From Myxococcus guangdongensis (GTDB lineage Bacteria; Myxococcota; Myxococcia; Myxococcales; Myxococcaceae), in the NCBI RefSeq assembly GCF_024198255.1, contig NZ_JAJVKW010000003.1, positions 496,001 through 560,000 of the forward strand: a DNA stretch of 64,000 bases. Direction: 5' to 3'. The notes below the pieces were generated by a model. It was not told where the DNA came from. It was given only the letters and a program-made list of their open reading frames with translations, and made no database searches. This document shows positions 1 to 64,000 of the stretch, piece after piece. A program made the position numbers and the translations under genes. How positions within the stretch are numbered: the stretch's first letter is position 1; every line of letters begins with the position of its first letter.

Positions 1-1
1 G

Positions 2-421
2 TACCAGCGCGGTGTGGCGTTGCGGCTCGTATTCTCCGGAGGCGTGGGCGTGCATCCTCCCTCGGAGGCGCGCGCGATGCTGGCGCTGGCGACGCGATTG
101 GGTGTGCCCCCGGAGGCGTGCGTGCTGGAGGAGGAGAGCCACTCCACCGATGACAACGCGCGCCTGACGTCGGTCCTGCTGCGAGAACTGGGCGCGAGGC
201 GCGTGGTGGTGGTGTCGGACCCGTACCACCTGCTGCGCGCGCGGCAGTACTTCCGGCTCAATGGCTTCGAGGTGCTCACCAGCCCCGCGCTTCAAACGGA
301 GCGCAACCTGAGCTGGGTGGACCGCTGCTACTGGACGATGCGCGAGGCCCTCGCGCTGCTGCTCCACCCAAGCCTGCTGCTCGCGCGAGCCCCTGCGGGC
401 GTTACGACTCCGGCGCCTTGA
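2..421 (+). CDS. YdcF/DUF218-family protein, 5' end outside window
   Basis: C-terminal part of a YdcF/ElyC-like (DUF218) envelope protein. The frame is open to the left edge; a GTG at 14 is internal rather than the start, because residues before it continue the fold. Visible family features are the beta-strand VFSGG motif, the E-x-x-S-x-x-T-x-x-N motif (EEESHSTDDNA) and the following VVVVSDPYHLLRA strand, typical of the DUF218 Rossmann-like core. Members are inner-membrane proteins linked to envelope polysaccharide metabolism, but the substrate is mostly unknown. The gene converges on the HtrA protease gene. Its last ~30 codons are partly duplicated downstream (see repeat 324-605). Confidence 0.75.
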   Translation, partial: YQRGVALRLVFSGGVGVHPPSEARAMLALATRLGVPPEACVLEEESHSTDDNARLTSVLLRELGARRVVVVSDPYHLLRARQYFRLNGFEVLTSPALQTERNLSWVDRCYWTMREALALLLHPSLLLARAPAGVTTPAP

Positions 422-605
422 GCGCGCAGCGCTCGGTCGCCCTCGGGTCTCGCCACGCGCAGCAGGCCAGGTGAACTGCTGCTGGACGATGCGCGAGGTC
501 AACGCGCCGCTGCATCCGAGTGCTCCTCGCGGACGTCACGACTCCGGCGCCTTGAGCGCACGCAGTACGCGGTCGCCTCCAGGCATCGCCACGCGCAGCA
601 GCACG
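324..605. repeat. Degenerate tandem duplication of a convergent gene boundary
   Basis: Two diverged copies lie at about 324-470 and 475-605. Both begin with a CTGGACGATGCGCGAGG block (331 and 482) and both carry CGACTCCGGCGCCTTGAGCGC (405 and 539), then CGCCACGCGCAGCAG (near 452 and 588). Offsets are 151 bp at the left and about 134 bp further in, so indels have accumulated. Copy 1 holds the real 3' end of the DUF218 gene; copy 2 holds the real 3' end of the HtrA gene. Each copy also carries a decayed version of the other gene's tail. Confidence 0.8.
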
Positions 606-2041
606 GACTCACCTGGCTCGGCCTCGCGCAGCGCCTGCGCCAGATCGGAGGCGCGGCGCACGGGCCGACCCGACGCCTCCACCACCACCATGCCGGGCAC
701 CAGTCCCGCGCGCTCGGCGCTGGAGCCCGGGACGACGTCCGTCACCAGCGCGCCCGCGCGAGGCAACTCCTGCGCCCGCGCCAACCTCGGGTCCATGTCC
801 GACAGCGTGAGCCCCACGCGCTGATGCGCCGGTGCCTCCGGCTCCTCAGCGGGACGCCGCGCGGCCACGCCCTCGAGGTCCGGACGCGTGCCCAGCGTCA
901 CGTTCACCTCGGTCTTCTTCCCTTCGCGATACACGGTGAGCGGCAGCGTGCTGCCCGGCGCCTTCAGCGCCACGGTGCGCGTGAGCGCGCGTCCCGAGGC
1001 GATGGGGCGTCCTCCCGCCTCGACGATGAGGTCATCGGGACGCAGCCCCGCCTCGGCCGCGGGCGTGCCCTGGGTCACATCCGTGACGAGCGCGCCATCG
1101 CGCACCGGCACCCCCAGCGCCGCGCCCAGGTCCGGCGTCACGTCCTGCACCGCCACACCCAGCCATCCCCGCGTGACGGTGCCCTCCTTCTCCAACTGGG
1201 GCAGCAGCTGCTTCACCAGCGTGCTTGGCACCGCGAAGCCGATGCTGGAGCCCTGGCCCGCGATGGCGGTGTTGATGCCCACCACCTCACCCTGGAGGTT
1301 GAACAGCGGCCCGCCGGAGTTGCCCGGGTTGATGGCGGCGTCCGTCTGCAGGAAGTCGTCGAACGGGCCCGCCTGGATGTCGCGCGCCTTGGCGGAGACG
1401 ATGCCCAGGCTGACGCTCGAGTCCAGACCGAAGGGGTTGCCGATGGCCACCACCCAGTCGCCCACGCGCATCGCGTCCGAGTCACCCAGCTTCACCACGG
1501 GCAGCTTCTCCACCTTCCCCTGGAGCTGGAGCACCGCCACGTCCGTGAGCGGGTCCGTACCCACGACCTTCGCGGCCTGCTGACGTCCGTCGGAGAAGTG
1601 CACCTGAATCGACGTGGCGCCCTGCACCACGTGGTTGTTGGTGAGGACCAGCCCGCGCGCATCCACCACGAAGCCGGAGCCGAGGCCCTGGCGCGGCCCC
1701 TCATCACGAGGGTCCTCGAACGGCGAGCCGAACGGGAGCGCGCCACCGAACGTCCCACCCCGGCCCTCGTCCCCCCAGGGCGAGCCTCGACGCGCGCGGG
1801 CAGGCGCCGCATCCCGCACCTCCACCTTGACGACGGCGGGCTGCACCGACGCGACCAGCGGCGCCACGGACGCGAGCGCCGCGTTCATGTCCGGCGGCAT
1901 GACCTGCTTCGCGGGTGCGGAGTCCGTGCTCGGGGACTCGGTGGGGGCAGGCGGGGGAGCGGGCGCTTCCTCCTGACCTCGGCGACAGGCCGACAGCATC
2001 AGGACCAGGGCCAGGACTCCCGTGCTTCTGCATCCCTTCAT
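536..2041 (-). CDS. HtrA/Deg family trypsin-like serine protease, lipoprotein, two PDZ domains
   Basis: Periplasmic quality-control protease, 501 aa. The start at 2041 is chosen over an upstream in-frame start at 2113 because it begins a lipoprotein signal (hydrophobic run then SAC) and is preceded by GGGAGGAACGTG. Domains are a Pro-rich linker to about residue 55, a trypsin-like domain with His137 (TNNHVV), Asp167 (LTDVAVL) and Ser242 (GNSGGP), and two PDZ domains at about 291-381 and 409-496. The triad is complete, so the enzyme should be active. A MarR regulator lies 103 bp upstream on the same strand and may be co-transcribed. The protein matches DegP/DegQ/MucD architecture, and lipid anchoring is inferred. 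Confidence 0.93.
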   Translation of the reverse strand: MKGCRSTGVLALVLMLSACRRGQEEAPAPPPAPTESPSTDSAPAKQVMPPDMNAALASVAPLVASVQPAVVKVEVRDAAPARARRGSPWGDEGRGGTFGGALPFGSPFEDPRDEGPRQGLGSGFVVDARGLVLTNNHVVQGATSIQVHFSDGRQQAAKVVGTDPLTDVAVLQLQGKVEKLPVVKLGDSDAMRVGDWVVAIGNPFGLDSSVSLGIVSAKARDIQAGPFDDFLQTDAAINPGNSGGPLFNLQGEVVGINTAIAGQGSSIGFAVPSTLVKQLLPQLEKEGTVTRGWLGVAVQDVTPDLGAALGVPVRDGALVTDVTQGTPAAEAGLRPDDLIVEAGGRPIASGRALTRTVALKAPGSTLPLTVYREGKKTEVNVTLGTRPDLEGVAARRPAEEPEAPAHQRVGLTLSDMDPRLARAQELPRAGALVTDVVPGSSAERAGLVPGMVVVEASGRPVRRASDLAQALREAEPGESVLLRVAMPGGDRVLRALKAPES

Positions 2042-2144
2042 CACGTTCCTCCCTCGGGCCCACGCGACGTTCACGGGAGTGAGTTGGGGCGCCTCGGAGC
2101 CGGCGGCACGCAAGAGCGGGCGTGGCTCGCCCGCTCGGGGGACA

Positions 2145-2678
2145 TCAGGAGGCTGAACGCTCGCGGGAGGGTGTGGCTGCCGCCGCGCCCAGGGTATCCA
2201 TGCGGCGCAAGAGCTTCTCCAGGATGCGGAAGAGCGCCTTGCGGTCGCCCGCGTCGAGGATGTGGAGCAACTGCCCCATGCCCTGCATCACGAAGCGCTC
2301 GAGCCGCTGGTAGGTCTGCAGGCCATCGGCCGTGAGCCGACAGCGCACGACGCGGCGGTCCTCGGCGGTGCGCTCGCGCACCAGGTGTCCCTCGCGCTCC
2401 AGCCGGTCGACGAGTCCGGTGACGGTCTTCTCGGTGACGCCCAGCCGGCGAGCAAGCTCGCCCATCGTGAGCGCGCCATCCTGTCCGAGCCAGAGCAGCG
2501 CATGGACCTGGGGCGCGGTGAACTGGAGCTGCTCGCACGTGGCGGCGATGGGGTCGCGGAGCGAACGGCGCCGGCCCATCGCGAGCAGCAGGTGCTGGAG
2601 CCTCAGCACGTCCGCCGACAGGTCCTCATCCTCTTTAGAATGGATATTCCGGGACACGGAGTATGGCTTAGCGGGCAT
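2145..2678 (-). CDS. MarR-family transcriptional regulator
   Basis: Winged-helix regulator of 177 aa. The ATG at 2678 is preferred to a TTG five codons upstream. The centre carries the MarR wHTH: LTMGELARRLGVTEKTVTGLVDRLEREGHLVRE-type recognition helix followed by the D-R-R wing motif (AEDRRVVRCRLT). Helices at both ends would form the dimer interface. It is divergent from modABC with about 98 bp between starts and lies upstream of the HtrA gene. Either could be its target, and no ligand can be inferred. It is not ModE: there is no molbindin domain. Confidence 0.9.
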   Translation of the reverse strand: MPAKPYSVSRNIHSKEDEDLSADVLRLQHLLLAMGRRRSLRDPIAATCEQLQFTAPQVHALLWLGQDGALTMGELARRLGVTEKTVTGLVDRLEREGHLVRERTAEDRRVVRCRLTADGLQTYQRLERFVMQGMGQLLHILDAGDRKALFRILEKLLRRMDTLGAAAATPSRERSAS

Positions 2679-2776
2679 GGCCCCACGGGTCAACCCGTTG
2701 TCACGGCGTGGGCTGCCGTGCGGACAATGCGCTCCTTCGCCGACGGTGGTGAGAGGAGCGTCCAGGAGTGCGTACC

Positions 2777-3541
2777 ATGTTTCGGCTGTACGTGACGGCC
2801 CTGTTCCTCGTGTCCTTGTTGGCGCGAGCGGACGAGGGGCTCGTCTTCGCCGCGGCCAGCACGACGGATGTGCTCGAGGAGCTGCGGCCGGCCTTCACGA
2901 AGGCCACGGGCCACACGGTGGTGGTGGCGCTGGGCTCGTCGGGGGATTTGGCCCGCCAGGCGATGGCGGGTGCGCCGGCGGATGCGTTCCTGTCGGCGGA
3001 CGTGGCTCGGATGGAGGCCGTGCAGGCGGCGGGGTTGGTGCGGCGCGGCACGCGGGTGGATTTGCTGTCGAACCGGCTGGTGGTGGTGGTGCCGGTGGGC
3101 GCGAAGGGGAAGGCGCCGGGCAAGGCGGAGGACCTGAAGGGGCTGAAGCGGCTGGTGTTGGCGGACCCGGGCATCGTGCCCGCGGGGGTGTACGCGAAGG
3201 CGTGGTTGGAGAAGGTCGGGGTGTGGAAGGACGTGGAGGGGAAGGTGGTGCCGGCCGTGGATGTGCGGGGTGCGCTGGCGGCGGTGGAGGCGGGGCGGGT
3301 GGACGCGGGGGTGGTGTACGCGACGGACGCGGCGCAGTCGAAGAAGGTGCGGGTGGCGTTCGAGGTGCCGTCGGCGGATGCGCCGCGCATCGTCTATCCG
3401 GTGGCGGCGCTGGTGAAGGGCAAGGCGCCAGAGGTCGGCGTCGCCTTCGTGAAGTTCCTCCAGACGGAGCCCGCGCGAGCGGCCTTCCGGCGCCATGGCT
3501 TCGTCGTGCTCTCGGCCGACGAGGGGACGAAGGCACGGTGA
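2777..3541 (+). CDS. modA: Molybdate ABC transporter, periplasmic binding protein
   Basis: Binds molybdate/tungstate in the periplasm and delivers it to ModBC. 254 aa with an N-terminal signal (LYVTALFLVSLLARA), then the ModA-type AAASTTDVLEELRPAF start, the GSSGDLARQ anion-binding loop and the A-D-A-F-L-S-A-D segment. ATG 2777 is chosen over GTG 2768 because AGGAG lies 8 nt upstream of the ATG. First gene of modABC; its stop overlaps the modB start by 4 nt (GTGA). Confidence 0.93.
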   Translation: MFRLYVTALFLVSLLARADEGLVFAAASTTDVLEELRPAFTKATGHTVVVALGSSGDLARQAMAGAPADAFLSADVARMEAVQAAGLVRRGTRVDLLSNRLVVVVPVGAKGKAPGKAEDLKGLKRLVLADPGIVPAGVYAKAWLEKVGVWKDVEGKVVPAVDVRGALAAVEAGRVDAGVVYATDAAQSKKVRVAFEVPSADAPRIVYPVAALVKGKAPEVGVAFVKFLQTEPARAAFRRHGFVVLSADEGTKAR

Positions 3542-4215
3542 CGGCCGACACGGTGGGTTTGGTGGGGTTCACGGTGACGGTGGCGGCGGTGGCCACGCTG
3601 GTCATCCTCCCGCCCGGTGTGGCGGTGGCCTACGCGTTGTCGCGCTGGCGAGGGCCGGGGCAGGGCGTGGTGGACACGGTGCTGGCGCTGCCGTTGGTGT
3701 TGCCGCCGACGGCGGTGGGGTTGGTGTTGCTGGAGTTGCTCGGGCGCGAGGGGCCGCTGGGGCGTGTGTTGGATGCGATGGGCGTGGAGGTGGTGTTCAC
3801 GCCCGGGGCGGTGGTGCTCGCGAGCGCGGTGATGGCGTTCCCGCTGGTCGTGCGCTCGGCGCGCTCGGGGTTCGAGGAGGTAGACCCTCGGTTGGTGGCG
3901 GTGGCGCGCACGTTGGGGGACTCGCGGGCGCGGGCGTTCTTCCGGGTGACGTTGCCGCTGGCGTGGCGCGGGGTGGTGGTGGGGGCGCTCTTGGCGTTCT
4001 CGCGAGCGCTCGGCGAGTTCGGCGCGACGGTGCTGGTGGCGGGGAACATCCCGGGGCGCACGCAGACGTTGTCGCTGGCCATCTTCCAGTACACGCAGCT
4101 GGGGCAGGACGCGGAGGCGCTGCGACTGGCGGGCATCGCGGCGTTGTTGGCGTTCGTCGCGGTGTACGCCACGGAAGGGCTGACGCGGTGGCGGGGACGG
4201 CGGGTGCGCGCGTGA
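3538..4215 (+). CDS. modB: Molybdate ABC transporter permease
   Basis: Inner-membrane permease of 225 aa with about five hydrophobic segments. It carries the binding-protein-dependent transport EAA loop (ARTLGDSRARAFFRVTLPLAWRGV) and the ALGEFGATVLVAGNIPGRTQT-type ModB signature. It starts at GTG 3538 inside the end of modA and ends 4 nt into modC, so all three proteins are translationally coupled. Confidence 0.93.
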   Translation: MTADTVGLVGFTVTVAAVATLVILPPGVAVAYALSRWRGPGQGVVDTVLALPLVLPPTAVGLVLLELLGREGPLGRVLDAMGVEVVFTPGAVVLASAVMAFPLVVRSARSGFEEVDPRLVAVARTLGDSRARAFFRVTLPLAWRGVVVGALLAFSRALGEFGATVLVAGNIPGRTQTLSLAIFQYTQLGQDAEALRLAGIAALLAFVAVYATEGLTRWRGRRVRA

Positions 4216-5282
4216 GTCTGGAGCTCTCGGTTCGATTGCCGCTGGCGCGCTTCGTGTTGGAAGTGGACGCGCGGCTGGAGGGCGCGTCGGTGGCGGTGCT
4301 GGGGCGCTCGGGTTCAGGGAAGACGTCGTTGTTGGAGGTGCTTGCGGGGCTGCGGTCTGGTGCGCGAGGGCGCGTCGTCGTCGGTGGGCGCGTGCTGTTG
4401 GACAGTGAGGCTCGCGTGGAGGTGCCTCCGGAGGCGCGGCGCATGGGGTATGTGCCGCAGGACGCGCTGTTGTTCCCGCACCTCACGGCGGAGGAGAACG
4501 TGCGTTACGGCGCGAGGAAGGGGCGGCCGTCGCGCTTCGACGAGGCGGTGGGGCTGCTCGAGTTGGGGCCGCTGTTGCATCGCTATCCGGCGACGCTGTC
4601 GGGAGGCGAGAAGCAGCGGGTGGCGTTGGCGCGAGCGTTGGCGACGGACCCGGCGCTGTTGCTGCTCGACGAGCCATTGGCCGCGCTGGACGTGACGTTG
4701 AAGGAGCGGGTGCTGCCGTATCTCCTGCGCGTTCGCGACGAGGCGCGGGTGCCGATGTTGTACGTGACGCACCAGTTGGGTGAGGCGCGGGTGTTGGCGA
4801 AGGAGGCGGTGCTGCTGGACGAGGGACGCGTGCGCGCGGCGGGGCCCGCGTCCCAGGTGCTGGGGGCGTCAGCACGAGGTCTGCTGGCGTCGGATGCGGA
4901 GGGCGAGGAGAACATCCTCGAAGGGGTGGTGGAGCGTCCGGAGGAGGGCGGCACGCGGCTGCGTGTGACGCAGGGGCTGGGGCTGTGGGTCCCGGACGCG
5001 CCGGAGTTGGCGGTAGGCGCGCGAGCGGCCTACGCGGTGCCGGCGAGCGACATCCTGCTCTCGATGGGCGCGCTGACCGGAGTGTCCGCGCGCAACGTGC
5101 TCGCGGGCACGGTGGCGGGTGTGGAGAGCGCGGGAGCAGGAGAGGCCGCGGCCACCGTGGACGTCGAAGGCGTGCGCTGGGTGGTGCGGCTCACCGAGGC
5201 CTCCGTGCGCGAGCTGGGCGTGAGCACGGGCGCACGCGTGTACCTCGCGGTGAAGACAGCGGCGTGCCGCCGTCTGCGGTGA
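4212..5282 (+). CDS. modC: Molybdate ABC transporter ATP-binding protein
   Basis: 356-aa ATPase. Walker A is GRSGSGKTS, the Q-loop region is YVPQDALLFPHLT, the signature is LSGGEKQR, Walker B is LLLLDEPLAALD and the switch His is in YVTHQ. A C-terminal MOP/TOBE region (about 285-356, with a SARNVLAGTV motif) is the regulatory molybdate-binding domain expected of ModC. GTG start at 4212 overlaps modB by 4 nt. Confidence 0.93.
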   Translation: MSLELSVRLPLARFVLEVDARLEGASVAVLGRSGSGKTSLLEVLAGLRSGARGRVVVGGRVLLDSEARVEVPPEARRMGYVPQDALLFPHLTAEENVRYGARKGRPSRFDEAVGLLELGPLLHRYPATLSGGEKQRVALARALATDPALLLLDEPLAALDVTLKERVLPYLLRVRDEARVPMLYVTHQLGEARVLAKEAVLLDEGRVRAAGPASQVLGASARGLLASDAEGEENILEGVVERPEEGGTRLRVTQGLGLWVPDAPELAVGARAAYAVPASDILLSMGALTGVSARNVLAGTVAGVESAGAGEAAATVDVEGVRWVVRLTEASVRELGVSTGARVYLAVKTAACRRLR

Positions 5283-5473
5283 GCAGCGAGCCGATGCATC
5301 CAGGACGACGCGGCCACCGCTGTATCTCTTCCGCACATGCCTTGGTGGGGCAGGGCGTGACTGCGTGACGGTGTAGGATTTCGCCCGCGCGTTGATTGTC
5401 CAGGTACGTGTCAGTTGGCAATGCCAGCATCTTCGCGACGGGCCTTCCCTGGAGGGAGGCGCGGAGGTGCGGA

Positions 5474-7033
5474 ATGCGTGCGGGTCTTTGGGTGGTTGGC
5501 GTTGCCCTTCTCCTCACAGGGTGCGCTGGAGTCGACTCGTCGACTCGCACGGCCACGTTTCAGCAGCGCAAGGCGATTCCGGGAGCGCCGTGGGCCACGT
5601 CGGGCGAGGACCCCGAACGCGAACAGGATGCCGCAGAGGCCAACGACTCATCGGGACAACGGCTCCAGCGACGTCATCCGCCCCGGAACTCCGTAGCCCG
5701 GCAGGAAGGTCGGGGGAAGCCGGACGCGTTCGTCGTCCTGCTTCAGAACGCGGGACTCGACGCGAGCGACGCTCGGCCTGTCGCGGGGAGCTCCCTCACT
5801 CCGACCCACGCTGCGCGACTCCTCGCGACGTTATTGAAGAGGGACGTCACGCTGGGACAGTTTCCGGCACGTCTCGCGGTGAGCTTCATTTTGCGAGAAG
5901 TGCTGGCCACGGGCGAGATGTCCCGGGATGCGTTGGCACGCCGGGTGGAACGCTTCAATCACCTGGCGGTGCTCCGACCTGACGGGTGCCTTGCGTGGGT
6001 GCGCACGGGGAGGACCCAACAACGCGTGACGTCCGTCGAGTGGCGGGGTGGGGCCTTTCGCGCGCACGGCTTCGAGTTGGGCCGCTTCTACGATGGAAGC
6101 ACGGGTGTGTTCCGCCTGCTGGACGACGAACTGCGGGAGGAGAATGGGTTCCCACTGGCGGACGTCCACGACGATGCCGACGTCCTCAGTCGCGCCCTGG
6201 ACGGGGCTGAAGAGGCCTTCGTCGGACTCATCCTGGCTGTGGGCAAGTTCTTCTCGACATCTCCAGCGGACAACCTCGAGGCACTCCGTCAGATGCCGGT
6301 CGCCGTGGTGGCGTTGCTGGAGTCATCGCCCGAGTACCTGGAGCGCTTCCGGTACATGACGCGGGGCGAGCAGGTGCAGGTCGTCTCCAAGCTGGTGACG
6401 AACTTCATCGCGACCTGGGGCACGGTGTCGTCCGCGACGCGCACGTTGGAGGGGACCGCGCTCGCCACGGCGGAAGTGCCAGTGCTTGCGCTATCCGCCG
6501 ACGGAACTGTCGCCATGCGGCTCGTGGCTGCTCCCGTGGGACGTGCGGCAGCGATGCTGAGCGGCGGGCCTGGAGCGGCCATCATCCTTCAGCGGGTAGG
6601 CACGACGGCGAAGCAGGGTGGACCCTCCAAGGGGCCGGGACAGTGGGGACCGGCGAAGGAGTCCATGTCGCCCGGAGCGCGGCGCTACCAGGAACAGATC
6701 TCGGGCCACACAGCGGACGAGGCATACTGGGTCGGAGGCGTCGGCAGAGACAGCGGAGGCGTGAAGTTCGATGGGTACGACAAGGGCGTGCTGCTGGAGG
6801 CGAAAGGGCCGGGCTATGCCAGGTTCTTCGAGGCCCTCGACCCGAAACGCTGGTTCACGAACTCCGGGGCGAAAGCGCTTGTCGAGCAGGCCGACAGGCA
6901 ATCCCGCGCGGCGAGAGGAGTTCGAGTCCGGTGGCATGTCGCGGAAGAGAGCGCTGCCAGCGCCATCCGGAAACTGCTGAAGGACAACGAAATTGAAGGG
7001 ATCGAAGTTGTCTTCACTCCTGTTCATCCCTGA
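5474..7033 (+). CDS. Lipoprotein toxin with C-terminal Tox-REase-5-like nuclease domain
   Basis: 519-aa polymorphic-toxin-like protein. ATG 5474 follows GGAGGTGCGGA and begins a lipoprotein signal ending LLTGC at Cys19. Upstream starts (5396) would bury this signal. The middle (about 30-395) is an unrecognised, mostly soluble region. The last ~120 residues resemble the restriction-endonuclease-fold toxin 5 family: Asp433 (KFDGYD), Glu442 and Lys444 (LLEAKGPGY) fit a PD-(D/E)xK active site, followed by a Q-x-x-x-Q helix and an RWHVAE strand. The cognate immunity gene starts 12 nt downstream. The predicted activity is nucleic-acid cleavage in a recipient cell. Lipoprotein toxins of myxobacteria (SitA) travel by outer-membrane exchange; membership here is inference. 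Confidence 0.82.
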   Translation: MRAGLWVVGVALLLTGCAGVDSSTRTATFQQRKAIPGAPWATSGEDPEREQDAAEANDSSGQRLQRRHPPRNSVARQEGRGKPDAFVVLLQNAGLDASDARPVAGSSLTPTHAARLLATLLKRDVTLGQFPARLAVSFILREVLATGEMSRDALARRVERFNHLAVLRPDGCLAWVRTGRTQQRVTSVEWRGGAFRAHGFELGRFYDGSTGVFRLLDDELREENGFPLADVHDDADVLSRALDGAEEAFVGLILAVGKFFSTSPADNLEALRQMPVAVVALLESSPEYLERFRYMTRGEQVQVVSKLVTNFIATWGTVSSATRTLEGTALATAEVPVLALSADGTVAMRLVAAPVGRAAAMLSGGPGAAIILQRVGTTAKQGGPSKGPGQWGPAKESMSPGARRYQEQISGHTADEAYWVGGVGRDSGGVKFDGYDKGVLLEAKGPGYARFFEALDPKRWFTNSGAKALVEQADRQSRAARGVRVRWHVAEESAASAIRKLLKDNEIEGIEVVFTPVHP

Positions 7034-7045
7034 AGGTGCGCTCTC

Positions 7046-7765
7046 GTGAGTGAAACATACTACGCGGGTGGGTACTGGGGCCCTCGCCAGGAGTCGCCGG
7101 AAGGCTGCGCGCAACGATTGGAGGACTTCTTGAGGGGACTCTCCTCCATCGATTCATCCTTCGCGCATTGGTACGAGACCGCGAAGTCGCCGAAGGCGTC
7201 GTTGAAGCGTCCACTTTGGCCAGACCACGGGGAACTGACGCGGCTCGTCCAGAGGAGCAAGGACCCGGTATTCGATGACCTTGGGTTCAGCGTTGGAGGA
7301 TGGAACGGCCAGCCTCTGGCACATGAGGACTGCGGGTTCCTGCTCAGGTGTGGAAGCTACGATGCGCGGACACACAACCGCTGCGTGTTCAGCTTGCCCA
7401 GCCGAGGCGCGAGCGCGGACCGTGTCCTGACCGCACCTGTATTGTCGAGCATGCTGCGAGAAACCGCCGCCGCATGGGCCCCTGATTGGGGCGTGGCCAT
7501 GTCACATGCTCACCGCGACATGGCCGATTCGCATCGCGTCCCGAAGTCGCCATACGTCGGGTGGGTGACGTACCTCGCTCAGCATCGCGGCCCGGTGCCG
7601 CCCCTTCCTGCTCCGGTACGCGTCGAGCCCGTGGAGGGAAAGGGCACCCTCATCGTCCTCACGCCCGAGCGCTTCACGGCGAGCAACCCGGAGCATGTGG
7701 CGCTGGCGGAGCGGGTGCGAGTCCTGTTGGACCAGGCGGGGCTGTTGAAGCCGCTCCAGGCCTGA
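7046..7765 (+). CDS. Imm52-family immunity protein for the upstream toxin
   Basis: 239-aa cytosolic protein, GTG start with a GAAGG upstream. The sequence (opening YYAGGYWGPR, a central LLRCGSYD strand, C-terminal YLAQHRGPVPPLP and ERV helix) matches the Imm52 immunity family usually paired with Tox-REase-5 toxins in myxobacteria. It has no signal or membrane segment, so it should neutralise the nuclease in the cytoplasm. Its position 12 nt after the toxin stop implies co-transcription, protecting producers and siblings. Confidence 0.82.
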   Translation: MSETYYAGGYWGPRQESPEGCAQRLEDFLRGLSSIDSSFAHWYETAKSPKASLKRPLWPDHGELTRLVQRSKDPVFDDLGFSVGGWNGQPLAHEDCGFLLRCGSYDARTHNRCVFSLPSRGASADRVLTAPVLSSMLRETAAAWAPDWGVAMSHAHRDMADSHRVPKSPYVGWVTYLAQHRGPVPPLPAPVRVEPVEGKGTLIVLTPERFTASNPEHVALAERVRVLLDQAGLLKPLQA

Positions 7766-7802
7766 ACGCGACGATGACACCCGTCTCACGAAACACAGAA
7801 GA

Positions 7803-7824
7803 CGGAGCCCACACCCGGGCTCCG
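7803..7824 (-). terminator. Rho-independent-like terminator after the chitinase gene
   Basis: Perfect 8-bp stem CGGAGCCC / GGGCTCCG with a 6-nt loop. On the minus strand it is followed by the T-rich stretch TCTTCTGTGTTTC, so it suits the chitinase transcript, which ends 24 nt upstream of it. It also lies between the convergent immunity and chitinase genes. Confidence 0.65.
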
Positions 7825-7847
7825 CCTCCCGTGATTCACCACCGGTT

Positions 7848-9875
<2,028 letters not shown>

Positions 9876-9970
9876 GCTTGCTCTCCTCGCTTCGATGGAC
9901 GCGAGTCCGAAACCCGCTCGGGAACTCGTTTCCAGGAAGGAGGTGTGGACCGGATTTTCCGGGTCAAAGC

Positions 9971-9992
9971 CTCACACAGTGAATGGTGTGAG
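9971..9992. promoter_or_regulatory. Inverted repeat upstream of the chitinase gene
   Basis: CTCACAC - 8 nt - GTGTGAG, perfect 7-bp arms, in the 161-nt gap between nagA (stop at 10037) and the chitinase start (9875). It could be an operator of a GlcNAc-responsive repressor or a hairpin ending the nagA transcript. No T-tract is visible on the minus strand, which favours an operator slightly. Confidence 0.4.
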
Positions 9993-10036
9993 TGGAAGAA
10001 CACGCAGCCACAGGAAGTGACGCGAGCGTCACCATC

Positions 10037-11203
10037 TCAGTGCCACTGTTCGTTTCCATCCACCCAGGTGGCGAGCACGCCGAGGTCTCCGCTCAGCAGC
10101 GCGAGGTTCGCGCGACCACCGGCCACGAGCCCACCCAGCTGGGACTCCAGGCCGAGCACCTGCGCGGGATAGCGCGAGGCCATGCGCAGCGCCTCCTCCA
10201 GCGGAACGTCCAGGAGCCGAACGGAGTTGCGCACCGCCGACGCCATGTCGATGTCCGCGCCGGCCAGCGTGCCGTCCTCCGTCACCAGCCGACCCTCGCG
10301 TCGCAGGATGGTGTGCCCATACAGCGTGAAGGTCGTCTCCGTCGTGCCCACGGGCGGCATCGCGTCCGTGACGAGGAAGACCTTGCCGCGAGGCTTGGCC
10401 TTCAAGAGCTGACGCAGGTTCGCCGGGTGCACATGGACGCCGTCCACGATGACGCCGCACCACGCGTCCTCGGACTCGAAGCCCGCGACCACGGGGCCGG
10501 GGTGTCGTCCTTGCACCGGAGGCATCGCGTTGAACAGGTGCGTGAAGCCACGCACTCCCGCCGTGAGCGCCTGCAGGGACCGCTCGTAGCTCGCCGCCGT
10601 GTGGCCCGCGAACAACACCGCGCCCGAAGCGCTGAGCGTCTGGATGAACGCGTCCTCCACCCGCTCCGGAGCGAGCGTCATCAACAACCTGCCCCCAACC
10701 CGAGCCAGTCGCTCACTGAGCGCGACGAGGGACGCGAGGTCCTCGGCGCCGGGCGGACGGATGTGGTTCGGCGCGTGGACGCCCGGGCGCTCGGGGCTGA
10801 TGAAAGGCCCTTCCAGATGGACACCGAGCACCCCGCTCCCGGGCTGCTCCAGCGCGCGCGCCGCTGCCTCGCAGGCGAGCCGGGTGCGCTCGGGCGCATC
10901 CGTGATGAACGTGGGCAGCAGGCTCGTGGTCCCCGAGCGCCGCAGCGTGGATGCGATGGCGAGCGCCGCGTCGACCGTGGGCGAGTCGTTGAACAGCACG
11001 CCCCCCGCGCCGTTCACCTGGAGGTCGATGAAGCCGGGGGCGAGCAGGGCGTCGGCGGGGAGCTCGCGGGTGGAGAGCCCCACGGGCGCCTCGTGACGCG
11101 GCACCACGGCGACGATGCGTCCGGCCTCGAGCACCACCGAGTGGCCCTCGAGGATGCGCTCGCCGGTGAACACGCGCGAGCCCGTGAGGATGTGTCTGGT
11201 CAC
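10037..11203 (-). CDS. nagA: N-acetylglucosamine-6-phosphate deacetylase
   Basis: 388-aa amidohydrolase that converts GlcNAc-6-P to GlcN-6-P. Motifs in order are PGFIDLQVNGAGG, HLEGPF, GHTAAS, THLFNAM, VDGVHVHP and LVTDAMPP, covering the metal and substrate residues expected of NagA. GTG 11203 is taken as the start because it overlaps the stop of the preceding SIS gene by 4 nt (GTGA). The long upstream open frame is antisense-type junk over the SIS gene. The deaminase step is probably done by the coupled SIS protein. Confidence 0.92.
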   Translation of the reverse strand: MTRHILTGSRVFTGERILEGHSVVLEAGRIVAVVPRHEAPVGLSTRELPADALLAPGFIDLQVNGAGGVLFNDSPTVDAALAIASTLRRSGTTSLLPTFITDAPERTRLACEAAARALEQPGSGVLGVHLEGPFISPERPGVHAPNHIRPPGAEDLASLVALSERLARVGGRLLMTLAPERVEDAFIQTLSASGAVLFAGHTAASYERSLQALTAGVRGFTHLFNAMPPVQGRHPGPVVAGFESEDAWCGVIVDGVHVHPANLRQLLKAKPRGKVFLVTDAMPPVGTTETTFTLYGHTILRREGRLVTEDGTLAGADIDMASAVRNSVRLLDVPLEEALRMASRYPAQVLGLESQLGGLVAGGRANLALLSGDLGVLATWVDGNEQWH

Positions 11204-12210
11204 ACCGTCTCCGTCACCTTGCGAAGGTTCGCGGGTGCATCCGGGTCCATCCCGCGCGCCGTGGCGAGCCGGTGGACCGCCAGGTAGAAGCTCTGCACCT
11301 GGCACAGTGGCGCAAGCGCCAGGGGAACACCAGGAACGGTGGGCAGCGTCGCGGCGCCAGGGACAGGGAGCACCGAGCGCACGTCCGCGCCCAGCTCCAA
11401 CATCCGGCGCACCACCGCGCGCGTGCCCTCGGCGGAGCCGTCCTCCTGTCCCAACGCGATGACGGGGAAGCCCGGCCGCACCAGCCCGAGTGGACCGTGG
11501 ACCACCTCGGCCGCGCTGAAGGCCTCGGCGTGCACGCGACAGGTCTCCTTGAGCTTCAGCGCCAGCTCGAGCGCCGCGCCCAGTCCGCTGCCCCGGCCAA
11601 CGACATACAGGCTCTGCGCGTCGACGAGCGTCTCCAACGCGGGCCACCAGTCGAGCGCGCACGCCGAAGTCAAAGCATCCGGAAACGCGGCGACGGCCTC
11701 GTGCAGCTCCGGGCTCGCGGACCAGTGCGCCGCCAGTCGCAGGAACGCGAGGCCGGAGAGCAGATACGACTTGGTCGCGGCGACGGCGCGCTCGGGGCCC
11801 GCGTCCAGCGGAATGCTCACGTCACACAGCGCGCCGAGCGGCGCGGAGGCATCATTGATGAACCCGACGACGAGCGCGCCCGAGGCCTTCGCCGCCTCCG
11901 TCAAACGCAGCAGGTCGGGACTGCGCCCGGATTGCGACACGGCGATGAAGAGCGAGTCGCGCAGGTCCAGCGCATGCGCGCCATAGATGGACGCCACGCT
12001 GGGGCCCACCGACGCCACCGCGCGGCCGAGCGTCGTCTCGATGAGATACTTCCCGTAGACGGCCGCATGGTCCGAGCTGCCCCGCGCGCAGGTGACCACG
12101 AAGCGAGGTGGCTGGCGCCGCAGTCGCTCCCCCAGCTGCATGAAGGCGTCCTCGCTCCGTGCCAGCTGGAGCCGGGCGACCCCCGGAGCCTCCGCGGCCT
12201 CACGCGCCAT
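11200..12210 (-). CDS. SIS-domain aminosugar isomerase/deaminase (NagB-II/GlmS-C like)
   Basis: 336-aa protein with two SIS domains and no N-terminal glutaminase. Visible motifs are CARGSSDHAA (phosphosugar-binding loop), VSQSGRSPD, ATKSY, VGRGSGLGAA, EVVHGP and a C-terminal NLRKVTETV, which resembles the GlmS-type K-x-V-T ending. This combination fits NagB-II glucosamine-6-phosphate deaminases or AgaS-like isomerases. Coupling to nagA by a 4-nt overlap makes GlcN-6-P to Fru-6-P conversion the likely role. The start at ATG 12210 has only a weak ribosome-binding site (GAG upstream). Confidence 0.85.
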   Translation of the reverse strand: MAREAAEAPGVARLQLARSEDAFMQLGERLRRQPPRFVVTCARGSSDHAAVYGKYLIETTLGRAVASVGPSVASIYGAHALDLRDSLFIAVSQSGRSPDLLRLTEAAKASGALVVGFINDASAPLGALCDVSIPLDAGPERAVAATKSYLLSGLAFLRLAAHWSASPELHEAVAAFPDALTSACALDWWPALETLVDAQSLYVVGRGSGLGAALELALKLKETCRVHAEAFSAAEVVHGPLGLVRPGFPVIALGQEDGSAEGTRAVVRRMLELGADVRSVLPVPGAATLPTVPGVPLALAPLCQVQSFYLAVHRLATARGMDPDAPANLRKVTETV

Positions 12211-12526
12211 GATGGGTAATCGACTCGACTCCTGGCTCCACGTCCCGCTCACGCTCGACTCCAAGAGGCACCCCCGCACCCCGTGCGATGCCTCGAGGCA
12301 GAGATAGAGCGCGGTGGGGACTTCCTCCACTCCCTCCTGTCCGGCTGCTCGACAGTGAGCCCTCCGCCGTGGACGGAGTGTCCGTCGATGGACGCCGGTC
12401 CGGGCGTCCCCCAAGGGGAGCACGGCTCCGCGTTGACGCACGCGGACATCCCGAGGCCACGCGCCGCGAAACCGGACAACCTCCCTGGGCCCCCTATACT
12501 GCGCGCCAGGGAGGCAACACCTCGAC
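12211..12526. other. Divergent intergenic region between SIS gene and glgC
   Basis: 316 nt without a supported gene; the open frames here are shadows. It must hold the promoters of both flanking genes. A TATACT element at 12495-12500 lies 27 nt before the glgC ATG, with no convincing -35 (CCGGAC at 12472-12477), and GGGAGG precedes the glgC start. I see no clear operator. Confidence 0.4.
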
Positions 12527-13774
12527 ATGGGCACGCGAATCCTGGGCATGGTGCTGGCCGGAGGCCAGGGAACCCGGCTGGCGCCGCTGACGTTGCGACG
12601 CTCGAAGCCGGCGGTCCCCTTCGGCTCGAAGTTCCGCATCATCGACTTCGCGCTCAACAACTTCATCAACTCCGGCATCTACTCCATCTACGTCCTGACG
12701 CAGTTCAAGGCGCAGTCGTTGACGGAGCACATCCAGCGGGGCTGGCGCTTCGGCTCGGTGCTGTTGTCGGACTACTTCATCACCCTGGTCCCCGCGCAGA
12801 TGTACCTGTACGAGGAGCTGGGGCCCGTCTGGTACCGGGGCACCGCGGACGCCATCTACCAGAACATGCACCTGGTGGAGAACCACCGCCCCGAGCACCT
12901 GGCCATCTTCTCCGGCGACCACATCTACAAGATGAACGTGGCGCACATGCTGGAGCAGCACGAGGCCCAGCGCGCCGACATCACCATCGCCGCGTACCCC
13001 ACGCCGCTCGCCGACGCGCACCGCTTCGGCGTCATGCAGGTGGACGAGCGCGGCCGCGTGACGGAGTTCCAGGAGAAGCCAAAGAACCCCAAGCCCATCC
13101 CAGGCCGGCCCGACACCGCGCTCGCCAGCATGGGCAACTACATCTTCCGCAGCAAGGTGCTCGCGGAGCTGCTGGAGATCGACGCGAAGTCGGAGGGCTC
13201 GCAGCACGACTTCGGCAAGGACGTGCTGCCGCGCGCGCTCAAGGACGGCTATCACATCCACGCGTACGACTTCGCCAAGAACCCCATTCCTGGGCAGACC
13301 GGCCCCAACACCTACTGGCGCGACGTGGGCACGCTGGACGCGTACCACGAGGCGTCCATGGACCTGGTGTCGGTGAACCCGGAGTTCGACATCTTCAACG
13401 CCGAGTGGCCGCTGCGCTCCGCCAGCGAGTACAGCCCGCCCGCCAAGTTCGTCCACGAGGCCGGCGACCGCGTGGGCCGCGCGCTCAACTCCATGGTGGC
13501 CGGCGGCTGCATCATCTCTGGCGGCGTGGTGCGCGAGAGCATCCTCTTCCGCCGCGCGCGCGTGAACAGCTACGCCAGCGTGCAGCGCTCGGTCGTCTTC
13601 GACGAGGTGGACATCGGCCGGCACGCCCAGGTGAAGAACGCCATCATCGACAAGGGCGTGCGCGTGCCCCCCAACGCGAAGGTGGGCTACGACCTGGACG
13701 CCGACCGCGCCCGCGGCTTCACCGTCACCGAGAGCGGCATCGTCGTGGTGCCCAAGGGCTACCGCTTCGAGTAG
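12527..13774 (+). CDS. glgC: Glucose-1-phosphate adenylyltransferase
   Basis: 415-aa ADP-glucose pyrophosphorylase, first committed step of glycogen synthesis. Nucleotidyltransferase motif [11 protein letters not shown] near the N-terminus, then [17 protein letters not shown] (metal Asp), EFQEKP (sugar-phosphate loop) and YWRDVGT, followed by a left-handed beta-helix C-terminal domain ([16 protein letters not shown] repeats). Length and motifs are typical. It stands alone, with no other glg gene adjacent, and its stop is 3 nt from the convergent SIP gene. Confidence 0.95.
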
Positions 13775-13777
13775 CCC

Positions 13778-14485
13778 TCACAGGCCCCGCTTGCCGTCGG
13801 CCCAGTACGCCTTCGAGCGCAGCGCGCGCTTGTCGAGGCCGTGGCGCTCGAGCAGCTCCTGGCGCAGCCGCACGATGCTGCCCGCGTGGCCCGCCAGGTA
13901 GCACGTCGCCTCCTTGCGCACGTTCCGCCCGAGCCACGCGCACAGCGCCTCGCCGCGCGCTCCGCCGGGCTCGCGCGTCACCGCCGTCAGCGGCACGCCC
14001 ACCTTCTCCAGCCAGTCCTCGCAGCCCGGCTCCACCTCCACCGCGCCCGACAGCCGCAGCGGGGAGGGCAGCGCGCGCACCATCGCCTGGAACAACCCCA
14101 GACACGTCTCGTCGCCCAGGAACAGGTGCGAGTCCGCGTCCGGGTCCACCGCCAGCCGCCCGCCCGGGCCCAGGATGTCCACCGCGTCGCCGGCCTTCAG
14201 CCCCTGCGCCCACGCGCTCCCCGGCCCCTGTCCGTGAAGGTAGAAGACGACTTCCATGATTCCGTGCTGCGCGTCGAGCAGACTGGGCGTGTAGTGCCGG
14301 AACTCCGTCGCGCTGACCCGGAACTCCACTTCGTGTCCGGGCTCGTGCACCACCCCGCGCAGCGACGCCCCCTCGAAGCGCACCCGCTTCAGCCGGGCCG
14401 ACAGCGCCTCCACGTGCGTGACGTGGGAGGGCTTCGCGAACCAGGGCATCAGCGTGTTCGCCAACACCGCGGGCATCTGGGGCAT
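13778..14485 (-). CDS. Siderophore-interacting protein (SIP/ViuB-like flavin reductase)
   Basis: 235-aa FAD/NAD(P)H-dependent reductase proposed to release iron from ferric siderophores. The FAD-binding R-H-Y-T-P motif is in EFRHYTPS, followed by the HGxGPGSAWA phosphate-binding stretch and the LFLGDETCLG segment typical of SIP family members. ATG 14485 with GGAGACAGG upstream is chosen over a TTG at 14524 that would lie within the operator region. The Fur-box-like site 44 nt upstream predicts iron-repressed expression together with the divergent HmuY-like gene. Confidence 0.87.
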   Translation of the reverse strand: MPQMPAVLANTLMPWFAKPSHVTHVEALSARLKRVRFEGASLRGVVHEPGHEVEFRVSATEFRHYTPSLLDAQHGIMEVVFYLHGQGPGSAWAQGLKAGDAVDILGPGGRLAVDPDADSHLFLGDETCLGLFQAMVRALPSPLRLSGAVEVEPGCEDWLEKVGVPLTAVTREPGGARGEALCAWLGRNVRKEATCYLAGHAGSIVRLRQELLERHGLDKRALRSKAYWADGKRGL

Positions 14486-14528
14486 GTCCTGTCTCCATCC
14501 GGGTTTCCGGGGTTCAAAATCCAATATT

Positions 14529-14547
14529 GAATATGAGAATCGTTATC
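14529..14547. promoter_or_regulatory. Fur box between siderophore reductase and HmuY-like genes
   Basis: GAATATGAGAATCGTTATC matches the classical 19-bp Fur consensus (GATAATGATAATCATTATC) at 15 of 19 positions. It sits in the 209-nt divergent gap in an A+T-rich pocket unlike the surrounding DNA. It is placed to repress the SIP gene (start 14485) and probably the HmuY-like/metalloprotease operon (start 14695). Confidence 0.8.
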
Positions 14548-14694
14548 AAGTAGGGTGCCGTCCTGTCGAGTGAGGTGGAGCCCTCGGGGCGCGCGGTGAG
14601 CGCGCGCGTGAAAGGGGGCCCTCGACGAGGAAGACCGGGGCCCCCGCTCCGGTGGGCACGTCACGCAGTCCGTTCAGGGAAGAGGGATACGAAG

Positions 14695-15540
14695 ATGAGT
14701 CATACCGAGCAGGCGTTGCCGAGGCGCGCCGGACAGCAGGGCCTGTGGGTCCTGGTCGCCGTGGTCATGTCGTTGGCGTTGCTGGCGAGCTGCGGAGATG
14801 ACGAAGACCCCACGCCCACGCCCACCCCGGACGCGGGCACGCCGGATTCAGGTACGCCGGACGCGGGGCCTCAGGTGTGTGGACCGTCGACGGTGGACTG
14901 CGCCGAGCAGACCATCGACACGCTGTCGCTGCGCACCGTGGTGAACACGGGCGTGGTGCGTGAAGAGGGGACGACGTCGGGCGAGTTCCTGACGTTCGTG
15001 GACTCCACGGCGGGCGGTCTGAACCCGACGATGTCCTATACGTACCTGCAGTTCACGGCGACGGGCGCCAAGCAGGTCCAGATCCACGACCACCAGGCGC
15101 TCGCGTCGCAGGACTGGGACATCGCGGTGCGTCGCTACACGATGCGCGTCAACAGCGGCACGTCGGGTCCGTCGTGCGTGTCGGTGGCGAAGGTCGCCGA
15201 GGGCACCACGTTCGCGCAGGTGTCGGCGGTGGACTCCGCCTGGACGTTCGAGACGGAGAAGTGGTGGGACAACGCGTCGGGCACCTGCACGCTCATCCCG
15301 GATGACTCGGGCCTGAACGGTCCCAAGACGGCGCTGGGCGCCTTCTGGGAGTACCCCACCCGCTGCGTGCAGATGACCGGCCAGGTGTTCGCGGTGCGTC
15401 TGGCGGATGGTCGCCACGTGAAGCTGGAGGTGATGGGGTACTACGAGCCCGCGGCGCAGCAGACGTGCAACGAGACGGGCGCGGCGCCGACGCCGAGCGG
15501 CTCGGGTTCCATCCGCATCAAGTGGGCGTTCCTGCCGTGA
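14695..15540 (+). CDS. HmuY-like heme-binding lipoprotein
   Basis: 281-aa surface lipoprotein (signal then LLASC). A Thr/Pro/Asp-rich linker carrying short PDxG-type repeats (about 40-60) precedes an HmuY-like domain. The WDIAVRR and VNSGTSGP strands and the later AFWEYPT and VFAVRLADGRHVKLEVMGYY segments are typical of the family. Relatives bind heme outside the cell and pass it to a TonB-dependent receptor; no receptor gene is in this window. AGAGGGATAC precedes the ATG. It is the first gene of a two-gene unit behind a Fur box, and the next gene overlaps by 4 nt. Confidence 0.8.
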   Translation: MSHTEQALPRRAGQQGLWVLVAVVMSLALLASCGDDEDPTPTPTPDAGTPDSGTPDAGPQVCGPSTVDCAEQTIDTLSLRTVVNTGVVREEGTTSGEFLTFVDSTAGGLNPTMSYTYLQFTATGAKQVQIHDHQALASQDWDIAVRRYTMRVNSGTSGPSCVSVAKVAEGTTFAQVSAVDSAWTFETEKWWDNASGTCTLIPDDSGLNGPKTALGAFWEYPTRCVQMTGQVFAVRLADGRHVKLEVMGYYEPAAQQTCNETGAAPTPSGSGSIRIKWAFLP

Positions 15541-17027
15541 GGCTCGGGGCGTGGCTTCTGTTGCTTCCCCTGGGATGTGGCCCCGTGGAGTCGACGCGGG
15601 CGCCGCACGAGCGTCCGGAGACGTTGGCCGAAGGGCGGCAGGGGCAGCAGACGGGAGCGCGCCCCACCTCGCCCCTGGCGGTGCCGCCGAGCTTCGGCGC
15701 GGGTGAGCAGGTGGAGTCGGTGGTGTCCCCCAAGGGGCGCTTCCGCATCCACTTCTCCCGCGTCGGGCTCAACGCGGTGCCGGCGGGGGACGCCGATGGA
15801 AGTGGCGTGCCCGACGCCGTCGAGGTCGTCGGGCGCGCGTATGAGCGCGTCGCGGACTTCTACCAGGGCCTGGGCTTCGTGTTGCCGGGCAGCGACGCGG
15901 CGGTGGAGGACAACGGCGGGGACGGGCTGTTCGACGTGTACCTGGTGGACTTCGCCGGGGTCGCGGACGGGGCGTTCCGGCTGGATGACTGCGAGACGGA
16001 GTCGGGCCTGCGGTGCGTGGGGCACATGCTCCAGGAGAACGACTTCGCGGGCTACAACTACCCCTCCTACGAGACGGCGGTGGACATCCTCGCCAGCCAC
16101 GAGTTCTTCCATGCGGTGCAGTCCGCGTACCGGACGGGCATGGGCGGCGTGGTGACGGAGGGGACCGCGGTGTGGGCCAGCGAGCGGTTCGACGCGTCGC
16201 TGGATGACCTGGAGCACTTCTCCGCGTCGTACCTGTCGCGCACGGAGCTGAGCCTGGTGCAGGACCCCACGGGGCCGGCGGCGTCGTTCAGTTATGGCTC
16301 CAGCCTGTTCTTCCAGTACCTGGGTGAGCGCGTGGGGGATGGGGCCATCCTCCGACTGTGGGAGGAGAGCGTCACCTCGCCGGAGGTGCGCTGGCCCGTG
16401 TTGGTGGACCGCCTCCTGTATCGCGACTGGAGCCTGAGCTTCGACGCCGCGTTCACGGAGTTCTCGACGTGGAACCTGTCCACGGGCGCGCGGGCGAATG
16501 CGTCGCAGGGCTACGCGCGGGGCGGTGGTTACGACGGGTTGAAGCCGGCGGCGAAGACGCTGCCCTACCAGGAGGCGGACGTCCGGATGACGACCGCGTC
16601 GGCGCGCTACTTCGAGGTGCCGGGTGGCTCGGCGCGGGTGTGGGCGCGGTACACGCCTCGGGACGTGGCGAACTCGTCCCAGCAGCACCTGCTGGTGGCG
16701 GCGGTGACGGACACCGCGGTGCTGCGGGTGGTGCGCGTGGATGGGCCGGGGACGTTGTCGGCGAACGTGACGGCGTCGGATGCGAGCCGGGTCATCATCG
16801 CGGTGGTGGATGGCCGCCACGAGGGCACGGGCCGCTACGGCACGCTGTGCCTCACGGGTGAGACGTCCGGCGCGCCGTGTGTCGACGTGAAGCCCGAGCC
16901 GGAGCCCGAGCCCGAGGTGCCGGAGACTCCCGACGATGATGACGACAGTGGCTGCGCGGCCGCGCCCGGTGCGCTGGGCTGGGCGGCGCTGGTGCTCGTG
17001 GGGTTGGGGCGGCGAAGGCGGTCGTAG
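15537..17027 (+). CDS. Surface metalloprotease with MYXO-CTERM tail
   Basis: 496-aa secreted protein starting at GTG 15537, overlapping the HmuY-like gene by 4 nt. It has a signal peptide with a lipobox-like LLPLGC, then a domain with the zincin motif HEFFH at 188-192 and Glu208 (TEGTAVW) as probable third zinc ligand. The C-terminus has an acidic D5 run, a Gly-Cys, a hydrophobic segment and RRRRS: a MYXO-CTERM sorting signal. It resembles the putative metalloproteases named after M. xanthus locus MXAN_6640. Coupling to a heme-binding lipoprotein suggests it may digest hemoproteins, which is inference. Confidence 0.8.
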   Translation: MRLGAWLLLLPLGCGPVESTRAPHERPETLAEGRQGQQTGARPTSPLAVPPSFGAGEQVESVVSPKGRFRIHFSRVGLNAVPAGDADGSGVPDAVEVVGRAYERVADFYQGLGFVLPGSDAAVEDNGGDGLFDVYLVDFAGVADGAFRLDDCETESGLRCVGHMLQENDFAGYNYPSYETAVDILASHEFFHAVQSAYRTGMGGVVTEGTAVWASERFDASLDDLEHFSASYLSRTELSLVQDPTGPAASFSYGSSLFFQYLGERVGDGAILRLWEESVTSPEVRWPVLVDRLLYRDWSLSFDAAFTEFSTWNLSTGARANASQGYARGGGYDGLKPAAKTLPYQEADVRMTTASARYFEVPGGSARVWARYTPRDVANSSQQHLLVAAVTDTAVLRVVRVDGPGTLSANVTASDASRVIIAVVDGRHEGTGRYGTLCLTGETSGAPCVDVKPEPEPEPEVPETPDDDDDSGCAAAPGALGWAALVLVGLGRRRRS

Positions 17028-17057
17028 ACACGGCGAGGTCCGCCGAGGGCTCCTTCG

Positions 17058-18188
17058 TCAGGGGCCCTCGGGAGCCGCCGCGCCGGGTGTCGACGCAGCT
17101 TCGGGTGACATGGGCGTGGGGCCGGTCGGGCACTGCCCCTGGTACGCGGTGAGCGCGCGTTGGAAGCGCTCCTGCTCCTCGCGAGGCCACTCCGCGGGCA
17201 GCTTCGCGATGGCCTCCTGTTGCTCCTGGATGGCCTCCTGGCAGCGCCCCTGGTGGAAGGCGACCAGGGCGCTCGTCTCCAGCACGTAGGCGTTGTTGGG
17301 CGCCTCGCGGCGTCCCATTCGGGCGAGCGGGGCCGCCTCATCGTGACGCCCGACCTTCGCGTACAACCAGCCCAGTTCGGTTGCGCTCCACCAGTATTTG
17401 GGGCTGAGCTGATTCAGCCTGCGCAGCGCCTGCTCATATCCTGAGTCCTCGGGTCGGTCCCTCGCCAGTGTACGCGCCACATGTGCCCAGGCCTGAATGC
17501 TGTCGGGAAATGACTTCACACGAGCGATGCCCCACGCAAGCTCCTGAGTGGGGGTGAGGTCCATGCCCGGATGGGCAGTGGTCATCTGGAGGGTATAGCG
17601 ATTCTCGATGGGATGACCCGCGAGGGTCGCAGGGTAGAATCGCATGCTCGCCGCGGTCTTGAGGGCGGCCTCGGTGATTTCGTGGGTCGCGGACTCCAGG
17701 ACCTGGATGTTCCGGGGGCGTCCCGCGGTGTCGATGATGAAATGGATGACGACGATTGCGAGGATGCGCTCACGGTAGACGTGCTGAGGAAACTCATGCT
17801 CCACCATGGAGTAACGCACAGGGAACTCGAGCTGCTCTCTCAGGTAGTCGCAGGCCTGGAACAGATCCGCCTGATGACATGCGGCGGCGATGTCCCCGTA
17901 GGCCTGTCGTACCTGTTGCTCCGTGGGTCGCCCCGCGAGGACCTGTTGGGCCTCGGAGAAGACGGCGGGAGCCTCTGAAGGAGTGACGACCAGGCTCGGG
18001 TCGGTGCTGAGGGGCGGCGCGAGCACACCGAGGTAGACCTGCGTGCCCTCGAACCTCGGATTCAGGTATTGGGCGAGAGCCCGGGACAGATGTCCATGGC
18101 TCGCGGGCAGGGTGGGAATCGGACGCGAATGGCCACACGCGGTGAGCCCCAGGAGCACGGCGCCCAGGGCGAAGATTGCGAATCTCAT
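17058..18188 (-). CDS. Lipoprotein with TonB-C-like domain and TPR-like repeats
   Basis: 376-aa lipoprotein; ATG 18188 begins a signal ending GLTAC. The middle (about 140-215) resembles the energy-transducer TonB C-terminal fold: an IVVIHFIIDTAGRPRNIQVLES strand pair followed by AALKTAASMRFYPAT and a YTLQM strand. The remainder (about 225-360) has helical TPR-like segments (AWAHVARTLARD, ELGWLYAKVGRHDEA, ALVAFHQGRCQEA). No membrane helix other than the signal is seen, so it is not a canonical TonB. Function unknown. Confidence 0.7.
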   Translation of the reverse strand: MRFAIFALGAVLLGLTACGHSRPIPTLPASHGHLSRALAQYLNPRFEGTQVYLGVLAPPLSTDPSLVVTPSEAPAVFSEAQQVLAGRPTEQQVRQAYGDIAAACHQADLFQACDYLREQLEFPVRYSMVEHEFPQHVYRERILAIVVIHFIIDTAGRPRNIQVLESATHEITEAALKTAASMRFYPATLAGHPIENRYTLQMTTAHPGMDLTPTQELAWGIARVKSFPDSIQAWAHVARTLARDRPEDSGYEQALRRLNQLSPKYWWSATELGWLYAKVGRHDEAAPLARMGRREAPNNAYVLETSALVAFHQGRCQEAIQEQQEAIAKLPAEWPREEQERFQRALTAYQGQCPTGPTPMSPEAASTPGAAAPEGP

Positions 18189-18456
18189 CGCGCTCCACGC
18201 TAGCGTGGCCTGTCCGGCGCAGAAAGGTCTGCCCAAGGCGTGTCGAAGGTCGTCCCAGCGGGGTTGCACAGGGGGCCGCTGTCCTCCGCGCGACACGGGG
18301 CGCCCGGTGCCTTCACGCGCGAGGGCCCGCCGTCTACCGTGTGACACTGAAAGGCGCTGCGGCGTCGGGACTCGTTCAGTCGTGGGGACAGGGGTCGCGT
18401 CCTCCACGCGTTTCCGACTAAGCGTACCCTGAGCGCCGCACGGACCCGAGACCTTC

Positions 18457-19542
18457 ATGCACAGCGCAACCGGCCAGGACAGCAGCTCGCCCTACATCCG
18501 CTCCGTGGGACGAGCGCTCCCGCCTCACTACGCCTCGCAGGAGCAGCTCATCGCGGCCTTCCGCGAGCTGTGGGCCACGCGCCACTTCAACCTGGAGCGC
18601 CTGGAGGACCTGCACCGCGCCGTCCAGGTCGGTGGCCGCTACCTGGCGCTGCCCATCGACGCCTACCGCGAGCTCGTCACCTTCCAGCAACGCAACGACG
18701 CCTGGATTCGCGAGGCCACCACCCTCAGCGAGGTGGTGGTGCGAAAGACGCTGGAGCAGGCGGAGCTGACGCCCTCGGACGTGGACCACGTCTTCTTCGT
18801 CACCGTGACGGGCATCTCCACGCCCAGCGTCGAGGCGCGGCTCGCCAACCGGCTGCGCTTCCGCGAGGACTTCAAGCGCACGCCCATCTTCGGCCTCGGC
18901 TGCGTCGCGGGCGCGGCCGGCATGGCGCGGGCGGCCGACTACCTGCGCGCCTTCCCCACGCACACCGCGCTCCTGGTGTCCGCGGAGCTGTGCTCGCTGA
19001 CGCTGCAGCGCGAGGACCTGTCCATCCCCAACATCATCGCCTCCGGCCTCTTCGGCGACGGCGCCGCGTGCGCGGTGCTCCGAGGCGCCCAGGCCCCAGG
19101 GGCCCGGGGGCCCCGGGTGGTGGCCTCGCGCTCGGTCTTCTACCCGGACACCGAGCGCACCATGGGCTGGGACGTGGTGGACTCGGGCTTCAAGGTCGTG
19201 CTGTCCGCGAAGGTGCCCCAACTGGTCAAGGACCACATCCGCGGCAACGTGGACGGCTTCCTCGCGAGCCACGGTTTGAATCGCGGTGACATCCGTCACT
19301 GGGTGGCGCATACCGGCGGACCCAAGGTGCTCGAGTCCTTCGAGCAGGCCCTGGAGCTGACGCCGGAGGCGCTCACGCGCTCGTGGGCGTCGCTGCGCGA
19401 GGTGGGCAACCTGTCCTCGTCGTCGGTGCTCTTCGTGCTGGGCGAGACGCTGGAGAAGGCGGACGCGAAGCCGGGGGACTGGGGCCTGATGATGGCGATG
19501 GGGCCGGGCTTCTGCGCAGAGATGGTGCTCTTGCGATGGTGA
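18457..19542 (+). CDS. Type III polyketide synthase (alkylresorcinol/alkylpyrone type)
   Basis: 361-aa chalcone/stilbene-synthase-family enzyme that condenses an acyl starter with malonyl units and cyclises the product. The catalytic triad is intact: Cys149 (GLGCVAGAAG), His285 (WVAHTGGPK) and Asn318 (GNLSSSSV). Motif GISTPS marks the ketosynthase fold. It heads five overlapping genes (methyltransferase, ACP, acyl-AMP ligase, monooxygenase). The composition matches the logic of Streptomyces srsABC phenolic-lipid genes, with a dedicated fatty-acyl loading pair added. Likely products are methylated/oxidised alkylresorcinols or alkylpyrones. Confidence 0.92.
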   Translation: MHSATGQDSSSPYIRSVGRALPPHYASQEQLIAAFRELWATRHFNLERLEDLHRAVQVGGRYLALPIDAYRELVTFQQRNDAWIREATTLSEVVVRKTLEQAELTPSDVDHVFFVTVTGISTPSVEARLANRLRFREDFKRTPIFGLGCVAGAAGMARAADYLRAFPTHTALLVSAELCSLTLQREDLSIPNIIASGLFGDGAACAVLRGAQAPGARGPRVVASRSVFYPDTERTMGWDVVDSGFKVVLSAKVPQLVKDHIRGNVDGFLASHGLNRGDIRHWVAHTGGPKVLESFEQALELTPEALTRSWASLREVGNLSSSSVLFVLGETLEKADAKPGDWGLMMAMGPGFCAEMVLLRW

Positions 19543-20111
19543 CGCTCACCCAGGCCGTGTTCCTGGTGTTCATGGGCGCGCTCGTCCTGGAGCGGCTCGT
19601 GGAGCTGGCCCTCTCCAAGCGCAACGCGGCGTGGGCCTTCGCGCAGGGCGGGGTGGAGACGGGGCAGCGTCACTACCGCTTCATGGTGGTGTTCCACACG
19701 CTGTTCCTCTTCGCGTGCGTGGCGGAGGTGGTCCTGCTGCACCGCCCCTTCCCGGGCGCGTGGGGCTGGGCGGCGCTGGGCGGCGCGCTGGGGGCGCAGG
19801 CGCTTCGCTACTGGGCCATCTCCACGCTGGGCCTGCGGTGGAACTCGCGCATCATCGTCGTGCCGGGCCTGCACCCCGTGGAGGGGGGGCCGTACCGCTT
19901 CCTGCGCCACCCCAACTACGTCGCGGTGGTGCTGGAGCTGGCGTGTGTGCCGCTCATCCACGGCGCGTGGTGGACGGCCGTGTGCTTCTCGGTGGGGAAC
20001 CTGGTGTTGCTCTTCGTGCGCATCCGCGCGGAGGAAGCGGCCCTGGGGGACGTGTACGCGAAGGCGTTCTCCCATCGTCCCCGTTTCCTACCGGAGGTGC
20101 CCCGTGGCTGA
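19536..20111 (+). CDS. ICMT-like membrane methyltransferase of the type III PKS operon
   Basis: 191-aa polytopic protein with about four to five hydrophobic segments and the isoprenylcysteine carboxyl methyltransferase signature (GPYRFLRHPNY, then an acidic RAEEAALGD end). ATG 19536 overlaps the PKS gene by 7 nt. In srsABC-type clusters the equivalent enzyme (SrsB) O-methylates the alkylresorcinol; that role is inferred here. Confidence 0.85.
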   Translation: MVTLTQAVFLVFMGALVLERLVELALSKRNAAWAFAQGGVETGQRHYRFMVVFHTLFLFACVAEVVLLHRPFPGAWGWAALGGALGAQALRYWAISTLGLRWNSRIIVVPGLHPVEGGPYRFLRHPNYVAVVLELACVPLIHGAWWTAVCFSVGNLVLLFVRIRAEEAALGDVYAKAFSHRPRFLPEVPRG

Positions 20112-20382
20112 GCTCGAACTGGAGGTCCTGGCGGAGATTCGTCGAATCGCCATCGAGGAGCTGGAGTGGAAGGGCGAGGTGGAGCCCGGGCTCGACCTCG
20201 TGCGCGACCTGCAGCTCGACAGCCTGGGGTTGACGGTGTTGGCGGTGGGGCTGGAGAACCGCTTCCGCATCCGCTTGTCGGAGGAGGACGCGCAGGGGGT
20301 GCGCACGGTGGGGGACCTGGTGTCGCTGGTGGAGCGGCGCGTGCTGTCCACCGCGCGCGTGGCGGCGGAGGTCCGTTCGTGA
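20104..20382 (+). CDS. Acyl carrier protein
   Basis: 92-aa ACP with the phosphopantetheine attachment Ser40 in LQLDSLGL. GTG 20104 has GGAGG upstream and overlaps the methyltransferase by 8 nt. Overlap with the downstream acyl-AMP ligase by 4 nt suggests it receives the activated fatty acid and presents it to the type III PKS. Confidence 0.9.
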   Translation: MAELELEVLAEIRRIAIEELEWKGEVEPGLDLVRDLQLDSLGLTVLAVGLENRFRIRLSEEDAQGVRTVGDLVSLVERRVLSTARVAAEVRS

Positions 20383-22133
20383 GGGGACCCACGCTGCCCG
20401 CGGTGCGGTTCCCCACGGTGAACGCGATGCTCGCGACGACGGCCGGGACGGACTTCCGGCTGACGTTCGTGGACGCGGCCGAGAAGGAGACCTCGCTGTC
20501 CTGGGCGGAGGTGTACCGACGGGCGCGGCGCACGGCGGCGGGGCTGCTGCGCCTGGGCGTGCGCGAGGGGGAGCGGGTGGCGCTGCTCTTGCCCACCTCG
20601 CCGGCCTTCATGGATGCCTACTTCGGCGCGCTGCTGGCGGGCGCGGTGCCGGTGCCGCTGTATCCGCCGGTGCGGCTGGGGCGGCTGGAGGAGTACCACC
20701 GGGCGACGGCGCGGATGCTCCAGGTGACGGAGTCCTGCCTGGTGCTGACGGACTCGCGGGTGCGGCTGCTTTTGGGGCCGAGCGTGGAGAAGTCCCGTCC
20801 GCGCCTGGGCTGTCACACGGTGGAGGACGTGTCGCGCGAGGACGAGGGGCGCGAGGTGGCGGTGGGCGCGCACGCGCTGGGCCTCATCCAGTTCTCCTCC
20901 GGCTCCACGGTGGACCCGAAGCCGGTGGCGCTGACGCACGGGGCGCTGCTCGCGCAGTTGAGGGCGCTGGAGGTGGCGATGCCGGTGTCGCCCGACAGTC
21001 CGCGGGTGGGCGTGAGCTGGCTGCCGCTGTACCACGACATGGGGCTCATCGGCTGTCTGCTCTCGGCGCTGCACTACCCGGGGCACCTGGTGCTGATTCC
21101 GCCCGAGGCCTTCCTGGCGCGCCCCGCGCTGTGGCTGCGCGCGGTGTCCCGGCATCGGGGCTTCATCTCGCCGGCGCCCAACTTCGCGTATGGCCTGTGC
21201 TTGAAGCGGGTGAAGGACGCGGAGCTGGAGGGGGTGGACCTGTCGTCGTGGAAGCACGCGCTCAACGGCGCGGAGCCGGTGTCCTCGGAGACGCTGCAGC
21301 GCTTCGTGGAGCGCTTCGAGCGGTGGGGCTTCTCCGCGCGCGCGCTGCGGCCCGTGTATGGGCTGTCCGAGGCGTCGCTGGCCGTGACGTTCCCGCCGGA
21401 GGGGCGAGGTCCGCGCTCGCTGGGCGTGGACCCCGCGCTGCTCGCGAGAGAAGGCAGGGTGGAGGAGGGGGCTCGGCGGTTGGTGAGCGTGGGCGCGCCG
21501 GTGGCGGGCTTCGAGGTGGAGGTCCGCGACGAGCAGGGTGGGGTGTTGCCGGACAAGCGCGTGGGGCAGGTCTTCACGCGAGGGCCGTCGCTGATGAGCG
21601 GCTACTTCGGGGATGCGGTGTCCACGCGGCGCGCGCTGACGCTGGACGGGTGGCTGGACACGGGAGACCTGGGCTTCGTCGCGGAGGGGGAGCTGTACCT
21701 GACGGGCCGCGCGAAGGACGTGGTCATCATCCGCGGGGCGAACCACGCGCCGCAGTCCTTCGAGGAACCCCTTCAGTCGGTGGAGGGCGTGCGCACCGGG
21801 TGCGCGGTGGCGCTCGGCTTCACGCCCGAGGGTGGACAGGACGAGGCGCTGCTCATCCTCGCGGAGCGGGGTGGGACGGACGCCGACGAGGCCGTGGAGG
21901 AGCGCATCCGCGCGTCGGTGGTGGAGGCCACGGGCGTGCGTGCGCACACGGTGAGGTTGTTGGAGCCGGGGACGCTGCCGCGCACGTCGAGCGGGAAGCT
22001 GCGTCGGACGGAGGCGCTGCGGCGCTATCTCTCCGGAGAGCTGTCGCCGCCGAGGAAGGTGGGCATGGTGGGCATGGCGGTGGAGATGGCGCGCAGCGCG
22101 CTCGCCATGGCGCGGGCGGAGCACGATACGTGA
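20379..22133 (+). CDS. Fatty acyl-AMP ligase (FAAL-like)
   Basis: 584-aa adenylate-forming enzyme. Characteristic segments are GLIQFSSGSTVDPKPV (P-loop, FAAL form), SWLPLYHDMGLIG, FISPAPNFAYGLC, YGLSEASLAV, DGWLDTGDLGF and RAKDVVIIRGANHAP. It carries TSSGKLRR near the C-terminus. These favour a FAAL that passes acyl-AMP to an ACP rather than to CoA, consistent with the adjacent ACP gene. GTG 20379 overlaps the ACP by 4 nt, and its own stop overlaps the monooxygenase start by 4 nt. Confidence 0.9.
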   Translation: MRGPTLPAVRFPTVNAMLATTAGTDFRLTFVDAAEKETSLSWAEVYRRARRTAAGLLRLGVREGERVALLLPTSPAFMDAYFGALLAGAVPVPLYPPVRLGRLEEYHRATARMLQVTESCLVLTDSRVRLLLGPSVEKSRPRLGCHTVEDVSREDEGREVAVGAHALGLIQFSSGSTVDPKPVALTHGALLAQLRALEVAMPVSPDSPRVGVSWLPLYHDMGLIGCLLSALHYPGHLVLIPPEAFLARPALWLRAVSRHRGFISPAPNFAYGLCLKRVKDAELEGVDLSSWKHALNGAEPVSSETLQRFVERFERWGFSARALRPVYGLSEASLAVTFPPEGRGPRSLGVDPALLAREGRVEEGARRLVSVGAPVAGFEVEVRDEQGGVLPDKRVGQVFTRGPSLMSGYFGDAVSTRRALTLDGWLDTGDLGFVAEGELYLTGRAKDVVIIRGANHAPQSFEEPLQSVEGVRTGCAVALGFTPEGGQDEALLILAERGGTDADEAVEERIRASVVEATGVRAHTVRLLEPGTLPRTSSGKLRRTEALRRYLSGELSPPRKVGMVGMAVEMARSALAMARAEHDT

Positions 22134-23230
22134 GTCGTCGGTATGACGTCGCGGTGGTGGGGGGAGGTCCGGCCGGGCTCGCCGTGGCCATCCACGCCGC
22201 GACGCGGGGACTGAACACCGTGGTGCTGGAGCGCGCCTCGCTCCCGGCCGACAAGGCCTGCGGCGAGGGGCTCATGCCCGCGGGGCTCGCGGCCCTGGAG
22301 CGGCTGGGCGCGCTCACGCACCTGGACCGCTCGCAGAGCGCGCCGTTCGTGGGCATCCGCTACGTGCAGGAGGACGGCAGCACGGCGGAGGGCCTCCTCC
22401 CCGCGCCAGGGGGGCTCGGCGTGCGTCGGGTGGCGCTGGCCGAGGCGCTCGTCACCCGCGCGCGCGAAGTGGGCGCGGAGCTCCGCGAGCGGACCCACGT
22501 GGTGTCGCACCGCCGCGTCGGCGACGGCGTGACGCTGGAGCTGGTCGACGGCGAAGTCGAGGCGCGGATGCTGGTGGCCGCGGATGGGCTCGCCTCACCG
22601 CTGCGGCGCGCGGAGGGACTGGAGATGGACGCGGAGGGGCCTCGCCGCTTCGGCCTGCGCCGCCACTTCCAGCTCGAGCCCTGGTCCCCCTACGTCGAGG
22701 TGCACTTCGCGCACGGCGTGGAGGCCTACGTCACGCCCGCGGGAGCCCGGCGCGTGGGGCTCGCCTTCCTCTGGGAGGACGGAGGCGTGGAGGGACGCGT
22801 GGGCTTCGAGACGCTGCTCTCGCGCTTCCCGAAGCTCGAGGCGCGACTGTCCGCCGCGACGCCGGACTCCCAGGTGCGAGGCGCGGGGCCCCTGGCGCGC
22901 GTGGCCCGCGTGCGCGTGGCGGACCGCTTCGCCCTGGTGGGCGACGCCGCGGGCTACGTGGACGCCCTCACCGGAGAAGGGCTCTCCCTCGCCTTCTCCT
23001 GCGCGGAGTCGCTGGGCACGCTCCTGCCGGATGCGCTCGCGAAGGGCGCGGGCCGCGACGTGCTCCAGCCCTACGAGGCGCGCTTCCAGCAGGTGTTCCG
23101 CAAGTACGCCTGGGCCACGCGCTCACTCTTGATGCTGGCGAGGCGCCCCGGGTTGCGCCGCCCCATCGTCCGGATGCTCGGCCACAGCCCGTGGCTCTTC
23201 GAGCGCATCCTCCACACCGTCGTCGGGTGA
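22130..23230 (+). CDS. FAD-dependent monooxygenase/reductase of the type III PKS operon
   Basis: 366-aa flavoprotein of the geranylgeranyl-reductase/PHBH-like group: dinucleotide motif VVGGGPAGLAVA at the N-terminus, ACGEGLMPAGL, VAADGLASPLRR and the second FAD motif FALVGDAAGYVDALTGEG. In srsABC-like operons a flavin hydroxylase (SrsC) oxidises the methylated resorcinol to a quinone; that is the likely role. It is the last gene of the operon and converges on a TetR gene 8 nt away. Confidence 0.87.
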   Translation: MSRRYDVAVVGGGPAGLAVAIHAATRGLNTVVLERASLPADKACGEGLMPAGLAALERLGALTHLDRSQSAPFVGIRYVQEDGSTAEGLLPAPGGLGVRRVALAEALVTRAREVGAELRERTHVVSHRRVGDGVTLELVDGEVEARMLVAADGLASPLRRAEGLEMDAEGPRRFGLRRHFQLEPWSPYVEVHFAHGVEAYVTPAGARRVGLAFLWEDGGVEGRVGFETLLSRFPKLEARLSAATPDSQVRGAGPLARVARVRVADRFALVGDAAGYVDALTGEGLSLAFSCAESLGTLLPDALAKGAGRDVLQPYEARFQQVFRKYAWATRSLLMLARRPGLRRPIVRMLGHSPWLFERILHTVVG

Positions 23231-23238
23231 GCCGCGCC

Positions 23239-23883
23239 TCACGGCGCCTTGCCCAGCACCCACCCGACGAACATCTCCGACGAGCGCTCCAACAGCGGCT
23301 CAATCGAGTCGCTCTGGCTCTTCTTGCGCAGCGGCCCCTCGTTCCACAGCGACGCGAGCCCGTGCACCCAGGACCAGATGGTGAAGGCCAGGATGTCCAT
23401 GTCCATCTTGCCGCCCGAGGCCGCGCGCGCCTCCCGCGCAAGCTCCTGCAACCGCGCGTAGGCACGCATGCCTTCGGTGTGGATGCCCGCGTACTTCTCC
23501 TCGTCGCTCCACTCCTGGCGGAACATCACCCGGTAGTGCGCCGGGTGCTCCACCGCGAAGCGCGCGTAGCACCGCGCGAGCGCCTTGAGCTGCGTGTCGA
23601 GACGCGGCGCCCGGGCCTGCGTCATCGCCTCGTCCATTCGCGCGTTGAGGGCCCGATAGCCCTCCTCCGCCACCGCCGCCAACAGCGCGTCCTTGTCCCG
23701 GAAGTGGTGATACGGCGCCGCCGCCGTGACGCCCGCGCGCCGGGCCACCTCCCGCAGCGACACCGCGCCCACGTCCTCCGTCGCGATGAGCTTCAACGTC
23801 GCGTCCACCAACGCCTGCCGCAAATCCCCGTGGTGGTACGTCCGCCGCTTGGGCGCCGCCGCCTTCTTCGCCCGGGTCGTCAT
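23239..23883 (-). CDS. TetR-family regulator
   Basis: 214-aa repressor. N-terminal HTH (ALVDATLKLIATEDVGAVSL then REVARRAGVTAAAPYHHF) and a ligand domain with a WSWVHGLASLWNEGPL helix of the WHG type. It is divergent from an NAD-dependent epimerase gene with 90 nt between starts, which contains an inverted repeat (23941-23953). It probably represses that gene and itself. Confidence 0.92.
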   Translation of the reverse strand: MTTRAKKAAAPKRRTYHHGDLRQALVDATLKLIATEDVGAVSLREVARRAGVTAAAPYHHFRDKDALLAAVAEEGYRALNARMDEAMTQARAPRLDTQLKALARCYARFAVEHPAHYRVMFRQEWSDEEKYAGIHTEGMRAYARLQELAREARAASGGKMDMDILAFTIWSWVHGLASLWNEGPLRKKSQSDSIEPLLERSSEMFVGWVLGKAP

Positions 23884-23913
23884 GGCCCCAGCCTCCTGGT
23901 TCGCCCGTTCATC

Positions 23914-23953
23914 TTGACAGTGTTTAGACTGGCCCTTATTTGAACATCGTTCA
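23914..23953 (+). promoter_or_regulatory. Promoter with TetR-type operator for the epimerase gene
   Basis: A consensus -35 TTGACA (23914-23919) is followed after 17 nt by a poor -10 (TATTTG, 23937-23942). Immediately overlapping is the perfect inverted repeat TGAAC-ATC-GTTCA (23941-23953), a plausible binding site for the divergently encoded TetR protein. Confidence 0.6.
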
Positions 23954-23973
23954 CATTAACGGGGAGACGCCGG

Positions 23974-25017
23974 ATGCGCGCATTCGTCACGGGCAGCACG
24001 GGGCTGTTGGGCAACAACGTGGTGCGGGCGTTGGTGGCCGGGGGGCACACGGTGCGGGCGCTGGCGCGCTCGTCGACGAAGGCGCGCCAGGTGCTCGGCG
24101 GGCTTTCCGGAGTGGAGGTGGTGGAAGGGGACATGTTGGACGTGAAGGGCTTCGCGGCCGCGTTGGAGGGTTGTGACGTGGTCATCCACACGGCGGCGTA
24201 CTTCCGCGAATACTACGCGGCGGGAGACCACTGGCCGAAGCTGTATGCCATCAACGTGACGGCCACGGTGGCGCTGGCCGAGGAGGCGCAGAAGCGCGGG
24301 GTGAAGCGCTTCGTGGACATCAGCTCCTCGGGCACGGTGGGCGCCAAGGCGGACGGCTCGCCCGGGGACGAGTCGACGCCGCCCGCGGCGCTGCTCGCCG
24401 GCAACCTCTACTTCAAGAGCAAGGTGGAGTCGGAGCGCGAGCTCAACGCCTTCAGCGCGCGCACGGGCCTGGACGTGGTCTACATCCTGCCGGGGTGGAT
24501 GTTCGGTCCCGGGGACGCGGGGCCCACCGCCGCGGGGCAGCTCATCCTGGACCTGGCCGCGGGGAAGATGCCGGCCCTGCTCGAGGGGGGCTCGTGCCTG
24601 GTCGACGCGCGCGACGTGGCCGAGGCCACCCTGGTGGCGGCCCAGAAGGGACGCTCGGGGGAGCGCTACCTGGTGGGCGGTGAGTTCGTGGACCTGGGCA
24701 CGTTGGCCCGGACGATTGAAGCGGTGTCGGGCATCCCCGCGCCGCGCAGGGTGCTGCCCCACGCGCTGGCGCTGGTGCTGGGAGCACTGGGCCAGACGTG
24801 GGCCCGGCTGACGGGTGGGGAGACGGCGCTGACCGTGGAGGGGGTGCGCGTCATGCACGCGAAGCTGCGGGTGGACTCGTCCAAGGCGAAGCGGGAGCTG
24901 GGGGTGCGCTTCCGCCCGCTGGAGGAGACGCTGCGCGACACGGTGGATTGGCTGCGCGAGCACAAGCCCCAGATGGCGCCCGCCGCGAAGAGTCCTCGGG
25001 TGGCCACGTCCGCCTGA
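23974..25017 (+). CDS. Extended SDR NAD-dependent epimerase/dehydratase
   Basis: 347-aa Rossmann enzyme. It has a GSTGLLGNNV nucleotide motif at residues 7-16, GDMLD, HTAAYFREYYAAGD, SSSGTVG (catalytic Ser/Thr position) and Y-F-K-S-K, where the expected Y-x-x-x-K reads YFKSK. It resembles dihydroflavonol-4-reductase/hopanoid HpnA-like reductases. GGGGAGACG precedes the ATG. Controlled by the divergent TetR gene, it could act on a lipophilic or xenobiotic ketone; substrate unknown. Confidence 0.82.
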   Translation: MRAFVTGSTGLLGNNVVRALVAGGHTVRALARSSTKARQVLGGLSGVEVVEGDMLDVKGFAAALEGCDVVIHTAAYFREYYAAGDHWPKLYAINVTATVALAEEAQKRGVKRFVDISSSGTVGAKADGSPGDESTPPAALLAGNLYFKSKVESERELNAFSARTGLDVVYILPGWMFGPGDAGPTAAGQLILDLAAGKMPALLEGGSCLVDARDVAEATLVAAQKGRSGERYLVGGEFVDLGTLARTIEAVSGIPAPRRVLPHALALVLGALGQTWARLTGGETALTVEGVRVMHAKLRVDSSKAKRELGVRFRPLEETLRDTVDWLREHKPQMAPAAKSPRVATSA

Positions 25018-25114
25018 AGAGTCCTGCGCGGCCGCGTGCCCGCCATTACGATGCAGGCCCGTCGCGCCCTGACCGGAGGGCGTGGCCGTTGGTTTCCGAT
25101 GGAGCGTCGTCCCC

Positions 25115-26224
25115 ATGTCCCAGGCGTCCCTGGCCCGTTGGTTCCCCGCATCGACCGCCCTGTGGGGTCTGCTCGCCTGCGCGCCGCTCGTGGGCGGCTG
25201 CCTCTTCGCGGGCCCCAGTCACCGGGGGCCGCCGATGGCGCACTTCGACGGGGAGAAGTTCCAGAACATCGGTGACGCGCCGATGTTGTCTGCCTCCGAG
25301 TTGATTGGCGCGGCGCTCAAGGAGCCTCGCGGCGCCTGGCGCGAGTACGAGGACCTGGCCCCCGGCAGGCCGCCGCCTGAGCGCGTGGGGCCGGGGAAGC
25401 TCAAGGTCACGCTCATCAACCACGCCACCGTGCTCATCCAGGCGGACGGGGTGAATGTGCTGACGGACCCCATCTACTCGGAGCGGCCCAGCCCGGTGCC
25501 GTGGGTGGGACCCAAGCGGGTGCATCCGCCGGGCATCCGCTTCGAGGACCTGCCGCCCATCGATGTCGTGGTGGTGAGCCACAACCACTACGACCACATG
25601 GACCTGCCCACGCTGCGCAGGTTGGAGGCGGCGCACCATCCGCGCTTCATCGTCGGGTTGGGCAACAAGGCGCTCCTGGATGACGAGGGCTTCCGTCACG
25701 TGGAGGAGCTGGACTGGTGGCAGGCCACGCGGGTGACGCCGGAGGTGTCGGTGACGGCGGTGCCCGCGCAGCACCGCTCGAACCGGGGGCTCACGGACCA
25801 GGCGGAGACGCTCTGGGCCGGGTACGTCGTGTCGACGACGGGCGGGCCGGCGTTCTTCGCGGGGGACACGGGCTTCGGTCCACACTTCGCGATGATGGCC
25901 GCGCGCTTCGGGCCCATGCGGTTGTCGGTGTTGCCGATTGGGGCCTATCGGCCGCGCGTGCTCCACACGGTGCACATGGGGCCGCGCGAGGCGCTGGACG
26001 CGCACAAGGTGCTCAGCTCGTCCACGTCCGTGGCCATGCACCACAACACCTTCCCCATGGCCTTCGACGGACAGGACGAGGCGAAGTTCCTGCTGCTGCG
26101 GCTGCTCGCGCGCGAGGAGGTGCGCCCGCGCTTCTGGGCGCTCGGCTTCGGCGAGGGGCGGTTCGTCGAGCCCCTGCCGGCGACCCCCGCCGCGGTGGCG
26201 AGCGTGTGCGCGGCGGAGCGGTAG
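25115..26224 (+). CDS. Metallo-beta-lactamase-fold lipoprotein (NAPE-PLD-like)
   Basis: 369-aa exported hydrolase. ATG 25115 begins a lipoprotein signal (PLVGGC); a GTG at 25082 would add 11 residues before it. Metal-binding motif is SHNHYDHMD (HxHxDH), with further ligands in PAQHRS, FAGDTG and AMHHNTF. The WVGPKRVHPPG and THMGPREA-type layout is that of N-acyl-phosphatidylethanolamine phospholipase D relatives (UlaG/NAPE-PLD branch). A phospholipid or lipid-phosphodiester substrate is plausible but unproven. Confidence 0.85.
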   Translation: MSQASLARWFPASTALWGLLACAPLVGGCLFAGPSHRGPPMAHFDGEKFQNIGDAPMLSASELIGAALKEPRGAWREYEDLAPGRPPPERVGPGKLKVTLINHATVLIQADGVNVLTDPIYSERPSPVPWVGPKRVHPPGIRFEDLPPIDVVVVSHNHYDHMDLPTLRRLEAAHHPRFIVGLGNKALLDDEGFRHVEELDWWQATRVTPEVSVTAVPAQHRSNRGLTDQAETLWAGYVVSTTGGPAFFAGDTGFGPHFAMMAARFGPMRLSVLPIGAYRPRVLHTVHMGPREALDAHKVLSSSTSVAMHHNTFPMAFDGQDEAKFLLLRLLAREEVRPRFWALGFGEGRFVEPLPATPAAVASVCAAER

Positions 26225-26233
26225 GCTCGGGTG

Positions 26234-27589
26234 TCAGCGGTTGTAGGGCCGCTCCTGGACCCAGTTGAAGCCGCGCCCGAGGAGCTGGGTCTTCGACATG
26301 TCCACCGCCTTCAGCCGCACGTCGACCTTCGCGCCGTCGACCTCGCCTTGGAGCACCAGGTGCTCCGCGTCGGGTGTCTCGCGATGGAGGGTGGCCACGG
26401 GCTTCGCGCCGTCGTCCCAGCTCGACATGAGGAGGAGGGACTTCCCATCCCCGCCCTCCTTCACCGGGAAGTGGCGGCGCACGTCGTTCATCCGCCGGGC
26501 GGTCACCACGTTGCGGCCGACGGAGACGGCGCGCCAGCGATGCGGGTCCGTCAGGAGCGGCGGGAGCTCCTGGCCGTCTCGGGTGAAGGACTCGACCTGG
26601 TAGAGGCCCCCGAAGGGCGGCGGGGGCGCGCCGTCGCCCCACTGGGTGTAGCGCTCGTGGCCCCGGGTGATGCCGTTGTGGAGCAGCCAGCCGATGAAGA
26701 GGAGCTTGGCGGCGCGCGTGGCCCACAGGACGCGGGTGGGGAGGGTGAAGGGGAGCTCGAGGGAGGCGGGCTGGGTGGCGCGGTTGAGGACGAAGACGTT
26801 GGCGAGCCGGCGCAGGTCGGGCAGCGTGAGGAAGACGGCGAAGAGCAAGAGCTGGGTGGAGTAGAGCTTGACGGGGACGTCGTAGAAGAAGTTCAGCGCG
26901 ACGACGTTGGACATGACGCCGATGACCACGAGCGCGCCGAGCGTGGTGGTGCGTCGGGTGAGCAGCAGCAATCCGCCCAGCACCTCGGCGCCTCCGGTGA
27001 AGAGGTTGTAGCCGGGGGAGAAGCCCATGAAGGTCCACAACAGGCCCATGGGGGAGAAGTCGCCCAGGGACTGGGTGAGCCGCTCGATGGACGCCATGGG
27101 GAACTGCGACTTGAAGACCTTGGAGAAGCCGTAGCCCAGCATGGGGACGGCCAGCAGGTAGCGGACGTAGATGTGCAGCAGGGTGTGGGCCTTGTCGTAG
27201 CGAGGACGCCGCCGGTCGACGATGGACCACACCGCCATCGCGATGAGCGCGAGCGCGAGGAACAAGCCTGTCTGCGCGTAGTCGAAGGCCCTGTCGCCGC
27301 TGCCGGATTGCTCCATGGGCAGCTCGTGCGGGTATCTCGCCACGTGGCGCGTCACCCAGGGGACGACGATGGCCCAGAAGTCGCTGATGGCCTGGGAGAT
27401 GGACGCGCCGATGACGGGGAGCGAGTCGATGGGGAATGCGAAGCAGCTGATGAGGATGAAGGCGCAGAAGAAGCGGAAGCCGAGCCGCTTCGCGAGGCTC
27501 CACGGCGGTGGTGTCGGCTCGGGCGCGAGGGTGGGCGTCACCGGAGCGACAGGCTCCGGAGCGGCGGTGATGGGCGCGGCGGTGGTCAT
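26234..27589 (-). CDS. DoxX-like integral membrane protein
   Basis: 451-aa inner-membrane protein. ATG 27589 is preferred (AAGAGG upstream) over a start 42 codons earlier. After a Pro/Ala-rich N-terminus there are about six to seven hydrophobic segments, with a DoxX-type core (YLLAVPMLGYGFSKVFKSQFP; YNLFTGGAEVLGGLLLL; LGALVVIGVMSNVVALNFFYD). The last ~120 residues form a soluble domain ending RGFNWVQERPYNR. Function unknown. It converges on the metallo-hydrolase gene 9 nt away. Confidence 0.72.
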   Translation of the reverse strand: MTTAAPITAAPEPVAPVTPTLAPEPTPPPWSLAKRLGFRFFCAFILISCFAFPIDSLPVIGASISQAISDFWAIVVPWVTRHVARYPHELPMEQSGSGDRAFDYAQTGLFLALALIAMAVWSIVDRRRPRYDKAHTLLHIYVRYLLAVPMLGYGFSKVFKSQFPMASIERLTQSLGDFSPMGLLWTFMGFSPGYNLFTGGAEVLGGLLLLTRRTTTLGALVVIGVMSNVVALNFFYDVPVKLYSTQLLLFAVFLTLPDLRRLANVFVLNRATQPASLELPFTLPTRVLWATRAAKLLFIGWLLHNGITRGHERYTQWGDGAPPPPFGGLYQVESFTRDGQELPPLLTDPHRWRAVSVGRNVVTARRMNDVRRHFPVKEGGDGKSLLLMSSWDDGAKPVATLHRETPDAEHLVLQGEVDGAKVDVRLKAVDMSKTQLLGRGFNWVQERPYNR

Positions 27590-27818
27590 GGCGGCCTCTT
27601 GCCATTGAGCGTAGCCAAGACTCCGGCGTGGGCTCAAAAGACAGTCTTTCGCGAGGCGTGACGCGATGCGCGGCGAACGAGTGTTCGGGGCGTCTTGGTG
27701 CTCCGCGCGCGTCACGGGCAGGGACGTTCGAGGGCGGCGCCAGGGCCGCGGTGCGTGGCCGTCATCGGCGGGGTTGTCCTCGTGCCGGTGGCGAGCGTCG
27801 CGCGGCCAGTGGAGGCGC

Positions 27819-28298
27819 TCAGGCGCGGTCGTGCCGCCTTCCGCGAGCGGAGCGGCGACGTGGCTTGCTTCGTGGCGCGGAGGAGTGTGGCGGTTCGCTG
27901 GCGGTGCGCAGCGCGTCGATGAGTCGGAGCGCGGCGGGGTTCTCGGGCGCGTTCGCGCGTTGCACGGAGTAGATGAGGTTGGTGACCTGCTTGCGGCCGG
28001 GCGCCGGAGCGATGACGACGGCGCCCTGGCGCGCGGCCTGGGCGACGCAGTGGTCAGGAAGGATGGACCAGCCGTGGCCGGCGGCCACCGTGCTCACCAC
28101 CTCCTCGAGCTCCTCGAAGTGGTACGTGCCGCGCATCGAGCGGGGCTGTCGTCCGTAGTGCCCCTCGAACCACTTGCCGAAGACGTACTCGCACTCGTCA
28201 TAGGTGACGAAGGTCAGGTCCTCGAAGGCCTCGAGTCGGGGGAAGGTCTTCCCCTTGGCTCCCGGGGGCCCGACGAGCACGAGCTGTTCTCGCCACAC
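27819..28298 (-). pseudogene. LysR-type regulator remnant, DNA-binding half missing
   Basis: In-frame C-terminal half (about 160 codons) of a LysR substrate-binding domain. It begins abruptly at VWREQLVLVGPPG (codon at 28298) and runs through FEDLTFVTYDE, EEVVSTVAAGHGWSILPDH and LIYSVQR. The N-terminal HTH and half of the effector domain are absent: upstream codons are a Pro-rich antisense readthrough of the neighbouring phosphatase gene. A normal LysR protein is about 300 aa. The break coincides within about 10 bp with the start of the divergent phosphatase gene, pointing to one deletion. Confidence 0.75.
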
Positions 28299-28303
28299 GG
28301 GCG

Positions 28304-29881
28304 GTGGTGTTGCCGGGCGAGGAGGTGGAGGCGCGGCCGTCGCTGGTGGTGTTCCTGGTGTTCGATGGCCTCCGCCATGACGACCTGGAGCGCTGGCGTC
28401 ACCGCATGGGGCCGGGAGGTTTCCGTCGGCTCCTGGAGGGTGGCACCGTCTTCGACTCCGCCCGCTATCCATACGCGACGACGAAGACGTGTCCAGGGCA
28501 CGCGACGCTCGCGACGGGTGCGCCTCCGGGGGCGCACGGCATCATCTCGAACGAGTGGTACGAGCGGGAGACGGGCACGGATGTGAGCTGTGTTCGAGAC
28601 GCCGCCAGCCCGCCGCTCGATGACCCGAAGGGGAAGGGTGTGTCGCCCCGGCGCCTGCGAGTGCCGACGTTGGGGGACCGCTTGCTCGAGACGCACGGTG
28701 GGGCCTCGCGCGTGGTGTCGGTGTCGTTGAAGGACCGCGCCGCCATCATGCTGGGAGGGCAGCGTGGGCAGGCGTACTGGTGGGGGACGAAGGGCTTCAC
28801 CACGAGTCGTCATCATGCGCGCGCGCTGCCGACGTGGGTGTCCGAGTGGAATCAGGCACTGGGCTCGCAGAAGGGAGGCGCGTGGGCGCGGGGCGCGGAG
28901 GCTTCCGTGTATGGCGCGTTGGGGCCGGATGACGACGCGCGTGAGCGCCCGCCCGAGGGACTGGGTCGGACGTTCCCCCATCCGCTGACGACGGAGGAGG
29001 CGTTCCTGTACACGCCACTGGGGGCGGAGAAGTTGTTCGCGCTCGCGCTCGCGGGAGTGAAGGCGGAGCAGCTGGGCACGCGTCCCGGTGCGAGGGATTT
29101 GCTGGCCATCGGCATGTCGAGCGTGGACGTGGTGAGCCACAGCTTCGGGCCGGAGAGTCACGAGGCGGTGGACATGCTGTTGCGGTTGGACCGGGCGCTG
29201 GCCGCGTTCCTGGAGGCGATGGACCGCGAGGTGGGGATGTCGAAGGTGTTGGTCGCGATGAGCGCGGACCATGGGATGGCGCCCGCTCCCGCGAGAGCGG
29301 AGCAGCGGTTGTCGGCGGAGACGGTGACGCGCGCGGTGGACGCGGCGATGGATGGGGCTTTCGGCGCGGATGACTGGGTGGAGGCGTTCAGCGCGCCGCA
29401 CCTGTATCTGCGACAGGCGCGACTGAAGGCGCGGGGCGTGTCGCTGGAGAAGGCGGCCGAGGTGGCGAAGAAGGCGGCGCGCGCGGTGCCGGGAATCGCG
29501 GAGGGGGTGTCCGCCGCGGATGTCCGTGCCGACCGGGCGGAGGGTTTTGCTCGGAGGGTGCGGCAGGAGTACGTACCGGAGCGCTCGGGAGAGCTGGTGC
29601 TCATCGCGGACCCGCATGTGCTGCTCGCGCCGGATGACGACCATGCGAGCACGCATGGGACGCCCTACGAATACGACACGCACGTGCCGCTCATCCTCTA
29701 CGGGCAGGGGCTGCCAGCCGCGCGACAGGGTCGCGCCGTGACGCCGCTGGACCTGGCGCCCACGCTGGCCACGTGGCTGGGTGTGACACTGCCGGAGGCC
29801 TCGGGGCTGCCGCTCTGTGAGGCGCTACCCCCACGAGCAGGCACGGCTGCCTCGTGCTCGGAGCGCGCGGCGTCACGGTGA
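28304..29881 (+). CDS. Alkaline-phosphatase-superfamily protein (PafA-like), signal peptide missing
   Basis: 525-aa phosphomonoesterase/phosphodiesterase-like protein. Metal and nucleophile motifs are visible: VFDGLRHDDL (Asp), YATTKTCPGHATLATG (Thr nucleophile region), GAHGIISNEWYE, SVDVVSHSFGPES, SADHGMAP and STHGTPYEYDTHVPL. Such enzymes are normally exported, but here the first residues (VLPGEEVEARPS) run straight into the catalytic domain with no signal peptide. The GTG start at 28304 has no good ribosome-binding site. The 5' end was probably lost in the event that truncated the adjacent LysR gene, so the gene may be non-functional or mislocalised. Confidence 0.8.
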   Translation: MVLPGEEVEARPSLVVFLVFDGLRHDDLERWRHRMGPGGFRRLLEGGTVFDSARYPYATTKTCPGHATLATGAPPGAHGIISNEWYERETGTDVSCVRDAASPPLDDPKGKGVSPRRLRVPTLGDRLLETHGGASRVVSVSLKDRAAIMLGGQRGQAYWWGTKGFTTSRHHARALPTWVSEWNQALGSQKGGAWARGAEASVYGALGPDDDARERPPEGLGRTFPHPLTTEEAFLYTPLGAEKLFALALAGVKAEQLGTRPGARDLLAIGMSSVDVVSHSFGPESHEAVDMLLRLDRALAAFLEAMDREVGMSKVLVAMSADHGMAPAPARAEQRLSAETVTRAVDAAMDGAFGADDWVEAFSAPHLYLRQARLKARGVSLEKAAEVAKKAARAVPGIAEGVSAADVRADRAEGFARRVRQEYVPERSGELVLIADPHVLLAPDDDHASTHGTPYEYDTHVPLILYGQGLPAARQGRAVTPLDLAPTLATWLGVTLPEASGLPLCEALPPRAGTAASCSERAASR

Positions 29882-29994
29882 GGCGTCGGCCCGCGCCTGT
29901 GACGTCACGGGCCATGCTCGGCTGCCCGCCCTCACCACCTCGTGGGCCATTGCGAGCCACGTCTTCGTCGGACCGCCCTGGTAGATAGGGCGGC

Positions 29995-30558
29995 GTGGAA
30001 GACGACCGGACCGGACAGGACAGCAGGCCCCCGAGGAAGCAGAAGCGGCCCCGGAAGGTGTCCGCCCGCTACCTGGAGAACGCGGCGCTGCATTACTTGA
30101 AGCGCTACGCCTCCACGGTGAGCCAACTCAAGCGCGTGCTCGTGCGCCGCGTGGACCGCTCGGTGAAGGAGCACGGAGGGGACCGTGCCGAGGCGCTCGG
30201 GTGGATTGACGCGCTCACGCAGAAGCTCATCCGCAATGGCCTCATCAACGATGACGCCTACGCCGGCATGAAGGCGCAGTCGCTGCGCGCGGCCGGACGC
30301 AGCACGCGAGTGATTGCGCAGAAGCTGCGGATGAAGGGCGTGTCCGCGGACCTGGTGCAGCAAAAGCTGGCGCAGGCCACCGCGGAGGTCTCCGACGAGG
30401 ACGCCGCGCGCATCTGGGCCCGGAAGAAGCGCCTGGGCCCGTTCCGCAAGAACCTGGCGACGCGCGACGAGAACCGCCAGAGAGACCTGGCCTCCCTGGC
30501 GCGCGCGGGCTTCTCGTTCGGGATTGCGAAGAAGATCATCGACGGCACGCTCGACTGA
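29995..30558 (+). CDS. recX: RecX-family protein
   Basis: 187 aa with a basic N-terminus (RPPRKQKRPRKVSARY) and three-helix RecX repeats: ALHYLKRYASTVSQLKRVLVRR, LTQKLIRNGLINDDAYA, TRVIAQKLRMKGVSADLVQQKL, then LASLARAGFSFGIAKKII. RecX modulates RecA filaments; recA is not in the window. GTG start at 29995. It converges on a LysR gene 12 nt downstream. Confidence 0.87.
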   Translation: MEDDRTGQDSRPPRKQKRPRKVSARYLENAALHYLKRYASTVSQLKRVLVRRVDRSVKEHGGDRAEALGWIDALTQKLIRNGLINDDAYAGMKAQSLRAAGRSTRVIAQKLRMKGVSADLVQQKLAQATAEVSDEDAARIWARKKRLGPFRKNLATRDENRQRDLASLARAGFSFGIAKKIIDGTLD

Positions 30559-30570
30559 AGGCCGCGAGGC

Positions 30571-31476
30571 TCAGGGCCCTGGCGCGAGCATCTTCCGCGC
30601 GAGCGCGACGAAGGCCTTCAGCGCGGGTGAGGCGCGAGCCCGGTGGGGGTAGTACAGGAAGAGGCCCGGGACGGAGGGAGCCCAGTCCTCCAGCACGGCT
30701 CGCAGCGTCCCTTCGCGCAATGCCGGGGTGACCTCTGGCTCGGCGAGGTACGCCAGGCCCACGCCCGCCACGGCCATGCGCCGCGTGAACTGCGCGTGGT
30801 CCGTGACGAGCGGCCCCTTCACCGCGATGCGCAGTTGCTTGCGTCCGCGCTCCAGCTCCCAGTGGTACGGCAGCCCCGTGGTGGGGGCGCGGTAGCCGAT
30901 GCACTCATGCTGCGCCAGGTCCTCGGGGCGCGTCGGCGTCCCGTGTTTCTTCAGGTAGGCCGGTGAGCCGACGATGAGGAAGCGGAAGGAGGGTGACAGG
31001 CGCACCTGCACCATGTCGCGCTCCACGGACTCCGTCAGTCGCAGCCCCGCGTCGAGCCCCTCCGTCACGATGTTCACGAACCGGTCCGAGACACGGACGT
31101 CGACGCGGACGTGGGGGTGCTCCTGGATGAAGCGGGGGAGGACGGGTTCGATGACGGTGGAGAGCCCCATGACGGGCACCGTGAGCCGGAGCGTGCCGCT
31201 GATTTCGGACACGGCCGCGGACAGGTGCTCCAGCGCGCCGAGCGCCGACTCCAGTCCGGGCCGCGCGCGCTCCAGGAGGCGCTGCCCCATGTCCGTGAGC
31301 GACACGCTGCGCGTGGTGCGGGAGAGCAGGGCGCCGCCCACGCGTTCCTCCAGCATGCGCACCGTCTGGCTCACCGCGGACGTGGAGACGCGGAGCTCCT
31401 TTCCCGCGCGCGTGAAGCTCTTGTGCCGGGCGACAGCGACGAACACGGCCAGCTCGTTCAGGGGTGTCAGGGCCAT
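30571..31476 (-). CDS. LysR-family transcriptional regulator
   Basis: 301 aa. The N-terminal wHTH (LNELAVFVAVARHKSFTRAG then LRVSTSAVSQTVRMLEERVG) and the effector domain of the AaeR/DmlR-like subgroup are complete. It is divergent from an aldo/keto reductase gene (90 nt between starts) with an inverted repeat in between, so it probably regulates that reductase. Confidence 0.93.
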   Translation of the reverse strand: MALTPLNELAVFVAVARHKSFTRAGKELRVSTSAVSQTVRMLEERVGGALLSRTTRSVSLTDMGQRLLERARPGLESALGALEHLSAAVSEISGTLRLTVPVMGLSTVIEPVLPRFIQEHPHVRVDVRVSDRFVNIVTEGLDAGLRLTESVERDMVQVRLSPSFRFLIVGSPAYLKKHGTPTRPEDLAQHECIGYRAPTTGLPYHWELERGRKQLRIAVKGPLVTDHAQFTRRMAVAGVGLAYLAEPEVTPALREGTLRAVLEDWAPSVPGLFLYYPHRARASPALKAFVALARKMLAPGP

Positions 31477-31490
31477 TGTGAAGCCATCCT

Positions 31491-31501
31491 AAACAGTGTT
31501 T
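31491..31501. promoter_or_regulatory. Candidate LysR operator
   Basis: AAACA-G-TGTTT, perfect 5-bp arms around one base, 14 nt upstream of the LysR start and 65 nt upstream of the aldo/keto reductase start. Spacing suits an autoregulatory LysR site. Confidence 0.5.
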
Positions 31502-31566
31502 GCGATTTCGGTCTCTTCTCGAAAAAGCCCGTGGGCGGCAATTTGAGGTCATCCACGGAGGCACGC

Positions 31567-32682
31567 ATGACGACGACGAACCGCATCGACACGCTGTCGC
31601 GCTACCACCTGCTGGGCCGCTCGGGCCTCAGGGTGAGCCCGCTCGCGCTGGGGGCCATGACGTTCGGCACGGAGTGGGGCTGGGGCAGCCCCAAGGACAC
31701 GGCGCACCGGCTGCTGGCCCGCTACCTGGAGGCCGGGGGCAACTTCATCGACACCGCGGACGGGTACACGGGGGGCACGAGCGAGGCCATCATCGGGGAC
31801 TACTTCGCGGAGCACGGCGGGCGGGACAGCGCCGTCATCGCGACGAAGTTCACCGTGAACACGATTCCCGGGGACCCGAACGCGGGGGGCAACGGGCGCA
31901 AGAACCTCCGGCGCTCGGTGGAGGCGTCGCTGCGCCGGCTGAAGACGGACTACGTGGACCTGTACTGGATGCACGCGTGGGACGGAATCACGCCGCTCGA
32001 GGAGGTGATGTCCACGCTGACGGACCTCGTGCGCGCGGGGAAGATTCGGTACCTCGGGCTCTCGGACGTGCCGGCCTGGTACTTCGCGCGGGCGCAGACG
32101 CTGGCGGAGAAGGAGGGGTGGGAGCGGGTAGCCGCGTTGCAGCTCGAATACTCGCTGGTGGAGCGCAACATCGAGCGCGAGCACATCCCGGCGGCGCTGC
32201 AGCTGGGGGCGAGCATCACGCCGTGGAGTCCGCTGGCCTCGGGGTTGTTGTCGGGCAAGTACACGCGGGAGCGCGGCGTGGTGAAGGGGGATGGGCGGGT
32301 GGCGGCCATCCAGGGGGGAGGCAACCCGGGCTTCGAGAAGCTCTTCACGGAGCGCAACTGGGGCATCGTGGAGGCGCTGCTGGAGGTGGCGCGGGAACTG
32401 GACAAGCCGCCGGCGCAGGTGGCGTTGGCGTGGGTGGCGCGGCGGCCGGGCGTGGCGTCGACCATCATCGGGGCGACGAAGCTGGAGCAACTGGAGGCGA
32501 ACCTGCGCGCGTTGGACGTGGTGATTCCGGAGTCGCAGGCGGCGAAGCTGGAGGCGGCGAGTCGCCCGGAGCTCGTGCACCCGTACCACTTCTTCGAGAA
32601 CGAGTTCTTCACCCGCGGCATGTTCACGGGAGGCACGTCCGTGCGATCGGAGCCCACGTGGTTCCGCCCGGCGGCGCGCTGA
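31567..32682 (+). CDS. Aldo/keto reductase
   Basis: 371-aa NADPH-dependent oxidoreductase. Catalytic tetrad motifs are FIDTADGYTGG (Asp and Tyr), VIATKFTV (Lys) and YWMHAWD (His); the NADPH region is TPWSPLASGLLSGKY and ASTIIGATKLEQLEANL. GGAGG precedes the ATG at 31567. Substrate unknown; regulation by the divergent LysR gene is likely. Confidence 0.92.
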   Translation: MTTTNRIDTLSRYHLLGRSGLRVSPLALGAMTFGTEWGWGSPKDTAHRLLARYLEAGGNFIDTADGYTGGTSEAIIGDYFAEHGGRDSAVIATKFTVNTIPGDPNAGGNGRKNLRRSVEASLRRLKTDYVDLYWMHAWDGITPLEEVMSTLTDLVRAGKIRYLGLSDVPAWYFARAQTLAEKEGWERVAALQLEYSLVERNIEREHIPAALQLGASITPWSPLASGLLSGKYTRERGVVKGDGRVAAIQGGGNPGFEKLFTERNWGIVEALLEVARELDKPPAQVALAWVARRPGVASTIIGATKLEQLEANLRALDVVIPESQAAKLEAASRPELVHPYHFFENEFFTRGMFTGGTSVRSEPTWFRPAAR

Positions 32683-32696
32683 GCCTCACGGCATGG

Positions 32697-32720
32697 GGCG
32701 CTGGAGCGAGCACCAGCGCC
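32697..32720. terminator. Hairpin between convergent aldo/keto reductase and Uma2 genes
   Basis: GGCGCTGG - 8 nt - CCAGCGCC, perfect 8-bp stem, starting 15 nt after the reductase stop. No T-tract, so termination strength is uncertain. Confidence 0.5.
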
Positions 32721-32740
32721 AGCCCCACATTTGCCAGACG

Positions 32741-33331
32741 CTAAATCCCGGAGGTCGGCTCCACGAACGGCCAGAGCTCGCCGAGCCTCAGCTCGAGGTC
32801 CTCGAACGGAGGGACTCGGACGAGGTCGTCATCGCAGTAGGTCCCGACCTCCACCCACTGTCCATCGCGCAGCTCGCTCACCAGCAACGTGCGCGCTTCC
32901 AGGTCGATGAACCACAGGTGTTTGATGCCAATCCGCGCGTAGAACGGACGCTTGATGCGCAGGTCGTAGGCGCGCGTCGATGGCGACAGGATTCCACAGG
33001 CCCAGTCGGGCGCGACGAGCCACGAGCCCGCGGGAATTCGCGCGACCCGGTCCTTCTTCCACCCCGCCAGGTCCGGGATGAACTCGGGCGAGCCCTCCAA
33101 TCGGATTCCGGGCTCGACTTGAATCCACCAACCCCCAGGCCCACCCCGCCCCTGTTGGAAGGGTCCGCGGAGCGCGGCAATCAGTCCGCCCAGCGTATCC
33201 ATCTGCCCAGCACGCGGCTGGGCATGCACATACAACGTTCCCTCGATGATCTCGCCCACGACGCCCTCGGGCAGCGCCTCGATGTCGGCGAGGGTCGCGA
33301 CACCCTCTGTCTCGCGCTTGCCGTAGGCCAT
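32741..33331 (-). CDS. Uma2-family putative endonuclease (DUF820)
   Basis: 196 aa with the Uma2 PD-(D/E)xK layout: EFIPDLAGWKKDR (Asp), the GILSPSTRAYDLRIKRPFYA segment (Ser-Pro-Ser-Thr, Asp, Lys) and GIKHLWFIDLEART. The family is abundant in cyanobacteria and myxobacteria; its biological role is unclear. Single gene, no obvious partner. Confidence 0.85.
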   Translation of the reverse strand: MAYGKRETEGVATLADIEALPEGVVGEIIEGTLYVHAQPRAGQMDTLGGLIAALRGPFQQGRGGPGGWWIQVEPGIRLEGSPEFIPDLAGWKKDRVARIPAGSWLVAPDWACGILSPSTRAYDLRIKRPFYARIGIKHLWFIDLEARTLLVSELRDGQWVEVGTYCDDDLVRVPPFEDLELRLGELWPFVEPTSGI

Positions 33332-33395
33332 GCCCCGAGTGTGGAGATAGCAGAGCCGTCCGACAAGCCGCGCCGCTCCCGGCGTCCGTTTACAG

Positions 33396-34133
33396 CTAGA
33401 GCTTCAACTTCTTGAACACGGATTCCGGGATGCTCTTGATGATGAGCATGATGAGCGCCCAGATGCCGGGGACGTAGACCTCGTTCTTGCGCCCGTCCGC
33501 CGCGCTCAACAGTCCGCGCGCCACCTTCTCCGGCGAGGCGAACAGCTTGTTCTTCGGGATGTGCGCCGTCATCGGCGTGTCCACGAAGCCCGGCTTCACC
33601 GTCACCACCGCCACGTTGGACTTCGCCAGCCGGTTGCGCAGGCCCTGGAGGAACACGTTCAGCGCGCCCTTCGACGCGCCGTACACGTAGTTGCTCTGCC
33701 GGCCCCGGTCTCCCGCCACCGACGAAATCACCACCAGCGTGCCCGCCTTCTGCGCCTCGAAGCGGTTCGCCAGCGCCGTCAGGAGCGACACCGCGCTCAG
33801 GAAGTTGGTGCGCAGCACCGCCTCCGTCGCCGCCCACGAGCGCTGCGCCTCCGTCTGGTCTCCCAGCACCCCGTGCGCGAGCACCACGCCGTCCAGCCCG
33901 CCCAGCGCCTGGAACGCCCCGTCCACCAGCGCCTCGTGCGCGCTGAAGTCATTCAGGTCGAGCGCCTTCGACTCCACCTTCGCGGCGCCCCGCGTGGCGG
34001 CGTCCTTCGCCACCGCGTCCAGGTTCTCCACGTTGCGGCCCACCAGGTACAGCGAGGCACCGCGCGCGGCGAGCAGTCTCACCGTCGCCTGGGCAATGGC
34101 GCTGGTGGCGCCGAGGACGAGCACTTTCTTCAT
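33396..34133 (-). CDS. SDR oxidoreductase, DprE2-like
   Basis: 245-aa short-chain dehydrogenase. NAD motif GATSAIAQA near residue 8, catalytic Ser (VVISSVAG) and Y-x-x-x-K in NYVYGASKGAL, with a hydrophobic C-terminal helix (IWALIMLIIKSIP) and a KKLKL end. It lies 24 nt after a DprE1-like gene. In mycobacteria DprE2 reduces the 2'-keto intermediate made by DprE1; the same two-step epimerisation of a polyprenyl-phosphoryl pentose is inferred. Confidence 0.82.
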   Translation of the reverse strand: MKKVLVLGATSAIAQATVRLLAARGASLYLVGRNVENLDAVAKDAATRGAAKVESKALDLNDFSAHEALVDGAFQALGGLDGVVLAHGVLGDQTEAQRSWAATEAVLRTNFLSAVSLLTALANRFEAQKAGTLVVISSVAGDRGRQSNYVYGASKGALNVFLQGLRNRLAKSNVAVVTVKPGFVDTPMTAHIPKNKLFASPEKVARGLLSAADGRKNEVYVPGIWALIMLIIKSIPESVFKKLKL

Positions 34134-34157
34134 GGGGTCTGGAATCTCGAAGAGGGG

Positions 34158-35549
34158 TCAGCGAAGCGCAAGCAGGGATTGCGGCGCGGCGGCTCCACCC
34201 TTCCGCTCCGACTCCAGCGAGAAGGGCAGGGCCACCGGGTTCATCCGCCGCCAGAAGGACGAGGAGAAGGCCGGGTCGATGTAGCCCGCGAACTCCGAGT
34301 GGCGCGGGAAGTACGCCGCGAAGCTCTCCGGGCTCATGCGCGCGTCCTTCGCTGGATACACGGCGCCGCCCGCCTCGCGCGTGAGCTTGTCCAGGTCCTC
34401 CACCAACCGGTACGTCTTCTCCCCCCGGTTGGCGAAGTCCATGGCCAGCGTCACGCCCTGGCGCGGGAAGGACAGCCACCCCGGAGAGGGGATGTCTCCG
34501 AAGGTCTTCAACACCGACAGGAAGCTGGGCAGCGCGCCGCGCGAGCTGCGCTCCAGGATTTCCCTCAGCGCGTCGCGCGCCGTCGCGTACGGCACCACGC
34601 ACTGGAACTGGAGGAAGCCGCGCCGGCCATAGATGCGATTCCAGCCATAGATGGCGTCCAGCGGATAGAAGAACGGGTCGTAGTGCGTCAGCCGCTGCTT
34701 CGGCTTGCCGTTCTGCCGGTGGAAGTACAGCCAGTTGAACGCCGACACCGACAGCCGGTTGAGGCAGAACGCCGGCATGTCCATGGGCACCGCGAGCCCC
34801 ATGCCGTGCGACAGGTGGCTCTTCGCCAACGGCAGCCGGTCGAACTGCGGCGGCGCGAAGTTGCCCCGGTACAGGAGCCCGCGCCCCAGCTTCCGGCCGC
34901 GCGCCAGACAGTCCACCCACGCCATGGTGAACTCGTGGTCCGCCTCGGACTCGCGCGCCACGACCAGGAACTCATCCAGGTTCCCGAAGGGCACCGTCTC
35001 CTGCAACACGAACGGGTTGCTGATGGGCTTGAGCTGCACCTCCGCCCACGTGACGAGCCCGGTGAGCCCCAGGCCGCCAATCGTCGCCCCGTACCAGTCC
35101 GGGTTCTCGTCCGGCGCGCACACCCGGCGGCTGCCATCCGAGCGCAAGAGCTCGAAGCGGCGCACGTACCGGCCGAACGTCCCCCCGCGGTGGTGGTTCT
35201 TCCCGTGCACGTCGTTGGCGATGGCGCCGCCCACCGTCACGTACTTGGTGCCCGGCGTCACCGGCAGGAACCAGCCGCGCGGCACCGCCAGGCGCAAGAG
35301 CGTGTCCAGCGACACCCCCGCCTCGCAGCGCACCACGCCCGTCGCCGCGTCGAACGCGATGAGCCGGTCCAACCCCGACGTCATGAGCAGCGTGCCGCCC
35401 CCGTTCAGGCACGAGTCGCCATAGCTGCGCCCCAGCCCGTGCGGCAGCACCGCGCCGGACACCTCCGGCAGCGCGTCCGAGCGCCACGTCAGCGCGTGCG
35501 TGCGCTGCTCGACTCGGGGATAGCGTCCCCAGGACTCCTGTGCCTTCAT
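34158..35549 (-). CDS. FAD-binding oxidoreductase, DprE1-like
   Basis: 463-aa FAD_binding_4 protein closely following the layout of mycobacterial DprE1: LPHGLGRSYGD (36-45), NGGGTL, LPVTPGTKYVTVGGAIANDVHGKNHH (95-120), GGLGLTGLV, FFYPLDAIYGWNRIYG, YPAKDARM. At the position that aligns by eye with the mycobacterial inhibitor-targeted cysteine (Cys387), this protein has Ala369 (TLAMDF). It is the middle gene of three: HAD-UbiA, DprE1-like, DprE2-like. Confidence 0.83.
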   Translation of the reverse strand: MKAQESWGRYPRVEQRTHALTWRSDALPEVSGAVLPHGLGRSYGDSCLNGGGTLLMTSGLDRLIAFDAATGVVRCEAGVSLDTLLRLAVPRGWFLPVTPGTKYVTVGGAIANDVHGKNHHRGGTFGRYVRRFELLRSDGSRRVCAPDENPDWYGATIGGLGLTGLVTWAEVQLKPISNPFVLQETVPFGNLDEFLVVARESEADHEFTMAWVDCLARGRKLGRGLLYRGNFAPPQFDRLPLAKSHLSHGMGLAVPMDMPAFCLNRLSVSAFNWLYFHRQNGKPKQRLTHYDPFFYPLDAIYGWNRIYGRRGFLQFQCVVPYATARDALREILERSSRGALPSFLSVLKTFGDIPSPGWLSFPRQGVTLAMDFANRGEKTYRLVEDLDKLTREAGGAVYPAKDARMSPESFAAYFPRHSEFAGYIDPAFSSSFWRRMNPVALPFSLESERKGGAAAPQSLLALR

Positions 35550-35562
35550 CGCGCAAGCCCTC

Positions 35563-37008
35563 TCACGTGGCGGCCCACAGCACCAGGGCGGACACGAGCC
35601 CCACCGCGTAGCTCACCCGGTCCCTCAGCGCGAAGACGAGCGGGTCCTCGTTCACCTGCCCGCGATGCGCCAGCACCCAGATGCGGCCCACCCAGTACAG
35701 CATCACCGGGCACAGCAGCCACAGCCGCTCCGGGTGGTCGTAGTACACCGTCACCTCCTTGGAGGTGATGTACAGCGCCAGCACCAGCACCGACACCTGA
35801 CCCGCCGCCGCGCCCAGGCTGGCCAACTGCTCGTAGTCCTGCGCCAGGTAGCCGCGCCCGTGCGCGGACGTCTCGTTGGACAGCCGCAGCCGGCGCACCT
35901 CGGACAGCCGCTTCACCAGCGCCAGCGACAGGAACAGGAACGTGCTGAACATCAAGAGCCAGCTCGACGTGGGCACGCCCACCGCCAGCGAGCCGCCGAA
36001 GATGCGCACCGTGTACAGGCCCGCCAGCACCAGCACGTCCAGCATCACCACCTGCTTGAGCCGCAGCGAGTACGCCAGCGTCAACGCGTAGTACGTCGCC
36101 AGGAGCGCCGCGAAGGCGGGCGGCAGGAACAGACACACCGCCGCGCCCGCCAGCAGCAGCAGGGGCGCCATCACCACGCCCACGCTCACCGGCAGCGTGC
36201 ACGCCGCGAACGGACGGTTCTTCTTCGTCGGGTGCCGCCGGTCGGAGTCCAGATCCAGCAGGTCATTGAGCACGTACACGCTGGACGCGCACAGGCTGAA
36301 GGCCGCGAAGCCCAGCACCGCCTTGAGCAGCAGGTCCGGCGAGGCGGCCTTGTGCGCGGCGAGCAGCGGCACGAACACCAGCGCGTTCTTCGCCCACTGG
36401 TGCACGCGCAGGGCCTTCACCCAGACGCGCGGGCTCGTCTTCGGCTTCTCGAAGACGCGGTGCACCCCGCGCCCCAACCCATGCGCCTGCTTCAGCACGC
36501 CCGACGGCGCGTGCACCACCACCACCTGCCGCGACTCGCGCCACAGCGGCACGTCCACCGCGTCGTTGCCCGCGTAGTCGAACGTGCCGAGCGACGCCTT
36601 CAGCTTCGCGAGCTTGCGGGCCCCGGACAGGTTCTCCTGGCCATCGCTGGCGTGCACCGCGTCGAACAGGCCCAGGTGCGAGGCCACGGCCTGGGCGATG
36701 CGCTGGTCGGCCGCCGTGGCCAGCACCAGCCTGCGCCCTCGCGCCTTCTCCTCCTGGAGGAAGTCGAGCAGCTCCTGGTTGTACGGCAGGAGCGAGGCGT
36801 CCAGCGCGGCCCGCCGGGCCACCTCCGCCTTGAAGTACGCCTTGCCCTTGAGGACCCACAGGGGCAACAGCAGCAACAACCAGGGCGCGCGCTTGAAGAG
36901 GACGAGCAGGTTCTCGTGCAGCGTGTCGGTGCGCACCAGCGTCCCGTCGAGGTCGACGGCGAGCGCCACGTCTGGCGAGTCAGCGGAGAGCGGGGTTTCG
37001 GGAATCAT
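35563..37008 (-). CDS. HAD phosphatase - UbiA prenyltransferase fusion
   Basis: 481 aa. The N-terminal third (1-185) is a HAD hydrolase with Asp19/Asp21 (DLDGT), a TAADQRIAQ motif and GNDAVDVP near 148. The C-terminal two thirds are a UbiA prenyltransferase with the Asp-rich motif N248-D-x-x-D-x-x-x-D256 and eight to nine hydrophobic segments. UbiA homologues next to DprE1/2 make polyprenyl-phospho-ribose 5-phosphate; the fused HAD could remove the 5-phosphate. ATG 37008 is chosen, with TTG 37026 as an alternative; neither has a strong ribosome-binding site. Confidence 0.85.
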   Translation of the reverse strand: MIPETPLSADSPDVALAVDLDGTLVRTDTLHENLLVLFKRAPWLLLLLPLWVLKGKAYFKAEVARRAALDASLLPYNQELLDFLQEEKARGRRLVLATAADQRIAQAVASHLGLFDAVHASDGQENLSGARKLAKLKASLGTFDYAGNDAVDVPLWRESRQVVVVHAPSGVLKQAHGLGRGVHRVFEKPKTSPRVWVKALRVHQWAKNALVFVPLLAAHKAASPDLLLKAVLGFAAFSLCASSVYVLNDLLDLDSDRRHPTKKNRPFAACTLPVSVGVVMAPLLLLAGAAVCLFLPPAFAALLATYYALTLAYSLRLKQVVMLDVLVLAGLYTVRIFGGSLAVGVPTSSWLLMFSTFLFLSLALVKRLSEVRRLRLSNETSAHGRGYLAQDYEQLASLGAAAGQVSVLVLALYITSKEVTVYYDHPERLWLLCPVMLYWVGRIWVLAHRGQVNEDPLVFALRDRVSYAVGLVSALVLWAAT

Positions 37009-37096
37009 GGGCAACGGGAGGCGCAAGCTAGCCCATCGGCGCCGTGTCCAGGGGGCAGAAGCGCTTGCCCGCCCGCCGTGCCCGCCCGGCCACGGC

Positions 37097-38140
37097 TCAG
37101 TCGAGCCGCGCCACGTGCAGCGTCTGCAGGGGCAGGTGGCGGATGGGCCGGCTGCTCTCGATGCGATAGCCCGCGTCGTCCAGGAAGCCCTCCACCTCGG
37201 CGGGCGTGTACGCCGCCGCCCCCGACGTCACGAAGTAGTGCAGGCCGATGAGCGGCGCGGAGCTGGCCGGGTCCTGGATGTCCTCGCGCAGGTACTCGAG
37301 CACCGCCAGCGTCCCCTTGGGCGCGAGCGCCCCCCGGATGCGGCGCAAGAGCGCCACGTTCTGCGCGGGCGTCAGGTGGTGCATCACCTGGAACAGCAGC
37401 ACCCCGTCATACGGGCCGCCCAGGTCCGCGGTGAGGATGTCCCCGGCCTGATGGGTGACCAGGTGGCTCAGCCCGGCGCAGGCGATGATGTCCCGCCCCA
37501 CGCGCACGCTGCCCTCCAGGTCCAACACCGTCGCCTTCAGGCCCCGGTTGCGCCGGCACATCTCCGCCGCGAACCAGCCGTGGGCGCCGCCCAGGTCCAA
37601 CAGCGTCCTGGCCCCCCGGGGCAGGGGGATGGCGCCCGCCACCTCGGGGGCCGCCAGCCGGGCGAGCTGGTGCATGGCGTGGATGTAGTCACGCCAGCGC
37701 GGGTCCTCGGGGGCGAAGCCGTGGATGTCCACCGCCTCGCCGGTGCGCACCACGCCCTCCACCTGACTCCACCAGTCCCACTGCGCGTAGTTGAACTCCA
37801 GGAACGCCCCCACGTACTGGGGCGAGCGCGGGTCCAGCCACCGCTTCGAGCGGGGCGCCAGCCGGTAGCGGCCGTCGCGCTGACGCTCCACCGCCTCGCA
37901 GGCGATGAGGGCCTCCAGGAGCGAGCGCATCCCCTCGGGGGACAGCTTCAGCCGGGCGGCCAGCGCCTCGGAGGTCGCCGCGCCATCCGCCAGCGCCGCG
38001 TACACCCCCAGCCGCACCCCCGCCATCAGCGTGCGCGAGGCCATCATCCCGAAGAAGGCATGGGCCAGGGGCTGGGGCGCCAGGTTGAGCCAGTTCGCCA
38101 CGCGCTCCAGCAGGTTGTCCGCCTTGAGGCCCAGCCGCAT
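37097..38140 (-). CDS. SAM-dependent O-methyltransferase (acetylserotonin-MT-like)
   Basis: 347 aa. An N-terminal dimerisation/winged-helix region (LGVYAALADGAATSEALAARL; SPEGMRSLLEALIACEAVE) is followed by a class I methyltransferase fold with LLDLGGAHGWFAAE (SAM motif I), ATVLDLEG and VMHHLTPAQN. ATG 38140 is chosen; the open frame upstream is overlap with the neighbouring gene. It lies 88 nt upstream of the HAD-UbiA gene on the same strand, so it might belong to that transcript, though no link in function is evident. Confidence 0.85.
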   Translation of the reverse strand: MRLGLKADNLLERVANWLNLAPQPLAHAFFGMMASRTLMAGVRLGVYAALADGAATSEALAARLKLSPEGMRSLLEALIACEAVERQRDGRYRLAPRSKRWLDPRSPQYVGAFLEFNYAQWDWWSQVEGVVRTGEAVDIHGFAPEDPRWRDYIHAMHQLARLAAPEVAGAIPLPRGARTLLDLGGAHGWFAAEMCRRNRGLKATVLDLEGSVRVGRDIIACAGLSHLVTHQAGDILTADLGGPYDGVLLFQVMHHLTPAQNVALLRRIRGALAPKGTLAVLEYLREDIQDPASSAPLIGLHYFVTSGAAAYTPAEVEGFLDDAGYRIESSRPIRHLPLQTLHVARLD

Positions 38141-38151
38141 GCACGCGTCCC

Positions 38152-38535
38152 CTATCCTCGGTTGCGCCGGGGCCGGGCCAGTCCCGCCAGACCCACCAGC
38201 ACCAGCGCTCCCTCCGCGCCCATCAGGCAGCCTACCTGCTCCGCCTTGCGCACACCCGTGTAACGGCACTTCCCGTCGTCACAGGTGAAGCGCGCAGAAC
38301 AGTCGCCGCTGTGGCGGCAGACGGTGTTCACCCGCCCCGTGCCGTCCTCGCCCTCCGGGTTGTCCCGGTCCGGTCCGCCCTCTCCAGAGGAGGCGTCCGG
38401 CAGGGGGATGATGATGCCCCCGTCGGCGCCCGCGTCGTCGGCGGACTGGGCCCACGCGAGCGCGGGGGACACGAGGGACAGGCACGCCAGCAGACCGAGG
38501 GTCCGGGCACGGAACAGATGACGGAGAGAGGCCAT
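38152..38535 (-). CDS. Small MYXO-CTERM-type surface protein
   Basis: 127 aa: signal peptide (LGLLACLSLVSPALAWA), an Asp/Gly/Pro-rich stretch, then a compact Cys-rich part (VCRHSGDCSARFTCDDGKC, six Cys counting the sorting-tail Cys) and a C-terminal Gly-Cys, hydrophobic segment and RRNRG, the MYXO-CTERM layout. It looks like the small family named after MXAN_6627.5. The O-methyltransferase starts 11 nt downstream. Confidence 0.75.
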   Translation of the reverse strand: MASLRHLFRARTLGLLACLSLVSPALAWAQSADDAGADGGIIIPLPDASSGEGGPDRDNPEGEDGTGRVNTVCRHSGDCSARFTCDDGKCRYTGVRKAEQVGCLMGAEGALVLVGLAGLARPRRNRG

Positions 38536-38649
38536 GACGGGGTCGTCACCCTAACCGCCCGGCGGCACAGATGCATCCACCGTGGAAAGGGGAGGCCGGG
38601 GGTAGATTGTCCCACCCCCTGGCTGGCATCTGGTAGCGTACGGCCCGCG

Positions 38650-39978
38650 ATGGCCGCCCCCAGAATCCTCGTCGTCGATGACAACCCGGAGCTCCTCTCC
38701 CTCCTCACGCAGCTCTTCGAGGACGCGGGCTACGAGGTCGTCGGGGCCAGCCGCGGCAAGCAGGCCATCGAGGTGGCCAAGGCCCATCCTCCCGGCGCGG
38801 CCGTCTTGGACATCCTGCTGCCGGACATGATGGGCTACCCGCTGGCGGACGTGCTGCGCAAGGACAACCCGCAGCTGCCGCTGCTCTTCATCACGGGTGT
38901 CTTCAAGGGCGGCAAGCACGCGCTGGAGGCGCGCCAGAAGTACCAGGCGGCCGGCTACTTCGAGAAACCCTTCGAGGCGCAGAAGCTGCTGGAGGCCGTC
39001 ACCAAGGTCCTCGCCCCCGAGAAGAAGGCCCCGCCCGCGGGCTCGCTCCAGGACGCCTTCGAGGTGGAGCTGGACATCGACGTGGAGGAGGAGGGCCCCC
39101 AGGACGTCATGGAGCTGACGGGCCGCATCAAGGTGACGGGCGGCGGCAACATCACCGCGGAGATTCGCGGCGCCAACCTCACCGCCAGCCCCATGCAGAA
39201 GGTGCCGGCCACCCAGGTGCGGCCGCCCACGCCGGGCCGCCCGCCGGACCAGCCGCCCCCGGGCTCGGGCGCGCCCGGCAGCCGCCGGGGTGAGCTGAAG
39301 GACAACCTGCCCTCGCTGCTCACCGCCTACTACCTGTCCCGGGAGACGGGCGAGCTGGGCATCCAGAAGGGCAAGGTGAAGAAGGTCGTCTACTTCGAGA
39401 AGGGCATGCCGGTGTTCGCCCTCTCCAACCTGCTCGCGGACCGCTTCGGACAGTTCCTGGTCCGGGTGGGGAAGATCAAGCCCGAGCAGCTCCAGGATGC
39501 CTCCGCCGTGGCGGGGCAGACCAACCGCCGCACCGGCGACGTGCTGGTGGAGCGCGGGCTGCTCAAGGACACCGAGCGGCTGTACTACGTGGGCCAGCAG
39601 GTGAAGGCGGTCATCTACTCGCTCTTCGCCTGGGACGAGGCCACGTACGTGATGAGCTTCCGGGAGAAGGCCAGCTCGGAGTCCATCAAGCTGGACGTGC
39701 ACCCCGGCAACCTCATCGTCCGCGGCATCAAGAAGCTCTACAAGCCGGAGCGCCTGCGCAGGCTCTTGCAGCCCGAGGACCGGCTCATCCCGGCGGTGGC
39801 GCCCTCGTACCAGTTCAACGAGGTGGAGCTGGAGCGGTGGGAGGCGGAGCTGCTCCCCAAGATTGACGGCATCCGCACCGTGGCGGAGCTGCTCGCGTTC
39901 GCCAACCGCCCCGAGCACGTCGTCTACGGCTTCCTGGTGGCGATGATGTCGCTGGGCATCCTGGAGAAGCGCTCGTAG
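38650..39978 (+). CDS. Response regulator with C-terminal DUF4388-like domain
   Basis: 442 aa. The receiver domain (1-120) has the acidic pair DD (10-11), phospho-acceptor Asp54 (AVLDILLPD) and the conserved Lys in FEKPFEA. After a Pro-rich linker (about 185-220), residues 215-440 form a DUF4388/PATAN-like module starting with NLPSLLTAYYLSRETGELGI and ending with a VAELLAFANRPEHVVYGF helix. Myxobacteria have many such proteins in signalling and motility; output partner unknown. No histidine kinase is adjacent. Confidence 0.87.
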   Translation: MAAPRILVVDDNPELLSLLTQLFEDAGYEVVGASRGKQAIEVAKAHPPGAAVLDILLPDMMGYPLADVLRKDNPQLPLLFITGVFKGGKHALEARQKYQAAGYFEKPFEAQKLLEAVTKVLAPEKKAPPAGSLQDAFEVELDIDVEEEGPQDVMELTGRIKVTGGGNITAEIRGANLTASPMQKVPATQVRPPTPGRPPDQPPPGSGAPGSRRGELKDNLPSLLTAYYLSRETGELGIQKGKVKKVVYFEKGMPVFALSNLLADRFGQFLVRVGKIKPEQLQDASAVAGQTNRRTGDVLVERGLLKDTERLYYVGQQVKAVIYSLFAWDEATYVMSFREKASSESIKLDVHPGNLIVRGIKKLYKPERLRRLLQPEDRLIPAVAPSYQFNEVELERWEAELLPKIDGIRTVAELLAFANRPEHVVYGFLVAMMSLGILEKRS

Positions 39979-39982
39979 GCCC

Positions 39983-40012
39983 GGGCGTCGCCCTCGACGA
40001 GAGGGGACGCCC
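39983..40012. terminator. Bulged hairpin between convergent genes
   Basis: GGGCGTC-g-CCCTC - GACGA - GAGGG-GACGCCC: a 12-bp stem with one bulged G and a 5-nt loop, 5 nt after the response-regulator stop. No T-tract. Confidence 0.55.
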
Positions 40013-40039
40013 TGGGGTCCTGGCAGTGCGTCGGGAGGC

Positions 40040-40687
40040 TCAGCCGCCCGTCAGGCGGGAGCCGATCCAGAACAGGCCGAGCGCGCCGGAGGCCAGCGCC
40101 ACCGCGCGCTGCACCCAGGCGGTGATGCGCGCGTTGAGGCGGGTGAGGCCCTCGGCGAAGAGCAGGCCCACCGCGCCCATTCCGATGAGGATGCCCAGGG
40201 CGAAGCCGGGCAGGTAGGTCCACGCCGCCAGGCTCATGCTGCCGCCAACGAGCAGCGGGGGCAGGGCGAGCAGCAGCGAGCGCACGCCGCTGACGGCCAT
40301 CAGCGCGCCGGCGGCGGTGCTGACGGTGTGCACGTGCTGGTGGGGCTCCTTCGCGTGGCCGGGCAGGTGGGGGTGGCCGTGGTCCAGGCTGTTGGGGAAG
40401 AGCAGGGCGGTGACGGCGAGCGCCACCAGCACGGCGCCGCCGAAGATTTCGGCCCAGCGCTCGAAGGTCTCCGACAGGCCCACGCCAGCCAGCAGGCACA
40501 CCGCGGCGATGCCGCCCAGCATGGCCGCGTGCCCCAGCGCGAAGCGGAAGGCGGTGATGATGGCCGCCTTGCGCCGGCCGCCGTTCAGGGTTCCCAGCGT
40601 CGCCACGGCGGCGCAATGGTCTGGCCCCACGGCATGGAGCAGGCCCTGGAACAGACCGAGCAGGAAGGCAAGGAGGATGGGGGGCAC
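40040..40687 (-). CDS. NicO/UreH-type metal transporter-like membrane protein
   Basis: 215 aa with about six hydrophobic segments. The first carries HAVGPDHCAAVATL, the H-x-x-x-x-D-H motif of nickel/cobalt transporters and UreH-like proteins. A second signature is FALGHAAML. A His-rich loop (DHGHPHLPGHAKEPHQHVH) sits in the middle and could bind Ni, Co or Zn. GTG start at 40687. It is divergent, 57 nt away, from a lipoprotein that is also His-rich. Confidence 0.82.
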   Translation of the reverse strand: MPPILLAFLLGLFQGLLHAVGPDHCAAVATLGTLNGGRRKAAIITAFRFALGHAAMLGGIAAVCLLAGVGLSETFERWAEIFGGAVLVALAVTALLFPNSLDHGHPHLPGHAKEPHQHVHTVSTAAGALMAVSGVRSLLLALPPLLVGGSMSLAAWTYLPGFALGILIGMGAVGLLFAEGLTRLNARITAWVQRAVALASGALGLFWIGSRLTGG

Positions 40688-40744
40688 GGGCTGTCACCCT
40701 AGCCGCGCTTCCCTCCAGAGGCCAGCAGGAGGTACCTACGCGTC

Positions 40745-41245
40745 ATGTGGACTGCCTTCCAGCGGCCTGCCGCCGCGCTTTCAATCCTGCTGTGCCTGGT
40801 GTTCGCCACCGGGTGTGACTCCGGCCCCGAGAAGCTGCGCGAGGCGGACGTGAAGTACAAGGCCCTGGTGGACCAGGGCGTGCGCCCCACGGACCCGGCC
40901 TGGGACGCGGTCGTCGCGGAGCTGGAGGCGGTGCCCACGGGCTCGCGCGCCCGTCCGGAAGCCGACAAGCGGCTGGCGGCGATTGGGGCCCTGCGGGGCA
41001 AGCTGCCCCCGCGTCCGCTGGCGACCCCGGGCGCGACGGGGCCCGGCACGGACGACTCCGACGCCAAGCGGGCCGCGTGCGAGGCGCTGGCGAAGAAGCT
41101 GGGCGTGGCGGATGACGCCGCGCGCGAGCCGCTGCAGGCGGCGCTGACGCAGTGCCAGAAGGAGCTGGTGCGCATCGAGTCGCACAGCCATCCGCCCGGG
41201 GAGCATGGCCACGAGCACGGCCATGAGGCGCCCGCGGCGAAGTAG
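40745..41245 (+). CDS. Lipoprotein with His-rich C-terminal tail
   Basis: 166 aa; signal ending FATGC, a helical middle (EADVKYKALVDQ; ACEALAKKLGVADDAA) and a HSHPPGEHGHEHGHE tail. The helical part is unrecognised. The tail suggests metal binding, matching the His-rich loop of the divergent transporter. Function inferred only from that pairing. Confidence 0.75.
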   Translation: MWTAFQRPAAALSILLCLVFATGCDSGPEKLREADVKYKALVDQGVRPTDPAWDAVVAELEAVPTGSRARPEADKRLAAIGALRGKLPPRPLATPGATGPGTDDSDAKRAACEALAKKLGVADDAAREPLQAALTQCQKELVRIESHSHPPGEHGHEHGHEAPAAK

Positions 41246-41307
41246 CGCGCGGGTGACGGGTCGCGGGGAGATTGAGAACGCGCCCTGTTTGTGGCTATGG
41301 AGCGCGC

Positions 41308-42351
41308 ATGCCCATGCCCCAAGCAGGTGACGCGGCTCCCGACTTCCAGCTGCAGGACCAGGACGGCAACACCGTGACGCTCTCGCGGTTCGCGGGGAAG
41401 AACGTCGTCCTCTATTTCTATCCGAAGGATGACACTCCCGGATGCACCGTGGAGGCGTGCAGCTTCCGCGACGAGCATTCGACGCTGGAGGCCGCCGGCG
41501 CGGTGGTGCTCGGCGTGTCCGCGGACAACACCGCGAGCCACCGGAAGTTCGCGACCAAGTTCAGCCTGCCCTTCCCGCTGCTCGCGGACACCGAGCACCA
41601 GATGTCGGAGGCGTACGGCGTCTGGGGCGAGAAGTCGCTGTACGGGCGCAAGTTCCTGGGCATCACCCGCGCGACGTTCCTCATCGGGCCGGATGGCAAG
41701 GTGAAGCAGGTGTGGCCGAAGGTGAAGGTGACCGGGCACGTGGTGGAGGTGCTCGCTGCGCTGGGCGCGAAGCCCACGAGTCTTCCCTCGGGGGAGTTAC
41801 CGGCGCCGGGCTCGAGCCCGGAGGTGGAGTCGAGCGCGGGTGATGAGGACACGCGCGAGGCTCCGGTCGCGAGCGCCCCGGTGTCCGCTCCGGCGCGAGT
41901 GCCGGTGACGCGGTTCGATGCGCCGAAGCGCAAGGTCGCGCGTCAGGGTGACGCGGGGACGGGCGCCACGGCACAGGTGGAGGCTCCCGAGGCTCGCCCG
42001 GCGAAGGCCGCGCCCGTGAAGGCGGCTGCGCCTGAGGCGAAGGCCGCGCCCGCGAAGAAGGGCGCCGCGAAGAAGGGCGCCGCGAAGAAGGCTCCCGCGA
42101 AGAAGGCTGCTCCGAAGGGCGCTGTGAAGAAGACTTCCGCGAAGAAGGCCGCGCCCGCGAAGAGCGTCGCGACGAAGGCTTCCGCGAAGAAGGCTGCTCC
42201 GAAGGGCGCTGTGAAGAAGACTTCCGCGAAGAAGGCCGCGCCCGCGAAGAGCGTCGCGACGAAGGCTTCCGCGAAGAAGGCGACTCCGGCGAAGAAGGGT
42301 GCAGCGAAGAAGGCCGCGCCGTCCAAGAAGAAGGGCGCCTCCCGAAAGTAG
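41308..42351 (+). CDS. PrxQ/BCP peroxiredoxin with histone-H1-like Lys/Ala tail
   Basis: 347 aa. Residues 1-155 are a thioredoxin-fold peroxiredoxin with the peroxidatic Cys in [12 protein letters not shown] (a second Cys five residues later, as in PrxQ) and [10 protein letters not shown] Pro/Ser-rich linker (155-215) leads to a strongly basic tail (about 230-347) of AKKA/PAKK units like bacterial histone-H1 homologues. The tail contains an exact-length 29-residue tandem duplication (87-bp units). Ordinary PrxQ proteins end near 155-160. The fusion suggests peroxide defence tethered to DNA. Directly downstream is an array derived from the end of this gene. Confidence 0.88.
42106..42279 (+). 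repeat. In-frame 87-bp tandem duplication inside the basic tail
   Basis: Two adjacent copies (42106-42192, 42193-42279), each encoding 29 residues starting [18 protein letters not shown]. They are near-identical, implying recent duplication or gene conversion. Confidence 0.9.
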
Positions 42352-42776
42352 GGCGTAGCGAAGAATGCAGCGCCCTCCAAGTGGAGGGTGCCTTCCGGAA
42401 GTAGGGCGTGGCGAAGAAGGCCGCGCCCTCCAAGTGGAGGGTGCCTCCCGGAAGTAGGGCGTAGCGAAGAATGCAGCGCCCTCCAAGTGGAGGGTGCCTT
42501 CCGGAAGTAGGGCGTAGCGAAGAGGGCCGCGCCCTCCAAGTGGAGGGTGCCTCCCGGAAGTAGGGCGTAGCGAAGAATGCAGCGCCCTCCAAGTGGAGGG
42601 TGCCTCCCGGAGGTAGGGCGTAGCGAAGAGGGCCGCGCCCTCCAAGTGGAGGGTGCCTCCCGGAAGTAGGGCGTAGCGAAGAATGCAGCGCCCTCCAAGT
42701 GGAGGGTGCCTCCCGGAGGTAGGGCGCTGCGAAGAAGGCCGCGCCCTCCAAGAAGAAGGGCGCCTCTCGGAAGTAG
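42352..42776 (+). repeat. Array of eight 53-bp units derived from the peroxiredoxin gene's 3' end, seven with perfect hairpins
   Basis: Copies of CCCTCC start at 42373, 42426, 42479, 42532, 42585, 42638, 42691 and 42744, a constant 53-bp spacing. The first seven carry CCCTCCAAGTGGAGGG, a perfect 6-bp stem with AAGT loop, absent from the gene itself. Units alternate between GAATGCAGCG and GAAGGCCGCG/GAGGGCCGCG variants, giving a 106-bp higher-order period. Each includes AAGTAGGGC, i.e. the gene's own stop. The eighth copy (42726-42776) still encodes [16 protein letters not shown]-stop, identical to the real C-terminus but in another frame. Confidence 0.92.
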
Positions 42777-43261
42777 GGCGCTGCGAAGTAGGCGCCTCGC
42801 GGAAGCGAGCGTGCCTCTCGAAGATGGGCGAGAGGTCGCGGCGCATCGTCAGACAGGCACTCGGGATGACTCCCGAGTGCCGTGTCGACATCCGGGGCAC
42901 GACCCGCGTCGACGTTTCACCGGAGCGACGGTTTCACTTCGTGAACACGACGGAGTCGGCGCCGAAGCCTTGAATCCTCACAGGGCTCAGGCTCCTTTCG
43001 CGGGAGGGTTCGCGCAAATCCTGCGCGGTCGGAGCCTGCTCCCCGCAACCCTTTCGCGCGAGTCGAAGCAGCCTTCTGCCAGGAAGAAGCCTGGGTCGTC
43101 ATGCGGACAGCCCAGCACGACGAAGTCCTGAAGAGGACTGTTCGCACGCGCACGCGAGGGTTTAATTGAGCAGGCGGCCGAGGGCCGCCATGTACCCATT
43201 CGATGGGTCGGCACCGTCGAGTGCCCACCTTCGTCGAACGGGAACCTCAAAGGGAGTGGAC
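42777..43261. other. Non-coding region rich in inverted repeats after the 53-bp array
   Basis: No supported gene. It contains further hairpins: CTCGC-GGAA-GCGAG (42796-42809), CCTCTCG - 8 nt - CGAGAGG (42814-42835), the strong hairpin at 42856-42881, and an outer inverted repeat CAGGCTCC ... GGAGCCTG (42988-43038) enclosing a GCGC-rich interior that may fold. The last ~100 nt should hold the promoter of the lipoprotein gene at 43262. Confidence 0.5.
42856..42881 (+). terminator. Strong 11-bp hairpin downstream of the repeat array
   Basis: GGCACTCGGGA - TGAC - TCCCGAGTGCC, perfect 11-bp stem with a 4-nt loop, about 500 nt after the peroxiredoxin stop. Likely transcript end or 3'-end stabiliser; no T-tract follows. 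Confidence 0.6.
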
Positions 43262-43747
43262 ATGCGCGAGCTGAATCTTCGACGGTGGACCCAGGTGGCG
43301 GCGCTGACGATGGGCGCGCTGTGGAGCGTTGGCTGTGGCGGGCTTCCCGAGACGGGCGGCAAGCAGCCGGACGAGCCTCGCGGGGGTGCGTTCGCCCAGC
43401 GTGGCATCCAGCCGAGCGCCCTGCTCGACATGGAAGGCAACGTGCACCCCGAGCAGTCTCCGCCGTGGCTGATGACCGCGGACCGCGGCCACAACGGCAC
43501 CATCAAGGAGATTGGCTCCAGCATCGACCCTCGCACGCCGAAGCTGGAGGGCCACCAGAACAAGTCCCTCTGGGATGACTCGGGCAAGATGATGCAGGAC
43601 CGCTACGGCAGCGCCACCTACTCCCCCACGGCCCAGGGCCTGGGCGGCGAGGATGGCGCGATGGTGGGGACCTTCACGGACCACCACCGTTCCTGGGGCT
43701 ACCGCCCGCTCGGCTGGCAGGACCGCAACGCCCACTCGCGCCGCTAG
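43262..43747 (+). CDS. Small lipoprotein, family not recognised
   Basis: 161 aa, AGGGAG before the ATG, signal ending WSVGC. The mature part is polar, with Asn/His/Trp-rich stretches (TADRGHNGTIKEIG, GHQNKSLWDDSG, DHHRSWGYRPLGWQDRN) and no repeats or Cys pairs. It is followed by a hairpin and a second small lipoprotein. Function unknown. Confidence 0.75.
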   Translation: MRELNLRRWTQVAALTMGALWSVGCGGLPETGGKQPDEPRGGAFAQRGIQPSALLDMEGNVHPEQSPPWLMTADRGHNGTIKEIGSSIDPRTPKLEGHQNKSLWDDSGKMMQDRYGSATYSPTAQGLGGEDGAMVGTFTDHHRSWGYRPLGWQDRNAHSRR

Positions 43748-43768
43748 GCGCCCGGCGTGCCCTCGCCC

Positions 43769-43796
43769 ATCCCCCCGCCGCTGTTCGCGGGGGGAT
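43769..43796. terminator. Hairpin between two small lipoprotein genes
   Basis: ATCCCCCCGC - 8 nt - GCGGGGGGAT, perfect 10-bp stem, 21 nt after the first lipoprotein stop and 49 nt before the next start. No T-tract; could terminate or attenuate. Confidence 0.6.
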
Positions 43797-43845
43797 GCGT
43801 ATCCATCCCTCTGGAGCCTCGGATGGCTCGCCGGAGGGATTGCAC

Positions 43846-44238
43846 ATGAACCACCGAACCGCGCGCCGTGGGCTCCTGTCGGGTGCACTGGTCGTCATGA
43901 CCTCGTTGGGCACCGCCTGTGGGGACTGGTCGGGCTCCTGGTATCAGGGCAACTCCAACGAGGCCCAGCCCTTGAGCAGCTTCGGCCCGGGCACGGGCGG
44001 CTCGGGTCCAAACATCGCCCCAGTGCAGGACAGGTTGGGCGAGAACCTTCCTCCCACCGCCGTGAACAACGTGCCGCCTCGCGTGCAGCCCGGTATCGCC
44101 GCGGGCGACCCGAACGCCGTCCGACGTGAAGAAGAGACGGAGGCGCGGCAAGACCGCGAGGAGGCGAAGGACTCCGCTCCGACGCAGGCGCCCTCCCAGG
44201 GCGCGCCTCGGACGCCGGCACCCGACAACGCCCACTGA
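43846..44238 (+). CDS. Small lipoprotein with polar disordered mature region
   Basis: 130 aa. ATG 43846 follows CCGGAGGGATTGCAC and begins a signal ending SLGTAC; an earlier start at 43795 lacks this context. The mature part is Gly/Asn/Pro-rich then charged (RREEETEARQDREEA), apparently disordered. No family recognised. Confidence 0.68.
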   Translation: MNHRTARRGLLSGALVVMTSLGTACGDWSGSWYQGNSNEAQPLSSFGPGTGGSGPNIAPVQDRLGENLPPTAVNNVPPRVQPGIAAGDPNAVRREEETEARQDREEAKDSAPTQAPSQGAPRTPAPDNAH

Positions 44239-44291
44239 GCCGCCGCGACGCGGGCGAGCCCAGGAGGAGTCATCCCTCGGCCCGCGAGCAC

Positions 44292-45398
44292 TCAGCGCGA
44301 CGCGAGCATGACCTCGGTCGGGTCCTTGCCCGCGAACGAGCTGTCGAGCCCCTGGGCCAGGGCCAGATGCTCGGCCCCGCCGAGCGTGGCGATGCGGTCC
44401 TCCGCCGGGTGCGCGAAGCGCGCGGAGAGCGCATCCAGCCGGCGATGCGCCTCGGTGATGCGCTCGCGCGGAATCCGTCCGGACTCCACCGCCTTCACCA
44501 CCGCCTCGATGGCGCGCCGCTGCACGTCCACCTGATGGCACACGAGGAACAGGTCCACCCCCGCGAGCGTGCCGCGCACCGCGGCCTCCTCCACGGAGTA
44601 GTGCGCGGCGATGGCCTTCATCTCCAGGTCATCACTGACGAGCACCCCATCGAACCCCAGCTCCTGTCGCAGCACGCCCGTCAGCACGCGCTCGCTCATC
44701 GTCGCGGGCATGTCCTTGTCCAACGCATCGAACATGACATGCGCCGTCATCAGCGACGCCAGTCGCGCCTGCGCGAAGGCGCGGAAGGGCACCAGCTCCA
44801 CGCGCCGCAGCCGCTCCAGGTCGTGCGGCAGCCGGGGCAGCGTCAGGTGGCTGTCCGTCATCGTGTCGCCATGCCCGGGGAAGTGCTTGCCGCAGGACGC
44901 GACACCTCCCGCCTCGAGCCCGCGAGCGAGCGCCACGCCCAGCCGCGCCACCTCCTCCGCGTCCCGGCTGAAGCTCCGGTCGCCGATGACGGGGTTGGCC
45001 GGATTGGTGTCCACGTCCAGCACCGGCGCGAAATCCCAGTCGAAGCCCACCGCGCGCAGCTCGTGGGCGAGCAGCCGCCCCACGCGCTCCACGACGCCCG
45101 CGTCCCCGCGCTGTCCCAGCTCCCGCATCGGCGGCAGGGGGGTGAACGGCGCGCCGCGCAGCCGGGCCACGCGTCCACCCTCCTGGTCCACGGAGAGGAT
45201 GAACGGCCGGCCCGCGCGCACCTTGAGTTCGTGGCACAGCGCCGCCGTCTCCTGGGCCGTGCCCACGTTGCGCTTGAACAGGATGGCGCCGTAGATGCCG
45301 TCGTCCATCAACGACGCCAGGTCGGCGTCGACGCGGGTTCCAGGAAAGCCCACCATGAACAGGCGGGCACAGTCGCGGTAGAGGGCGGAGGCGGTCAC
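44292..45398 (-). CDS. nagZ: Beta-N-acetylhexosaminidase, GH3 (NagZ-like)
   Basis: 368-aa GH3 enzyme of peptidoglycan recycling. The signature KHFPGHGDT at 171-179 includes the His of the Asp-His dyad, and the nucleophile region is SDDLEM (255-260). SVDQEGGRVARL near 69 is also typical. There is no signal peptide, consistent with cytosolic NagZ. GTG start at 45398. It could also feed GlcNAc into the nagA pathway, though that cluster is 33 kb away. Confidence 0.92.
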   Translation of the reverse strand: MTASALYRDCARLFMVGFPGTRVDADLASLMDDGIYGAILFKRNVGTAQETAALCHELKVRAGRPFILSVDQEGGRVARLRGAPFTPLPPMRELGQRGDAGVVERVGRLLAHELRAVGFDWDFAPVLDVDTNPANPVIGDRSFSRDAEEVARLGVALARGLEAGGVASCGKHFPGHGDTMTDSHLTLPRLPHDLERLRRVELVPFRAFAQARLASLMTAHVMFDALDKDMPATMSERVLTGVLRQELGFDGVLVSDDLEMKAIAAHYSVEEAAVRGTLAGVDLFLVCHQVDVQRRAIEAVVKAVESGRIPRERITEAHRRLDALSARFAHPAEDRIATLGGAEHLALAQGLDSSFAGKDPTEVMLASR

Positions 45399-45506
45399 CC
45401 GCGCAGTGTCGCACTACCCGGGGCGCCCTTGGGGAGCGGAATGCGGCGCGCCGCCCCAGGCGTCGTCTGCTCGTCAACTCCCGAGGCGTCCGAGGCCAGC
45501 CCCCTC

Positions 45507-46523
45507 TCAGCTGTCGGGGAAGAGGTTGTCGAGGTCCTGTTGGGCCTGCGCGTCCTCCTGGGCCACCGCGTTCACGAAGGCCGAGGCCTTGTAGACGAAC
45601 CGCGAGGAGATGTTCTGCTCGAAGCTGCGCTGCTTGAGCAACGCCACGCGACGGCGCTCCCTCGCCCGCAGGTCCATGATGCCCGAGACCTCGTCGTCGA
45701 CGAGCTCCTTGACGATGCGGAGCGTGTTGAGGTCCGACAAGAACACCCAGGGGAGCTGCTCGGGCGTCAGCGGCACCAACGCGAGCTGGGGGTTCACGAC
45801 GAAGGCCACCAGCGCCCCGGCGAGCGCGACGCCCTGGCTCTGGAAGTACACCAGCGTGTCGTGGAGCGACTTCTTGTCGGGGCGATAGTGGCCGCTGTGG
45901 TTGGTGAGCATCTGCAACCGGCCGTTGAGGACGCGAATCTCCCCGGCGGACCGCGTCGGCGCGCCGCGCACGAAGGACGAGTGGGCGACCCGGTCCGCCT
46001 TGTCGAGGTGGTTGAAGACATACAACCGCTGCTCCAGGTCCAGCACATACCCACCGAAACACGCCTTGCCATGGGACTCCATGCGGGACGTGTCGAAGAG
46101 GGTCAGCTTCCCGCTGGGGTGGCGCCGATAGAAGAGCCCTCCGCGGATGAACACCTGGAAGGGGCGCGCCTGCCACTCGGCGAACATCCGCGTGCGCTGG
46201 CGGCCCTGCCCCAGCCCGTTGTCGATATCCCTCGAGGGCTGGTTCACCGTCAGCATCTTCCGGAACGGGCCCGGCTTCGCCCGCATCGTCATGCAGATGC
46301 TGCGCTCGCTCCGGTCATTCAGCAGCCGGCCGAGGATGTTCAAGTAGCGCGCGCGCCAGTCCGTCAGCGTATCGGCCTCGCCCTCATCCAACGCGTCCGG
46401 TGTCGCCAGGGCAGCCTTCGCCCCTGAGTAGATCTCCCAGGCCAGGGGCACCTGTTCCGACTCCTCGTCGACGATTTCGTAAAGGCTGTGCACGCTCTGA
46501 ATCTTCTCGAAGATCTCGGACAT
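45507..46523 (-). CDS. Unrecognised cytosolic protein with a TNHSGHYRP motif
   Basis: 338 aa, no signal or convincing membrane helix. Visible features are an N-terminal helical part, a beta-rich middle (FRKMLTVNQPSRDIDN, RHPSGKLTLFDTSR, CFGGYVLDLEQRLYVFNH) and the motif MLTNHSGHYRPDKKSLHDTLVYF. The latter, a G-H-Y-x-P followed by a helix, recurs in effector-like proteins I cannot place in a named family. Neighbours (nagZ, a DUF488 remnant) give no functional hint. Confidence 0.65.
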   Translation of the reverse strand: MSEIFEKIQSVHSLYEIVDEESEQVPLAWEIYSGAKAALATPDALDEGEADTLTDWRARYLNILGRLLNDRSERSICMTMRAKPGPFRKMLTVNQPSRDIDNGLGQGRQRTRMFAEWQARPFQVFIRGGLFYRRHPSGKLTLFDTSRMESHGKACFGGYVLDLEQRLYVFNHLDKADRVAHSSFVRGAPTRSAGEIRVLNGRLQMLTNHSGHYRPDKKSLHDTLVYFQSQGVALAGALVAFVVNPQLALVPLTPEQLPWVFLSDLNTLRIVKELVDDEVSGIMDLRARERRRVALLKQRSFEQNISSRFVYKASAFVNAVAQEDAQAQQDLDNLFPDS

Positions 46524-46544
46524 GGATGTGGGGAGCCATGGGGA

Positions 46545-46872
46545 AGGTCCAGGGGTGTGTTCGTCGGGAGGTGTGGCCGTGGCCTGTCGGGGTGACAGAG
46601 CAAGCGACGAGCCAGGGTCTGCTCATCTCGCACGCCGTCCTGGGAGGACCTGGGGCGGGCGCCTGACGCGTTCCCTGGGGACGCGCATGCGTTCGGGGCC
46701 ACCGCCATGACATGGGACGTCATGCCCGGCGGCCCGCGAGGGTGACGTGACGCTGCTGTACAGCGCGCGCGACGAGGACCACAACAGCGCGGTCGTCCTG
46801 AAGGACTACCTGGAGAAGCACCGGCGGCGTCCGGCCAGGCGTCGCCCACGCCATCGCCCCACGGTGCACTGA
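46545..46872 (+). pseudogene. DUF488-family remnant
   Basis: The end (46741-46872) encodes GDVTLLYSARDEDHNSAVVL then a KDYLEKH tail, the C-terminal hallmark of DUF488 proteins, terminating at TGA 46872. The N-terminal hallmark (V-D-R-x-W-P-R-G) seems to survive only as a frame-broken trace near 46558-46600. The middle is missing. No intact frame joins the two. Confidence 0.6.
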
Positions 46873-46962
46873 AGCGGGGGCTTGTTCCTCCCAGGACGAC
46901 TGCTACAAGGGCGCGCTGATGCTCCGAGGCACCTTCCGCGCCTCCGTTCAATCGAGGCCCTG

Positions 46963-48345
46963 ATGGATTTCGCCACGCTCGCGCTGTCTCCCCCGCTGCT
47001 CCAGGTCCTGGGGGAGCTCGGCTTCCAGTCCGCCACACCCATCCAGGCGCAGAGCATCCCCGTGCTGCTCCAGGGCAAGGACCTGGTCGGCCAGGCCCGC
47101 ACGGGCAGCGGCAAGACGGCCGCCTTCGCGCTGCCGCTTTTGCGTCAGGTGCGGCTCCAGGACCGCCGGGTCCAGTCGCTGGTGCTGTGCCCCACGCGCG
47201 AGCTGTGCGCGCAGGTGGCGGGCGAAATCCGCAAGCTGGGCCGCAGGCTCCCGGGGCTCCAGGTGCTGGTGCTCGCGGGCGGCCAGCCCATCCGCCCCCA
47301 GCTCGAGGCGCTGGAGAAGGGCGCGCACATCGCGGTGGGCACCCCCGGGCGAATCATCGACGTGCTGGACCGCGACGCGCTGGACACGCGCGGGATGGCC
47401 ACGGTGGTGCTGGACGAGGCGGACCGGATGCTCGACATGGGCTTTCGCGAGGACATGGAGCGCATCCTCGGCGCCATGCCGTCGCGCCGGCAGACGGTGC
47501 TCTTCTCCGCCACCTTCCCGCCGGACATCGCGGCCCTGAGCCGCGCGTTCCAGAAGGAGCCGGTGCGCGTGACGGTGGAGGACACCGAGGCTGCGCCGCC
47601 CATCCGCCAGCTGCGCTACGACTCCGCGCCGGACGACAAGCCGGCGAAGCTGCTCAAGGTCCTCCACCGCCACATGCCGGCGTCCGCCATCGTCTTCTGC
47701 AACCACAAGGCGACGGTGGTGGAGCTGACGAAGTCGCTCTCCGACGCGGGCGTCAGCGTGGACGGGCTGCAGGGTGACCTGGAGCAGTTCGAGCGAGACC
47801 GCGTCATGGCGAAGTTCCGCAACCTCAGCACGCGCGTGCTGGTGGCCACGGACGTGGCGGGGCGAGGCATCGACGTGGAGGCGCTCGACGCCGTCGTCAA
47901 CTTCGACATGCCCTTCCAACCCGAGCCGTACGTGCACCGCATCGGCCGCACCGGCCGCGCGGGCCGCACCGGCCTCGCCATCGCGCTGGTGACGCCGCGC
48001 GACGAGCGCAAGGTGGAGGAGATCGAACAGGCCCTCGGCGTGAAGCTGGAGACGGGGGACCAAGCCGCGCTCGAGGAGACGTTCATGAAGCCCGGCGCGC
48101 TCGGCTCCGAGTGGGAGACGCTCTACATCTCCGCCGGTCGCAAGGACAAGATGCGGCCGGGCGACATCCTCGGCGCGCTGACGGGTGAGGCGGGCGGGTT
48201 CGCCGCGACGGACGTGGGCAAGATTGAAATCCAGGACCACATCGCCTACGTCGCCGTCGCCCGGCGCGTGTCCCGCATCGCCTTCCAGCGCTTGAGCGAG
48301 GGCCGCATCAAGGGCCGCAAGCACAAGATCGAACGCGTGAAGTAG
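46963..48345 (+). CDS. dbpA: DEAD-box ATP-dependent RNA helicase DbpA
   Basis: 460 aa, close to E. coli DbpA. Q motif (FQSATPIQAQSIP), Walker A ARTGSGKT, PTRELCAQV, VLDEADRM (DEAD), FSATF, ATDVAGRGIDV and HRIGRTGRAGR. The last ~75 residues (KMRPGDILGALTGEAGGF ... IGKIEIQD-like, RIKGRKHKIERVK) form the DbpA RNA-binding domain that targets 23S rRNA hairpin 92. ATG 46963 with GAGG upstream is chosen over a start at 46882. It acts in 50S assembly. Confidence 0.93.
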   Translation: MDFATLALSPPLLQVLGELGFQSATPIQAQSIPVLLQGKDLVGQARTGSGKTAAFALPLLRQVRLQDRRVQSLVLCPTRELCAQVAGEIRKLGRRLPGLQVLVLAGGQPIRPQLEALEKGAHIAVGTPGRIIDVLDRDALDTRGMATVVLDEADRMLDMGFREDMERILGAMPSRRQTVLFSATFPPDIAALSRAFQKEPVRVTVEDTEAAPPIRQLRYDSAPDDKPAKLLKVLHRHMPASAIVFCNHKATVVELTKSLSDAGVSVDGLQGDLEQFERDRVMAKFRNLSTRVLVATDVAGRGIDVEALDAVVNFDMPFQPEPYVHRIGRTGRAGRTGLAIALVTPRDERKVEEIEQALGVKLETGDQAALEETFMKPGALGSEWETLYISAGRKDKMRPGDILGALTGEAGGFAATDVGKIEIQDHIAYVAVARRVSRIAFQRLSEGRIKGRKHKIERVK

Positions 48346-48351
48346 CGCCGC

Positions 48352-49245
48352 TCACGGAGGCGGCGGGAGCCTGCGCACCTCGAAGTCGAACGCGCGCAGG
48401 TGCCCTCGCAGGAAGTCCGCGATGTAGCCCAGGTCCGCGGAGAAGGGCGCCGAGTCCAGGAGCGCGAGGGCCTCGTCCCGCTTCTCCAGCTCGCGATAGG
48501 CCTCTACTCGCAGCAGCCGATGCTCGTCCGAGTCCGAGACGACGAGCGAGGCCAGCACGTGCAGGTTGCTGAGCACCGCCCGCGTGCGCCTCCAGGGACT
48601 GCGCCACGATTCCCCCTGGTGATGGGGCGCGTTGCTCATCCACCACAGGTGCTGGCGCGCCTCCCACTCCCACGCGGGGGGCTGCAGCAGGTTCTCCCGC
48701 AGGACGAACTGGAGCTCCGCCTCGGACGGGTGCTCCAGCCTGGGCGCCTCCTTCCACTCGCGCGGGAGCAGCGAGCGCGTCGTCTGCACCGAGGTGGATT
48801 CCAACGAGACGCGCGCGCCCAGCTCCACCAGGCGCTTGGAGAGCCGTCCCGCCACGTCCTCGCTCCACGCGCCCAGCGACGCTGGGAGCTTGTCGAGCAC
48901 TCGCCGGGCCTCCGTCGGCGACTTCCCCAGCTCGCGACTCAACAGGTGCATCACCTCGGCACGGCGCCCGCCGGCGTGGGCGAGCGTGACGCGGGTGGCG
49001 GGCTCCTCGTGAGGCACGGTGCGCTCCGTGAGTTCGCCCAGTGGGCGTGACTCACTCGCCCGGAACAGCTCTCGGCACGAAGCACAGCGGGAGAAGACCG
49101 GGACGCGCAGCGCCATCGGTGGGTCCTCCCACCAGCCATCCGTCCATACCGTCAGGCCCAGCGTGTTGAAGCTGGCGAGTGACCGGCGCCGGTGCGGCGC
49201 TCCACAGTGTGGACAGGCGACGACGTCGTCGGGGCCGGGCAGCAT
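48352..49245 (-). CDS. Zinc-ribbon protein with an L7/L12-CTD-like segment
   Basis: 297 aa, unrecognised overall. Two CxxC pairs (CPHCG near 11 and CASC near 54) form a zinc ribbon. Residues about 84-150 (VTLAHAGGRRAEVMHLLSRE, then SPTEARRVLDKLP and VELGARVSLES) follow the beta-alpha-alpha-beta-alpha-beta pattern of the ribosomal L7/L12 C-terminal domain. The C-terminal third is helical and Trp-rich. It converges on dbpA, 6 nt from its stop, so the shared ribosome theme may be coincidence. ATG 49245. Confidence 0.65.
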   Translation of the reverse strand: MLPGPDDVVACPHCGAPHRRRSLASFNTLGLTVWTDGWWEDPPMALRVPVFSRCASCRELFRASESRPLGELTERTVPHEEPATRVTLAHAGGRRAEVMHLLSRELGKSPTEARRVLDKLPASLGAWSEDVAGRLSKRLVELGARVSLESTSVQTTRSLLPREWKEAPRLEHPSEAELQFVLRENLLQPPAWEWEARQHLWWMSNAPHHQGESWRSPWRRTRAVLSNLHVLASLVVSDSDEHRLLRVEAYRELEKRDEALALLDSAPFSADLGYIADFLRGHLRAFDFEVRRLPPPP

Positions 49246-49256
49246 GGCCCCGAAGT

Positions 49257-51355
49257 CTACTTGCGCAGCAGCGTGCCCTCGAAGAAGAACGCCACGCACG
49301 CGGCCAGGATGAGCCACGTCCACAGCGGCACCGAGGGTCGGTCCTCGTCACCGCTGGACGCCTTCACCGTCTCCTCGCCGAAGTACGCGGTGAGCGTCTC
49401 CTGCGGCACGCGCGTCAAGTCGCTCTCGGCCGGCTCCAACGTCGCCGCGAAGGACAGCGCGGGCACCATCTTCCCGTCCGCGCCCAGCACCGAGTACGCC
49501 CCCGGCTCCAGCACGGGCCCCGCCACGAAGGCGCCATCCGTCTGCTCCTTCAGCGGCAGCTCCGAGCCGTCCGGGGCCTTCACCGCCGTCACCTTCTGCG
49601 AGCCCTCCGGACGCAGCGTCGCCAGCTCGCCCACGCGCACGCGCACCTCCTCGCGCTCCTCCAGTGAGCCGGTGAGGTACGCCGCGAAGCGCTGCATCAG
49701 CGGCAGGAAGCTGGTGCGGATGGCGAAGTCGCTCCAGTCGCGGTCCACCGTGCTGGTGAACAGCGCCACGCGGCCCTTGCCCTTGCGCATCACCGCGACC
49801 GCGGGCGCCCCGTCCTCGTACGTGGCCAGCACCTGGCTGGCGCCGGGGGACGTGGGGTTGTCCGCCTCCAGGAGCATGTAGCGGTAGAAGCGCGCGCCCA
49901 CGAGGCCTTCCTCGGCGCGTCCGGTGAAGGGCGAGAAGAGCACGTGCTCCTGCTTCACCTGCGCCAGCCGCGCCGCCTTGGTCTCCGCCTCCGGGTCCGT
50001 GTCGCGCTCGGCGCTGGTGCGCAGCACGCGCAGCGGCCGGGGCAGCACCGCGCCCAACCGCTGGTTGTAGTCCTCCGTGTTCACCCGGTCGCCCATGCTG
50101 ACGAACAGGCCGCCGCCGTTCTCCACGAAGGTGGACAGCCGCGCCGCCTCCTCCGCGTTCGGCGCCGCCACGTTGAGCAGCAGCACCAAATCGTAGGTGG
50201 AGAAGTCCTCGCGCAGCCCCACCTCCGCGTCGCGCACGGCCACCTCCACCGGAGAGCCCGGCGCCGTCAGCGCCGCGTCCACGAAGAAGGCCTCATCCCG
50301 GTATCGCGTCGCGTGCGGCGCGCCATTGACCACCAGCGCCTTGAGCGCGCGGGGCACCGGCAGCACGAAGGCCCGTCGGTCATCCTCCGCCAGCGCGTCC
50401 GGCGCGAGCGTCACCTGGCCCACCACCGTGCCACCTTGAGGGAAGCGCACCGTGAGCGCCTTCTGCGTGGTGCCACCGGCGGGCACGTCGACGAAGCCCT
50501 TGGCCAGCGTCGTCTCGCCCGTGCGCACCGCGGCCTCCAAATCCTTCACCGCCTCCGTCCCGAAGTTGCGCACCGTGAAGGTGAACTGGAACGCGCGCGG
50601 GCCGGCCTGCAGCGCGGGCTCCACCTTGAGGTCCACGATGGCGTGGTTGGCGAGCGTCTCCTTGCCCTCGGCCACGTCGCGCAGCACCACCTCCGGCTTC
50701 ACCGGCGCGCCCGTGGGGCCCTTCACCGTGGGCGGCGGAGCCTCCAGCCGGAACGCCGTGGCCGCCATGTCGGAGACCACCACCAGCCGCTTGGCCGGCA
50801 TCGGGTTCTCCTCCAGCGAGCGCGCCGCCAGGTCCATGCAGCGCGACAAGTCGGCGCCCCCGTACGTCGGCTTCGCCTCGTCCACGATGGCGCGCAGCCG
50901 GCCCCGGTCGAACCCCGGCGGCGGCGGCGAGGCGGGCGAGCCCGTGCACACCACCACCGTGGCGGGCTCCTCGGGCAGCAAATCCTTCAGCGCGTCACGC
51001 GCCTCGTCCCGACCCCGCTCGAACAGCGACGTGCCGTCCGACCAGCGCATGGACAGGGACGCGTCCAGGATGATGGCCGTCGCGGCCGGGCCCTTCACCA
51101 CCTGCGCGGCCTGCGCGTCGCGCGTCAGCTCCGGCCGGGCGAGCGCGAAGGGGATGGCCAGCAGGATGAGCGTGCGCAGCGCGTACAACAGCAGGCGCTT
51201 CAACTTGAGGCGGCTGGCGGTGCGCTTCTGGCTTCTGAGCACGAAGGCCAGCGGACCGAACGGATGGGGACGCGGCCTTCTCCGGTCGAACAGGTGCACC
51301 AGCAGGGGGATGAGGGCGCCCAGCGCGCCCAGCAGCATCCACGGATTGCCGAACG

Positions 51356-51359
<4 letters not shown>
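49257..51359 (-). CDS. BatA/VWA-domain membrane protein of MoxR operon
   Basis: 700 aa. An N-terminal BatA-type region (NPWMLLGALGALIPLLVHLFDRR; two membrane segments) is followed by a VWA-like domain with DASLSM (MIDAS D-x-S-x-S form), a large beta-rich region with a glutamine-amidotransferase-like fold (VENGGGLFVSMGD), and a final membrane helix. GTG 51359 overlaps the DUF58 gene by 4 nt. With MoxR and DUF58 it probably forms a membrane-associated chaperone/assembly complex. Confidence 0.85.
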
Positions 51360-52234
<875 letters not shown>

Positions 52235-52240
52235 GCGGCG

Positions 52241-53269
52241 CTAGCCCTTCACCACCGTGAGGAGCTGGTCGACCAGCTTCACGGACGTGATTCCCTCGCT
52301 CTCCGCGGTGAAGTTGGGCAGCACGCGGTGGCGCAGCACGGGCCGCGCCAGCGCGCGCACGTCCTCCACCGTCGCCACGAAGCGCCCGTGCAGGATGGCG
52401 CGCGCCTTGGCCGCGAGCACCAGGTACTGGCTGGCGCGAGGACCCGCGCCCCACGACACGTTCTTCGCCACGAAGTCCGGCACGCCCGCCTCCTTGGGGC
52501 GGGTGTTGCGCACCAGCTCCACCGCGAAGCGCACCACGTGGTCCGGCACCGGCACGCGCCGCACCAGATCCTGGAGCGCGACGATGCGCTCGGGAGACAG
52601 AATCTTCTCGAGCGCCGGCTGCTCGCCGCCGGTGGTGCTCTTGACGATTTGAATCTCCTCCTCGGCGGTGGGGTAGCCCACGTCCACCAGGAACATGAAC
52701 CGGTCCAGCTGCGCCTCGGGCAGGGGGTAGGTGCCCTCCTGCTCGATGGGGTTCTGCGTGGCGAAGACGAGGAAGGGCGGGGCCAGCGGATACGTGCGGC
52801 CGCCGGCGGTGATGCGGTACTCCTGCATGGCCTGCAGCAGCGCGGCCTGCGTCTTGGGCGGCGTGCGGTTCACCTCGTCGGCCAGGATGATGTTGGCGAA
52901 CAGGGGGCCCTGCACGAAGCGGAAGTTGCGCCGGCCGGTGGTGCGGTCCTCCTCCAGGATGTCCGTGCCGGTGATGTCCGAGGGCATCAGGTCCGGGGTG
53001 AACTGGATGCGGTTGAAGGACAGGTTCAGCACGTCCGCCAGCGTGGAGATGAGCAGCGTCTTGGCCAGGCCCGGCACGCCGACGAACAGGCAGTGGCCCC
53101 GGCTGAAGAGCGAGATGAGCAGGTGCTCCACCACCTCGCGCTGCCCGACGACGCGCTTCTCGATTTGGGCGACGATGGCGTTACGGGCCTCGGCAAGCTC
53201 CTCGACTGCGCGGAGGTCGTCGCTCGAGGCGTCGGGCACGGGACGTGGGGCGGGGGCGGCGCTTTCCAT
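52241..53269 (-). CDS. MoxR-family AAA+ ATPase
   Basis: 342 aa. Walker A GVPGLAKT, Walker B/helix IILADEVNRTPPKTQAALLQAM, sensor 1 ATQNPIEQEGTYPLPEAQLDRF, sensor 2 region with GPRASQYL. Typical MoxR length. It heads the three-gene operon and likely remodels or activates VWA proteins, with the BatA-like protein as candidate substrate. Confidence 0.94.
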   Translation of the reverse strand: MESAAPAPRPVPDASSDDLRAVEELAEARNAIVAQIEKRVVGQREVVEHLLISLFSRGHCLFVGVPGLAKTLLISTLADVLNLSFNRIQFTPDLMPSDITGTDILEEDRTTGRRNFRFVQGPLFANIILADEVNRTPPKTQAALLQAMQEYRITAGGRTYPLAPPFLVFATQNPIEQEGTYPLPEAQLDRFMFLVDVGYPTAEEEIQIVKSTTGGEQPALEKILSPERIVALQDLVRRVPVPDHVVRFAVELVRNTRPKEAGVPDFVAKNVSWGAGPRASQYLVLAAKARAILHGRFVATVEDVRALARPVLRHRVLPNFTAESEGITSVKLVDQLLTVVKG

Positions 53270-53537
53270 GGAAGGAGTCTCTTAATTCGCGGGCGGCGCC
53301 CGGACCAACGGTTTCCTCCGACCGAGCGGCCGAGTCGTGCGGTGGCAACCGTTGGAGTGGGGGCCTATTCCGCTGTCACACACTCGGGGGACGCGGCCCG
53401 GAGGCCCCAGTCGCCTGCATGCCCCCCGGGCGGGTGCCTCCCCCCGAGGGACAGGGGGAATGCCACGTCCCGGACACGCTGCTTACCGTCTCCGGAGAGC
53501 CGGCTCGCGAAGGACGGCGGCGGCTCGGGGAGCGCGC

Positions 53538-54914
53538 ATGCGGTCAGAGCGAGCGGGGCGTTGGTTCCAGGGCTGGCGGTGGCTCGCGCCATTGGCCCTC
53601 CTGTGGGGCGTGGGGCTGGCGTGTGGCTCGGAGCCGGGCGCCCCCGAAGCCCCTGGGGAGGAGGCCGCGCCGGGCACGGACGACGGCGCCAACGCGGGCT
53701 CGGGGACGATGCCGCCGAAGTCGGGCACCCAGCCGCCCTCCGAGGGCGAGGGCGCACAGGTGCCCTGGGAGGCCCGGGTGGGCGGGCCCCAGGACGACTC
53801 GGGGACGGGCGTCGCCGTGGGGCGCGACGGGGATGTGGTGCTGGTGGTGTCGCAGTCGCCCCGGCAGGACGCGGACCGCGAGCCGGTGGCCGGGGAGCGG
53901 CTGGGGGTGGTGCTGGGGCGGTACGGGGCGGATGGGACGCCGCGCTGGACGCGGGAGTTCCCTCGCGAGCGGCTGTCCGATTTGCGCGTGGCGGCGTCAC
54001 CGGGCCCGGACGGCGCGGTGTTCCTCACGGGCAACGCGTTCCTGTACCCGGCGAACTTCGGGCTGGGCCCGGCGCAGGACGGCTTCCTGGTGCGCTTCTC
54101 CGAGGACGGCGAGGCGACGTGGCAGCAGCGCGTGGGGCAGAAGGCCCAGGCGGTGGTGGCGGACGTGGAGGGCGGCGCGGTGGTGGCGGGCGAGGAGTGG
54201 GTGGGGGCGCTGAAGGACCCGGTGCTGACGCACTACGCGGCGGACGGCTCGGTGCGCTGGACGCGGCGCTTCACCGGGACGGGCGAGGACACGGCGCTGC
54301 ACGCGGTGGCGCTGGCGCCGTCGGGGCGCGTGGTGCTCGCCGGGCAGTTGGAGGACACGCTGGAGGTGGACGGTGAGTCCTTCGGCGCGAAGGGGCGTCG
54401 CGGCTTCGTGGTGCTGGAGTTCGACGAGGCGGGGAAGCTGGTGTGGGGCCGCGAACTGCCGGGGGCCAAGGGCCGGGTGACGGCGGTGGCGGTGGGGCCG
54501 CAGGGCGGCGTCTCCGTGGCGGGCGACTTCGCGGGGCTGCTCGTGTGGGGCGGCACGTCGCTGGGGACGCAGGGGCCGTTCGTGTTCGCCGTGGGCGCCG
54601 AGGGCGAGGTGCGCTGGCTGAAGCAGCCCGAGTGCGGCGAGGAGGCCCAGGAGGGCGTGGCCGCGGCGGTCGACGAGTCGGGCGCTGTCTCCGTGGCCTG
54701 CGGTGACGTGCTCACGCGCTATCCCATGGACGGCTCGGACCAGGCGCGGCGCGTGCTGAGGGCGCGGGAGTGTCCGAGCGGACAGTGCGCGCTCGCGGTG
54801 ACGGGGCTCGCGGCGATGCCGGGACAGGGGCTCGTGGCCTCGGGCTGGCTGCGCGAGGGCGGAGGGGACGCGTGGAACCAGGACGCGCTCCTGTGGCGAA
54901 TCGCTCCCTGGTGA
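53538..54914 (+). CDS. Lipoprotein with beta-propeller-like repeats
   Basis: 458 aa, lipoprotein signal (WGVGLAC, Cys29) and an Asp/Gly/Pro-rich linker (about 30-75). The rest holds about seven repeats of the form G-x-V-x-V-A-G-x-F/L followed by Asp-x-x-G-x-x-x-W (e.g. VVLAGQLEDTLEVDGESFG, EAGKLVWGREL), typical of myxobacterial propeller lipoproteins. ATG 53538 is chosen for its signal. Role unknown. The divergent gap to moxR is 268 nt. Confidence 0.75.
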   Translation: MRSERAGRWFQGWRWLAPLALLWGVGLACGSEPGAPEAPGEEAAPGTDDGANAGSGTMPPKSGTQPPSEGEGAQVPWEARVGGPQDDSGTGVAVGRDGDVVLVVSQSPRQDADREPVAGERLGVVLGRYGADGTPRWTREFPRERLSDLRVAASPGPDGAVFLTGNAFLYPANFGLGPAQDGFLVRFSEDGEATWQQRVGQKAQAVVADVEGGAVVAGEEWVGALKDPVLTHYAADGSVRWTRRFTGTGEDTALHAVALAPSGRVVLAGQLEDTLEVDGESFGAKGRRGFVVLEFDEAGKLVWGRELPGAKGRVTAVAVGPQGGVSVAGDFAGLLVWGGTSLGTQGPFVFAVGAEGEVRWLKQPECGEEAQEGVAAAVDESGAVSVACGDVLTRYPMDGSDQARRVLRARECPSGQCALAVTGLAAMPGQGLVASGWLREGGGDAWNQDALLWRIAPW

Positions 54915-54940
54915 CGTGATTCGGAACACGTCGGAAGAAG

Positions 54941-54970
54941 TTGACGCGTCGGAAGTTTCCGACGTATTAC
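54941..54970 (+). promoter_or_regulatory. ArsR-type promoter with operator in the -35/-10 spacer
   Basis: -35 TTGACG (54941-54946) and -10 TATTAC (54965-54970) are separated by 18 nt filled by the palindrome CGTCGGAAGTTTCCGACG (54947-54964; 8-bp arms, 2-nt centre). An isolated half-site CGTCGGAAG lies just upstream (54929-54937). Repressor binding would block polymerase directly. The ArsR ATG lies 8 nt beyond the -10, so the mRNA may be leaderless. Confidence 0.8.
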
Positions 54971-54977
54971 TTCGCGC

Positions 54978-55295
54978 ATGCAGAAGGTCGACGTCTTCTC
55001 CGCGCTCGCCAATCCGGTGAGGCGCGAGATTCTGGTGCAGTTGCGCAAGGGGCCTCGCAAGGTGGGAGACCTGGCGAGTCACTTCGACGTGGGACGGCCG
55101 GCGGTGTCGGAGCACCTCCAGGTCTTGCGCAAGGCGAGCCTCGTGCGCGAGGAGCCCCGGGGGCGCGAGCGCTACTACCACCTGGACCCGCGTCCGCTGT
55201 CCGAGGTCGGCGGCTGGCTGGAGACGTTCGAGCGCTATTGGAAGCAGCGGCTCGGCGACCTCGAACAGCTTCTCGACGAGGAGGACGGTTCATGA
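54978..55295 (+). CDS. ArsR-family repressor of an AHSA1-domain gene
   Basis: 105 aa. wHTH KVGDLASHFDVGRPAVSEHLQVLRKASLV followed by the wing RGRERYYHLDP. No metal-binding ELCVC motif, so it is the type paired with SRPBCC/AHSA1 genes rather than an arsenic sensor. The stop overlaps the next start (ATGA). Confidence 0.93.
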   Translation: MQKVDVFSALANPVRREILVQLRKGPRKVGDLASHFDVGRPAVSEHLQVLRKASLVREEPRGRERYYHLDPRPLSEVGGWLETFERYWKQRLGDLEQLLDEEDGS

Positions 55296-55690
55296 AGGAA
55301 GCCGGAGTGATTCGAGTCACCCACGTCTATTCGCAGCCGCCGGCGAAGGTGTGGCGCGCGCTCACCGAGCCCGCGCTGGTGGCGCGCTGGTGGGCCCCGG
55401 GCGACATCCGCGCCGAGGTGGGGCACCGCTTCGAGATGGACATGGGCCCGTGGGGCAAGCAGCGCTGCGAGGTGCTCGCCGTGGAGCCCGAGCGGCTGTT
55501 CCGCATCCAGTTCGCGCTGAACACCACCATCACCTGGGCGCTGGTGTCGGAGGGGACGGGGACGCGGCTGGAGCTGACGCACGAAGGGTTTGATTTGGAC
55601 TCGCCGATGGGCCGTCGCGCCTTCGAGGGCATGCAGCCCGGATGGCCGGGCGTGCTCGCGCGCATCGCCCCGGTGGCCGAGGAACTCTGA
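55292..55690 (+). CDS. SRPBCC/AHSA1-domain protein
   Basis: 132 aa with the AHSA1 START-like fold: IRVTHVYSQPPAKVWRALTEP, WWAPGDIRAEVGHRFEMDMGPWG, GTRLELTHEGFD, and C-terminal FEGMQPGWPGVLARI. Coupled to ArsR by a 4-nt overlap. These pairs are common; the ligand is usually a small hydrophobic molecule and is unknown here. Confidence 0.9.
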   Translation: MKEAGVIRVTHVYSQPPAKVWRALTEPALVARWWAPGDIRAEVGHRFEMDMGPWGKQRCEVLAVEPERLFRIQFALNTTITWALVSEGTGTRLELTHEGFDLDSPMGRRAFEGMQPGWPGVLARIAPVAEEL

Positions 55691-55699
55691 CGCGCAGGG

Positions 55700-55730
55700 G
55701 CCCCGCCCGGAGCGTGTCGTCGGGCGGGGC
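55700..55730 (+). terminator. Terminator hairpin after ArsR/AHSA1 operon
   Basis: GCCCCGCCCG - 11 nt - CGGGCGGGGC, perfect 10-bp stem followed by TGTTGC, 9 nt after the AHSA1 stop and between convergent genes. Confidence 0.7.
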
Positions 55731-55748
55731 TGTTGCAGTCGGGTGAGG

Positions 55749-56495
55749 CTACAGGGTGGGGCTGAGGGTGTACGTGGGCCGCGCCGGGTTCGGCCGCGTC
55801 TCCGGGACACAGGTGCCGTTCACCTCCACGTAGCCCGCGTCGCAGTGGCAGTGGTCGCCGTGGCTGTGGCCGTGCTCGCCGCAGGTGGGCTCGGGCTGCG
55901 TCTCCGGGACACAGGTGCCGTTCACCTCCACGTAGCCCGCGTCGCAGTGGCAGTGGTCGCCGTGGCTGTGGCCATGCTCGCCGCAGGTGGGCTCCGGCTC
56001 CGTCTGGGGCACGCAGGTGCCCTCCTTCTCCTCGTACCCTTCATCGCAGTGGCAGTGGTCGCCGTGCGCTTCGCCATGCTCACCGCAGTCAGGGCCCGTC
56101 ACGGGGGCGATGACACACGTGCCGCCTTGCTCGACGTAACCGGCGTCGCAGTGACAGTGGTCTCCATGTGCATGTCCATGCTCACCGCAGTCGGGGCCCG
56201 TCACCGGGGCGACGACGCAGGTGCCGTTCTGCTCGGTGTAACCCGCGTCGCAGTGGCAGTGGTCCCCGTGTAGATGGCCGTGGCCTCCGCACTCGATGAC
56301 GGGCTCCTCGGCGACGACACACGTGAGGCCGTCCGCGACATAACCCGCGTCGCAGTGACAATGGTCGCCGTGCAGGTGGCCGTGGCCGCTGCATTCAACC
56401 GTCTCGTCGGGGTCGGGCTCGTCCGAGGAGCCGCAGCTCACCATGAGGGCGGCCGTGACGGCCAGGAATGCCAGATGGAGGGGTCTTGGATGCAT
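55749..56495 (-). CDS. Lipoprotein of six His/Cys-rich EGF-like repeats
   Basis: 248 aa. Signal ending ALMVSC, then six repeats of about 33-34 residues with the consensus C-x-x-H-G-H-x-H-G-D-H-C-H-C-D-x-G-Y-(7-8)-C-V. Each has four Cys and about five His. The last two repeats differ by almost nothing (102-bp DNA period, 55799 and 55901). The Cys-x-Cys-Asp-x-Gly-Tyr part is EGF-like, but the usual first EGF cysteines are missing and replaced by the HGHxHGDH cluster. Metal binding at the cell surface is plausible. No known family recognised. Confidence 0.8.
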   Translation of the reverse strand: MHPRPLHLAFLAVTAALMVSCGSSDEPDPDETVECSGHGHLHGDHCHCDAGYVADGLTCVVAEEPVIECGGHGHLHGDHCHCDAGYTEQNGTCVVAPVTGPDCGEHGHAHGDHCHCDAGYVEQGGTCVIAPVTGPDCGEHGEAHGDHCHCDEGYEEKEGTCVPQTEPEPTCGEHGHSHGDHCHCDAGYVEVNGTCVPETQPEPTCGEHGHSHGDHCHCDAGYVEVNGTCVPETRPNPARPTYTLSPTL

Positions 56496-56797
56496 GACTG
56501 TTCCCGGGGAGGTGCGAAGGGCGGAGCGCTCACGCGGCTTCGAGGTGCGGGCGTTATGTCATGCGAGATGTGTTGATGCAACTGTGTTGCATATATATCT
56601 CTTGTCCGGCTTTGACCTGTTTGTCATCGATGGTTGATATGGCTCGGAATCAAGTCATTGCCCGAGTCAATCGAGTCGAAGAGGCTTCCTCGAGTGACGC
56701 GTCGTATCCACCCACACGCTTCACCCGGCTGGACGCTGAAGCGCCTCACGCCACCGCTTCCGAGGACGGGCTGCCTCGGAAGCGGCGGCGTCGGGAC
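56496..56797. other. A+T-rich intergenic region with palindrome
   Basis: 302 nt upstream of the His/Cys repeat lipoprotein and downstream of the fibro-slime gene. It contains an unusually A+T-rich pocket (56535-56660, with CATATATATCTC) and a 17-bp palindrome. The promoter of the repeat lipoprotein should lie here. No gene seen. Confidence 0.5.
56576..56592. promoter_or_regulatory. 17-bp palindrome ATGCAAC-TGT-GTTGCAT
   Basis: Perfect 7-bp arms with 3-nt centre, next to TATATAT, 81 nt upstream of the repeat-lipoprotein start. A candidate operator; the cognate regulator is not identified. Confidence 0.5.
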
Positions 56798-58201
56798 TCA
56801 GAACAGCTCGAGCTGGCAGTACGCGCTGCAGCCGTCCTGGCTGTTCAGGTTGCCGTCGTCGCACTGCTCACCCGAGGAGAGCTGCACGACGCCGTCCCCG
56901 CAGCGAGGCCCGAAGACGCAGCCCGCGGCGCACTGTCCATAGCCGCCGTCGTTGACGCCGTCGTCGCACTGCTCGCCCGGGTCCACCGTGCCGTTGCCGC
57001 ACAGGAGCTGGGGGTCGGGGATGCACGCGGTGTACTGGCGCGGGTAACGGAAGTTGAGCAGGCCCAGCCGGTAGGAGGAGCCGGTGGTGTGGCGCTCCGC
57101 CTGGAACACGGCGAGCTGATAGACGCCGCCCGGTGTGAGGCCCAGCGGGGTGGCGACCGAAGACAGGCTGACGTCACCCATCTCCGCGCCATGGATGCCG
57201 CCCAGGTCCAGCGCGAGCCGGCCGTTGACGAACACCCAGACATCGTCGTCGCCGCGGAAGCGGATGACCTCGGTGCCGTTGTACTGGAACCAGTGGCGCG
57301 TCTCGCTGGTGAAGCTGAAGTTGCGCGGCCGCGAGGGGGAACCATAGTCGTTGCGCAAGGGCTCCATGCCGGCGGCGACCCAGCCCGCGTTGTCGAGCGG
57401 GAAGAAGAACGCGTTGTCGTAGAGGTACTCGTTGGCAGGCGTCCGCGTGAGCTGCAGGGTGCCGACGAGCGGCAGGTTGACGTTGGGCACGTCACGGAAC
57501 CACTGGTCGAACGAGAACTGGCCATGCGTCGTCAGCGAGGTCACCCCGACCTTCGCGTAGACGGGCTTGTTGTCGGGGCCCAGGGTGGAGGCCACGATGC
57601 CTCGCTCGGCGCCGTTCTTGTTCTGGAAGTCGATGTGGCCACGCGGCAGGCCGCCCGTGGCGGGCAGGTCGTAGCCGCGGAAGTCGCGGTAGACGACGGG
57701 CAGGCCCACCGTGGGAGGAGGCGGCTCCTCGAGGACCTGACAGAGGAAGCCCGGCTCGAGCTGGCACGTGGGTGAGCACCCATCGTCGGCCACGGTGTTG
57801 CCGTCGTCACAGGCCTCGGACGAGCCTGGCTCCAGCCGGCCGTCGCCGCAGCGGGCCTCGCAGAGGCCGTTGACGCAGCGGGGCTCGCGCGTGCACAGGG
57901 GGGTACAGCCATCGCCCAGGTTGTTGTTGCCGTCGTCGCACTCCTCGGAGGGGTGCTTGATGGCGTCACCACAGACGGAGGGACCGGAGCCGGCGTCCAG
58001 CTCGGGAGGTCCGGCGTCAGGTACGGAGGGGCCGGCGTCGGTCTCTCCACAGCCGGGCTCCAGCTCCATCCCGGGGGACTGCCACGGGTCCTTCACCGGA
58101 GAGAGGCCGGTGTCATCTTCGCGGCCGCAGGCGAACAGCGTGACGACGAGGGAGGCGAGCAACACGCTCGCCAGTCGGGGTGACTGAGGAAGTGTCTGCA
58201 T
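56798..58201 (-). CDS. Fibro-slime domain lipoprotein with DUF4215 Cys-rich repeats
   Basis: 467 aa. ATG 58201 begins a lipoprotein signal (VVTLFAC). Two DUF4215-type repeats (CGDA.. ECDDGNNNLGDGC; CGDGRLEPG.. ACDDGNTVADDGC) precede a fibro-slime/PA14-like domain (YRDFRGYDLPATGG, HWFQYNGTEVIRFRGDDDVWVFVNGRLALDLGGIHG). Two more DUF4215 repeats follow, ending QDGCSAYCQLELF. DDDVWVFVNG is the Ca-binding-type loop of PA14 folds. Likely surface adhesion or matrix role, as for Dictyostelium-like fibro-slime proteins. Confidence 0.87.
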   Translation of the reverse strand: MQTLPQSPRLASVLLASLVVTLFACGREDDTGLSPVKDPWQSPGMELEPGCGETDAGPSVPDAGPPELDAGSGPSVCGDAIKHPSEECDDGNNNLGDGCTPLCTREPRCVNGLCEARCGDGRLEPGSSEACDDGNTVADDGCSPTCQLEPGFLCQVLEEPPPPTVGLPVVYRDFRGYDLPATGGLPRGHIDFQNKNGAERGIVASTLGPDNKPVYAKVGVTSLTTHGQFSFDQWFRDVPNVNLPLVGTLQLTRTPANEYLYDNAFFFPLDNAGWVAAGMEPLRNDYGSPSRPRNFSFTSETRHWFQYNGTEVIRFRGDDDVWVFVNGRLALDLGGIHGAEMGDVSLSSVATPLGLTPGGVYQLAVFQAERHTTGSSYRLGLLNFRYPRQYTACIPDPQLLCGNGTVDPGEQCDDGVNDGGYGQCAAGCVFGPRCGDGVVQLSSGEQCDDGNLNSQDGCSAYCQLELF

Positions 58202-58348
58202 TGTCGATGGGGTTCCAGGTGGGTGAGTCGTGAGCCAGGACACATCTTGCTCCTGGCGTCTGACATTCCATGGAACGCACCATCAGCTGGTTTGCTTTGG
58301 TTGTTCGGTGACAGGTGCTGTCGAATGTGGGGAAGGCTGCGAGGAGGG

Positions 58349-59599
58349 TCAGGCCACCTTTCGCGCCAGCTCGGGGGCCGCGGGCACCTCGAGCGCGAGG
58401 GGCGAGAAGCGGTGCTTCATCCGCAGGAAGTAGCGCTCGACGAGGTGGTGGGACAGCAAGGCCATGGCAGTGGAGAGCCCCAGCTTCGCCGCGCTCAAGA
58501 GGAGCCATCCGCCCCAGCTCGGGGACAGGCGGTCCGCGTTCGGGTCCAGGATGGTGTCCACGACGTAGTAGGCGACGTAGTGCCAGAGATAGAGAGGGTA
58601 GGAGCGTTGCCCCACCCAGGTGAGCGGCGCGGAGCCGACGATGCGGCTGGCGAGGCTCTTCACGTTGGCGAGCAGGTAGAGCATCAGGCATGCCGCCGCG
58701 AGCGCGACCAGGGTGAACCCGCCCCGGAAGAGCAGGTCATGCCGCAAGGGCGGCGGCCCCGGCTGGGTCATGGTCGTGTAGAGGTCCTGTCCGAAGCAGG
58801 TCACCCCTATCGCTGCGACGAAGAGGAGCGAGGCCACCACCGTCCAGCCCACGGTCCGCCGGGGCAGGCCCCGCCAGGAGACCCAGAGCGCCGCGGCGCA
58901 GCCGACGAGCGGGGCGTCCATCCGCGTGTCCGTGCCGGCATAGCAGCGCAGGACGGCGACCAGCGGGCTCTCGTGCGCCAACAGGGTCTGCCACAGCATG
59001 GAGCGCACGCCGGCGCTGGCGAGGATGACGAGCCCCAGCCCCGCCAGAAGGAGGCGCGGACGGACGCCCCTGCGCAGCAGCACGAGCAGCACGGGGGGCC
59101 AGAGCAGATAGAACTGCTCCTCGACGCTGAGCGACCAGGTGTGATTGAGCCTGCCCATGTCCATGAACCAGTTGGAGACGTAGAGCAGCGTGCCGGTCAG
59201 CGTCAGCCAGGGCCTGCCGCCGAACATCTCGTTCCAGCCAAGCACCGCCCCCAGCCCGACCGAGGTGGCGAGGAAGAAGTAGAGCGCCGGGAGCAGACGC
59301 AGCGCGCGCCTCGCATAGAAGCGCTTGAGGGAGATGTCTCCCGCGCGAGACCACTCCCGCAGGAGCAGCGACGTGATGAGGAAGCCGCTCAGCACGAAGA
59401 AGAGGTCGACCCCCAGGGCGCCATTGGGCATCACTCCGGGGAACAGCTTCGCGCCGCGTGCGCTCAGGTGGGCCAGCATCACCATCAAACAGGCGATGCC
59501 CCGGACACCGTCCAGGACGGGTTCCTGCCCGAGTTCGTATGCGAAGCGGACGCCGGGCGCGAAGCCCGCGCGGGCCTGGATGTCATTGGAGTCGGTCAT
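58349..59599 (-). CDS. Acyltransferase-3 family membrane protein (OafA-like)
   Basis: 416 aa with about ten hydrophobic segments. Family motifs are LDGVRGIACLMVMLAHL (catalytic His region), GALGVDLFFVLSGFLI, RFYARRALRLLPALY and NHTWSLSVEEQFYLLWP. Such enzymes O-acylate surface polysaccharides or lipids. ATG 59599 is chosen, with an upstream TTG/ATG possible at 59656. Single gene; acceptor unknown. Confidence 0.9.
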   Translation of the reverse strand: MTDSNDIQARAGFAPGVRFAYELGQEPVLDGVRGIACLMVMLAHLSARGAKLFPGVMPNGALGVDLFFVLSGFLITSLLLREWSRAGDISLKRFYARRALRLLPALYFFLATSVGLGAVLGWNEMFGGRPWLTLTGTLLYVSNWFMDMGRLNHTWSLSVEEQFYLLWPPVLLVLLRRGVRPRLLLAGLGLVILASAGVRSMLWQTLLAHESPLVAVLRCYAGTDTRMDAPLVGCAAALWVSWRGLPRRTVGWTVVASLLFVAAIGVTCFGQDLYTTMTQPGPPPLRHDLLFRGGFTLVALAAACLMLYLLANVKSLASRIVGSAPLTWVGQRSYPLYLWHYVAYYVVDTILDPNADRLSPSWGGWLLLSAAKLGLSTAMALLSHHLVERYFLRMKHRFSPLALEVPAAPELARKVA

Positions 59600-59728
59600 T
59601 GCGATGGATGTTATCGCGTGGACTGACAGGCTGTGAACCGACGGCTTTCGCATCACCTCGAGGATGCGGAAGCGCTGCGGGGTGACGCCTCCCCCGCAAT
59701 GACAGACAAATGGAGTGTGCTGCGGGGA

Positions 59729-60082
59729 CTATCGGTGCACGAGGATGTAATTGGCGGAGCCCGCGTTCCAGACGCCGTCCCGGGTGCTCCAGGGGCGCAG
59801 CTTGTAGCGGGCGACGACCTGCCAGGTGTATGCGTTGATGGGGATGACGAAGCACTCCAGCTTGAGGAGCGCGTTGTCTGCCTCGGAGCCGGGCTCCTCG
59901 AAGCCCATCTCTCGCGGCGACACCAGGAGGACCCAGTCGTTCACGGTGCCGGAGGGCACGGTGATGTACGTGCCGTGGTTGGCCGTGCCGCCCTGGGCGT
60001 TCTGCGCGAGGACTTCCGTGGAGGAAAGACAGACGAACAGCGAGGCCATCGCGAGGATGGAGAAGAAGGAGCGTTGCTGCAT
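59729..60082 (-). CDS. Small secreted protein, family not recognised
   Basis: 117 aa. GGAGGTCCCC precedes ATG 60082. A cleavable signal (FFSILAMASLFVCLSSTEVLA) precedes a mature domain of about 92 residues with alternating beta-type segments (HGTYITVPSGTVNDWVLLVS, VIPINAYTWQVVARYKLRP) ending NYILVHR. One Cys only in the mature part. Function unknown. Confidence 0.75.
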   Translation of the reverse strand: MQQRSFFSILAMASLFVCLSSTEVLAQNAQGGTANHGTYITVPSGTVNDWVLLVSPREMGFEEPGSEADNALLKLECFVIPINAYTWQVVARYKLRPWSTRDGVWNAGSANYILVHR

Positions 60083-60162
60083 GGGGACCTCCGGTTGCGG
60101 GCGGCTCCGGGCGGCGGGGCTGCCCGTGGGGAGGTCGGAAGCTAGGGTGCCGTGCCCGGGTT

Positions 60163-61341
60163 TCAACCCGGCGGCACTGGAGGAGGAGGGCTTCGTACGC
60201 CAGCGGAAAGGGCGCCGCCCAGCTTCAAATCCTGGTGCAGCCCCACATCCTTGCTCACCCGCCAGATGCGCTGGTCCAGGTAGTAGTGGTGCAGGGCGAA
60301 ACCCCAGATGAAGCCCGCCATGAAGTCCCGCAGCGTCAGCCCCGTGCCCAGCGCGAGCCTCGCGTCGAACACGCCGCAGCCCGGATGCGCGCCGAAGCCA
60401 CACCCCAGACCCCGGTACGCCAGGGTGAAGGCAATCCCACACGCCGCATAGAGGATGAACCGCTGGCTCACCTTCGGCGCCCAGCCGAAAGACGCCGGGT
60501 CCACGCCCGCCGAGTGATAGCGATTGCGGTGATAGAACCAGACGATGCCGTGGTACTGCACGTTGTGGAACGCCGTCACCGCCACCGCGAACATGATGAA
60601 GTCCATCCGCGCGGACACCGACGGCCAGAACACCACCGCCGACAACCCCACCGCGGCCCCCATCATCAACAGCTTGGGCCCGTTCACCGGCTGCCCCGTC
60701 CGCCAGCGCCACACCTGACGCCCCGCGCTCGAGAGCACCACCGCCGCCACCAGCGTGAAGCACGCCGCGGCGACCACCGGCTCCCAGCTCGGGGTCCCCG
60801 TCAGCCCCAATTGCTTGCGCGCCCCTGGATGCGTCACCGCGAACGCCACGAACGGCGCGACGAGCCCCACGTAGAGCGTCACGCTGTCCAGCCGCTGGTC
60901 CACCCGTGACGTCTCGCCTGACTTGCGCTGGTACAGCCGCATCAGCCCGTAGTGCTGCCGCACCACGTGCCAGTACGCCCACAGCGCCGCGAAGGTGAGG
61001 AACACCACGAAGGGCAGCCTGCTGCCGACGAGCAACGACACCCCGAAGCACACCGGCCCCAGCGCGAACCAGCCCAGGCTCCCCAGGAGCAGTCGCCTGC
61101 GCGTCTTCCACTCGCGGGCGTCCAGGTACGTGCGCGACACCGTCGCGAACAGGTGCGGCCCATCCAGCACCAACACCCACGCCCACCACAACGCCAGGCT
61201 GCTCACCCCCGCCCCGGCATGAAGTCCGACAAGGATGAGGCTCGCGCAGGCGCCGCCCACCGTGGAAATCAAGTCGTGGCGCCGGTCGACCAACCAGCCG
61301 GTGCGCGGCGCTGCCGCGACGGTGAGAGGGATGGTGCTCAT
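60163..61341 (-). CDS. Polytopic membrane protein with conserved-looking His clusters
   Basis: 392 aa with about eight to ten hydrophobic segments. His-rich motifs sit at membrane edges: DGPHLFATVSRTYLD, YWHVVRQHYGLMRLY, FHNVQYHGIVWFYHRNRYH, ALHHYYLDQRIWRV. The spacing recalls membrane di-iron oxygenases/desaturases, but no canonical family was recognised. ATG 61341 follows GAGGAGG. Divergent from the PilZ-Hsp70 gene (143 nt). Confidence 0.7.
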   Translation of the reverse strand: MSTIPLTVAAAPRTGWLVDRRHDLISTVGGACASLILVGLHAGAGVSSLALWWAWVLVLDGPHLFATVSRTYLDAREWKTRRRLLLGSLGWFALGPVCFGVSLLVGSRLPFVVFLTFAALWAYWHVVRQHYGLMRLYQRKSGETSRVDQRLDSVTLYVGLVAPFVAFAVTHPGARKQLGLTGTPSWEPVVAAACFTLVAAVVLSSAGRQVWRWRTGQPVNGPKLLMMGAAVGLSAVVFWPSVSARMDFIMFAVAVTAFHNVQYHGIVWFYHRNRYHSAGVDPASFGWAPKVSQRFILYAACGIAFTLAYRGLGCGFGAHPGCGVFDARLALGTGLTLRDFMAGFIWGFALHHYYLDQRIWRVSKDVGLHQDLKLGGALSAGVRSPPPPVPPG

Positions 61342-61379
61342 GGACGCCTCCTCGCGACGCGCGACATTACAGGAAGGTG

Positions 61380-61402
61380 CAGGTAGGCCGCAGGCCCACC
61401 TG
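61380..61402. promoter_or_regulatory. Interrupted palindrome in divergent intergenic region
   Basis: CAGGT-a-GGCC-gca-GGCC-c-ACCTG, symmetrical over 23 nt, 39 nt upstream of the membrane-protein start and 83 nt before the PilZ-Hsp70 start. Candidate operator shared by both. Confidence 0.35.
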
Positions 61403-61484
61403 TCCGTCTTCCTCGGCCTGCCAACCAACCGAGGCCCCAAAACCCTCTTGAGAAGGGGGCGGTGTCCCGCGATGGTGGTGCGTT

Positions 61485-64000
61485 ATGGATCAAGGCAGGC
61501 GCACCACGGACCGGAAGGCAGTCGGTCTGTTGGTGAAGCTCAAGCATGAAAGCGTGGGGAGCTTCGCGGAGGAGTTCGCCACCAACCTGAGCCCGGGCGG
61601 GATGTTCATCCGCTCGCGCACCCCGCAGCCCGTGGGGACACCCGTCAAGTTCGAGGTGCAGATCGCCGGAGGCGTGCGCGTGCTGCGCGGCACCGCCGAC
61701 GTGCGCTGGGTCCGTGAAGTGGGAGACCCCGCGGGGCCTCCCGGCATGGGGCTCCAGTTCCACGAGCTGGACCCGGCCAGCCGCGCGCTGGTGGACATGA
61801 TGCTCCTGCAGCGCAAGCCGGAGGCCCCCGCCGCCGTCGTCGCGCCGCTGCCCGCCATCGCCCCGTCCGTCGCGCCGCTGGCTCCCGCCATCGCGCCGGC
61901 GGTCGCGCCCGTGCAGGCCCGGCCCGCAGCCGCGCCCGTGGCCAAGCCCGCCGCGGCGCCTCGTGGGCCGCAGGGCGCCGCGCTCGACTCGCTGTTCGAT
62001 GACCTGGACGCGCCGGCGTCCGCGGGGCGCGACGAGCCGTTCGACTTCTCTCCGCCGCCCGCCTCGCCCGCCGATGACGTGGACATCCCGATCGAGGAGC
62101 TCATCGCGAGCACGCCGCCTCCTCCCACCACGCCGCTGCTGATGGACGAGCCGCTGCCCGGGTTCGAGCTGTCGCTCGACGACGCGCCGCTCGCGCAAGG
62201 TGAGATGCTCGATGAGGCGCCCATCGAGGTGGGCCTCACGGTGGAGGTCGAGTCGTCCTCGTCGGCGCGCCCCGGTGGCTCGATGGAGTTCGACCTCGAC
62301 ATGTCCGAGGCCACGGGCGCTCCGGCGCCTTCCCCCGCGAAGCTCAAGGGGGGCGCGCCCGAGTTCGACCTGGACTTCGGTGACGTGGTGGAGGAGACGC
62401 CCGCGCGTCCCGCCGCCGCGAAGCCCGCCGGGGGGGCGTTCGAGTTCGACCTGGACTTCGGCGACGCGGTGGAGGAGACGCCCGCGCGTCCGCCTCCGCG
62501 CGCCAGTGCGCCGCCGCCTCCGCCCGCTGTCGCGAAGCCCGTGGGTGGCGCCTTCGAGTTCGACATGGACTTGAGCGAGGCGGTGGAAGAAGCCCCCGTC
62601 GCGCCGCCTCCGCCTCCTCGTGCCAGCGCGCCACCTCCGGCGCGTCCCGCCGCCGCGAAGCCCGCCGGGGGTGCGTTCGAGTTCGACCTGGACCTGAGCG
62701 ACGCGGTGGAGGAGGCCCCTGTCGCGCCGCCTCCGCCTCCTCGTGCCAGTGCGCCGCCTCCGCCTCCTGCCGCCGCCGCGAAGCCCCCGGGAGGTGCGTT
62801 CGAGTTCGACCTGGACCTGAGCGACGCGGTGGAGGAGGCCCCCGCCGCGCCGCCTCCGCGTCCCGTTGCGCCGCCGCCGCCTCCCGCCGCCGCGAAGCCT
62901 CGCAGTGGTGGCAGCCTCGAGTTCGACCTGGACTTCAGTGACGCGGTGGAGGAGCTGCCTCCCGCCGCGCCGCCTCCGACGCGCACCTCACCGCCACCGC
63001 CGCCCTCCGCGGCTCGCCCCGCGGGCGGCGTCGAGTTCGACCTGGACCTGTCGAACCTGGGGAGCAGCGCTCCTCCCGGCGTGGCCGCGCCTCGCGCGCC
63101 CGCGGCCCAGGCCCGGCCTCCGCCGCCTCCTCCTCCCGCCGGGCTCCAGCCGCCGCCTCCAGCGCCTGTCGCGCCCGCGACTCCGTCACTGCCCAACGTG
63201 CGCCGCGAGGCCCCCAAGGCCCCCGAGCCGGTGGAGACCCCCACGCTGTTGACGCCGGCCGCTCCGAAGTCCGCGCCCGTCGCGCCCGGACTCGACGAGC
63301 GAGGGCTGCCCAGGACCATCTTCCTCCCGCCGCCCGCGCAAATCGCGGGCACGGGGCCTGTCATCGGCATCGACCTGGGCACCACCAACTCATGCGTGGC
63401 GCTCCTGTCCAACGGTCGGCCCGTCGTGCTGCGCTCGCGCGAGGGCTACAACACGATTCCGTCGGTCATCTCGCTCAACGCGCAGAACAAGCTGCTCGTC
63501 AGCCACCGCGCGAAGAACCAGCTGGTGCTGCGTCCCCAGCACACCATCTACGGCGCGAAGCGACTGGTGGGCCGTCCCTACGACAGCGCCGTGGTGAACC
63601 AGGTCCGCGAGCGCTTCCACTACGACATCGTCCCGGACGCCGCGGGCCGCGCCGCCGTGCGGCTGATGGACAGCGTGCTCTCGCTGGAGGAGGTGCAGGC
63701 CATCATCCTGCGCGAGTGCAAGGAGATGGCGGAGGCCCACCTCAACCAGAAGGTGGAGCGCGCGGTGGTGACGGTGCCCGCGTACTACTCCGAGCCGCAG
63801 CGTGAAGCCGTGCGCAAGTCCGGCATCCTCGCGGGCCTCAAGGTGGAGCGCATCCTCAACGAGCCCACCTCGGCGGCGCTCGCCTACGGCCTCAACCGCG
63901 AGCTCAACAAGCGCGTCCTCGTCTACGACCTGGGCGGCGGTACCTTCGACGCCACCATCCTCAAAATCGAGAAGAACGTCTTCGAGGTGCTCGGCACCGG
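61485..64000 (+). CDS. PilZ-like domain - FDLD-repeat linker - Hsp70 (DnaK-like) fusion, 3' end outside window
   Basis: At least 838 codons, open at the right edge. Residues 1-108 are a PilZ-like (TIGR02266-type) domain (SPGGMFIRS, GMGLQFHEL). Residues 109-620 are Ala/Pro-rich with eight acidic modules around E-F-D-(L/M)-D-(F/L/M)-(S/G)-(D/E)-A-V-E-E. From 626 the Hsp70 nucleotide-binding domain begins: GIDLGTTNSC (phosphate 1), VTVPAYYSEPQREA, ILNEPTSAALAYG and YDLGGGTFDAT (phosphate 2, Asp815). The substrate-binding half lies beyond the window. The fusion suggests an ATPase chaperone directed by a PilZ module. The canonical c-di-GMP RxxxR motif is not obvious, so ligand binding is uncertain. 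Confidence 0.9.
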   Translation, partial: MDQGRRTTDRKAVGLLVKLKHESVGSFAEEFATNLSPGGMFIRSRTPQPVGTPVKFEVQIAGGVRVLRGTADVRWVREVGDPAGPPGMGLQFHELDPASRALVDMMLLQRKPEAPAAVVAPLPAIAPSVAPLAPAIAPAVAPVQARPAAAPVAKPAAAPRGPQGAALDSLFDDLDAPASAGRDEPFDFSPPPASPADDVDIPIEELIASTPPPPTTPLLMDEPLPGFELSLDDAPLAQGEMLDEAPIEVGLTVEVESSSSARPGGSMEFDLDMSEATGAPAPSPAKLKGGAPEFDLDFGDVVEETPARPAAAKPAGGAFEFDLDFGDAVEETPARPPPRASAPPPPPAVAKPVGGAFEFDMDLSEAVEEAPVAPPPPPRASAPPPARPAAAKPAGGAFEFDLDLSDAVEEAPVAPPPPPRASAPPPPPAAAAKPPGGAFEFDLDLSDAVEEAPAAPPPRPVAPPPPPAAAKPRSGGSLEFDLDFSDAVEELPPAAPPPTRTSPPPPPSAARPAGGVEFDLDLSNLGSSAPPGVAAPRAPAAQARPPPPPPPAGLQPPPPAPVAPATPSLPNVRREAPKAPEPVETPTLLTPAAPKSAPVAPGLDERGLPRTIFLPPPAQIAGTGPVIGIDLGTTNSCVALLSNGRPVVLRSREGYNTIPSVISLNAQNKLLVSHRAKNQLVLRPQHTIYGAKRLVGRPYDSAVVNQVRERFHYDIVPDAAGRAAVRLMDSVLSLEEVQAIILRECKEMAEAHLNQKVERAVVTVPAYYSEPQREAVRKSGILAGLKVERILNEPTSAALAYGLNRELNKRVLVYDLGGGTFDATILKIEKNVFEVLGT

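What the first reader, a model, noticed from the sequence alone, without database searches (positions are those of the whole stretch)
42352..42776. Gene tail recycled into a 53-bp hairpin repeat array
Eight 53-bp units follow the peroxiredoxin-H1 stop. They derive from its final 54 bp, and a one-base loss plus substitutions created a perfect CCCTCC-AAGT-GGAGGG hairpin in seven of them. The hairpin is conserved while flanks vary in a 106-bp dimer rhythm, and the last unit still encodes the original C-terminus. This looks like a new structured 3'-UTR or RNA/DNA element born from coding DNA, for example mRNA stabiliser, multi-step terminator or protein-binding array.
Basis: seen in the sequence. 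Interest (0 to 1): 0.8.

Follow-up and report, generated by a model that had tools for sequence, protein, structure and literature searches.

The report
Hairpin minisatellite behind a peroxiredoxin gene
In a soil bacterium of the myxobacteria, the last codons of a peroxiredoxin gene were duplicated just past its stop codon and then multiplied into a row of hairpin-forming repeats; two related species carry different hairpin repeats at the same spot, so the site looks prone to this, but no function has been shown.

Summary
The array is real and exactly placed: 42352-42776 holds seven 53-bp units plus one 54-bp unit, derived from the gene's last 54 bp. Seven carry CCCTCC-AAGT-GGAGGG in an A/B 106-bp rhythm. 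Unit 8 encodes the same 17 residues as the true C-terminus (five differences, all synonymous). 'Conserved hairpin' is weak evidence: only 6 of 53 columns vary, none in the core, p = 0.10. One founder plus dimer amplification explains it. The hairpin was tightened rather than invented: unit 8 can already form a 7-bp stem. The change fits one template switch plus one transition. The closest relative lacks the array; its post-stop sequence aligns with what follows unit 8. New here is recurrence: 3 of 27 congeners have tandem arrays directly behind this gene, needing three changes on the tree. In one (60 bp, 12.7 copies) hairpin arms largely change together. None of 20 orthologs sampled from other genera has one. 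Best reading: a lineage-specific minisatellite in the 3'UTR, born by duplication and slippage at hairpin-forming DNA, perhaps acting as extra terminator or exonuclease-blocking hairpins. Transcription, function and exact copy number are untested.

The parts
41308..42351 (+). Peroxiredoxin (AhpC/TSA family) gene with a lysine/alanine-rich, H1-like C-terminal tail; stop TAG 42349-42351
   Evidence: Pfam PF00578, E = 2.8e-42; ORF; start motif found in all 27 orthologs examined
42298..42351 (+). Last 54 bp of the gene ([17 protein letters not shown]-stop), the source copy of the repeat
   Evidence: 49 of 54 bases equal to unit 8, same protein
42352..42722 (+). Units 1-7, 53 bp each, alternating A and B types, each ending in TAG
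42370..42391 (+). First hairpin GCGCCCTCC-AAGT-GGAGGGTGC (9 pairs, one G-T); repeats every 53 bp, seven in all, last at 42688-42709
42723..42776 (+). Unit 8, 54 bp, still encodes the C-terminus; can form a 7-bp stem GCGCCCT/AGGGCGC but lacks GGAGGG
42777..42826 (+). Degenerate flank that aligns with the post-stop sequence of the closest relative; carries a different hairpin in the same layout (AGGCGC.CTCGC-GGAA-GCGAG.GTGCCT)
42856..42881 (+). Terminator-like hairpin GGCACTCGGGA-TGAC-TCCCGAGTGCC without a T run, shared with the closest relative apart from one C/T difference; 504 nt from the stop here, 86 nt there
   Evidence: fold z -5.9 for 42850-42890; alignment and distances

Best explanation
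A recent, species-specific minisatellite in the 3' untranslated region of a peroxiredoxin gene. Shown: the last 54 bp with the stop codon exist in two copies, the gene tail and unit 8; between them lie seven 53-bp derivatives built as an A/B dimer series; the closest relative has neither the duplicate nor the array. Inferred: a founder copy lost one base and gained substitutions that tightened an existing stem, most simply by one template switch during replication (copying TCCA back as TGGA) plus a C-to-T change; slippage or unequal recombination, helped by hairpin-forming DNA, then amplified the dimer. Inferred: the array is transcribed as 3'UTR, and its G+C-rich hairpins act with the conserved downstream hairpin as a redundant cluster that stops RNA polymerase and/or blocks 3' exonucleases. 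Selection on the copy number itself is not required.
For: Exact 53-bp spacing and derivation. In its own genome the array DNA matches only itself and the gene's own tail at E <= 0.001 (3 matches); a two-unit query also gives one weak 34-bp match on another contig. The 16-mer occurs 7 times in G000, all in the array. Post-unit-8 sequence aligns with the post-stop sequence of G005. The derived segment, minus one C-to-T, is among the 6,639 products of a single template switch that were enumerated; of 4,455 combinations of 2 substitutions and 1 deletion in the right arm, 88 (2%) give as long a Watson-Crick stem (9 pairs). Arrays of 3 or more copies at the same site in 3 of 27 congeners, needing 3 changes on the tree. 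In G018 and two relatives, 96% of 99 cells paired against 23-66% for slid controls, with 3 pairs changed on both sides. In 800 kb of this genome perfect stems of 8 bp or more lie in 11.8% of 153 gene 3' flanks against 0.7% of shuffles, 4.6% of 218 5' flanks and 1.3% of 535 gene interiors; 1 of 18 has a T-rich tail. Hairpin clusters without a U tract are reported as terminators in PMC8355165 (abstract, passages and section 13 seen). Template switching as a source of hairpins is reported in PMC8794818 (abstract and section 5 seen).
Against: In a fold of the whole array the drawn hairpin has a probability of only 0.004 to 0.51 per unit; an upstream stem AGGGCG/CGCCCU and pairing between units compete. 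No terminator-like site with a T run lies in the array. The hairpin's invariance is not significant. Template-switch support is modest: the exact present sequence is not a single-switch product, and by the laxer mark of a 6-pair Watson-Crick stem, which is what the present units have, 1,152 of 4,455 random combinations (26%) succeed. The right arm could owe its GTGCC to the flanking hairpin, though that is the poorer match (19 of 26 against 22 of 27 positions for unit 8). Tail and unit 8 differ at 5 of 54 positions, more than the roughly 1.7% between the peroxiredoxin cores of G000 and G005 (branch lengths), so the first duplication may predate that split or the tail evolves fast. Two of the five covariation measures for G018 do not exceed shuffles (204 and 470 of 500 shuffles as high). 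No transcript data.
Confidence: 0.6

Rival explanations
1. Selected function: repeated hairpins behind this peroxiredoxin are favoured because they set mRNA level (termination or 3'-end protection), and copy number is a tuning knob that has evolved three times.
For: 3 of 27 species with arrays of 3 or more copies at the same site, against 2 other non-CRISPR-like intergenic arrays of at least 3 copies near 1,044 crudely called genes in 1.6 Mb; arm-compensating changes in the G018 array, some with G-U intermediates.
Against: 24 of 27 congeners and 20 of 20 sampled orthologs of other genera do without. No covariation in the window array. Of five covariation measures for G018 and relatives three exceed all 500 shuffles and two do not. 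The G016 array folds only modestly better than shuffles, z -2.2, 3 of 100 shuffles as good. Template switching can produce compensated arms without selection (PMC8794818, abstract).
Confidence: 0.25
2. Neutral minisatellite with no function: hairpin-prone G+C-rich DNA behind a repeat-rich lysine/alanine tail slips often, and the arrays are passing products.
For: Species-specific, homogeneous, dimer-amplified units; absent from the closest relative; coding tail itself full of repeats with periods of 15-87 bp; hairpin invariance not significant.
Against: Slippage alone does not predict compensating arm changes in G018, though template switching could. 26 of 27 orthologs have a stem of 6 pairs or more (G-T allowed) within 130 nt of the stop, but no matched control was run for that scan.
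Confidence: 0.35
3. A REP/BIME-like dispersed palindromic element.
For: Palindromic units behind a gene; each unit even carries GTAG before a GGGCG/CGCCC stem, like GTAG-tagged REPs (PMC3733652, passages seen).
Against: No further copy of the unit was found in its genome; the GTAG is the lysine-stop junction; no Y1 transposase (PF01797) in the genome at E <= 0.001, while the control found it in 5 of 14 known genomes.
Confidence: 0.02
4. Protein-binding DNA array or cruciform site rather than an RNA element.
For: Near-perfect inverted repeat at regular 53-bp spacing, about five helical turns (spacing).
Against: The exact 16-mer occurs nowhere else in the own genome, unlike a binding motif of a general factor; the G018 arms tolerate G-U pairs, which fits RNA better than DNA.
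Confidence: 0.05
5. Assembly error: copy number collapsed or expanded.
For: 53-contig draft; array longer than typical short reads (recalled).
Against: Units carry distinguishing variants at 6 columns; the array lies inside a 990-kb contig; comparable arrays occur in single-contig genomes G016 and G018.
Confidence: 0.08

Closest known systems
Bacterial intergenic minisatellites / VNTRs (for example MIRU loci of mycobacteria; search listing only)
   Same: Head-to-tail units of some tens of bp between genes, lineage-specific, few variants per unit
   Different: Single locus, unit derived from the codons and stop of the gene next to it, with a perfect hairpin in seven units; variability among strains untested
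Hairpin-cluster intrinsic terminators (PMC8355165; abstract, passages and section 13 seen)
   Same: Several G+C-rich hairpins soon after a stop codon, no U tract
   Different: Here the cluster is a tandem array of one hairpin; that paper reports occurrence falling exponentially with cluster size; termination not tested here
REP/BIME arrays (PMC3733652, passages seen; PMC2817692, search listing only)
   Same: Repeated palindromes behind genes, two unit types in alternation
   Different: Not dispersed, one orientation, no Y1 transposase found in the genome
Template-switch-born hairpins (PMC8794818; abstract and section 5 seen)
   Same: Clustered changes that lengthen a stem in one event
   Different: Described there for microRNA and rRNA genes; here a bacterial coding tail that was then amplified in tandem

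Membership tests
Bacterial minisatellite / VNTR | Tandem units of roughly 10-100 bp, three or more copies | tested here: met
   53 bp x 9.5, 89% matches
Bacterial minisatellite / VNTR | Copy number differs between strains of a species | not testable with these tools
   One genome per species held; the closest other species has no array
Hairpin-cluster terminator | Stable hairpins less than 15 nt apart, mostly within 80 nt of the stop (PMC8355165) | tested here: inconclusive
   First hairpin begins 18 nt after the stop (42370), but successive 22-nt hairpins lie 31 nt apart; intervening sequence can pair too
Hairpin-cluster terminator | Transcript ends at the cluster | not testable with these tools
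   No RNA data
Classical intrinsic terminator | G+C-rich stem followed by a T run | tested here: not met
   In 42200-43300 the only such site, 43141-43158, lies far behind the array; shuffle mean 1.4
REP/BIME | Dispersed in many copies through the genome | tested here: not met
   Exact hairpin only in this array; array DNA matches only itself and the gene's own tail
REP/BIME | Associated tyrosine transposase (Y1) in the genome | tested here: not met
   0 matches at E <= 0.001; control rings in 5 of 14 genomes
CRISPR array | Identical repeats separated by unrelated spacers | tested here: not met
   Whole 53-bp units repeat; no unique spacers
Known RNA family (Rfam 15) | Match above a family's gathering score | tested here: not met
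   41900-43400: two sub-threshold matches, E 0.65 and 0.74

The most novel reading that the evidence does not exclude
The 3' flank of this peroxiredoxin gene is a hotspot where hairpin arrays arise again and again: a hairpin, latent in the last codons or just behind the stop, is perfected by template switching, multiplied by slippage and kept as a tunable multi-hairpin 3' end of a stress gene. This would be a route from coding DNA to a structured RNA element, with parallel hairpin arrays arising three times at one site within one genus.
Probability: 0.2. Interest if true: 0.7.

Novelty: new member of a known kind. Interest (0 to 1): 0.38.

Why it matters
It is a clear snapshot of non-coding structure made from coding DNA: source copy, a copy that still reads as protein, and amplified hairpin copies lie side by side. 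If the parallel arrays in three species tune the peroxiredoxin transcript, they offer a natural series for testing whether hairpin number behind a gene sets termination or mRNA half-life in a high-G+C bacterium whose long 3' hairpins, in the 800 kb sampled, mostly lack U tracts.

Tried and rejected
Protein-coding reading of the array: units carry TAG, 53 is not a multiple of 3, and the long minus-strand ORFs are expected in G+C-rich DNA opposite a gene; rejected. Known RNA family: none above threshold. REP/BIME: rejected. Hairpin elsewhere in the genus: the 16-mer occurs once each in G008 and G011, in what reads as the same coding gene (DPSKWRG), so coincidence. Array DNA in the wider family: 74 of 96 genomes, the own one included, match at E <= 0.01. 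Outside G000 the best is E = 4.5e-8, in the G005 ortholog; the other listed matches are short (about 20-75 bp) and the list was cut. I take them to be lysine/alanine-rich coding sequence but did not check each. Selection test inside the array: not significant; the post hoc 22-nt version gives p = 0.03 and is not relied on. Recurrence, by hand: with about 2 such arrays per 1,044 called genes, two or more among 26 other species has a chance of about 0.001, or about 0.03 if long gaps are five times richer. The gene caller is crude (it missed the peroxiredoxin itself) and the test is post hoc. Covariation alignment: left out were four G018 units identical to included ones, the two degenerate last G018 units (both still fold into hairpins), and G007 (longer loop); an earlier alignment with the degenerate units was not used for counts. 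Named relatives: the genome scan kept 80 of 594 confirmed stretches, mostly distant peroxiredoxins, so species names are not available; 'Myxococcus-like' is my inference. Literature: nine searches showed, in the rows listed, no report of this array or of Myxococcus 3' hairpin arrays. Only (3 papers; 6 each) were listed in full; the others show the top 6-12 rows. Only the open-licence library was searched.

Full report
What is there. The window lies in an 11.2-Mb, 53-contig genome that I take to be a Myxococcus-like myxobacterium; the genus name is an inference. At 41308-42351 is a peroxiredoxin gene (AhpC/TSA) with a long lysine/alanine-rich tail. Directly behind its stop lie seven 53-bp units and one 54-bp unit, 42352-42776.

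Anatomy. Units 1-7 share GCGCCCTCC-AAGT-GGAGGGTGC, nine pairs with one G-T. They alternate between type A (GAAGAATGCAGC) and type B (GAAGARGGCCGC), with four further variable columns, one within A and three within B. The simplest history is one founder, one doubling into A+B, and amplification of the dimer. Unit 8 is the old form: it reads [17 protein letters not shown]-stop exactly like the gene tail, with five differences, all synonymous. Using G005 as outgroup, three of the five changes fall in the gene tail and two in unit 8 (read). Unit 8 can already fold GCGCCCT against AGGGCGC, though in another register a different stem is its best fold. The seven copies therefore carry a tightened version of a stem latent in the codons.

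Where it sits. The sequence after unit 8 aligns with the sequence after the stop in G005, the closest congener, which has no array. A perfect 11-bp hairpin at 42856-42881, shared with G005 apart from one C/T difference, is 86 nt from the stop there and 504 nt here. The array therefore lengthens what is most likely the 3' untranslated region.

How the hairpin arose. Against unit 8 the founder shows three substitutions and one deletion within ten bases. All but one transition are produced by a single template switch that copies TCCA back as TGGA; the exact present sequence, with the transition, is not a single-switch product. Random combinations of two substitutions and a deletion in the same arm reach the nine-pair stem in 88 of 4,455 cases (2%), but a six-pair Watson-Crick stem, which is what remains after the transition, in 1,152 (26%). 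This is modest support. The mechanism is known from other genes (PMC8794818; abstract and section 5 seen). An alternative is that the right arm took GTGCC from the flank at 42777-42826, which has its own hairpin in the same layout, but unit 8 is the better match.

Is the hairpin under selection here? Six of 53 columns vary among the seven units; none lies in the 16-nt core (p = 0.10), and the longest invariant run is unremarkable (p = 0.22). No base pair of the stem varies among the seven, so the array cannot show covariation. In the full array the drawn hairpin competes with AGGGCG/CGCCCU in the same unit and with pairing between units. The region as a whole folds far better than shuffles (z -8.8), as any row of hairpins would.

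Recurrence. All 27 genomes of the genus that were searched have the gene. Three have tandem arrays of three or more copies directly behind the stop: the window species, G018 (60 bp, 12.7 copies, +42 to +798) and G016 (58 bp, 3.8 copies, +61 to +272). At E <= 0.001 the G018 unit is found only at its own locus. The labels need three changes on a tree of the gene core, and bootstraps agree; three changes could also be one gain and two losses, but the window array has a different unit. The G018 and G016 arrays grow from a hairpin that G016, G007, G019 and G018 share behind the stop, so their separate expansion is inferred from their different units. In an alignment of seven distinct G018 hairpins and one each from G016 and G019, 96% of 99 cells pair, three pairs change on both sides, and slid controls pair in 23-66%. 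Cells paired, cells changed on both sides and the covariation score exceed all 500 shuffles; the number of pairs changed on both sides (204 of 500 shuffles as high) and of pair types (470 of 500) do not. Four of the 99 cells are unpaired. Units and species left out are listed under Tried and rejected. The G018 array folds better than 20 of 20 shuffles (z -5.3); the G016 array is only modestly structured (z -2.2). In 20 orthologs from other genera no array of three or more copies was seen within 900 nt.

Background. In 800 kb of the own genome 9 of 80 tandem arrays are intergenic. Four of these have three or more copies and a period of at least 25; one of them is CRISPR-like and one is the array in question. 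In 400 kb each of G018 and G016, away from the locus, none of 2 and none of 3 intergenic arrays qualifies. Recurrence at one site is thus unlikely to be coincidence, but the sample is small, the gene calling crude and the test post hoc.

Likely working. In the 800 kb sampled, long perfect stems are enriched behind genes (11.8% of 153 flanks with 8 bp or more, 0.7% in shuffles), and only 1 of 18 is followed by a T-rich stretch. Hairpin clusters without U tracts have been reported as terminators across bacteria (PMC8355165; abstract, passages and section 13 seen). I therefore infer that the array, if transcribed, adds hairpins that stop polymerase or shield the 3' end. A neutral minisatellite is nearly as likely. 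Neither transcription nor termination was tested.

Verdict. The claim of a conserved new hairpin element is only partly supported. The parallel arrays in sister species are the part worth following.

Noticed in passing
L012 2510-3271 (G018) and L009 1150-1475, minus strand (G016): Different tandem hairpin arrays at the orthologous site behind the peroxiredoxin gene; the G018 units show arm-compensating changes.
   Followed up: yes
L010, about 49-133 nt after the stop (G007): A degenerate 30-bp repeat (2.8 copies, 67% matches) at the same site, below the usual threshold: a possible decayed fourth array.
   Followed up: partly
L120 13280-13460 (G000:C3 133280-133460): Another gene with a lysine/alanine-rich tail is followed by an 11-bp terminator-like hairpin (by eye) and a 42-bp, 3.2-copy array containing GCACGGA-CGCA-TCCGTGC.
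   Followed up: partly
L120 3417-3684 (G000:C3 123417-123684): Intergenic array of about 34/67-bp G+C-rich units between divergent gene calls.
   Followed up: no
G000:C3 160-2383 (L114): CRISPR-like array at the contig end (unit holds GTGGGTTGAAAC; 15.8 copies, period 142 in TRF); label not tested.
   Followed up: no
window 43060-43262: Block upstream of the next gene strongly conserved with G005, including TTTAATTGAGC and the hairpin GGCGGCCGAGGGCCGCC; perhaps its promoter and leader.
   Followed up: no
L034 (BNCN01000012.1): Record titled Comamonas sp. KCTC 72670 encodes this myxobacterial peroxiredoxin (84% identity) and its contig has the same length as G013:C12 (336,135), so the organism name looks wrong.
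   Followed up: partly
window 41272-41308: ORF listing starts the peroxiredoxin at TTG 41272, but the start shared by orthologs is ATG 41308.
   Followed up: yes
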